Positions 1 through 26,092 of a DNA stretch of 26,092 nt are shown here, in pieces. Position 1 is the stretch's first letter; every line of letters begins with the position of its first letter. The stretch comes from a virus: the IMG/VR virus record IMGVR_UViG_3300023284_002908, positions 1-26,092 of that record; one strand, given 5' to 3'. The position numbers were made by a program, and so were the translations under genes. The notes beneath the pieces are model-generated. The model was not told the DNA's origin. It made no database searches and was given only the letters and a program-made list of their open reading frames with translations.

Positions 1-249
1 AGAGTTTCTTCCCTGCTGTTCTCGTCTTGTGGTTGGTTTGGGTGGAAGTGTGATGAAGATGTGTGGAGGATCAGGACCTTCTCTTGGATTTTCTGGAAGT
101 GGCAGCTCGTATTTTATAATCTGGTTGACAAGATCCTGCTCCGTTGCCGAACCGCCAACAGTCTTTGGCAAAAGTTTTGCAGACTTTGATAGTATATCAA
201 AAATTCTGTCTACATAATCATTGTAGTCTGGTTCACTAGTTAATGACAT
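1..249 (-). CDS. Partial hypothetical protein of the neck/tail module
   Basis: The reading frame starts at ATG 249 and runs off the left edge of the window after 83 codons, so the C-terminus is missing. The start is supported by a strong Shine-Dalgarno sequence (AAGGAG at 255-260) that overlaps the end of the preceding gene. The visible part begins MSLTSEPDYNDYVDRIF; it has an acidic, helical first half and a proline-rich second half (LPLPENPREGPDPP, LPPKP). I recognise no family. It is last in a minus-strand run downstream of capsid and connector genes, so a head-completion or tail role is an inference from position only. Confidence 0.7.
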   Translation of the reverse strand, partial: MSLTSEPDYNDYVDRIFDILSKSAKLLPKTVGGSATEQDLVNQIIKYELPLPENPREGPDPPHIFITLPPKPTTRREQQGRNS

Positions 250-258
250 TGTTTCTCC

Positions 259-615
259 TTAATTTTCATTGTGATAATCCTTTACTTCTAATGTGATGGG
301 AATCTTTGTGTACACTTGTTCAGTAGTAATAACCCAGTAGAACAACAAAGTGTATTTTATTTCGTTGGCATAGAATGCATCAGCAGGTTGAAAGAAAATT
401 TGACTGTCGGTTGACTTTGCAGGATCCCAAGCCAGTGTCGCTATTGGTTGTCCACGTACCTTTGACTCCATAGTAAATGAAATTGGTGTGGAGACATCAT
501 CTACAAACGTGTTTGAGAAGGTGTTCTTGATTTGTGACTGGGTTACAATGTTTCCATCTATTCGTGGTTTGATTATGATTGGAGTAACTTTACTGCCAAT
601 TTGGACTTCGACCAT
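259..615 (-). CDS. Hypothetical virion protein, 118 aa, beta-rich
   Basis: A 118-residue protein with alternating hydrophobic residues (VEVQIGSKVTPIIIKPRI, YTLLFYWVITTEQVYT, KIPITLEVKDY), which suggests a beta-sandwich. The start ATG directly follows the stop codon of the upstream 55-aa gene (TAA then ATG), so the two are translationally coupled. There is no signal peptide or zinc motif. Its place after connector-like genes and its all-beta look would fit a neck or tail-completion protein, but no family is recognised. Confidence 0.7.
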   Translation of the reverse strand: MVEVQIGSKVTPIIIKPRIDGNIVTQSQIKNTFSNTFVDDVSTPISFTMESKVRGQPIATLAWDPAKSTDSQIFFQPADAFYANEIKYTLLFYWVITTEQVYTKIPITLEVKDYHNEN

Positions 616-783
616 TTAAATCGCCTGTATGGTTCTAAAGTCTACTTCAATTACAGTTTGAGGATTCCTGAAATCAGCTACTAGTACGATTGCAGATTTT
701 CTCTGTTGTGGGAATACGGAATCTAGAAACTGTGCAATGTAATGGCGATAAGTTGTAACATTCAGGAATCTTAGTAAGGTCAT
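616..783 (-). CDS. Small hypothetical protein, 55 aa
   Basis: This short gene fills the space between two larger ones. Its ATG (783-781) overlaps the TGA of the upstream gene as ATGA, and its TAA is followed immediately by the ATG of the next gene. The protein (begins MTLLRFLNVTTYRHYIAQFL) has an amphipathic helical N-terminus and two strand-like stretches (AIVLVADF, TVIEVDF). The double overlap and unbroken frame are the evidence that it is real. No family is recognised. Context suggests a small head-tail joining component, which is inference. Confidence 0.65.
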   Translation of the reverse strand: MTLLRFLNVTTYRHYIAQFLDSVFPQQRKSAIVLVADFRNPQTVIEVDFRTIQAI

Positions 784-1127
784 ACTGCTACTGTCCTCAA
801 TATCAAAAATGCAAGTGTTGCATTGGCAGATGGAGATGCTGCAAGCAGTTCAATAGTTAGTTCATATCCATGAGGCTCTTCAGTTGGAGTTATTCTAGCT
901 ATCTTGTCAGCTTGTTGAAAAGTTTTGTTGGATTCAGCAGCAAGGAAAGAACCAATGGCAGTGTATTTTGTTTTAAGAGAAATTTCTATTTCATCACTGG
1001 CATTTGCCAAGGCATTGAGATCAACCTTCCCACCAAAGACTCCAGGAAGTTGAAGTGCAGTAGCAGTAAAGAAAATCTGTGGTACTCCCCTTACCAGTAC
1101 TAGATCTCCTTCGGCAACTACTACCAT
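780..1127 (-). CDS. Hypothetical virion protein, 115 aa, beta-rich
   Basis: The protein opens with MVVVAEGDLVLVRG and carries further strand-like stretches (EIEISLKTKYTAIG, GYELTIELLAA, ATLAFLILRTVAV). There are no cysteines or membrane segments. A TATA-like box on the minus strand at 1151-1160 lies about 29 nt upstream of the ATG, so this may begin a transcription unit inside the structural cluster. Its stop overlaps the start of the 55-aa gene. It could be a tail-completion or decoration protein; the size and all-beta look are the only support. Confidence 0.7.
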   Translation of the reverse strand: MVVVAEGDLVLVRGVPQIFFTATALQLPGVFGGKVDLNALANASDEIEISLKTKYTAIGSFLAAESNKTFQQADKIARITPTEEPHGYELTIELLAASPSANATLAFLILRTVAV

Positions 1128-1150
1128 AATTTTTAATCAATTGTCTACTA

Positions 1151-1160
1151 TTTATTTTAA
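1151..1160 (-). promoter_or_regulatory. TATA-like box for the gene starting at 1127
   Basis: Reads TTAAAATAAA on the minus strand, centred about 29 nt from the ATG at 1127. This is the archaeal TATA-to-start spacing expected for a leaderless or very short-leader transcript. It is a prediction from sequence and spacing only. Confidence 0.4.
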
Positions 1161-1609
1161 TACAAAAGGTCTGGTGGATATCCCTGAGTCTGAGAGTATG
1201 GTGGAATGATATCTCTGGTGGAATCAGTTGTTATGGCATGGATAGGTTCGTATCTCTTGGATGGTGTTTTTGCTAATAGAGTCTCAACCATCTTTAGATC
1301 TCTGTCATGATCTTTCATTGCAGCAGATGCATTCTTGGATCCATTCTTGTCTCGTTTCTTGTAGACTACCCAGTTCAATGCTGCGGACTTTATGAAAGTT
1401 AGTTCTTTGGAACCTTCTTTGAGTGGGATGGCATCAGAGTATTGGAATAGAAATCCTTCAACAATATTGTTGGCCTCTCTTACCCATCTCTCATATCTTG
1501 ACTTGGTCGGTGCGTCAATGTCATTGATCTGTTGCTGAGTCCAACCAAGATGCTTCAGTGCATCATCTACTGTTACATACTTTTCTGGAACGTAGTCAGC
1601 TACTGACAT
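1157..1609 (-). CDS. Putative head-tail connector (adaptor) protein
   Basis: A 150-residue, mostly helical protein. It opens MSVADYVPEKYVTVDDALKH, followed by a helical stretch with YERWVREANNIVEGFL and then IKSAALNWVVYKKRDKNG. This resembles the small helical adaptor proteins (HK97 gp6 / SPP1 gp15 type) that sit under the portal, which often have the same order: an N-terminal strand, then helices with a conserved aromatic and basic stretch. Its position downstream of capsid genes agrees. The start overlaps the upstream stop as TAATG. The family assignment is by general resemblance and is moderate at best. Confidence 0.6.
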   Translation of the reverse strand: MSVADYVPEKYVTVDDALKHLGWTQQQINDIDAPTKSRYERWVREANNIVEGFLFQYSDAIPLKEGSKELTFIKSAALNWVVYKKRDKNGSKNASAAMKDHDRDLKMVETLLAKTPSKRYEPIHAITTDSTRDIIPPYSQTQGYPPDLLY

Positions 1610-1827
1610 TAGCAGTCCTCTGGGAAGAGTAAATCATAAGTGGCTTTGTAAGTCTCCCTGGAAAAGTTTGCCCATAGATAATAGTCAGCACTCCCATCGA
1701 TTTCAATAGTGTTGTGAGGAGGACATTGGGGAATTAGGATTCCTGCCTTGCGCTGTTTGATGGCACAAGGTTCTGAATCAGTGTTCAATTTGGGAGTAAT
1801 TGTGTTTAATTTTGGAGTTATACCCAT
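1609..1827 (-). CDS. Hypothetical protein, 72 aa, with tandem N-terminal repeat
   Basis: The N-terminus contains an exact tandem duplication of ITPKLNT (residues 3-9 and 10-16), followed by a cysteine-containing region (EPCAIKQRKAGILIPQCPP) and a C-terminus ending in FPEDC. Three cysteines are present, but not in a zinc-ribbon pattern. The ATG at 1827 lies about 29 nt from a TATA-like box shared with the divergent plus-strand gene at 1882. It is first in the neck operon. Function unknown. Confidence 0.65.
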   Translation of the reverse strand: MGITPKLNTITPKLNTDSEPCAIKQRKAGILIPQCPPHNTIEIDGSADYYLWANFSRETYKATYDLLFPEDC

Positions 1828-1849
1828 GCTTTATTAATAATTCTTCATA

Positions 1850-1863
1850 AACTTAAATATTGT
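1850..1863. promoter_or_regulatory. Shared bidirectional TATA-like element
   Basis: The A/T run ACTTAAATATTG reads CTTAAATATT on plus and AATATTTAAG on minus. Its centre lies about 26 nt before ATG 1882 (plus) and about 29 nt before ATG 1827 (minus). One near-symmetric box could therefore drive two divergent leaderless transcripts. No other AT-rich box at suitable distance is evident for either gene. Confidence 0.5.
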
Positions 1864-1881
1864 GTATCTAGCGATCTGCTA

Positions 1882-2448
1882 ATGAATGGGAAAATACTCT
1901 ATGCAACGTTAGTGGTAACACTGATTGTTGCAGGAAGCATGATAACGGCACGAGCACTTGACTTGCCTGATGCATTTGATGAACCCTGTACTGGCGGTAT
2001 GGGAATTCTCGCTGACATTTGTAATGCAATCAATGATCTTCATGACGAACAACACACACAGATAACTCGAATTGATGGTACAATTACGACACAGATCTCA
2101 GAACAGACTGAACAAAATGGAATGCAGACAGACATTGCTAACCTTCAGACTGACAAGTTTGACACAGATAGAATACAATTCACAATTAGGAATGACACAG
2201 ACAGTACCTCTTGCGAAGATGCCGATCCGCCTCAACCTGGATGGTGCCCAAATGGAATAAATCGTAATGTGTTCAATGTTACAGATGCAAACGTCAGTGA
2301 ATCATCATTTATTCTTCTTCATACAAATGGCCAAGTACCTATTGCCAGAGGATGTGATGTAACGGATACCAATGCTAGTTCGTTTATTGTAGCATGTGGA
2401 GCAATACCTGCTGATGCAACCCAACTCTATTACATAATAATAGAGTAA
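1882..2448 (+). CDS. Secreted or membrane-anchored hypothetical protein, 188 aa
   Basis: Residues 1-26 look like a signal peptide or anchor: MNGK, a hydrophobic run (ILYATLVVTLIVAGSMI), then an ARA site near residue 25. The mature part starts acidic, has paired cysteines (EPCTGG...ADICNA), a coiled-coil-like helix (DLHDEQHTQITRIDGTITTQ) and a C-terminal beta-rich domain with four more cysteines and several N-x-S/T sites (NDT, NVT, NVS, NAS). It is the only plus-strand gene within a minus-strand structural cluster and has its own promoter. It could act on the host surface or be a virion surface or superinfection-exclusion protein; that is inference. Confidence 0.75.
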   Translation: MNGKILYATLVVTLIVAGSMITARALDLPDAFDEPCTGGMGILADICNAINDLHDEQHTQITRIDGTITTQISEQTEQNGMQTDIANLQTDKFDTDRIQFTIRNDTDSTSCEDADPPQPGWCPNGINRNVFNVTDANVSESSFILLHTNGQVPIARGCDVTDTNASSFIVACGAIPADATQLYYIIIE

Positions 2449-2598
2449 TCTCTATTTTTTTTAAATAAAAAATGGCGTTGAGCATTGCACTTGGTTTTTC
2501 TCCTCGATTTGTGCTCTAACGCCACTAATGAATGAGGTACTACTCATTAGATGGAGTTGATAAAAAAGGTGGTTGGTTAAAAAAAATAGATTATAGTG
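2449..2598. terminator. Convergent intergenic region with T-run and stem-loops
   Basis: This gap separates a plus-strand gene from a minus-strand operon end. It holds a T-rich run just after the stop at 2448 (TCTCTATTTTTTTT), as expected for archaeal termination. A long hairpin follows with arms TGGCGTTGAGCA (2473-2484) and TGCTCTAACGCCA (2512-2524), paired except for one bulged base. A second small hairpin has arms CTAATGA (2525-2531) and TCATTAG (2544-2550), or alternatively AATGAG/CTCATT. Near 2580-2587 an A-run reads as T-run on minus. The strong first stem is more than archaeal termination needs and might be a small RNA. Confidence 0.45.
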
Positions 2599-3045
2599 CT
2601 AGTTAGGAGTAGAGAATTTGTTTGCTATGACTTTGATTGCCGTGTATTGATCTCCTGCTTGTAATAGTGCAGTTACAATCTTGATTATTCCTCCTGGAGG
2701 AACTATTACTTTGGGGTTCTTTGCAATTGCATCAAAGTGATTGGTTGTAGTATCAGCAGGAACTGTAGCATATTGTGCCAAGTGATAGGTTACAGTTTGG
2801 CTTGCAGTGATACTTGTAGCATCAATAGGTCCAGAACTTATTTCCACACCAGTGGAATCAGTTATGATAACTTGCAAGTCTCGGTTTGCAACGTTTGCAT
2901 CTGCTACCAACTGTACTTCTACAGATTCCAGTTCCCACACTTCAAGTAATGGGACTGTAATTGTTGGATCCACAGCTACAGCAGGAACTGTTCCTGTTGC
3001 TAGTTCTGGCCAAATATTCTTTGAGCCTTTAGTTACTGCTGCCAT
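2599..3045 (-). CDS. Hypothetical beta-rich virion protein, 148 aa
   Basis: Lies three bases after the stop of the capsid gene. The protein shows regular beta-strand periodicity, with LESVEVQLVADANVANRDLQ followed by VIITDSTGVEISSG, and ends with VPPGGIIKIVTALLQAG. The central segment (aliphatic strand, N-rich turn, D-L-Q or S-L-D) resembles segments in the proteins at 12326-12748 and 22758-23198, which suggests a shared virion-surface fold used three times. A capsid decoration or neck role is likely from position. No named family recognised. Confidence 0.7.
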   Translation of the reverse strand: MAAVTKGSKNIWPELATGTVPAVAVDPTITVPLLEVWELESVEVQLVADANVANRDLQVIITDSTGVEISSGPIDATSITASQTVTYHLAQYATVPADTTTNHFDAIAKNPKVIVPPGGIIKIVTALLQAGDQYTAIKVIANKFSTPN

Positions 3046-3047
3046 CT

Positions 3048-4337
3048 CTAGGCACTCGCGTTCTTTATTACGATGTCAGTTGGTGGCTTTAGTTTGTCAT
3101 AGACTTGCTTGTTAGTGGTTATCTCTGCTTCTCCACCTGTGCCTGCAATGAGTAACTTCTCACCATATCTCTTTGGGTTCATTATGAGGTAGCCAATAAA
3201 GTCGTGAATGATGTTGTAATCAGCAAATTTCTTAGCATCGTATTCAGAGTCCACTACATAAGGTCCATCGAGTTCATAGGAACCTTCGTTGGTAAGTGCA
3301 TAGACAGTCTTTCGTGGTACATATGGAGAGATGATTGCAACACCACCGTATTCTTCCATTCCTTTGAATGGTACTACTCCAAATCCTCTTGGTGCATTTG
3401 TCTGTGCATATGCAAAGGAGAACCAGTTGGATAGGTAATCTTTGTAGTCAAGTGGGTTGAATATCCAATATTTGATGTAGTTGAAGAATAGGTTGAAGTG
3501 TTGTAGATAGACGTTTACAAATTCTCTTGGTGCATCATTGGTTGCATGTGGTACACCTTCTGTTCCAGTAGCAGTAAAGTCTGGCAAGTCACCAAATACT
3601 GAACTTTTAACTAGAGTGGATAGTTCCTTGAGAGCCAAGAGTTCTCTGGCTCTTGTCATTTGGATTTGGCCTTGAGCGATTGAGGTAGTGAAAGGATCAA
3701 TGGTTGCTTCCAGTCTGTCTTCTCTGCTGGAATAAGTATGTACATCATTTCTGAATATTCTGAATTCGTTTTGTCCGTATTCTGTGTAGTTAATCTCTGG
3801 CTCAGAGAGTCTCTGGACTTGGATGTTAACTGCAGGCCAGCCCATCTCTGGAATCTTGCCTCGAAGTCTATCAAGGGCAATGTGCTTGAATGCTGTAGTA
3901 ATGTAACTTGGCTGTTCCAAGTGACCTACAATCTCGTTTACAAACTGAACGATAGTTAGTTGGTTGGTGTTGTCACCATTTACAACTGCTGCTTGATATT
4001 CTTGTTGAAGTTGTGCAAGTTCCCTGACAATTGAAGCATCATATCTGCCTCTGGATTTTCTCTTAATGTTGTTTAATTTGAGTTGGATTCTCTTGGCCGC
4101 AGAAAGTTCTTGTTTTACTTCGGTGAGTTTGTAACTTGTGTTAGTTACGCCCTCAAGTGCTGCTGCTAGATATGCAGCATCTTCTGCTTTGGGGGTTTTG
4201 ATATTTATTGGATTTTCTACTGGATCAAAGGAAGCAAGATATTCATTCTCAAATCCAATGTTTCTGTCATCATCAATTGAACCAGTATAGACTGCTCCAA
4301 GTTTTGGCAAGAAGGTGTATTGTTGAACGTCACCCAA
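3048..4337 (-). CDS. Probable major capsid protein (HK97-type)
   Basis: At 429 residues it is the right size, and it directly follows a coiled-coil scaffold gene and a small decoration-like gene. Residues 70-118 form a charged helical region (KLTEVKQELSAAKRIQLK onward) like a delta domain. After NGDNTNQLTIVQFV (residues 120-133) come strand-rich segments, aromatic loops (FNLFFNYIKYWIFNPLDY) and a C-terminal domain with FKGMEEYGGVAIISPYVP. The protease gene contains an almost identical NDDNTNQLTIVPFV, possibly a shared processing site. The start is TTG, one base after the upstream stop. The HK97-fold call is from context and layout; no sequence search was possible. Confidence 0.7.
   Translation of the reverse strand: MGDVQQYTFLPKLGAVYTGSIDDDRNIGFENEYLASFDPVENPINIKTPKAEDAAYLAAALEGVTNTSYKLTEVKQELSAAKRIQLKLNNIKRKSRGRYDASIVRELAQLQQEYQAAVVNGDNTNQLTIVQFVNEIVGHLEQPSYITTAFKHIALDRLRGKIPEMGWPAVNIQVQRLSEPEINYTEYGQNEFRIFRNDVHTYSSREDRLEATIDPFTTSIAQGQIQMTRARELLALKELSTLVKSSVFGDLPDFTATGTEGVPHATNDAPREFVNVYLQHFNLFFNYIKYWIFNPLDYKDYLSNWFSFAYAQTNAPRGFGVVPFKGMEEYGGVAIISPYVPRKTVYALTNEGSYELDGPYVVDSEYDAKKFADYNIIHDFIGYLIMNPKRYGEKLLIAGTGGEAEITTNKQVYDKLKPPTDIVIKNASA
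3939..3980 (-). repeat. Motif shared with the protease gene (capsid copy)
   Basis: Encodes N-G-D-N-T-N-Q-L-T-I-V-Q-F-V, residues 120-133 of the capsid protein, at the boundary between the charged helical N-terminal region and the presumed mature shell domain. Partner of the copy at 7615-7656. Confidence 0.7.
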
Positions 4338-4338
4338 C

Positions 4339-4794
4339 TTAGATCGTCCCCGTTAAAATTATCATGATGTCATTTGCAACTGAAACTCGTAACTGTTCAT
4401 GGTCTTCATGATGGTTACGTGCTCTGCCAATTATTCTACCTAGATCTATATCTGTAATAGCAGCAGCAGTCATAGTTTGAACTGTTGCAGCAAAAGCGAA
4501 TTTAACTAATGCCGTTGGTCTGACACTTGCAGCTACAATGAATGGAATTGCACTTCCTGGGACTGCTACCTGTACTTCCAAGTCTCCAGTTGTAAATTTG
4601 TTTAATGCAAAAGCATATCCAAGAGCTACACTAGCATCATTAGTTTCTAATCTATCAAAGTCTCCTGCAGCATCTGGAACTAGCACATCCAAGAATTGGT
4701 ATGCAGTTGGTACGGCAACAAGTTTTGCTTTGTAGACATACCATGGCTCGTAGGATGTTGGGAACCTGACTGCTCCTTCTAACAGAACTGGCAT
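4339..4794 (-). CDS. Probable capsid decoration protein
   Basis: A 151-residue protein rich in Ala, Val and Thr, with many short strands, for example AKLVAVPTAYQFLDVLVPDA and DLEVQVAVPGSAIPFIVAAS. Its position between scaffold and major capsid genes is typical of head decoration or stabilisation proteins. A histidine-rich loop (RNHHEDHEQLR) near the C-terminus is unusual. The ATG overlaps the stop of the scaffold gene as TAATG, which implies coordinated synthesis. The decoration role is inferred from size, composition and gene order. Confidence 0.6.
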   Translation of the reverse strand: MPVLLEGAVRFPTSYEPWYVYKAKLVAVPTAYQFLDVLVPDAAGDFDRLETNDASVALGYAFALNKFTTGDLEVQVAVPGSAIPFIVAASVRPTALVKFAFAATVQTMTAAAITDIDLGRIIGRARNHHEDHEQLRVSVANDIMIILTGTI

Positions 4795-5474
4795 TAAGCA
4801 AACAACTCCTGGTCAGTCATCTTATCCACCTTGGCTGAATATTCTTGATTAATGGAACCTGTAAATTCTGTACCGTAACCTTTACCCATTGCAATTGGTT
4901 CTGGTGTAGTTTTAACTCCTGACAATTCTATGACAGGTTGGGCTTTTTCAATAGCTGAATCTAATTGCTGAGGAGTCATTTTATTCCAGTCTGCGGTGTA
5001 TTCTGCAAGTTTAGATTTATCTACATGTTGTTCATACGCTGCCTGTAAAATTTGTAACTTTGGTTTTTTGATAATATTATCTTGATATGCTAACTGTGCT
5101 TTCATTGCTTTCTTTTCCTCGTCATTCTCATATTCTGCTTTCTTTCCAGTTTGGGTGTGCTCGTCATCTTTGTGAGGAACTTCGACTGCTGATTTGATTA
5201 GTGCCTCTCTTTTGTCTTTGTCATCCTCTTCCATGGCTTTTAGAACTGCTTTGAGAACTGCATCATGCTTTTCCTTCTCCTCATCTTGAGCATGCTTGGA
5301 CTCTTTTTCCTTCTCATCCATGTCTGCTTTGTGTTTCTCATCCATCTCGTGCATGGCATCTTTATGCTCTTTATCCATGTGTTCCATAGCATCCTTGTGC
5401 TCTTTGTCCTTCTCATCTACTTGACCAGTTAGCTCATCTACTTTAGCTGAGAGTTCTACTAGTGATGGAGGCAT
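4794..5474 (-). CDS. Probable scaffold protein with coiled coil
   Basis: The first 100 residues are almost purely charged helix with degenerate tandem repeats of an EHKDAM-type unit (DKEHKDAMEHMDKEHKDAMH, then EKHKADMDEKEKE). Repeats start near residue 22 with a period of about 12-14. The rest is helical with a conserved-looking tail (GTEFTGSINQEYSAKVD). A long coiled coil immediately upstream of the decoration and capsid genes is the usual layout of an assembly scaffold. A minus-strand TATA-like box at 5501-5510 lies 31 nt before the ATG, so this gene probably opens the capsid transcript. No catalytic motif is seen, so it is not itself a protease. Confidence 0.65.
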   Translation of the reverse strand: MPPSLVELSAKVDELTGQVDEKDKEHKDAMEHMDKEHKDAMHEMDEKHKADMDEKEKESKHAQDEEKEKHDAVLKAVLKAMEEDDKDKREALIKSAVEVPHKDDEHTQTGKKAEYENDEEKKAMKAQLAYQDNIIKKPKLQILQAAYEQHVDKSKLAEYTADWNKMTPQQLDSAIEKAQPVIELSGVKTTPEPIAMGKGYGTEFTGSINQEYSAKVDKMTDQELFA

Positions 5475-5500
5475 ATTCTTACTTTGACTAAAGTCGTGTA

Positions 5501-5527
5501 TCTATTTAACCAAAATGTTTTATTACT
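5501..5527. promoter_or_regulatory. Divergent promoter region for scaffold and small plus gene
   Basis: On minus, GTTAAATAGA (5501-5510) is a TATA-like box 31 nt from the scaffold ATG. On plus, TTTTATTACT (5518-5527) lies about 38 nt before the GTG at 5561. The two boxes are adjacent, so the late capsid operon and the small regulator-like gene fire outward from one site. Prediction by spacing only. Confidence 0.4.
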
Positions 5528-5560
5528 GTCAGTAACTGAAATGGTCGGGGAGTCATTGTA

Positions 5561-5725
5561 GTGCCAACTAAAGCCAAAACAGAAGTGATGGTACATGTAG
5601 CCGTGTATTTTACAAGAGCTGAGATCAAACAGATCAAGAAAAATGCTGGTCATGTGGTTCTCAAGACTAGTCCCTATCTGAGAAAATTCTATGTAGAAGC
5701 ATTAGGATTGAATGGAAAATCCTAG
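5561..5725 (+). CDS. Small protein with ribbon-helix-helix-like layout, 54 aa
   Basis: The frame opens at GTG 5561, with an in-frame stop shortly upstream, and closes at TAG 5723-5725. The product has a strand-like N-terminus (TEVMVHVAVYFT), a helix (RAEIKQIKKNAG) and a second helix with a serine cap (TSPYLRKFYVEALG). Strand, helix, turn, helix in about 45 residues is the layout of ribbon-helix-helix (Arc/CopG-type) DNA-binding dimers. It sits just upstream of an operator-bearing promoter (5728-5757), so it is a candidate for the repressor that binds it. The fold and role are inferred. Confidence 0.55.
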   Translation: MPTKAKTEVMVHVAVYFTRAEIKQIKKNAGHVVLKTSPYLRKFYVEALGLNGKS

Positions 5726-5727
5726 TC

Positions 5728-5757
5728 TTTTTATATAAAATGTACCCAATGGGCACA
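5728..5757 (+). promoter_or_regulatory. TATA box plus 17-bp palindromic operator
   Basis: TTTTTATATAAAA (5728-5740) is a clear TATA box. Directly after it comes TGTACCCAATGGGCACA (5741-5757), an interrupted palindrome with half-site GGGYACA. The expected transcription start is near 5760, so a protein on this site would block initiation. The first gene starts at 5790. The same TATA-operator-leader arrangement occurs before 11339 and 17468 with almost the same spacing. Confidence 0.65.
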
Positions 5758-5789
5758 ATGTTATTATAGTGTGGGGTTTATGACTTTGT

Positions 5790-5975
5790 ATGGAAAAACA
5801 AATTTTAGAAATTGTCAAGGATAAAGATGATTGGAAGCACACAGTAGAAATCAAAGAAAATGCCAAAGGTGAGGCAGTAGTGACAGTAAAAGTGAGGTCT
5901 GACATTAGTGTAAAAAATGCAGGGGAGGATGCTATTGCTGAGTACAATAGGATCAAAGGGGAGTTGAAAAAATAA
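5790..5975 (+). CDS. Small charged hypothetical protein, 61 aa
   Basis: First gene of the plus-strand operon. The product is charged, with a predicted helix-strand-strand-helix order: QILEIVKDKDDWKH, then strands HTVEIKEN and AVVTVKVRSD, then a C-terminal helix (DAIAEYNRIKGELKK). There is no cysteine or membrane segment. The start is ATG 5790, about 57 nt downstream of the TATA box, and the next gene begins at the base after its stop. Probably an early or regulatory accessory protein; no family recognised. Confidence 0.75.
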   Translation: MEKQILEIVKDKDDWKHTVEIKENAKGEAVVTVKVRSDISVKNAGEDAIAEYNRIKGELKK

Positions 5976-6221
5976 ATGTCTGGTTTAGATGGTTCGAAAC
6001 CTCCAATCAATGTGGAATTCACACAACCAGAACAGGCAGAGATGCAGAAAACTACCATAATGATTCAACAAAATTTTATGAGACAACACCAGGAGATCAC
6101 AGCACCATCAAACAGTGATCTTACCGTTATGATTAGACAAGAGAAGCAGATGTACTCTAACTTGGGAATTGCATATGCAGTAAATGCACTGGCTGCAATG
6201 GAGAAGTTGAAGAAGAAATGA
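5976..6221 (+). CDS. Hypothetical protein, 81 aa
   Basis: Begins immediately after the preceding TAA and ends overlapping the next ATG (ATGA). The product has a proline-containing acidic N-terminus, a glutamine- and methionine-rich helix (QAEMQKTTIMIQQNFMRQHQ) and a C-terminal helix (GIAYAVNALAAMEKLKKK). The overall look is helical and soluble. No motif points to a function; the operon context suggests early expression. Confidence 0.75.
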   Translation: MSGLDGSKPPINVEFTQPEQAEMQKTTIMIQQNFMRQHQEITAPSNSDLTVMIRQEKQMYSNLGIAYAVNALAAMEKLKKK

Positions 6222-6484
6222 GTGAATATAGACGAGGAGATCCTGAACTTACAGAAGATACCTATATGAATTCACCATCAAAAAAAGCAAGAGAGAGAAA
6301 ATTAAAATCTGCTCTAAAACTACAAGAGAAAATAAATCAGACAGATGTTTCAATATATAAAGAATGTTTGGAAACAATAGAAAAAATACAATATGGCAAG
6401 GAATTAGATCCTTGGGATGAATGTAATTTACAATATACAATAGAAGATCTAATAAGATTTATCATAGAGGAATCAGAGAAATGA
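6218..6484 (+). CDS. Hypothetical charged helical protein, 88 aa
   Basis: Overlaps both neighbours by four bases (ATGA at each end), which shows tight translational coupling. The product is helical and strongly charged (SKKARERKLKSALKLQEKIN) with an acidic C-terminal half containing WDECNLQYTIEDLIRFIIEE. No zinc motif (one isolated cysteine in each half) and no membrane segment. The local sequence is more AT-rich than the structural genes. Function unknown. Confidence 0.75.
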   Translation: MSEYRRGDPELTEDTYMNSPSKKARERKLKSALKLQEKINQTDVSIYKECLETIEKIQYGKELDPWDECNLQYTIEDLIRFIIEESEK

Positions 6485-6675
6485 CACTTGTTCTGACACA
6501 GGATGAAGTGATTGAGAAAGCATTGTTGTTTGCCATTGACAACAATCATGGCAAAGACAAGACTGAGATATTTACAATTGTTGAGAAGGGATTGAATGTC
6601 CCACGTCCCACCATACGCAGAGTGAAGAAGGAACTTTTGTTGAAGCTACATGAGTATATTGAGGTTCTATCATGA
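6481..6675 (+). CDS. Putative helix-turn-helix DNA-binding protein, 64 aa
   Basis: The sequence TEIFTIVEKGLNVPRPTIRR has the spacing of a helix-turn-helix: a first helix, a turn around L-N-V, and a recognition helix starting P-R-P-T-I-R-R. Small proteins with a similar V-P-R-P-T-[IV]-R-R core are, to my recollection, common in thaumarchaeal genomes. It overlaps the upstream gene (ATGA) and the next gene (ATGA). It may be a transcriptional regulator of the virus or host. Cognate site unknown. Confidence 0.65.
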   Translation: MTLVLTQDEVIEKALLFAIDNNHGKDKTEIFTIVEKGLNVPRPTIRRVKKELLLKLHEYIEVLS

Positions 6676-6980
6676 TGGTAATCAAACACAGAAGCACAAG
6701 CTTCCTTGACACTAGTCCTGCATTAGATGGAATCACTGAGATATTGACAATTCTAACAATACAACCCATCCACTTTTCACAGATATGCAGAGTGAGTAGA
6801 ATGAGATTTAGAAATGCAGTTCTCAGGTATCTGAATTACTGCAAGGAAAAAGAGTTTGTTGTTGGTATTGATACATCTTTGAAATTAAGAGATGGAAGAG
6901 GCATTAGCAGACAGTTCAAATCTGTTATGGTGTACCACGTTACAGAGAAGGGAAAATTGTTCATGGAGTTGGTGAAATAA
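6672..6980 (+). CDS. Putative winged-helix regulator, 102 aa
   Basis: Residues 19-60 show a helix-turn-helix-like order (GITEILTILTIQPIHFSQIC, then a basic helix RMRFRNAVLRYLNYCKEKEF). These are followed by a wing-like pair of strands and the C-terminal YHVTEKGKLFMELVK, which is very like the wing-to-last-helix ending of archaeal winged-helix regulators (Y-x-[IV]-T-x-K-G). Two consecutive ATGs are present; the first overlaps the upstream stop. Next to another DNA-binding candidate, it likely belongs to the viral transcription switch. The DNA target is unknown. Confidence 0.65.
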   Translation: MMVIKHRSTSFLDTSPALDGITEILTILTIQPIHFSQICRVSRMRFRNAVLRYLNYCKEKEFVVGIDTSLKLRDGRGISRQFKSVMVYHVTEKGKLFMELVK

Positions 6981-7144
6981 TGAGGGTAAAGACACACGGA
7001 CAAACTATTACAGATAAACTTCTGTACAATACCACAAGGAAGCAACGTCAGAGACTACGAAAGATTGCTAGAAGTTTGGATATAAAGAAGATTCCTAAAC
7101 AAATTGTAATTCCTACAGAGTATATGGTAGATGGTAAGAAGTGA
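6980..7144 (+). CDS. Small basic protein, 54 aa
   Basis: A short gene whose ATG shares one base with the previous TAA (TAATG) and whose TGA overlaps the next GTG (GTGA). The product is very basic (TTRKQRQRLRKIARSLDIKK) with a strand-like PKQIVIPTEYMV. The charge and size suggest nucleic-acid binding, but there is no recognised motif. The two tight overlaps with flanking genes are the evidence that it is expressed. Confidence 0.65.
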   Translation: MRVKTHGQTITDKLLYNTTRKQRQRLRKIARSLDIKKIPKQIVIPTEYMVDGKK

Positions 7145-7335
7145 TTAGAGTTTGGGTAGATACAGAAAAATATCCAAGAGACATCTATCCTGGATTTAGG
7201 CATTTAAAATTCGATGATAGAGTTATTCGTAAATATCTTGGGGGTAATAATTGGAGTACCATTCATTCAAATCAAACTTGTATGAGAAACATTGAAGTTA
7301 CAGTGTTAGATGAAGCAGTAAAAAAATTAATTTAG
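7141..7335 (+). CDS. Hypothetical protein, 64 aa
   Basis: Last gene of the plus-strand operon, starting at GTG 7141 inside the preceding stop (GTGA). It has an aromatic N-terminal half (VWVDTEKYPRDIYPGFRH) and a C-terminal strand and helix (IEVTVLDEAVKKLI). Its 3' end overlaps the 3' end of the convergent protease gene by nine bases, leaving no room for a separate terminator. Function unknown. Confidence 0.65.
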   Translation: MIRVWVDTEKYPRDIYPGFRHLKFDDRVIRKYLGGNNWSTIHSNQTCMRNIEVTVLDEAVKKLI

Positions 7336-8277
7336 TTTATTACGCAGTTTCTCCAAGTTCTCCTTGATAGAGTTCTCTTTGTTGGTTAGATTATCCAAGT
7401 CGTTAGTACAGAACTCGGCTTCCATCCCTGATTCCCTGCACATTGAGAAAGCTACTGCAACAACCTGATCATTAGACCAGTCTGAATGCTCGTCAGCTAG
7501 AATCTTTATCTTTCTCTCCACGCAGGAATCCAAGTCTGCTTCTACTGCGTTCTGTATCTTTCCAACTATAATGTTGAGATCTTCGGAAGAGTATCTGCTA
7601 CGTACTGCTTTTTTTACAAAAGGTACGATAGTCAACTGGTTGGTGTTGTCATCATTAATTACTGCACTGACTGAGAGCAGTTTCATTGCACACCCTGGAC
7701 CATCACCAGTACATACTGCTGGAATGTTATCGACTTCCTTGCCATATGCAGGATTGCCAACAAGTGCATCCTGGGCTGCTTTGAATCTGTGCAGAGTTGT
7801 CTCTATTCTGCCATCTCCCAGGTCAACCTCGTCCCTTGTCTCTTCGGAATACACCAGTACTGTTGGACTGCCAAACTCTATCTCTTCATCAAGTATCATC
7901 TGTTGAGCAACTGGATCAGTGATTTCAGAATAGCCATACACTTTATGAAACATCTCATCAATCTCAACTTTTAGAATCTCACCAACCTTGTAATCATCCT
8001 GCTCATACACTGCTGGATGATCTTTGTCTGGAGTGAGTACAATTGGCTGGCCTTCAAAGCCTTCAACATCTTGCAGAATTGCATCCCAGGTTACTCTCCA
8101 CCTATTGGCATTGAACTTGTCACTGATTAAAAATTTCTTGATAAAGAATCCTTCCTTTCCCTGGAACTTTCTGAGAATTTCAAGATCCTCTTTGGACTCT
8201 AGTTCTACTACTCCGTGATAGTGCTGTATCTTGTTTTTAATTACATAGGATGCCATTAGCTGGCAGTTAGATATCAT
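7327..8277 (-). CDS. Putative capsid maturation protease with C-terminal extension
   Basis: The gene lies after the portal and MuF genes, where prohead proteases (S78/U35-type) normally sit. Residues 44-190 show the expected order: an N-terminal strand region, DKDHP (85-88, candidate catalytic His), then a strand with FGSPTVLVYS (135-144, candidate catalytic Ser), then a loop with ALVGNPAYGK. Residues 208-221 repeat the capsid motif (NDDNTNQLTIVPFV). The last 70 residues hold a Cys/His domain (DSCVERKIKILADEHSDWSN, then AFSMCRESGMEAEFC) that I have seen as a C-terminal module in phage capsid-maturation proteins. ATG 8277 overlaps the MuF stop; ATG 8256 is an alternative start. Confidence 0.6.
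   Translation of the reverse strand: MISNCQLMASYVIKNKIQHYHGVVELESKEDLEILRKFQGKEGFFIKKFLISDKFNANRWRVTWDAILQDVEGFEGQPIVLTPDKDHPAVYEQDDYKVGEILKVEIDEMFHKVYGYSEITDPVAQQMILDEEIEFGSPTVLVYSEETRDEVDLGDGRIETTLHRFKAAQDALVGNPAYGKEVDNIPAVCTGDGPGCAMKLLSVSAVINDDNTNQLTIVPFVKKAVRSRYSSEDLNIIVGKIQNAVEADLDSCVERKIKILADEHSDWSNDQVVAVAFSMCRESGMEAEFCTNDLDNLTNKENSIKENLEKLRNKLN
7615..7656 (-). repeat. Motif shared with the capsid gene (protease copy)
   Basis: Encodes N-D-D-N-T-N-Q-L-T-I-V-P-F-V, residues 208-221 of the protease. It matches capsid residues 120-133 at 12 of 14 positions. The conserved core TGGTTGGTGTTGTCA is also identical at DNA level on the plus strand. Confidence 0.7.
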
Positions 8278-9002
8278 GACTGTCTCCTAGTAGGATTTGT
8301 AATCTTTAAGGTTTCCCAGAATGCTCTGGCTACTAGATACGCATTATATGCTTGCTCTGCCTGAAACTGTAAATTTGCATTGAGCCGTCTCTGCTCCTGC
8401 TCTATTGTAATGAAATCATAATGGCATCTGCATTTGTAGTGTGTGTCTCCTCCAAGTTGTGGCGGACCAATTCTAACTAGCTTGGGATCATCTGGCCTAA
8501 ACACTTGGCCTTCATGTGGCAGACAGATAGGACAGACTCTGGAATCCTTCTCAGTTCTATAGATTAGCCAAGCAATCTTTGGAGTTTGTGGTGGCTCTAC
8601 AAACTCTTTTTCAATTTTTTCCTGCATTGTTGATGATGGAACAGACAAAAGGATTAGGGGTATCAGAGGAATTAGTGTCATGTCTGTATCTTCTATCTCA
8701 AAATTTGCAGCACCAATTGGTCTTCTATACTTGGATGGCGTGATACGGACTGTGTAGGTTCCTTTCTCCATCTCGGCAGTAGAGATTAGTTTGGTTACAG
8801 TGGAAGAGTTCTCTTCGATAGTAGACAGTGGCCACACTGGAACTCCTTTGGAATCAATTATCTCCATGTAGAGCTTGTCAAACGGCATCGGTTGTAAAGT
8901 GGTGCTTTCTCTAACATTGACGTTGATGCTGACCATCTGGCCTCTGGAAACTTTGGATGGTGCTACCATCACATTAATGACTGGATGGAACTCTTGAGCC
9001 AT
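8274..9002 (-). CDS. MuF-like minor head protein with N-terminal Ig-like domain
   Basis: Residues 145-200 carry the Mu gpF / SPP1 gp7 signature: D-S-R-V-C-P-I-C (153-160), a G-Q-V-F turn, and H-Y-K-C-R-C-H (188-194), a likely zinc site. Such proteins join the portal and assist DNA packaging or ejection; here the gene follows portal directly (TAATG overlap), as in phages. Unusually, residues 8-105 look like a macroglobulin/Ig-type beta domain (APSKVSRGQMVSINVNVRES, ending KGTYTVRITPSKYRR), followed by a short hydrophobic segment (MTLIPLIPLILLSV, 108-121). The beta domain could be an adhesion or structural add-on. The MuF part is secure; the domain naming of the N-terminus is inference. Confidence 0.75.
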   Translation of the reverse strand: MAQEFHPVINVMVAPSKVSRGQMVSINVNVRESTTLQPMPFDKLYMEIIDSKGVPVWPLSTIEENSSTVTKLISTAEMEKGTYTVRITPSKYRRPIGAANFEIEDTDMTLIPLIPLILLSVPSSTMQEKIEKEFVEPPQTPKIAWLIYRTEKDSRVCPICLPHEGQVFRPDDPKLVRIGPPQLGGDTHYKCRCHYDFITIEQEQRRLNANLQFQAEQAYNAYLVARAFWETLKITNPTRRQS

Positions 9003-10798
9003 TAGTTACGCTGACTTACCTTAGCTGTTTCTCCGCCAGGACCTTTGACAGTGAATACTCCTCCACCAGATGGTTTGTTACCAAATGGTGCTCCACCCAT
9101 GGATTTCTGTTCATCCTGTTGTTTCATCTTTTCAGTGTCAATGTTTTTCATGTAATCCTTCTCACCAAGTTCCTCTCCAATATGCTCTGCTTTGTATGGG
9201 AATAGTTCAGTCTCTAGCAGTAGCCTCTCAACCTTCTCGGTTCGAGTTTCCAGCTCCATCTCCTCAAACTCTACATCGATATAGAATGTGTTAAGGAGTT
9301 TTCTGCCTTCCTCGGTATCTTTGTACAAGATTCTAAAGTTGGGCATGTACCACTGTAATGCAATTTGAGTTCCAATGGAGGTTCGTAGTTGTGTAACCTG
9401 ATTGTTGATAAATGATACAATTCTTCCCACCAGAGTAGAACGGTTGGCATCCCCTTCTCCATAGATTAGGCTCTGTGGCATTCCAATAATTCCAATTATT
9501 ATCTTGACCATTGCATCCTGCACTTTCATTAGTGCCTCAATGTCAGTATTAATCTTCATCTCCATGAACTTAAAGTCATTAATGTTGGCATAGTCGATTA
9601 CTGCAACCTCACCTGCCTTGTAGGAATTTATGATTGTAGTTCTAATCCTCTTGCGTGTTTCCTCATCATATCCACTACTGTCAAAGACAAATGCGCCCAT
9701 GCCACTGTAGGAACTTCGGATGAACTGTTGGTAGTTTTGTGCAAGTATTCTTCGATACACTCGCACTGGGTCTATTGAACGTTGTAACAGAGAGAATCCG
9801 TAATAGAAGGAACCGATTAGTGGAGATGCATACCTGTTAACTAGGTAAAGCATTTGAGATGCTGGGATGAATGGTACTTGGTTGTAGATGTAGATGCCAC
9901 CAAGTTTCCATGTGTACTCGTCAATCTCTATCATTCCCATATCAATTGGGTGCAAAAGTTTCACAGCATTTGGAATGTCAGGATACTCTACTCCATCTAC
10001 TGTAACTTTTGGCAGATGGTCCCAATGCTCAAAGACGAGTGCATCTCTGCCAAAAGTAAGGTGTTGTGTGATTAGTGCTTTGAATTTAATTTGTATTGGC
10101 ATATCCATGAATGGATCAATTACTTCCCTGCCCTTGTCAGAGTACCAGTCATCTACTTGAATTAATTTATCAATGATACAAGAATTTGCTTCAATTTTTT
10201 TTGCTTGTGCTTGACTGTCGCCATGTTTTTCTGGATGACGTAATTTCAAAACTGGTTTGAGAGTCTTTGGCATAATAAAGTCAGTGTATGCATCAATGAC
10301 GGTTCCAGCAAAAGAATTGACATAACCATCTGCCAAAAGTATGTGGTCGTAGTATTGTAAAGGATTGTGATAGTAACGTGGACGAAGAGGAATGTTGCTC
10401 GTTTCATATTGTTTGGTTAGTTGTTCAATTCTGGTATCTGTCTGTTGTCTCTGCTTTTGATAAATTTCAGCAGAGTAATCAAACTTGTCTTTCTCAGAGT
10501 TGACAAAAATATTTGGTTCTGGCTCTGCTTTGATTAAAGATCTGTTTTTTTTGTCAACTTCAGCAGTATATGGAACTGATGACATCAATAGTTGATAGGA
10601 ACCATTTTTCAGACTAGTAACCAATTTCTGCTCATTTGCTGGAATTCCTTTGTCAGATAATTGTGGGAAATAGTCAAACTCATTCTCTGCAGCATTTAGA
10701 GATGTGATGTTCAGCATGGGACGATTCTTGTAGGGATCATCAGGTTCGGATTTCTTACGTTTAGCAGATTTTCTTTTGGCAGACTTCTTAGCAGGCAA
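9002..10798 (-). CDS. Portal protein
   Basis: At 598 residues this matches phage portals, the dodecameric ring through which DNA enters the head. Features include a very basic N-terminus (PAKKSAKRKSAKRKKSEPDD), a body with HNPLQYYDHILLADGYVNSF and FIRSSYSGMGAFVFDSS, then the typical portal stretch where a helix with DIEALMKVQDAMVKIIIGII leads into G-M-P-Q-S-L-I-Y-G-E-G-D-A-N-R-S-T. That Gly-rich loop resembles the 'P-x-x-L-G-x-x-x-x-x-x-S' region of many portals. A glutamate-rich helix follows. The start is TTG 10798, 28 nt after a TATA-like box. MuF and protease genes follow in overlapping order, which strongly supports the assignment. Confidence 0.85.
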   Translation of the reverse strand: MPAKKSAKRKSAKRKKSEPDDPYKNRPMLNITSLNAAENEFDYFPQLSDKGIPANEQKLVTSLKNGSYQLLMSSVPYTAEVDKKNRSLIKAEPEPNIFVNSEKDKFDYSAEIYQKQRQQTDTRIEQLTKQYETSNIPLRPRYYHNPLQYYDHILLADGYVNSFAGTVIDAYTDFIMPKTLKPVLKLRHPEKHGDSQAQAKKIEANSCIIDKLIQVDDWYSDKGREVIDPFMDMPIQIKFKALITQHLTFGRDALVFEHWDHLPKVTVDGVEYPDIPNAVKLLHPIDMGMIEIDEYTWKLGGIYIYNQVPFIPASQMLYLVNRYASPLIGSFYYGFSLLQRSIDPVRVYRRILAQNYQQFIRSSYSGMGAFVFDSSGYDEETRKRIRTTIINSYKAGEVAVIDYANINDFKFMEMKINTDIEALMKVQDAMVKIIIGIIGMPQSLIYGEGDANRSTLVGRIVSFINNQVTQLRTSIGTQIALQWYMPNFRILYKDTEEGRKLLNTFYIDVEFEEMELETRTEKVERLLLETELFPYKAEHIGEELGEKDYMKNIDTEKMKQQDEQKSMGGAPFGNKPSGGGVFTVKGPGGETAKVSQRN

Positions 10799-10820
10799 AC
10801 AAATTATTCAGCTAGTTCTA

Positions 10821-10830
10821 CATTTAAAGA
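10821..10830 (-). promoter_or_regulatory. TATA-like box for the portal operon
   Basis: Reads TCTTTAAATG on minus, centred 28 nt before the TTG start of portal. The spacing implies a leaderless mRNA initiating on a TTG codon. Confidence 0.4.
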
Positions 10831-10848
10831 GTTTTGGTGAAGGGTAAT

Positions 10849-11262
10849 TCAGCTTGAGCCTTGTTCAACTAGTTTGTATTGATAATCATGAACACAAATC
10901 ATTTTCGCAAGACCCCATTTTTGGTTCCAGTCTTCATGGAATTTTTTGATAACCTCCAATGATTTCTCAACATGTACTTGTTCAAAGTCACATTTAGAGC
11001 AACTGACAATATAGGTAACAGAATTGGGATGTGATACTACCTCAACTTTGGGCTTTGGTTTGGGTGGTTCTGCTCTTGGCTCATTTCTGATAATTTGCTT
11101 GAGCTGCCAAGATATCGCAGGTTGCATGTAGATTAGCTTCTGGGCATATTTTTCAATTATCTCTAGTTTTGCTTTATTGTCAAGGATGATTTTCATAGCT
11201 GGATCATGTACTCCATCCCAGTCAGTCCCGTCATCTGGCCAGTCATCTAGATTAAATTCCAT
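10849..11262 (-). CDS. Hypothetical protein with CxxC motif, 137 aa
   Basis: I place the start at ATG 11262, 24 nt from the TATA box at 11281-11290; the longer frame from TTG 11298 would run through the promoter and operator. The first half is acidic and helical (EFNLDDWPDDGTDWDGVHDP), followed by a proline linker (EPPKPKPKVEV) and a C-terminal domain with VSCSKCDFEQVHVEKS and a later MICVHDYQYKLV, perhaps a single zinc site made of C-x2-C plus Cys/His. It lies upstream of portal but has its own promoter. Role unknown; a DNA- or packaging-linked role is a guess from position. Confidence 0.65.
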   Translation of the reverse strand: MEFNLDDWPDDGTDWDGVHDPAMKIILDNKAKLEIIEKYAQKLIYMQPAISWQLKQIIRNEPRAEPPKPKPKVEVVSHPNSVTYIVSCSKCDFEQVHVEKSLEVIKKFHEDWNQKWGLAKMICVHDYQYKLVEQGSS

Positions 11263-11280
11263 GTAATCTGGTAGTTGTGG

Positions 11281-11323
11281 TAGTATAAAAGGGTACAAAG
11301 GGCACTACTTTTATTAAGGGCAC
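11281..11323. promoter_or_regulatory. Divergent promoter with three GGGYAC operator half-sites
   Basis: TAGTATAAAA (11281-11290) is near-symmetric and lies 24 nt from the minus ATG 11262 and about 55 nt from the plus ATG 11339. Immediately downstream on plus are GGGTAC (11291-11296), GGGCAC (11300-11305) and GGGCAC (11318-11323): three same-orientation half-sites at 9 and 18 bp spacing, as if on one helical face. The same half-site builds the palindrome at 5741-5757. Confidence 0.6.
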
Positions 11324-11338
11324 GTCCCTAGTATCAAC

Positions 11339-11764
11339 ATGTCTGAGAAGCCATTAACTGTAGTAGCAGAAAAAGAAATTTTAGAGGAAGCACAAAAAAT
11401 TAAAGACAGAAATTATAGAGAGGCAGAAGCTAAAAAGGAATCAGATCTAGTAGAGGTAATGCAATCTCTCACAGGTAAATTTTTCAAGACTCTAGAATTT
11501 AACGATGAAAAGAAGGAGTTCTACAGAATATTTTATGATTCTTGGAGAGACAATCAGATCAAAGTGGAAACTTGGAAATATTATCATGATGAATATTACA
11601 GTGTAGAGATTGGTACTTGGTATGGTGATAAGCGTGCACTCTATGATGAAGAGATAACCGAGGTTGAGTTTATGCAAGCAGTCAGTTGGTGGATGAAAAA
11701 GGTGGGGGTGCACCAGATTTTAAGGTGCTGTTACCTCTTAGGTGGGAATGTTGAGTGTTACTGA
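11339..11764 (+). CDS. Hypothetical protein, 141 aa
   Basis: A charged helical N-terminus (AEKEILEEAQKIKDRNYREA) leads into an aromatic-rich domain (FYRIFYDSWRDNQIKVETWK, YYHDEYYSVEIGTWYGDK), which looks like an alpha/beta globular fold. The C-terminus has a Cys-Cys pair and a final cysteine (ILRCCYLLGGNVECY). It is the first gene behind the operator-bearing promoter at 11281-11323 with a leader of about 30 nt, so probably early-expressed. No family recognised; early accessory or host-takeover protein is inference. Confidence 0.7.
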   Translation: MSEKPLTVVAEKEILEEAQKIKDRNYREAEAKKESDLVEVMQSLTGKFFKTLEFNDEKKEFYRIFYDSWRDNQIKVETWKYYHDEYYSVEIGTWYGDKRALYDEEITEVEFMQAVSWWMKKVGVHQILRCCYLLGGNVECY

Positions 11765-11817
11765 TCGGTTGGTGTCTAGGCTCAAAAAATTGATTGGTGG
11801 TCTGAGTAGTATTATAC

Positions 11818-11848
11818 ATGTGCCCAATGCACCCCTTTTTATAATAAA
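11818..11848 (+). promoter_or_regulatory. Operator variant followed by TATA box
   Basis: TGTGCCCAATGCACCCC (11820-11836) matches the left half and centre of the palindromic operator but has an imperfect right half. The AT-rich run TTTTTATAATAAATATATT follows, about 25 nt before ATG 11865, so here the operator lies upstream of the TATA box rather than downstream. This geometry could activate or only weakly repress. Confidence 0.45.
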
Positions 11849-11864
11849 TATATTAAATATATTT

Positions 11865-12002
11865 ATGAGCACTCAGATTAGTTTAGAAAATCTCAAAAAA
11901 GAACATGCCAGAATAAAAGCTGGAATTGAATCTGGAAAAATCAAAGTGACTCATCATGGTTCTGCATTGAGCTTTCTTAAATCCCATCAAGAAATCAAGT
12001 AA
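11865..12002 (+). CDS. Small hypothetical protein, 45 aa
   Basis: The longer frame opening at 11742 overlaps the preceding gene and runs through promoter sequence, so I start at ATG 11865, about 25 nt after a TATA-like run. The product is short, helical and basic (SLENLKKEHARIKAGIESGK), with VTHHGSAL in the middle and a helical C-terminus. It ends two bases before the next gene. Function unknown. Confidence 0.55.
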   Translation: MSTQISLENLKKEHARIKAGIESGKIKVTHHGSALSFLKSHQEIK

Positions 12003-12004
12003 GA

Positions 12005-12259
12005 ATGCCATTCTCCATAGACTCTAATGATGAATATGACACAGCATTTGCTAATAAAGACAGAAACATAAAATTAGAATTATTCAACCTTTTACATCAA
12101 ATAGTTACAAGTGAAAATCCTTCTAGTCTTTCTTTTGTTCACAAACTAAACGAAAATGATGAATCATATTTCTTTTCAACACAAGATGGAAAAAGCTTCA
12201 TAACCTTTGAATTGCAATTTTTTGCAAAAATACAATTTGTTGCTTGTTATTGTGAATAA
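12005..12259 (+). CDS. Hypothetical protein, 84 aa
   Basis: Follows the 45-aa gene after two bases, in the same transcript. The product has an acidic N-terminus, a helix (RNIKLELFNLLHQIVTSENP), then three strand-like segments (SLSFVHKLNE, ESYFFSTQDG, SFITFELQFF) and a cysteine-containing end (VACYCE). It may be a small alpha/beta protein. The local AT content is high. Its 3' end meets convergent minus-strand sequence. No family recognised. Confidence 0.65.
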   Translation: MPFSIDSNDEYDTAFANKDRNIKLELFNLLHQIVTSENPSSLSFVHKLNENDESYFFSTQDGKSFITFELQFFAKIQFVACYCE

Positions 12260-12336
12260 TCCACACTTGCATTCTCAATAACATCTTCATCTGGATTGTA
12301 CGTTTCCTCATCCTCGAATTGAATGCTAGTTGGCAC
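12247..12336 (-). CDS. Possible acidic mini-protein, 29 aa
   Basis: A GTG at 12336 lies inside the last codons of the upstream gene, and the frame closes at 12247. The product is very acidic (IQFEDEETYNPDEDVIENAS). The overlap with the upstream stop is like other junctions here, but the 3' end overlaps the convergent plus-strand gene by 13 bases and there is no independent support. Treat it as a candidate only. Confidence 0.25.
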   Translation of the reverse strand: MPTSIQFEDEETYNPDEDVIENASVDYSQ

Positions 12337-12748
12337 TTACAATCCCTCCATAGGTAGTATCACTTCCACCTACAGTCTCTTTGGTTCTGATTAGGATAGC
12401 TGTAATTTTTGGTGTCTTTATTGGAATGTCTGTCAGGTTAGGTGTTCCTGTAACTACGGCAACTGTTGCAAGAATCTCTTGGGTAAAGTCTGCAACCACC
12501 AAGTTTGCATCAACATCTAGAAATTCCTTCTGAGTTGCTAAAATTTGTAAATCTAAAGAGTTTGCAGTCTCATTAATAATCTTGACAAAGACATCATCCA
12601 GTCCCTTGACATTGTACCTTCTATCCGTGTCGGCTCCAGCACCAAATGTTGCTTCATCAATTACAATTCCTCCAGTCTGTACAACAGGATCGGCATAGGA
12701 GGAGTTGCCACTGAATGGACTTCTATTTCTGATAACTAAATCAGTCAA
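12326..12748 (-). CDS. Beta-rich virion protein, 140 aa
   Basis: Starts at TTG 12748, 26 nt after a TATA-like box at 12770-12779. The core region LDDVFVKIINETANSLDLQI (strand, N-rich turn, S-L-D strand) resembles segments in the proteins at 2599-3045 and 22758-23198, and the C-terminus (TAILIRTKETVGGSDTTYGG) is again strand-rich. It sits between the packaging genes and portal. Likely a small virion surface or decoration protein of a family present three times in this virus; the family itself has no name I can give. Confidence 0.65.
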   Translation of the reverse strand: MTDLVIRNRSPFSGNSSYADPVVQTGGIVIDEATFGAGADTDRRYNVKGLDDVFVKIINETANSLDLQILATQKEFLDVDANLVVADFTQEILATVAVVTGTPNLTDIPIKTPKITAILIRTKETVGGSDTTYGGIVSAN

Positions 12749-13071
12749 TGATATTGGTTTTGTAACTTACTAATTAAAGATAATGATTGAAAGCCTGCAA
12801 GTTTGTCCGTTGATGTTTCCAACAACCCCAGCGTTAATTCCTCTTACAGGCATCTCCCTTCTACTCAGTGAAACCTCTTATCGCTTGGAAAAGCTCGAGT
12901 TCCAGTTCACGCTATTGTGTTCTGAGAGACTTGTTTCATAATGGGCACATGTAGTAAATAAAGATAATGGGTAGAAGAAAATTGCCTTGCAGTTACACAT
13001 GTGGGTACAGGGCAACAGTTTAGAACTTACTAGGTCCGAGCATTCTTAGTTAATTCCACTAGAATAAAAGT
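12749..13071. other. 323-bp region without a convincing gene
   Basis: Holds the TATA-like box CTTTAATTAG (minus, 12770-12779) for the downstream gene and an operator-like ATGGGCACAT at 12941-12950. It also holds two very short frames: a 27-codon one on minus (12770-12853) with a purine-rich run too close to its ATG, and an 18-codon one on plus from about 12967. The segment around 12880-12920 is slightly richer in GC and contains CTCGAG, but I find no tRNA or stable hairpin. It may be degenerate coding sequence left by rearrangement next to the terminase gene. Confidence 0.5.
12770..12779 (-). promoter_or_regulatory. TATA-like box for the gene starting at 12748
   Basis: CTTTAATTAG on minus, centred 26 nt before TTG 12748. 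It resembles the CTTAATTTAG boxes at 17902-17911 and 18441-18450, and supports the TTG start. Confidence 0.4.
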
Positions 13072-13788
13072 TTAGTATGGCAACCTGAATGCAGAGTGAG
13101 GCATTACATTATCAAGCACTGTGCCCTCTGGTTCCTCTTCTAGATCATACTCCTTGTACATGTCATCCTGTGAAGTCTCAAATGCCTTCTGCTCGTTGCG
13201 TCTTTTTTCGTATCCCAGGTTCTTTTGTTGGAACTCCATCACTGCATCCAAGGACATCTCCCAGCTATGCACCAAGTCGTTGTGTTTCCCAGATGGATGC
13301 CCAAATGATATCCTGCCAGTGTCAGTCTTTGTGACGAGCTCATGCATCATCTCTTTCTTGAGGATTCGCAGTAGCTTGGCAAATCTGGTGAATCCTTGCT
13401 GTTCTAGTTTTAGGTCGTTTGGCCATTCATACCCAGACTTGATGTAGGAATATCCAATCTGCTTGAGATGGAACTTTGTGTTGGATGTGCCAGAGTTTAC
13501 AAATTTAACTGGCATTATTTTTGATTCGCCATATTTCCGCTGCAACGCATTTGTGAGAAAGTCTTCCCTAGAGGTATCAATCTTAGCTATCATTGGTGGG
13601 AACCTGTTGAACTCTCTGATTTGTGCATCTATCATGTCATCAGGATCCATCTTCTTGAGTCGGATTATTCCGCACAGGAATGGTATCCACTTGAACTCTA
13701 CTCCTGGGCGGTTCAAATCTATCTTTGGCTTGAGTGGTAGGACATGCACTACATCAGTGTAATAATCTCCTTTGGTAGCTGGGTCTAT
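13072..13788 (-). CDS. terL: Terminase large subunit, nuclease half
   Basis: The open frame begins after an in-frame TGA (13791-13789). Its first residues, D-P-A-T-K-G-D-Y-Y-T-D-V-V, are the classic first motif of the RNase H-fold terminase nuclease, with the catalytic Asp at 13785-13783. The later KIDTSREDFL and GKHNDLVHSWEMSLDA carry the other metal-binding Asp residues. The only usual start in frame is GTG 13749, which would delete the catalytic motif. The preceding frame (ATG 13846, MEEKVNQPNKIAGFFHGIV) joins it sensibly after skipping one base near 13786. So a frameshift, recoding or sequence error is likely. The ATPase half lies 1.1 kb upstream. Confidence 0.8.
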   Translation of the reverse strand: MDPATKGDYYTDVVHVLPLKPKIDLNRPGVEFKWIPFLCGIIRLKKMDPDDMIDAQIREFNRFPPMIAKIDTSREDFLTNALQRKYGESKIMPVKFVNSGTSNTKFHLKQIGYSYIKSGYEWPNDLKLEQQGFTRFAKLLRILKKEMMHELVTKTDTGRISFGHPSGKHNDLVHSWEMSLDAVMEFQQKNLGYEKRRNEQKAFETSQDDMYKEYDLEEEPEGTVLDNVMPHSAFRLPY

Positions 13789-13846
13789 TCACAATTCCAT
13801 GGAAGAATCCAGCAATCTTGTTTGGTTGATTGACTTTCTCTTCCAT
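13754..13846 (-). CDS. Short frame supplying the 5' end of the TerL nuclease
   Basis: Starts at ATG 13846, two bases after the HNH stop codon, and encodes 30 residues. Residues 4-14 (K-V-N-Q-P-N-K-I-A-G-F) repeat the start of the truncated frame on the other side of the HNH gene (14425-14390). The continuation F-H-G-I-V would abut D-P-A-T-K-G-D of the nuclease if one base were removed near 13786, giving the usual strand-Asp order. I read it as the true N-terminus of the nuclease half rather than a separate gene. Confidence 0.5.
   Translation of the reverse strand: MEEKVNQPNKIAGFFHGIVNRPSYQRRLLH
13805..13837 (-). repeat. Direct repeat flanking the HNH gene, downstream copy
   Basis: 33 bp encoding K-V-N-Q-P-N-K-I-A-G-F, 27 of 33 bases identical to 14390-14422. 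Sequence similarity ends exactly after GGATTC in both copies, which suggests the insertion boundary. Confidence 0.65.
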
Positions 13847-13847
13847 G

Positions 13848-14354
13848 TTATATGACCACCTCCATTGACAGTAAATTAAGAGCCCATCTGCGCACACATC
13901 TTAGCAAATTAAGTTCTTCTTTTCTGTCGTTATATTGTTTTCTTCTTCGTATATTATTTGTCATATTATTGCATGTTCTACAAGTTCTTTTACCAGTTTT
14001 TTTAACAATTAGATTATAACCTGAAAATAGGTGTCCTCGCTTGCAATTAGTTTTCTTTGAGTTAATAGTTGATATTTGGGTTTCTGCTCTTTTTAGATTC
14101 TCTCTACAAGTAACCTGCTCTAGATGATCAGGATTGACACATGATTTATTTTTACATAAATGATCTATTTGAAGATTAGGATCTAGTTTACCCTTATGAA
14201 TAAGATAGGAGAACCTGTGGGCTCTCTTACCAATTTTTGTAGAATAGTACCCATATCCATCTTTATCTAAACTTGCTTGCCATTCCCAACAGTCAGTAGT
14301 GAATAGAACTTTATTCCAGAAATTATTGATTTGTTTTTGAGTCACTAATTCCAT
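13848..14354 (-). CDS. HNH homing endonuclease
   Basis: A 168-residue protein with the HNH_3-type core: C-W-E-W-Q (22-26), G-Y-G-Y, an A-H-R-F-S-Y helix (45-50), I-D-H-L-C (63-67), C-V-N-P-D-H-L-E (72-79) and E-N-L-K-R. A second zinc-finger-like part follows (NCKRGHLF...GKRTCRTC, 103-128). Such enzymes are freestanding or intron-borne homing endonucleases of phages. A purine-rich ribosome-binding sequence (GAGGAGG) lies 11 nt before the ATG. It lies inside the terminase region between two copies of a 33-bp coding repeat, so it probably invaded there. Its codon use is more AT-rich than the terminase genes. Confidence 0.9.
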   Translation of the reverse strand: MELVTQKQINNFWNKVLFTTDCWEWQASLDKDGYGYYSTKIGKRAHRFSYLIHKGKLDPNLQIDHLCKNKSCVNPDHLEQVTCRENLKRAETQISTINSKKTNCKRGHLFSGYNLIVKKTGKRTCRTCNNMTNNIRRRKQYNDRKEELNLLRCVRRWALNLLSMEVVI

Positions 14355-14425
14355 ATTCTCAGTTGCCTCCTCTTATGTAAAAATAGTACGAATCCTGCAA
14401 TCTTGTTTGCTTGGTTAATCTTCAT
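14345..14425 (-). pseudogene. Truncated start of the TerL nuclease gene, upstream of HNH
   Basis: ATG 14425 overlaps the stop of the zinc-ribbon gene (ATGA), as for a genuine operon member. It reads MKINQANKIAGF, then diverges (VLFLHKRRQLRIWN) and stops after 26 codons, overlapping the HNH start. The first 12 residues match the frame that now begins at 13846. This looks like the original 5' end of the nuclease gene, cut off when the HNH gene inserted after GGATTC. Confidence 0.5.
14390..14422 (-). repeat. Direct repeat flanking the HNH gene, upstream copy
   Basis: 33 bp encoding K-I-N-Q-A-N-K-I-A-G-F. Differences from the copy at 13805-13837 are mostly silent or conservative, which points to an older or acquired copy under coding constraint rather than an assembly duplicate. 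Confidence 0.65.
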
Positions 14426-14577
14426 ATTCTTGGGAACTCCGTCTTTGATCTGTTTTGTCTTGGACTAAGTCTTTGTGAGCAGTGGCAAATAGGACAGTTT
14501 TTTTGTAAAGTAAAATCTTTGCGATTACATTCTACACAATAATGATACTCTCTTCCATATTTTGTTTTGTAGGTCAT
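14422..14577 (-). CDS. Small zinc-ribbon protein, 51 aa
   Basis: Encoded between the second zinc-ribbon gene and the broken nuclease start, overlapping both by ATGA. The protein has C-V-E-C-N-R-K-D-F (residues 14-22) and C-P-I-C-H-C (28-33), the two knuckles of a zinc ribbon, and a basic tail (SQRLSPRQNRSKTEF). Zinc-ribbon mini-proteins of this size often bind nucleic acid or act as adaptors. Being inside the terminase operon, it could assist packaging; that is inference. Confidence 0.65.
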   Translation of the reverse strand: MTYKTKYGREYHYCVECNRKDFTLQKNCPICHCSQRLSPRQNRSKTEFPRI

Positions 14578-14756
14578 GTCTTACTCCTTAGTCTAAACCT
14601 GTTTCCGCAGCACAAGCATCTGAATTCCTCTCCTTTGGTAATTACATTACAGACAGTACATTTCTTCCAACCATGCTTTACAGAGTAGATTCCAAGGCGA
14701 GAAGTGCCTACTCTGTAACCTGCCAAGTTATCACAGACTCCTTTACATGTGTGCAT
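14574..14756 (-). CDS. Thaumarchaeal-type zinc-ribbon protein, 60 aa
   Basis: Contains C-K-G-V-C (4-8), C-T-V-C (33-36) and C-L-C-C-G-N-R-F-R-L-R (47-57), ending in a basic R-S-K-T. The C-K-G-[IV]-C opening and C-x-C-C-G-x-[RK] ending match a small protein family that I recall as widespread in thaumarchaeal chromosomes, which supports the host assignment. A relative lies at 17707-17883. It overlaps both neighbours (TAATG, ATGA). The function of the family is unknown; metal binding is clear from the cysteines. Confidence 0.75.
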   Translation of the reverse strand: MHTCKGVCDNLAGYRVGTSRLGIYSVKHGWKKCTVCNVITKGEEFRCLCCGNRFRLRSKT

Positions 14757-14899
14757 TATTTTCCCCCTAACTCATCTTTAGCAACATCAGATATTGCGTA
14801 TATCTCATCAAAATCAAAAAAATCTTTAGGTATGGGTCTTCTTTTTTTAAACAGCTTGTACATCAGCCACCAATACACATTGTACTTCAATTCAATCAT
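14756..14899 (-). CDS. Small hypothetical protein, 47 aa
   Basis: ATG 14899 lies within the last codons of the TerL ATPase gene, and its TAA shares a base with the next ATG. The product has an aromatic start (IELKYNVYWWLMYKLFKKRR) and an acidic helical end (DFDEIYAISDVAKDEL). The overlaps show translational coupling. There is no cysteine, unlike its two downstream neighbours. Function unknown; possibly a linker component between the two terminase halves. Confidence 0.6.
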   Translation of the reverse strand: MIELKYNVYWWLMYKLFKKRRPIPKDFFDFDEIYAISDVAKDELGGK

Positions 14900-15944
14900 C
14901 CGTCAAGTTACTAACACTATCATCTTGTGTATTGAATTGCAAGAATAAATCAGTTGCTTGATCAGTCTTGTTTTTGAAATGTCCCTCTTCATACCATACG
15001 GTATCGGATGCAAAAAAGTCTGCTTCATAGAACGTGCCAAAGAGTGGTCCGAGTCTCTCCTTTTCTGATGTGATGAACTCTTCATCAAAGAATCCATCTC
15101 GCAGTCCTAGATCGTACTTGAACTTGAAGCAGTGAAAGTCTTGGTTAGGATTTGGTTTTATTCCATCAATCAGCTTCTGCTCGTACTTTTCCCAAGTGTC
15201 ATATATGGGACCTGCTGGTGCTCTTGCTGGGCATTCAACAATAACTGGTCCCTGACTGTTAGCACGTCTACTCAACATTGCAGCCCAGACTTGGTTCTGT
15301 CTATCAGAGGTTAGTTGAGAAATTGACATGTCTGAACTCCAGATGAATGCAACTCTTTTGTGAGATAATAAGGCTCCAGGGGACATTCCAACAATGATAA
15401 TCTTGGTTGGCATTCTTGGGTTCTTTGGATTGTGCAGATAGATGGTATGCACCTTTGTTACTTCATCCCTCAGCAGGCCTAATTGTGTAAAGTCCTTGGT
15501 GATTAGATAGTCTCTATATTTTGCAGAACCACCTAAAATTCTTCTAAAGTCTTGGGCATGGCTCTTTGCTTGGTCATCTGACTGTGCTTGGATGATTAGC
15601 TCCATTCCCATACAGTCAGTTAACGCATGATAGATTGTGATTAGGATGCAGAGTGATGAGATACCAATCTTTTGTGACTTTAAAATTAATAATAGTTTGA
15701 ACTTTAGGTGTAGGTTCCATATTCTCATCTGCAGTGGTGCAAGCATTACAATCTGCTCCTTGGTTAGTGAGTTGAAGAAGGGATTGCCAAGCTCGTTGTA
15801 GAGTAGTTGCAAGTCATGAGGAATGTCTAGTGGCAGATACAGTGTGCTTAGTGATGCTATTCTTGCAATTGCTGTGCTTATCTTCTTCTCCAGATAGTCT
15901 GTGTTGGTCTTGATCCTCTGCATCAAGAAGGAGTTGTTTTTCAA
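14892..15944 (-). CDS. terL: Terminase large subunit, ATPase half
   Basis: A 350-residue protein covering the packaging ATPase. It has an adenine-binding-type Q motif (LAPLQMRIW, 68-76), a degenerate Walker A of terminase type (K-S-Q-K-I-G-I-S-S, 89-97), a Walker B-like strand (VAFIWSSDMS, 198-207) and the coupling motif (VIVECPARAP, 234-243), followed by F-Y-E-A-D-F typical of the ATPase end. Walker B lacks the usual Asp-Glu pair, so catalytic Glu placement is uncertain. The protein stops about where the nuclease domain should begin; that domain is encoded at 13072-13788. The ATG overlaps the upstream stop (ATGA). Confidence 0.85.
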   Translation of the reverse strand: MKNNSFLMQRIKTNTDYLEKKISTAIARIASLSTLYLPLDIPHDLQLLYNELGNPFFNSLTKEQIVMLAPLQMRIWNLHLKFKLLLILKSQKIGISSLCILITIYHALTDCMGMELIIQAQSDDQAKSHAQDFRRILGGSAKYRDYLITKDFTQLGLLRDEVTKVHTIYLHNPKNPRMPTKIIIVGMSPGALLSHKRVAFIWSSDMSISQLTSDRQNQVWAAMLSRRANSQGPVIVECPARAPAGPIYDTWEKYEQKLIDGIKPNPNQDFHCFKFKYDLGLRDGFFDEEFITSEKERLGPLFGTFYEADFFASDTVWYEEGHFKNKTDQATDLFLQFNTQDDSVSNLTDD

Positions 15945-16123
15945 TTTAACTTCATTCTACAGTTTTTGCATGTGATTTCATCTCTAGTTCCTTGAAAGCT
16001 TGCCCCTAGTCCAAATAAACTAGTACGCCTTTGGTTAACTTTGCCTAATGCACCGTTACAGATGTAACCACCTTGTACTAGATGAACCTTGCCACTAGAT
16101 AGAGATTTGTAGAGTTCAACCAT
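15941..16123 (-). CDS. Small cysteine-containing protein, 60 aa
   Basis: I start at ATG 16123, which shares its A with the preceding TAA; the longer frame from 16171 would overlap the upstream gene by 49 bp. The protein reads HLVQGGYICNGALGK and then DEITCKNCRMKLN, giving one C-x2-C at the C-terminus and a single upstream cysteine. This resembles half-ribbon mini-proteins in which a histidine and cysteine complete the zinc site. It is directly upstream of the terminase ATPase. Function unknown. Confidence 0.6.
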   Translation of the reverse strand: MVELYKSLSSGKVHLVQGGYICNGALGKVNQRRTSLFGLGASFQGTRDEITCKNCRMKLN

Positions 16124-16437
16124 TAGAGTAAATTCCTCATCTGGCCTCTGGCCATGTTTACATCCAACCACTCTTGCTTTACAGTAGGATTGTCATAGTT
16201 GTAACAGAAGAGGCACAGATACGGCACACCATCTATGAACCCAACTAGATTTGCTGATACTTTTAGTGTGATAGTTTTATGAGGGACTAGCTGTGGCTCT
16301 GGTGTTTCCTCTACTGAAACTTGCTTTGGTCCAATATGTGGTACTTTGAATTTCTCTCTATATTTCCACTGATCCAAGTCTCCCTGGAATGATGTAGCTA
16401 CTTCACTGTCTACGTAGATGGTTACTCTTCCGAACAT
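16123..16437 (-). CDS. Hypothetical protein with CxxC motif, 104 aa
   Basis: Third gene of the packaging operon, with TAATG overlaps at both ends. The N-terminal part is basic and aromatic (TIYVDSEVATSFQGDLDQWK), a proline-rich linker follows, and the C-terminal domain has VSANLVGFIDGVPYLCLFCYN with C-x2-C. Only one cysteine pair is seen, so any zinc site must use other ligands or dimerise. It may be a packaging accessory. No family recognised. Confidence 0.65.
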   Translation of the reverse strand: MFGRVTIYVDSEVATSFQGDLDQWKYREKFKVPHIGPKQVSVEETPEPQLVPHKTITLKVSANLVGFIDGVPYLCLFCYNYDNPTVKQEWLDVNMARGQMRNLL

Positions 16438-16685
16438 TATGATTTCAATCCAAAAATCTGTTGTGAAGCTAGATACACATCCATTGTAGCTTGATCGTAA
16501 GCTTCTCTTTGTTCACTGCTAAACTCATAGGCACAAACATCTGCATGACAGTTAATGTAATGTAACAGTATTTTTAATTTTTCATCATGTTCACATTTGA
16601 ATGTTTGACAGGCTAGACAGATGAGAGATGGTGGATGAGTTGTTGGTATTACCTGAGTAAATTTCTCATGTTTCTCTAACGTCAT
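16437..16685 (-). CDS. Zinc-finger-like protein, 82 aa
   Basis: Residues 20-52 carry a dense set of candidate zinc ligands: LICLACQTFKCEHDEKLK, then LHYINCHADVCAYEF. The spacing C-x2-C-x4-C-x-H ... H-x3-C-H-x3-C could hold two ions or a treble-clef-type site. The C-terminus is helical (AYDQATMDVYLASQQIF). ATG 16685 overlaps the TerS stop. A DNA-binding role next to terminase genes is plausible but unproven. Confidence 0.7.
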   Translation of the reverse strand: MTLEKHEKFTQVIPTTHPPSLICLACQTFKCEHDEKLKILLHYINCHADVCAYEFSSEQREAYDQATMDVYLASQQIFGLKS

Positions 16686-17377
16686 GTCTTCATCTCTGGC
16701 TGTGGCACATTAACTTGGAACAGTTCGTGCTTTGCTGCAATAGCTTTCTCAATCTCTCTATCCAGTACTGCCTCTGGTGGTGGTAGTATCTCTATTCCGT
16801 CATACTGTTGCTGTAGTTCTGCCACGAATGTGCGTTCCCCTTGTAATTGTCTCTGTATCCTTTCAACTAAGACACCAAAATTATTGTACATCATTAGATT
16901 ATTTGATAATTGTCTGAATATTGCAAATGCTACTTTGCTATCCAATCTTCCTATTGCATCAACTATTATTTCGCCAAGTTCAGTCTTTTCTATATCCTCT
17001 ACTACCGTATCCATGAGTGATTCCTGCACATCCCTCGTCTTAACTAGTCTTTTCGATACTGTCTCTACAATTTTTTCTGCATCTTTAATTTGAATTGAAA
17101 GTCCTTCTAGGGCTCTCTTTCTCACCTTAGTATTGCGTTCAATCCAAGTCTCTTCCTCTGCATCCGAGAGTTGCTGACCAAATTCCTTGAACTTCTTCAC
17201 AGCATACTCGTATCCACAGTTAACTTCATTTGAGGCAAACCATGGAGTCATTCCATCTTTGTCAAATAGTTTCCTCAGTGCAATATCCTGTTCTATCTTT
17301 ACCTTAGTGCTCTTCCTGCCTGTCTTTGCTTTTTGAGGTCGTTTACTCCGTGCGCCTTTTTCTTTTTTTACTGCCAT
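16682..17377 (-). CDS. terS: Putative terminase small subunit
   Basis: First gene of the packaging operon, 231 residues. A very basic N-terminal tail (KKEKGARSKRPQKAKTGRKS) precedes a helix-turn-helix-like region (residues 29-65, ALRKLFDKDGMTPWFASNEV and YAVKKFKEFG). A long helical coiled region follows (IKDAEKIVETVSKRLV and on), then a C-terminal tail ending in QVNVPQPEMKT. DNA-binding N-terminus, helical oligomerisation core and position upstream of TerL match terminase small subunits, which recognise packaging sites. The name rests on layout and position, not on a family signature. Confidence 0.55.
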   Translation of the reverse strand: MAVKKEKGARSKRPQKAKTGRKSTKVKIEQDIALRKLFDKDGMTPWFASNEVNCGYEYAVKKFKEFGQQLSDAEEETWIERNTKVRKRALEGLSIQIKDAEKIVETVSKRLVKTRDVQESLMDTVVEDIEKTELGEIIVDAIGRLDSKVAFAIFRQLSNNLMMYNNFGVLVERIQRQLQGERTFVAELQQQYDGIEILPPPEAVLDREIEKAIAAKHELFQVNVPQPEMKT

Positions 17378-17401
17378 TTTTGACTATATATCACGTGTTT
17401 C

Positions 17402-17448
17402 ATTATACTATAAAAATCTGTTCCCAAGGGGCACAATTTTAAATAAAA
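17402..17448. promoter_or_regulatory. Divergent promoter with palindromic operator
   Basis: TACTATAAAAATC (17406-17418) is the TATA box for the plus gene at 17468 (about 57 nt). The same AT block read on minus lies about 30 nt before ATG 17377 of TerS. TGTTCCCAAGGGGCACA (17419-17435) follows the box on plus and aligns position for position with the 5741-5757 operator. A second AT run (17436-17448) lies beyond it. The layout duplicates that at 5728-5757 and 11281-11323. Confidence 0.6.
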
Positions 17449-17467
17449 GTAGGTGGTAGATACTGTG

Positions 17468-17653
17468 ATGGAACCTGACTTGACTAATGCAGTGTATTTT
17501 ACCGATGAAGAGATACTCTCTAAAATCTCTAAAGTAGTTGCCAACAAGAAAGTGTTTACATCTATGGAAGACAAAGACACCTATGAGGTAGATGGTGCAA
17601 CAATAACTACGATCACATTCAAGTTTGTAAAGTGTAGGGTTAAGAAGAAATGA
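17468..17653 (+). CDS. Hypothetical protein, 61 aa
   Basis: I prefer ATG 17468 to GTG 17453 because the TATA-to-start distance then matches two other operator-controlled genes. The product is acidic and helical at the N-terminus (FTDEEILSKISKVVANKK), with two strands (DTYEVDGATITTITFKFV) and a basic end (CRVKKK). Helix followed by a hairpin could be a small regulator. It stands alone on plus with a likely terminator in the next 50 bp. Function unknown. Confidence 0.65.
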   Translation: MEPDLTNAVYFTDEEILSKISKVVANKKVFTSMEDKDTYEVDGATITTITFKFVKCRVKKK

Positions 17654-17706
17654 AAGAATTGATTATGTGCAGGATATTGTAATTGTTACTGTAAAAGAGA
17701 CTTAGG

Positions 17707-17883
17707 TTAGGGCACGTATCTTTTCCTATGCTTACTTCTAAATGATAGTTTTCCTCCACAACATGGGCAGTTTGGTCCGTCTACATTGAATTTGTATTCA
17801 CATTGTTTGCATTTAGGCCACTTAATGGGACTGGTCATTGATACTTTATCCATTCTGTGGCAGATTCCTTTACACGTAGCCAT
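17707..17883 (-). CDS. Thaumarchaeal-type zinc-ribbon protein, 58 aa
   Basis: The longer frame to 17988 runs through the promoter, so I start at ATG 17883, 24 nt after the TATA-like CTTAATTTAG. The protein has C-K-G-I-C-H-R (4-10), C-K-Q-C-E-Y-K-F (25-32) and C-P-C-C-G-G-K-L (39-46), followed by a basic tail (SFRSKHRKRYVP). It is a close relative in layout of the 60-aa protein at 14574-14756. The operator half-site GTGCCC lies between TATA and start. Metal binding is clear; the biological role is unknown. Confidence 0.7.
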   Translation of the reverse strand: MATCKGICHRMDKVSMTSPIKWPKCKQCEYKFNVDGPNCPCCGGKLSFRSKHRKRYVP

Positions 17884-17890
17884 ACAATAG

Positions 17891-17924
17891 TGTACAATGG
17901 GCACTAAATTAAGTTTGCTAGTCT
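17891..17924 (-). promoter_or_regulatory. Repeated promoter module with operator, copy 1
   Basis: On minus: AGACTAGCAAACTTAATTTA, then GTGCCC, then ATTGTACA just before ATG 17883. The 26-bp part at 17899-17924 is identical to 18438-18463. TATA-like CTTAATTTAG lies about 24 nt before the start, so a protein bound to GTGCCCATTGTACA would cover the start site. Confidence 0.6.
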
Positions 17925-17953
17925 TTATTAACAAGAGATACTTATTTAAGTCG

Positions 17954-18190
17954 ATGGGCACATTGGTAACTGAGATGAAAATTGACATTTGGATAGGTGT
18001 ACAGAAGGAAAAGTATGAGGCAGCACTCGTAGACTACAAAAACAGGCTTGTAGTAGCCATAAAAGCAGAGAATCCTGAAGGAGTTGAGAGAGCAGCCACT
18101 GCACTTGAAAAGACACAATGGTATTTGGATCACATTCTTCCATTAATTGAGGAACTAGTTCCTGTTACTAAAAAAACTAAGAAGAAGTAG
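17954..18190 (+). CDS. Hypothetical helical protein, 78 aa
   Basis: The first plausible start is ATG 17954, about 27 nt after a TATA-like run at 17922-17931; ATG 17975 is an alternative. The frame itself opens earlier, at 17897, but that would overlap the opposite promoter. The product is helical (EKYEAALVDYKNRLVVAIKA, ERAATALEKTQWYLDHILPL) with a lysine-rich tail (KKTKKK). Two amphipathic helices suggest a small bundle or dimer. Its 3' end overlaps the convergent gene by 14 bp. Function unknown. Confidence 0.6.
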   Translation: MGTLVTEMKIDIWIGVQKEKYEAALVDYKNRLVVAIKAENPEGVERAATALEKTQWYLDHILPLIEELVPVTKKTKKK

Positions 18191-18422
18191 GAGAGTATTT
18201 CTTTACCAACTCTCTTTTTTGTTTTCGATTCAGAGATGGTAACTCAATCTCTTTTGCCATCTTGAGTAGTTGTGCTTTTGCAACCTTGTTGCTCTCAAAG
18301 TGGCCTATTGGATACACTAGCTGAGGAGTTCCGCATGCTAGGCAGATGTAGAGTAGTATCAATGGATCTTTAAAGTCTCCCTTTTTGTTGGCAAGAATCA
18401 GACTGTAATGTTCACAAACCAT
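18177..18422 (-). CDS. Hypothetical CxxC protein, 81 aa
   Basis: I start at ATG 18422, about 24 nt after the TATA-like box in the repeat at 18438-18463; GTG 18443 lies inside the operator and is less likely. The N-terminus has C-E-H (3-5) and then LYICLACGTPQLV with C-x2-C, a possible one-ion zinc site. The C-terminal half is basic and helical (KVAKAQLLKMAKEIELPSLN, RKQKRELVKKY). DNA or RNA binding is plausible. It shares its promoter sequence with the zinc-ribbon gene at 17883, so both should be expressed together. Confidence 0.65.
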   Translation of the reverse strand: MVCEHYSLILANKKGDFKDPLILLYICLACGTPQLVYPIGHFESNKVAKAQLLKMAKEIELPSLNRKQKRELVKKYSPTSS

Positions 18423-18428
18423 GATAAG

Positions 18429-18463
18429 GGGTACATGGGGCACTAAATTAAGTTTGCTAGTCT
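18429..18463 (-). promoter_or_regulatory. Repeated promoter module with operator, copy 2
   Basis: Contains the identical 26-bp module at 18438-18463, then GTGCCC and GTACCC half-sites (plus strand GGGTAC 18429-18434 and GGGCAC 18438-18443, spaced 9 bp as at 11291-11305). It drives the gene starting at ATG 18422. Confidence 0.6.
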
Positions 18464-18582
18464 ATTGGATATTTGGTTACACCGTCAGGTTTGTAGCGCC
18501 AGTGACCTCCAGGCTTTCCTCTAACTGGATCAACTGCTGGATCTCGCTTGAATAGATTCTTTAGTGAACTCCAAAGTCCCAT
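18457..18582 (-). CDS. Small basic protein, 41 aa
   Basis: ATG 18582 opens a 41-codon frame ending inside the promoter repeat of the next gene. The product starts with a short amphipathic helix (GLWSSLKNLFKRDPAVDP) and has a glycine-rich, aromatic end (RGKPGGHWRYKPDGVTKYP). The sequence before the start (TCCTCCT) is not a ribosome-binding site. It follows the virion gene at 18614 by 31 bp. Function unknown; a membrane-interacting helix is possible. Confidence 0.5.
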   Translation of the reverse strand: MGLWSSLKNLFKRDPAVDPVRGKPGGHWRYKPDGVTKYPID

Positions 18583-18613
18583 AGGAGGACTAGGACTTGC
18601 TTGGTTTTATAAG

Positions 18614-19159
18614 TTACATTTGCATGTCTGAATTTTGGATTAATGGAGTGAATTCTGCACCTGCTACAGGTGCATCAAACGGGACTTCAATTAGTGAATC
18701 CGCATCATTTACAACAAAAGTAAATGTTTCATTTCCGTGGTTTGCAGTTCTGGAGGAAAGAATTTCCATAACTATCCTGTCACCTGTTGCTCCTGCTGCT
18801 GGATCCACTGTAGGATTATGGATAAATGGACCAGTAGAACTTTGGGAAGACGATGTGCTGAGTATTTCATCCCTTACATCACCAGATTGATAACGAGAAA
18901 TCTGAACCTTGTAACTAGAATTTGCACCAATAGCTGATACTTCAACTCCAGCTCGATAAATTCCATTTGGCATATCTGCATTATTTAGTTGTGGAGATGC
19001 CCATGTTACATCGTTTCTATCTGTGATTCCGCCACCAATTGTATATGAAATAACAGTGGTGTCTGTTCTTGTTACTGGTGCTTCTTCGTTAGAGTCATTT
19101 CCTGCTGTGATATTTGAATCTGCTGCACCTTGTCCTTCTGGCTCAAATAATTGTACCAT
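18614..19159 (-). CDS. Beta-rich virion accessory protein, 181 aa
   Basis: I start at ATG 19159, which overlaps the upstream TGA (TGATG), three codons inside the longest frame. The product is acidic with no Cys, with an N-terminal disordered part (EPEGQGAADSNITAGNDSNE), then a jelly-roll-like strand series (TTVISYTIGGGITD, GIYRAGVEVSAIGANSSYKV, GDRIVMEILSSR, ETFTFVVNDA). It is third behind the fibre gene, so it is likely a tail-tip or fibre-associated beta-sandwich, perhaps carbohydrate-binding. That is inference from position and composition. Confidence 0.6.
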   Translation of the reverse strand: MVQLFEPEGQGAADSNITAGNDSNEEAPVTRTDTTVISYTIGGGITDRNDVTWASPQLNNADMPNGIYRAGVEVSAIGANSSYKVQISRYQSGDVRDEILSTSSSQSSTGPFIHNPTVDPAAGATGDRIVMEILSSRTANHGNETFTFVVNDADSLIEVPFDAPVAGAEFTPLIQNSDMQM

Positions 19160-19716
19160 CAGACCCACTCCCTGTAGAGATGATCTTTTTGCAATTCATA
19201 TTCGGCAAGAAGTGATTCACTAATCAAAACACCATGTTTGGTAATGGATTCATCTGGAGGTATGAAATCAGAATAGTTATGTAACTTTACCAGTCTTCCG
19301 CTACAAAAAATTGGCGTAATTCCATCATCTTTCATTTTCTTTTGTACATTTGGTGAATAGTATCTTTCTTCGTACAGATTAGGAACCCATTTCTTAATAC
19401 CTTCAATCTCTCTGAGTTTCATATCTTGCATAATCCATACTCCAGCATGTATGTTATCTTCATCATCTCCTGAGTCATTCCAGAATGTTATTTTGATAGT
19501 TCCAGCGGGGTATCCTCTGAGATTTTCAGATATTGAATAATGATCTGCTTTGAATGTAATTCCCATACAACTAAGGGACTGAACCCATCCTTTTACATTG
19601 TCAATAGTTTGTGGACCTGCTGGCTCTGGTTTTTTTGGTAAGTTGTTCCAGTCAGATGAATCAAATTCTTCTGGTTCCGATTTAGGATCTGTTGCCCATT
19701 GGATGAATACTTTCAT
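19159..19716 (-). CDS. Conserved fibre-linked hypothetical protein, 185 aa
   Basis: Directly downstream of the fibre gene (adjacent start at 19716). The product begins MKVFIQWATDPKSEPEEFDS and has GWVQSLSCMGITFKADHYSI, then YPAGTIKITFWNDSGDDEDN, a W-I-M-Q-D-M-K-L-R strand and a C-terminal helix region after SITKHGVLISESL. A protein with this order (Q-W-A-T-D near the start, G-W-V, G-[IV]-x-F-x-A-D-H-Y, ITRHG-like near the end) is, to my recollection, a conserved hypothetical next to tail genes in many bacteriophages. Its function has not been established as far as I know. Confidence 0.65.
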   Translation of the reverse strand: MKVFIQWATDPKSEPEEFDSSDWNNLPKKPEPAGPQTIDNVKGWVQSLSCMGITFKADHYSISENLRGYPAGTIKITFWNDSGDDEDNIHAGVWIMQDMKLREIEGIKKWVPNLYEERYYSPNVQKKMKDDGITPIFCSGRLVKLHNYSDFIPPDESITKHGVLISESLLAEYELQKDHLYREWV

Positions 19717-22700
19717 TAGGCTGCAACTGCCGCATCAAGGCTGAATTCTACTGAAATTCCTAACAAATGTGCTCCTTGTGTGAAAGTATCTGAGCCACTC
19801 ACACCATTTCTTCTTACTTTGAGATAAATTGCATCCCCATCTGCTGGTGTGTTTGCAATGGTTATGGCAGTTGTTCTTGCAGTAATTTGTTCAATTCCAA
19901 CGTTAGTTCCTGCATCTGCTGCTGGCTGGATTTCTGAACCGTAGTTTAATCCTACAGCAGTTAAATCGTCACCATCTCCTGCTGCAACAGCACTGACACC
20001 CCATAGTACATTGCCAGTTCCGTTTGTCTCTGGTGTCCAATGAATTACAACAGTAATTGTACCGTTATTGTAATTTCTTGGTGGAATGATTTTGATAGTG
20101 GCAAAAGTATCAACACTAGTGGCAAATGGTACTGCCAAAATTCCTTTTCTGTTTGTAGTGGTGCCGATTAATACTTCTGCTTTTGTTCCAGCATCTACTG
20201 AAATAAATGAGCCACCATCAAAGTACATGTCATGCAAACCAATAGGAGAGATAGGAACTCCTGCCTCTTGGAAGACTGCATTAGGCAGGTTCATTATTGT
20301 AGCAGTCAGTTGAGCCTCTATCGTATTATTGATTCTCCAATCATGAGAGAAGGTACTTGCTACATCATACTGCATAATTCCTGCTGCATCTGTGATTGTT
20401 GTATTGACATCCGAGAATTGCAAGAATCCTGCTGTTAGGATCAGATTATTGGTGGCAAGCGTAACATCAATAGAACCATTTACTAATAATCTGCTAACTC
20501 CGCCAGTCTGTAAATCAATAGTATCAGTTGCAGCACCAGCATCTATTGTTAATGCTGTTGCAGTTGGAACTATTGAATGTCCATCAGTTGCCCAACTAAT
20601 ATTATTTTGTGCCAGAAGTAAAGTTTGTGAGATACTTACACCAAGACTATTGACTGCGAATCTCTGTGCTCCACCAGTTGTTAATATTATTGAATCAGTA
20701 GCTACACTTGCATCTATTGTCAGATTTGTTGCTGCTGCTGTTATCGTATGTCCATCAGTTGAAAAGTCTATGACTTGTTGAGCCATATCTAAGGTTTGAG
20801 TTTGCACTCCTATTCCAGTGATTGCAGCAAAGACACCTGAAGTGAGAGCTGTGTTGGTAAGGTTTGCACCCCCTGCAGCATTGGAATGGTCGTGAGTCAT
20901 GTTGGATAAATCTCCAATAGTTGGAGTCGTTAAAGTCTTGTTGAGAAGTGTTAGAGTGTTTGTGTCTGTGGATATTATGATGTCAGCACTTCCAGCATTG
21001 TTTCGGTATGTTAGATTATCAGTGGCTCTCCAAATATCTCCTGCAACTGGAGCCGATGGTACTTGATTATTTAGATTAAATCCTGCAAGCGTTGCATCAG
21101 CAGCAAACGTCTTTTTTCCTGTTGATGTTTGAACAGAGGCAAGTATCATATCTCCAGCTCCGCCTGCTTGATAGGTTGGTGCTACTCCAACACCATTGCT
21201 TGTTAATACAGTTCCTGCTCCCCCTACGGCTACACTTAATTGAGTTTCCACTATTGCTGCCGTTGCACTAATATCACCTGTTACGATTTGGGCATTTCCA
21301 GAAACCAGCACAGTTCCAGCAAAGTCAGGTAAAGTGTAGATTCGCTCAGCAGTTACAGTGTTGACAAAGAAAGCATCAAAAGTATTTGCAACGTTTCTAA
21401 GTTTCATTGTAGTATCTAAGAAAGTCTTGATACCTGTGTTGGTTTGTGCATCTACAAGAACCATATCTCCCCCAGCAGCAATAGTTGCATACTCTAGGTC
21501 GGTTCCTCCTACATTAACCCTTAGAACTTGAAGACTTGTTCCTCTAGCAAATCTAACAAAGCCAGTTGCATCATGCTTAAAGATATCACCCACTGCTCCA
21601 GATGTTACAGTGATTTCTCCCGTTCCCATAATGAGATTATTATTATTCATTGTCAGTGCTGATGCATCAAATTGATATTCTGGCACCGTTGCAATATCAA
21701 AACTAAAGAAGTCGGTTGTAGGAATATCAAAGATCATATCGCCACTCTCTATTCCTATTGATTCGTTTGCTGCAAATGAAATTACACCTGACCCCATAAC
21801 CAGATTATTTCCTTGCATTAACAATTGTGATGCAGTAAATGTGTATTGGTTTACACTCCCAATATCAAAGAGAAATTCATCGCCACCAGTTATATCAAAT
21901 ACCATGTCATTAAATTCCATCCCGATTGATTCACCAGTACCAAATAGTATTAATCCCGTTCCCATAGTAAGCTGATTATTACCCATGTCAAGAGTCTGTG
22001 ATTGTACTCCCAGTCCTGTTATCTTGGCAAAGACACCAGAAGTCAATTCAGTATCGGTAAGTTGGTTAGCAATTCCAGTTCCTACCATCGTAGTAGTAGC
22101 GTCAGGGAATGTGATTGTTTTTGCAGTTGTGAAATTAAAGTCAAGAATTGCAGTTATGCCAGTTGTCATTCCGACAAGATTCAAATCGATTATCTTTGTG
22201 TTATCAATATCATCTGCAAATCTCGCATCTTCTAAAGCGAATCCATTAGCATCATGGTTGGCACTCCATGTGAAGACTTCACCACCGCCTGCTTCTAAGG
22301 ATACTGTTGCACCTGCATTTGTTCTTACAGATAGTTCACCTGTGGCAGAGTCAACAAATAGTCTCCTTACATTAATTGCTGGATTTGCTGGAACTGCAAT
22401 CTCTCCAAAGTCTTGAAAGAAAGCACCAAAGTTATTATTTTGAACATTCAGTACAACTTCAGAGCCAAGTGTAAAGGTAACATCATTGGCATTTCCTGTA
22501 AGAATAATTCTGTTAGCTTCCCCAATTAGTGACTTGAATGGCAGGTCTACTCCAACCTTTGCAAGTGCTAGTCCCTCTCCTGTTCCAACGTTGCTGGATG
22601 TGTTTGCTTCCCCACCAGCAGGATTTGCTTTGTTCTTCCAGAGGCTGTCTGCTGTATCAAATGCAAGAACTTCATCAAGTATGGGATTACTTATGAAAAC

Positions 22701-22757
22701 ATTTGATAGTGCATCGATAGCATCATTCAGATTAAGAGAGCCAGATTGTGCGGACAC
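19716..22757 (-). CDS. Large repetitive tail fibre / adhesin, 1013 aa
   Basis: The largest protein in the window, with fibre-like composition (Thr, Asn, Gly, Ala, almost no Cys or Lys). The N-terminus includes GTGEGLALAKVGVDLPFKSL, a pattern I associate with phage tail fibre starts. Tandem repeats follow: N-N-x-L-x-M-G-[TS]-G units near residues 261, 314 and 372, and T-D-G-H-[TS]-I ... L-T-I-D-A units near 665 and 726. ITG[LI]GVQ[ST]QTLDM occurs twice (about 247 and 650). The last 150 residues (from LIGTTTNRKGILAVPF) look like a globular beta head. It probably binds the host surface. It starts with GTG immediately after the stop of the gene upstream. Confidence 0.8.
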   Translation of the reverse strand: MSAQSGSLNLNDAIDALSNVFISNPILDEVLAFDTADSLWKNKANPAGGEANTSSNVGTGEGLALAKVGVDLPFKSLIGEANRIILTGNANDVTFTLGSEVVLNVQNNNFGAFFQDFGEIAVPANPAINVRRLFVDSATGELSVRTNAGATVSLEAGGGEVFTWSANHDANGFALEDARFADDIDNTKIIDLNLVGMTTGITAILDFNFTTAKTITFPDATTTMVGTGIANQLTDTELTSGVFAKITGLGVQSQTLDMGNNQLTMGTGLILFGTGESIGMEFNDMVFDITGGDEFLFDIGSVNQYTFTASQLLMQGNNLVMGSGVISFAANESIGIESGDMIFDIPTTDFFSFDIATVPEYQFDASALTMNNNNLIMGTGEITVTSGAVGDIFKHDATGFVRFARGTSLQVLRVNVGGTDLEYATIAAGGDMVLVDAQTNTGIKTFLDTTMKLRNVANTFDAFFVNTVTAERIYTLPDFAGTVLVSGNAQIVTGDISATAAIVETQLSVAVGGAGTVLTSNGVGVAPTYQAGGAGDMILASVQTSTGKKTFAADATLAGFNLNNQVPSAPVAGDIWRATDNLTYRNNAGSADIIISTDTNTLTLLNKTLTTPTIGDLSNMTHDHSNAAGGANLTNTALTSGVFAAITGIGVQTQTLDMAQQVIDFSTDGHTITAAATNLTIDASVATDSIILTTGGAQRFAVNSLGVSISQTLLLAQNNISWATDGHSIVPTATALTIDAGAATDTIDLQTGGVSRLLVNGSIDVTLATNNLILTAGFLQFSDVNTTITDAAGIMQYDVASTFSHDWRINNTIEAQLTATIMNLPNAVFQEAGVPISPIGLHDMYFDGGSFISVDAGTKAEVLIGTTTNRKGILAVPFATSVDTFATIKIIPPRNYNNGTITVVIHWTPETNGTGNVLWGVSAVAAGDGDDLTAVGLNYGSEIQPAADAGTNVGIEQITARTTAITIANTPADGDAIYLKVRRNGVSGSDTFTQGAHLLGISVEFSLDAAVAA

Positions 22758-23198
22758 TTATCGTCCACCTGATGGCCTTGTTTCTCTAATATTGATATCA
22801 ACTGTTGTATCATTTGGTGATGATGTTCTTTTGACACGAATCATAATCCATGCCCAGTTGTCATCAATCCACTTTGCAACATTTGTTTTGGGTGTAAGAG
22901 TGCCAGTTCCAGTCTGGAAGACATGCCATTTTTCAGGCGGTTCTGTGATTGTTGGTGGGGTATCTGATTCCTCAGGATGTCCTGAGAACTCATAATCCAA
23001 GGAATTAGTAGCACCAGAATTGAATATTTCCATTAACACGCTAGAAAAATTTCTCTTATCAAATACAAACACCTGAGTATCTGTATCTAGAGTTTCAAAA
23101 TTATCATTATCCACTAGAATTGCCGTATCTTCAAAAAATGAATAGACCTGTAACCTTTTAGCGGAGGAATTTACAGGAGTTACCGTAACTACAGTCAC
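22758..23198 (-). CDS. Beta-rich virion protein upstream of the fibre, 146 aa
   Basis: GTG 23198 lies 25 nt after a TATA-like box (23217-23227), so this gene opens the fibre transcript. The product is strand-rich: TVVTVTPVNSSAKRLQVYSF, then FSSVLMEIFNSGATNSLDYE, then an acidic proline region and WAWIMIRVKRTSS. The strand, N-rich turn, S-L-D/Y layout is shared with the proteins at 2599-3045 and 12326-12748. It may be a fibre base or virion surface component. The fibre start follows its stop with no gap. Confidence 0.65.
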   Translation of the reverse strand: MTVVTVTPVNSSAKRLQVYSFFEDTAILVDNDNFETLDTDTQVFVFDKRNFSSVLMEIFNSGATNSLDYEFSGHPEESDTPPTITEPPEKWHVFQTGTGTLTPKTNVAKWIDDNWAWIMIRVKRTSSPNDTTVDINIRETRPSGGR

Positions 23199-23216
23199 AT
23201 TTTACAAGTTATCTAA

Positions 23217-23227
23217 CTAAGTTAAAA
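23217..23227 (-). promoter_or_regulatory. TATA-like box of the fibre operon
   Basis: TTTTAACTTAG-type run on the minus strand, 25 nt before GTG 23198. This suggests a leaderless GTG-initiated mRNA for the fibre operon. Confidence 0.4.
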
Positions 23228-23247
23228 AGTATTTTAATGGTAATTTT

Positions 23248-23568
23248 TTAGAGAACTCTTCTATAGATGTAGGTTGTTTCACCTGATGTGATTTTTAGAA
23301 TCTGGGCTTTGTTCAAGGGAGTTTTGTCATCCGTACAGTTTATGATTACATGCCCTCCAGCAGTTAGATCTGATTCTTTGAATTTGATTGTTGGACCAGT
23401 GAATTTTTTTGGTGGTGCTGGTTTAGGAGGTTCAGGTTCTGGTGTTGCTTCTACAGATGAGATGGGAATTCCTTCCTCCTGAAAGGCGACAGTAGTGCTC
23501 TCTGTGGATTCTACTTCAGTTTCAGTAGACGATTCAAGTTTCTCTGACTTTGGTTTCTTTTTACCCAT
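23248..23568 (-). CDS. Hypothetical protein with disordered N-terminus, 106 aa
   Basis: The first half is low-complexity: Lys-rich start (MGKKKPKSEK), then Ser/Thr/Glu-rich (SSTETEVESTESTTVAFQEE) and Pro-rich (EPEPPKPAPPKK). The second half looks like a small folded domain (PTIKFKESDLTAGGHVIINC, LKITSGETTYIYRRVL). The linker segment F-Q-E-E-G-I-P-I-S also occurs in the fibre as F-Q-E-A-G-V-P-I-S. It may be a flexible virion tether. A TATA-like TTTTAACTA run lies about 25 nt before the ATG. Confidence 0.65.
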   Translation of the reverse strand: MGKKKPKSEKLESSTETEVESTESTTVAFQEEGIPISSVEATPEPEPPKPAPPKKFTGPTIKFKESDLTAGGHVIINCTDDKTPLNKAQILKITSGETTYIYRRVL

Positions 23569-23601
23569 GGTTTCTCATTATAACAATTAGTTAAAAGGGT
23601 T

Positions 23602-23724
23602 TCAGTCATCCAAGGGATCTAAAACATTGAAGCATCTGTAGAGAAGGCACGATGTTTTTTTACCACTAGAGTATTTGGCTTCTGGCAGGATTCTATCCAA
23701 GGTAGCTTTAATTTTTTCTATCAT
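23602..23724 (-). CDS. Small hypothetical protein, 40 aa
   Basis: ATG 23724 lies within the 3' end of the holin-like gene (17-bp overlap). The product is basic then hydrophobic, with two cysteines (IEKIKATLDRILPEAKYSSG, KKTSCLLYRCFNVLDPLDD). There is no membrane segment long enough to span. It could be a small partner of the preceding gene; the support is the overlap and unbroken frame only. Confidence 0.45.
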   Translation of the reverse strand: MIEKIKATLDRILPEAKYSSGKKTSCLLYRCFNVLDPLDD

Positions 23725-23923
23725 TAGCAATCTCTCCGAAGATCTTTCCTAACTGTGGAAATATAAGAATGAATCCGCCCAAGGCTGGATACACTACAAG
23801 GTTGTATAATGTAAAGTTTACGGGATCAGTTGCACTGATAAATGCACCTACAGGTGCAATTGATGCACCATAACCATAAAAGAAGACAGATAGAATTTTG
23901 GAACATCTTTGCTTCCAGTCCAT
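23708..23923 (-). CDS. Two-helix membrane protein, holin-like, 71 aa
   Basis: The protein has a short basic N-terminus (MDWKQRCSK), a first hydrophobic helix (about 9-29, ILSVFFYGYGASIAPVGAFI), a short polar turn with T-D-P-V-N, and a second hydrophobic helix (about 38-58, LYNLVVYPALGGFILIFPQL), then a charged tail (GEIANDRKN). Size, two membrane segments and charged tail match class II holins, which permeabilise the membrane at lysis. The gene follows two metalloprotease genes. TATA-like GTTAAATAAG (23944-23953) lies 25 nt upstream, with a perfect dyad between. The holin role is inferred. Confidence 0.6.
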   Translation of the reverse strand: MDWKQRCSKILSVFFYGYGASIAPVGAFISATDPVNFTLYNLVVYPALGGFILIFPQLGKIFGEIANDRKN

Positions 23924-23924
23924 G

Positions 23925-23940
23925 ATTTCACAAGTGAAAT
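23925..23940. promoter_or_regulatory. Perfect dyad between TATA box and holin-like start
   Basis: ATTTCAC-AA-GTGAAAT, two perfect 7-bp arms, lies exactly between the TATA-like box (23944-23953) and ATG 23923. Its sequence differs from the GGGYAC operator, so a second regulator may control this gene. Confidence 0.55.
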
Positions 23941-23970
23941 TTACTTATTTAACTTGGATTATTTATTACT

Positions 23971-24642
23971 CTACGCTTTGTATGGGAGTAGACCTTCAAC
24001 CATCAGTCTCTCTTTCTGATGTCTGTTAGCTTTTTCAAGTCTGTCATGGCCTGTATCAGTGCTGTACACTCTCTCACCATAAGCTGTAGTTAGACCTTTA
24101 ATATCCCAGTCAGATAGTTCCCTGATTTTAGAATTGATGGAGGGATCCATGATATCCTTCCAGAGTTTTCTTTCAGAGTGTGGTCTTCCCAAGATGTGTA
24201 GCAACTCATGAATTATTACAGATATAATGTTGAGATTGCCAGATACATTCCACTGCCAATCTGTGAATATTACCATGATTCCCTTGAGAGCACCATCTGC
24301 ATATCCTGCATATGCTAGTACGTTGGTGTTAGTGGAATGGTATTGTGCATCCTTTCTCTTTGTAAATTCTATAACAATGTCTGCATCCTCTTCCGAGTCT
24401 GCCATGATAAATATGATAGGAATCTCAATGTCTACTTCGGTGAATGCAAGATTGAAAACTTTTCTTAGAAATACTTCCCTGGATTCATCAAAAATTTCTT
24501 CTTTGTGTTGACCTTTCACCCACCACTTTAGCTTGTCTTTGTTCCACACTCCACGCTGCTTTTCTAACTCGTACTGGGCTTCTAGTACAACATCCCCATC
24601 CTTCTGGATGTTTCCTTTTTCAATGGCACAAAGGAGTTGCAT
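23971..24642 (-). CDS. Zinc metalloprotease (metzincin-like), 223 aa
   Basis: Residues 145-155 read H-E-L-L-H-I-L-G-R-P-H, the extended zincin site HExxHxxGxxH with three zinc ligands and catalytic Glu. I-M-D-P at 164-167 is a good Met-turn. The upstream region (YAGYADGALKGIMVIFTDWQ) fits the edge strand and S1' region of matrixin-like folds. There is no signal peptide, so it acts inside the cell, in the virion, or after lysis. The C-terminal 40 residues are charged and helical. Neighbours are a second zincin and a holin-like protein. Degrading the S-layer or another host protein is inferred from context. Confidence 0.85.
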   Translation of the reverse strand: MQLLCAIEKGNIQKDGDVVLEAQYELEKQRGVWNKDKLKWWVKGQHKEEIFDESREVFLRKVFNLAFTEVDIEIPIIFIMADSEEDADIVIEFTKRKDAQYHSTNTNVLAYAGYADGALKGIMVIFTDWQWNVSGNLNIISVIIHELLHILGRPHSERKLWKDIMDPSINSKIRELSDWDIKGLTTAYGERVYSTDTGHDRLEKANRHQKERLMVEGLLPYKA

Positions 24643-24643
24643 T

Positions 24644-24766
24644 CTAGATAATCTCTTTGTATGGTATCAAAAAAACGTTGCCATCGGATTCGGTGAGCAA
24701 GTTATGAAACTGCTCAATGTCCGAGAGGGGCAAGAATCCGATGACTATAATTGTACTATCTCTCAT
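24644..24766 (-). CDS. Small hypothetical protein, 40 aa
   Basis: ATG 24766 overlaps the end of the preceding small gene, and the stop is one base before the protease ATG, so it is in a tight chain. The product has a hydrophobic strand (STIIVIGFLPLSDIEQFHNL) and ends VFLIPYKEII, giving a beta-alpha-beta look. The coding sequence contains a nested inverted repeat (24682-24743) able to form a long hairpin. Function unknown. Confidence 0.5.
   Translation of the reverse strand: MRDSTIIVIGFLPLSDIEQFHNLLTESDGNVFLIPYKEII
24682..24743. repeat. Nested inverted repeat inside a small gene
   Basis: Outer arms CATCGGATTC (24682-24691) and GAATCCGATG (24734-24743) are perfectly complementary over 10 bp. 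Inner arms TGAGCA (24694-24699) and TGCTCA (24711-24716) are complementary over 6 bp. As RNA this could fold into a long stem within the coding sequence, 40 bases before the metalloprotease start on the transcript, and so might modulate its translation. Confidence 0.6.
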
Positions 24767-24887
24767 CTGTATGCATCTCCAGCATTACCAAAATTTTTCT
24801 CAAAAATATCTCGTCTTTCTTTCTAATTGTAAAAGCACCTTTGACTGATTCACTTCCATATAGTCTAACAGAAATAAAATCACTCAT
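24756..24887 (-). CDS. Small hypothetical protein, 43 aa
   Basis: Starts at ATG 24887, two bases after the stop of the membrane-bound zincin, and overlaps the next gene by 11 bases. The product is basic with strand-helix character (SDFISVRLYGSESVKGAF, TIRKKDEIFLRKILVMLE). The overlapping chain zincin, 43 aa, 40 aa, zincin suggests one polycistronic unit. No recognised motif. Confidence 0.5.
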   Translation of the reverse strand: MSDFISVRLYGSESVKGAFTIRKKDEIFLRKILVMLEMHTDER

Positions 24888-24889
24888 GA

Positions 24890-25357
24890 TTATCTCCATA
24901 TTATCATTCTTGGATCTGGTTCAAACACTACTCTATGATCATCTGTCAAATCCTTATGTGTGATATTAGTTGAATTAAATTGATACTTGTTGTAGTCTGG
25001 TTCATTTGGGTTATCACAGTTGAACTTTGCCATTTCTGTTCCATGACCTATCCCCCAAGCGTGAAGAATCTCATGTTGTTTTACAGTACATCCCTGAGTT
25101 GCCCAATTATTTACAGAATCTTTTCGTAATTCAATGTGGTCAAAATTTCCTCTATAACATCCCTTGATTTCATATCCTAATGTTTCAAAACTACAAACGA
25201 AAATATTATCTACATAGTAAATTGAGACTTGTCTGATTCCCTTGTCTCCTCCTACCCATATCAATTCATCTGGTGTTACAGCTTCAATCCATTGTAGATA
25301 TCCAATTGTAAAAACAAGTATTACAAGTATGATAATAAAAAATTGAAGTGGAGTCAC
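24890..25357 (-). CDS. Membrane-anchored zinc metalloprotease, 155 aa
   Basis: I start at GTG 25357, which overlaps the upstream TGA as GTGA; GTG 25375 is an alternative. Residues 4-22 form an N-terminal hydrophobic helix (LQFFIIILVILVFTIGYLQW), placing the rest outside the membrane if it is an anchor or signal. Residues 95-105 are H-E-I-L-H-A-W-G-I-G-H, a full HExxHxxGxxH zincin site. Several cysteines (CSFET, GCYRG, GCTVKQ, FNCDN) would suit disulfides outside the cell. No clear Met-turn, so a minimal zincin. With the soluble zincin next door it is a good candidate for attack on surface proteins. Confidence 0.8.
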   Translation of the reverse strand: MTPLQFFIIILVILVFTIGYLQWIEAVTPDELIWVGGDKGIRQVSIYYVDNIFVCSFETLGYEIKGCYRGNFDHIELRKDSVNNWATQGCTVKQHEILHAWGIGHGTEMAKFNCDNPNEPDYNKYQFNSTNITHKDLTDDHRVVFEPDPRMIIWR

Positions 25358-25957
25358 TTGAATAGTTGCTCCCACTTTTCTTGGAATTTCTGTTTTCTGA
25401 TTTCTTCAGCTTGAGCTGCTCCGTCATCCAGTTTGTATTGTTTCCACTTGTCCTCGACATCGTTCTGAGTTTCTATGACATTACCATGAATGATTATTGG
25501 GTTTACTAATGGTTCACAACCAAGGAATTTTCTGGAGATTTCTGATATGTAATTGAGATCACATATTCCCTTGTTTGGTTCTAGTCCAAAGTTTGCTTCT
25601 TGCATTACTCTATCTTGTGACCATACTGGAACATCCTTTGCTATGTCACTATGATATGGTTGATTAGGCTCTTCCAATTCTGCTTGGTATCTATCCCAAT
25701 ATTCAGGTCCAAGAACAACTGGCTCAAAGACTGTATGTTGCCACTTACATTCCTCAACTGCTTTCTTGAGAATAGCATGGTTGCCTGTCAGTTCAAATGA
25801 TTTGAGATATGCCTCTGCTGGATTAATCCATAAACCTGATACTGTGAATCTATCATGTTGTTGGACTCCCCAAGCTTCTGTTGCTCCTCTTTGGCACTGT
25901 CCTAGATACTTGAGCATTTCACAATACTCTTTTCCAGCATTTGTCTTTGGAGGCCCC
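25354..25957 (-). CDS. Hypothetical protein, N-terminally truncated by the chimeric junction
   Basis: The visible viral part covers about 200 residues, beginning near P-P-K-T-N-A-G-K-E-Y-C. The longest frame continues to 26049, but those upstream residues come from foreign DNA. The protein has several cysteines (EYCEM, GQCQRG, VEECKWQH, GICDLN, LGCEP) and aromatic stretches (SGLWINPAEAYLKSFELTGN, VVLGPEYWDRYQAEL), with a charged helical tail (EEIRKQKFQEKWEQLFK). No family recognised. It is first in the protease operon; involvement in host-surface breakdown is a guess. Confidence 0.6.
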
Positions 25958-26092
25958 AACTTCCTTCTCAATTTGCGCGATGGCGCGCGCCACCTCTTCC
26001 CCGTTGGTGACATCAAATCAATAGCCAACGGCGCGATAGCCTTCGGCAACCAGTTTGTCCGCCGCCGCCTGAGCGCGCTGCTGGGTAATATC
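25956..26092 (-). other. Foreign bacterial fragment: gluconate 5-dehydrogenase-like SDR
   Basis: The last 137 bp are GC-rich, unlike the AT-rich rest. On minus, from 26092, they read D-I-T-Q-Q-R-A-Q-A-A-A-D-K-L-V-A-E-G-Y-R, then AVGY, a stop, then FDVTNGEEVARAIAQIEKEV, the cofactor-binding part of a short-chain dehydrogenase resembling enterobacterial gluconate 5-dehydrogenase (idnO/gno type). One in-frame TGA (where Ala is expected) interrupts it. The junction lies near 25952-25957, which contains GGCC. This is most likely a cloning or assembly chimera with bacterial DNA. Confidence 0.75.

Follow-up and report, generated by a model that had tools for sequence, protein, structure and literature searches.

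Tailed viruses normally make their packaging motor as one protein. The large terminase, TerL, serves as a single-gene marker of these viruses, and it is a model motor with covalently coupled ATPase and nuclease. Split genes associated with homing endonucleases are known for the T4 topoisomerase, the NrdA of Aeh1 and the polymerase of Aeromonas phage 25, the two-chain enzyme having been reported active in the latter two cases (PMC2988022). The start of T4 gene 60 has matched GGA codons with an adjacent UAG (PMC5009743), and bypassing has been proposed for the terminase of Streptomyces phage Hau3, as cited in the same paper. Among integrated elements, NitKor-E1 is a known terminase-only element (PMC6563490). 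In a search of open-access literature, no description was found of a terminase divided between an ATPase gene and a nuclease gene.

The terminase genes of the window

The window, i.e. the whole stretch of DNA analysed (26,092 nucleotides, IMG/VR record IMGVR_UViG_3300023284_002908), is a contig of a head-tailed virus whose relatives were found in Nitrososphaerota. Its terminase region comprises the following features, given in the direction of transcription.

16682..17377 (-), candidate TerS-like (small terminase) gene, 231 aa, upstream of terL-N
14892..15944 (-), terL-N, ATPase half of the large terminase, 350 aa, with KSQKIGISS at residues 89-97
14756..14899 (-), 47-aa ORF, overlapping terL-N by 8 nt (14892-14899)
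14574..14756 (-), zinc ribbon 1, 60 aa, sharing 1 nt with the 47-aa gene (TAATG, 14756)
14422..14577 (-), zinc ribbon 2, 51 aa, with an ATGA overlap with zinc ribbon 1 (14574-14577)
14390..14425 (-), relic of the terL-C 5' end, MKINQANKIAGF, its ATG overlapping the stop of zinc ribbon 2
13848..14354 (-), HNH homing-type endonuclease, 168 aa (PF13392, E=5.8e-12; phrog_826, E=1.3e-40)
13857..13863 (-), Shine-Dalgarno GGAGGTG of terL-C, recognised by its sequence
13796..13846 (-), actual 5' portion of terL-C, MEEKVNQPNKIAGFFHG, read in another frame than the remainder of the gene
13789..13795 (-), 7-nt insertion ATTGTGA, identified by comparison with loci L001, L002 and L006
13072..13788 (-), terL-C, nuclease half, with IDPAT (motif I), KIDTS (motif II) and HND (motif III)

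The preliminary description had placed the ATPase half at 14892-15944, the chain of overlaps from it through the 47-aa gene to the two zinc ribbons, and an HNH gene between the halves, all of which were found as described. Neither half has a direct terminase match to Pfam or PHROG, and no match was obtained when PDB was searched by sequence with both; their AlphaFold models are of low confidence (mean pLDDT of 46 and 36 for the ATPase and nuclease halves, respectively). The alignment to full-length TerL proteins that had been suggested earlier succeeded at the level of profiles. Thus, the profile of the ATPase half matches residues 21-307 of an unsplit 503-aa TerL (E=3.6e-31), which itself matches the TerL family phrog_5909 (E=7.4e-10), so that by profile comparison terL-N is a packaging ATPase homologous to known TerL proteins. 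For the nuclease half, the profile matches a 466-aa protein over its third nuclease motif (E=1.9e-6), and both Pfam Terminase_6N and 6C match that protein. With GID, KIDTS and HND conserved, terL-C has the three motifs of the C-terminal TerL nuclease, of putative RNase H fold.

Both halves are under purifying selection. Between the window and its relative G400, dN/dS is 0.11 for the ATPase half, and for the nuclease half, where synonymous sites are saturated, pN is just 0.16. The pair resembles the Terminase_6N/6C-type TerL of Caudoviricetes in combining an ATPase with an RNase H-fold nuclease bearing three acidic motifs, in its position after a TerS-like gene and in having the head genes on the same strand. 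Unlike those proteins, it is encoded by two genes with others between them and lies beneath detection by Pfam and PHROGs. The TerS-like protein shows 65 and 36% identity to the products of the genes at the same place in G400 and G401, respectively; it is the putative small terminase by its position, and it has no family match.

Conservation of the split

The same arrangement, which it had been proposed to seek in related virus contigs, is present in three further IMG/VR genomes, G400, G401 and G402 (identities of 83, 60 and 66% for terL-N, and of 77, 55 and 57% for terL-C). No terL-C relatives beyond those three were found in IMG/VR, and tblastn with either half gave no match in the phage collection. 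Throughout this group of four viruses, the two domains are on separate genes rather than on one polypeptide, with the split at the ATPase/nuclease junction. The gap between the halves ranges from 454 to 3438 nt, the longest being that of G402, and it is filled mostly with unlike genes. No continuous terL was found in a close relative (>50% identity), either in IMG/VR or in the genomes searched.

The split also occurs in more distant relatives, some of which match the TerL family phrog_2. The junction is the same in all of the following: in G392 and G457, which were detected with the profile of terL-C, the halves overlap by 19 nt and by 1 nt, respectively; in G423 they abut, and in G122 they are separated by 9 nt, in a locus whose other genes include TerS-, portal- and capsid-like ones. 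Remnants in G661, G672, G554 and G622 each hold a different gene in the gap, and some of these gap genes lie antisense. Within the phylum, unsplit TerLs branch among split ones. Two loci retrieved by a DNA motif search, L011 and L013, were dropped as they have no TerL.

The split of terL, its conservation and its position are direct observations, as are the chain of overlaps, the relic, the frame break described below and the selection on both halves, and it is likely that the two separate polypeptides work as one terminase. The earlier proposal of separate polypeptides, whose motor would have to assemble in trans, is supported; all close relatives found are split at the same place. On this reading the large terminase would come as TerL-N, the ATPase motor, and TerL-C, an RNase H-fold nuclease, divided at the linker between the domains, and the packaging motor would hold the two together without a covalent bond. 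The division would be of long standing in the Nitrososphaerota viruses, with accessory genes entering the gap. A lineage with separate, stably kept ATPase and nuclease would allow a direct test of their coupling, and the split would explain the half-genes found by terminase searches in thaumarchaeal genomes.

ATPase-only loci

Four thaumarchaeal loci (L007, L008, L009 and G305) have the ATPase half alone with an adjoining TerS-like gene, and two of them carry an integrase. It is possible that these loci are satellites, which would be packaged with the aid of a helper. L008 and L009 resemble NitKor-E1 and the bacterial PICIs in having integrase and terminase genes while capsid genes are absent; unlike PICIs, which typically combine their TerS with the TerL of a helper, they have a TerS-like gene and the ATPase half only. 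Neither a portal gene nor the nuclease half of the window group was found in the L008/L009 genome.

The chances are even that the ATPase-only loci are instead decayed proviruses which have lost their nuclease and head genes. In favour of decay, no clear att sites were found in them, the only candidate being a 16-nt A-rich pair in L009, the MAGs are incomplete, and related genomes are rich in decayed terL fragments. Against it, terL-N is intact and of equal length in each locus, L008 and L009 share the order integrase, TerS-like gene, terL-N between host genes, their terL-N has a dN/dS of 0.16, and NitKor-E1 provides a comparable terminase-only element. A two-protein terminase would also point to a mechanism behind the enigmatic terminase-only elements that are integrated in these archaea.

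Start of the nuclease gene and probable history of the gap

The nuclease half had been described as an ORF at 13072-13788. That frame is open; the gene, however, does not start there but at an ATG at 13846, 58 nt upstream, with its own Shine-Dalgarno sequence. The same GGAGGTG precedes terL-C in G401, and GGAGG precedes it in G400. The product of the 5' part, MEEKVNQPNKIAGFFHG, shows 82% identity over 17 aa with the intact terL-C of G400 and is separated from IDPATKGDYYTD by 7 extra bases (13789-13795), whereas in G400 the equivalent stretch is in a single frame, MTEGKINQPNPIAGFFHGIDPATKGDYYTD. In motif I, the inserted ATTGTGA separates the Gly codon from the Ile-Asp codons, immediately ahead of the catalytic Asp. 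At the identical codon boundary, G401 has a 5-nt insertion, TAGGA, and reads GGA-UAG-GA. A sequencing error at the break in two independent records is unlikely, since of the other genes in common with G400 just one, a 64-aa ORF, is broken.

From its conservation, it can be argued that the 7-nt insertion is read past by a recoding event, a tentative proposal given a little less than an even chance. It would be passed as in T4 gene 60, where a small insert likewise breaks the frame early in the second gene of a split pair. The likeness is closer in G401, where the GGA UAG is followed by an overlapping second GGA, giving matched codons around the stop; such a GGA pair is absent from the window. 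Here the inserts are of 5 and 7 nt, versus the 50-nt bypass of T4, and the bypass is putative. The bypassing proposed for Hau3 also concerns a terminase gene, although, as cited, at another site and in the context of a UUA codon.

It is rather unlikely that terL-C is inactivated in the window and in G401, the two insertions being lesions left where an endonuclease cut its target site, in defective genomes or proviruses with no recoding. Such an origin would agree with the common occurrence of decayed copies in host genomes and with a shift whose direction is not common to both (+1 versus -1). Ahead of ATA GAC the window has no recognised +1 slippery site, and RNA structure at the break gives no signal in the window, G400 and G402 and a weak one in G401 (z -1.7). 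Canonical re-initiation past the break was rejected, as the first canonical start in the nuclease frame, GTG 13749 in the window and a GTG directly after the Asp codon in G401, would lose the catalytic Asp. Against inactivation, strong purifying selection persists downstream of the break within the group, almost no other shared gene is damaged, and G401 has its matched codons. The twin frame breaks are a compact candidate, open to experiment, for translational bypassing by an archaeal virus. More speculatively, and with low probability, the terminase might be bipartite with exchangeable motor and nuclease, satellites with TerS and the ATPase half borrowing the nuclease of a helper, and the nuclease of some viruses requiring ribosomal bypass of the 5-7-nt insert.

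Upstream of the HNH gene, the relic is identical to the live 5' end of terL-C at 25 of 30 nt, compared with best matches of 17-20 in 20 shuffled genomes. This points to a late arrival of the HNH gene, which entered the original terL-C near its 5' end, behind codon 12. Before that, terL-N was probably followed by the 47-aa gene, the two zinc ribbons (1, then 2) and terL-C, each start overlapping the preceding stop. Once the HNH gene was in place, terL-C would have regained a start downstream of it with a new Shine-Dalgarno, the old 5' end persisting as the relic. Homing, with loss of the cleavage site, may likewise account for the 7 nt inserted ahead of the catalytic Asp.

That terL was one gene in a recent ancestor and was cut in two by insertion of a homing endonuclease alone, a cause already considered in the preliminary description, is most improbable. 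The locus does resemble T4 gene 39 - mobA - gene 60, Aeh1 nrdA-a/mobE/nrdA-b and Aeromonas phage 25 gene 43A/43B, with a homing endonuclease beside a split enzyme gene, and both the window and G400 have HNH genes in the gap. In contrast to Aeh1 and phage 25, where the endonuclease caused the split, it arrived later here; the enzyme also differs from that of T4, and the terminase split exists without an endonuclease. G401, which carries four HNH_3 genes outside the gap, and G402 are split with no HNH gene in the gap, several of the distant relatives with overlapping or abutting halves likewise have no HNH gene there, and the relic shows that terL-C had its own start before the HNH gene arrived. 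As the record of G402 has no HNH_3 gene at all and the halves elsewhere overlap, abut or flank unrelated genes, the split is independent of the HNH gene.

Introns often host HNH genes and usually lie at conserved active-site motifs, as the break does here, but a group I/II or archaeal bulge-helix-bulge intron giving a mature mRNA for one TerL has scarcely any probability, and a splice joining terL-N and terL-C is very unlikely, because the gap varies in content and length (from a 19-nt overlap to 3.4 kb) with ORFs overlapping or abutting in G392, G457 and G423, part of the gap genes lie on the opposite strand, terL-C starts independently behind its own Shine-Dalgarno, and no Rfam intron model matches in the window (E up to 5).

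No homologue of the 47-aa ORF was found. The zinc ribbons may have a role, as the preliminary description suggested for assembly of the motor. Each of the four viruses of the window group has one such gene in the gap, the homologues of zinc ribbon 1 in G400, G401 and G402 showing 40, 32 and 32% identity with four invariant Cys, but the more distant split lineages have none at this place. A zinc ribbon paralogue is also found elsewhere in the window.

A large terminase encoded by two genes

On the minus strand of the window, a 26-kb virus record, a TerS-like gene is followed by the two terL halves, and these by the portal gene (a match to phrog_12, E=1.4e-9) and further head genes, a block common to the IMG/VR viruses G400 (46.2 kb), G401 (45.4 kb) and G402 (19.7 kb). 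The ORFs and overlaps that the preliminary description had placed between the halves are all present in the sequence.

14892-15944 (-), terL-N, ATPase half
14574-14756 (-), zinc ribbon 1
14422-14577 (-), zinc ribbon 2
14390-14425, 36-nt relic of the terL-C 5' end, between zinc ribbon 2 and HNH, encoding MKINQANKIAGF
13848-14354 (-), HNH
13072-13846 (-), terL-C, nuclease half

Direct family searches (Pfam, PHROG, and PDB by sequence) with terL-N, which carries the motif KSQKIGISS, and terL-C, which carries GID, KIDTS and HND, returned no terminase match. A terL-N profile aligns to residues 21-307 of the 503-aa unsplit TerL of G229 (E=3.6e-31), itself a match to a PHROG terminase family, and a terL-C profile aligns, over motif III, to a 466-aa protein with Pfam hits to Terminase_6N and 6C, and it detects TerL-C genes adjoining TerL-N genes in G392, G457 and others. 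With distant relatives as the bridge to known TerL proteins, sequence comparison identifies terL-N and terL-C as the two halves of TerL.

An intron carrying the gap is very unlikely, because the gap contents are unrelated between relatives, some of which have antisense gap genes and others overlapping halves. As an Rfam scan gave no ribozyme match and terL-C has its own ribosome-binding site and start codon (GGAGGTG ahead of ATG 13846 in the window and of GTG in G401; GGAGG in G400), the halves are read as two polypeptides. The earlier proposal that the split differs from an ordinary HNH or intron split holds. Both genes are under purifying selection. The two-gene terminase, real and conserved, is a variant form of a known motor, and it comes with two more features that lack an explanation. 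TerL-N and TerL-C would associate in trans at the portal; a zinc ribbon is retained between the halves in all four viruses, and may or may not be part of the motor.

Position and history of the split

The split point is the same in the window, G400, G401 and G402: terL-N ends just past a conserved DD, and terL-C starts 17-20 residues ahead of the GID motif. The stop-to-start gap measures 1,045, 987, 454 and 3,438 nt, respectively, the last holding about eight small genes; the G402 record has no HNH_3 gene. The halves overlap by 19 nt in G392 and by 1 nt in G457, abut in G423, and lie 9 nt apart in the provirus-bearing genome G122, whose locus also has TerS-, portal- and capsid-like genes. In remnants in the MAGs G661, G672, G554 and G622, the gap gene is unlike in each and on the opposite strand in two. 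Named by eye, the gap genes of these remnants (loci L082, L084, L085, L086 and L087) are a 352-aa ion-channel-like gene (other strand), a 365-aa secreted protease-like gene, a 194-aa antisense gene, a 185-aa gene and a 156-aa mechanosensitive-channel-like gene. Across these loci, the split is both old and precise.

In the ATPase-half tree, the unsplit TerLs (G285, G229, G457b) are interspersed among split ones, and an AU test rejects a single clade for them (p=8e-8), so terL was either cut more than once at this junction or cut once and later rejoined. The terL-C profile detects nothing in the unsplit G229 and G285 proteins, though their ATPases match terL-N, which hints that the nuclease module may have been exchanged independently of the ATPase. 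A second terL of G457 (L058, G457:C1:347085-348005) has its frame broken between nuclease motifs I and II, by programmed frameshift or decay; its ORFs overlap.

The HNH gene and the frame of terL-C

The relic matches the live terL-C 5' end at 25/30 nt, against 19-20 for the runner-up in the genome and 17-20 in shuffles, and its ATG overlaps the stop of zinc ribbon 2. On the simplest reading, terL-C would formerly have adjoined zinc ribbon 2, closing the overlapping gene chain. The HNH gene is, judging from the sequence, a late arrival, whose cassette would have entered after codon 12 of terL-C, bringing along a second 5' end. An HNH gene of a different type lies at the same place in G400, overlapping its neighbours; G401 has four HNH_3 genes, none of them between its terL halves.

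In G400 and G402, terL-C runs through GFFHG-IDPAT in a single frame (GGA-ATA-GAT and GGC-ATT-GAC). Between the Gly and Ile-Asp codons, the window has an extra 7 nt (GGA-ATTGTGA-ATA-GAC) and G401 an extra 5 nt (GGA-TAGGA-ATT-GAT). Since inserts of unlike length share one boundary, they point to a common cause, for which the HNH target would be the obvious candidate: the HNH enzyme may home into the motif I coding sequence, and the 5-7-nt inserts may prevent re-cleavage and be recoded during translation. Ribosomes that in G401 hopped from the first GGA across UA onto the second, overlapping GGA would make GFFHG-IDVA; the take-off codon, the stop and the landing codon are of the type used by T4 gene 60 (PMC5009743), and a -1 shift on CUUUUUC is another option in this virus. 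For the window, the events that would restore the frame are limited to an AUU-to-AUA hop and a +1 shift. That terL-C is instead broken in the window and G401 seems rather unlikely, and is entertained because no recoding signal is recognisable at the window frame break; almost all other genes common to the window and G400 are unbroken.

ATPase-only loci, host and other genes

Three loci, L007 in the Thaumarchaeota isolate B51T1B5 and L008 and L009 in one groundwater MAG, carry a terL-N of 343-354 aa, 59-70% identical to that of the window and ending at the equivalent residue, adjoined by a TerS-like gene. An integrase is present as well in L008 and L009, which lie between host genes. Neither a TerL-C nor a portal of this virus group was found in the isolate or the MAG. 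Between L008 and L009, identity is 39% for the TerS-like gene and 82% for terL-N (dN/dS 0.16). G305 holds a more distant pair of TerS-like and ATPase-only terL genes. NitKor-E1, described by Krupovic et al. (PMC6563490), likewise has TerS and TerL and no other head-tail genes; these authors termed its function enigmatic. These loci may be satellites or may be relics, since their att sites are not clear-cut, they are seen in incomplete MAGs, and decayed copies are frequent in related genomes. A further L009 product (3825-5294, 489 aa) contains a Walker-A-like motif (SNSSSTGKS) and is perhaps a replication ATPase, though it gave no convincing family match.

Because terL-N relatives sit in chromosomes of Nitrososphaerota (Thaumarchaeota) MAGs, the virus probably infects a member of that phylum. 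The G401 record is probably a complete genome, circular or circularly permuted, as the homologue of window 3048-4337 leaves the record end and resumes at its start (L043, L045). A 64-aa ORF of the window (5459-5653, -) matches G400 in two frames (pieces 81% and 51% identical): either the frame differs, or the stretch, which precedes a 226-aa gene, is conserved but non-coding. A third zinc-ribbon protein (17707-17988, -) resembles those between the terL halves. Two metalloprotease-like proteins, with HELLHILG-type (23971-24642, -) and HEILHAWG-type (24890-25375, -) motifs, are also encoded; G400 has a homologue of the former, and the G122 provirus a similar ORF (L033:17432-18000).
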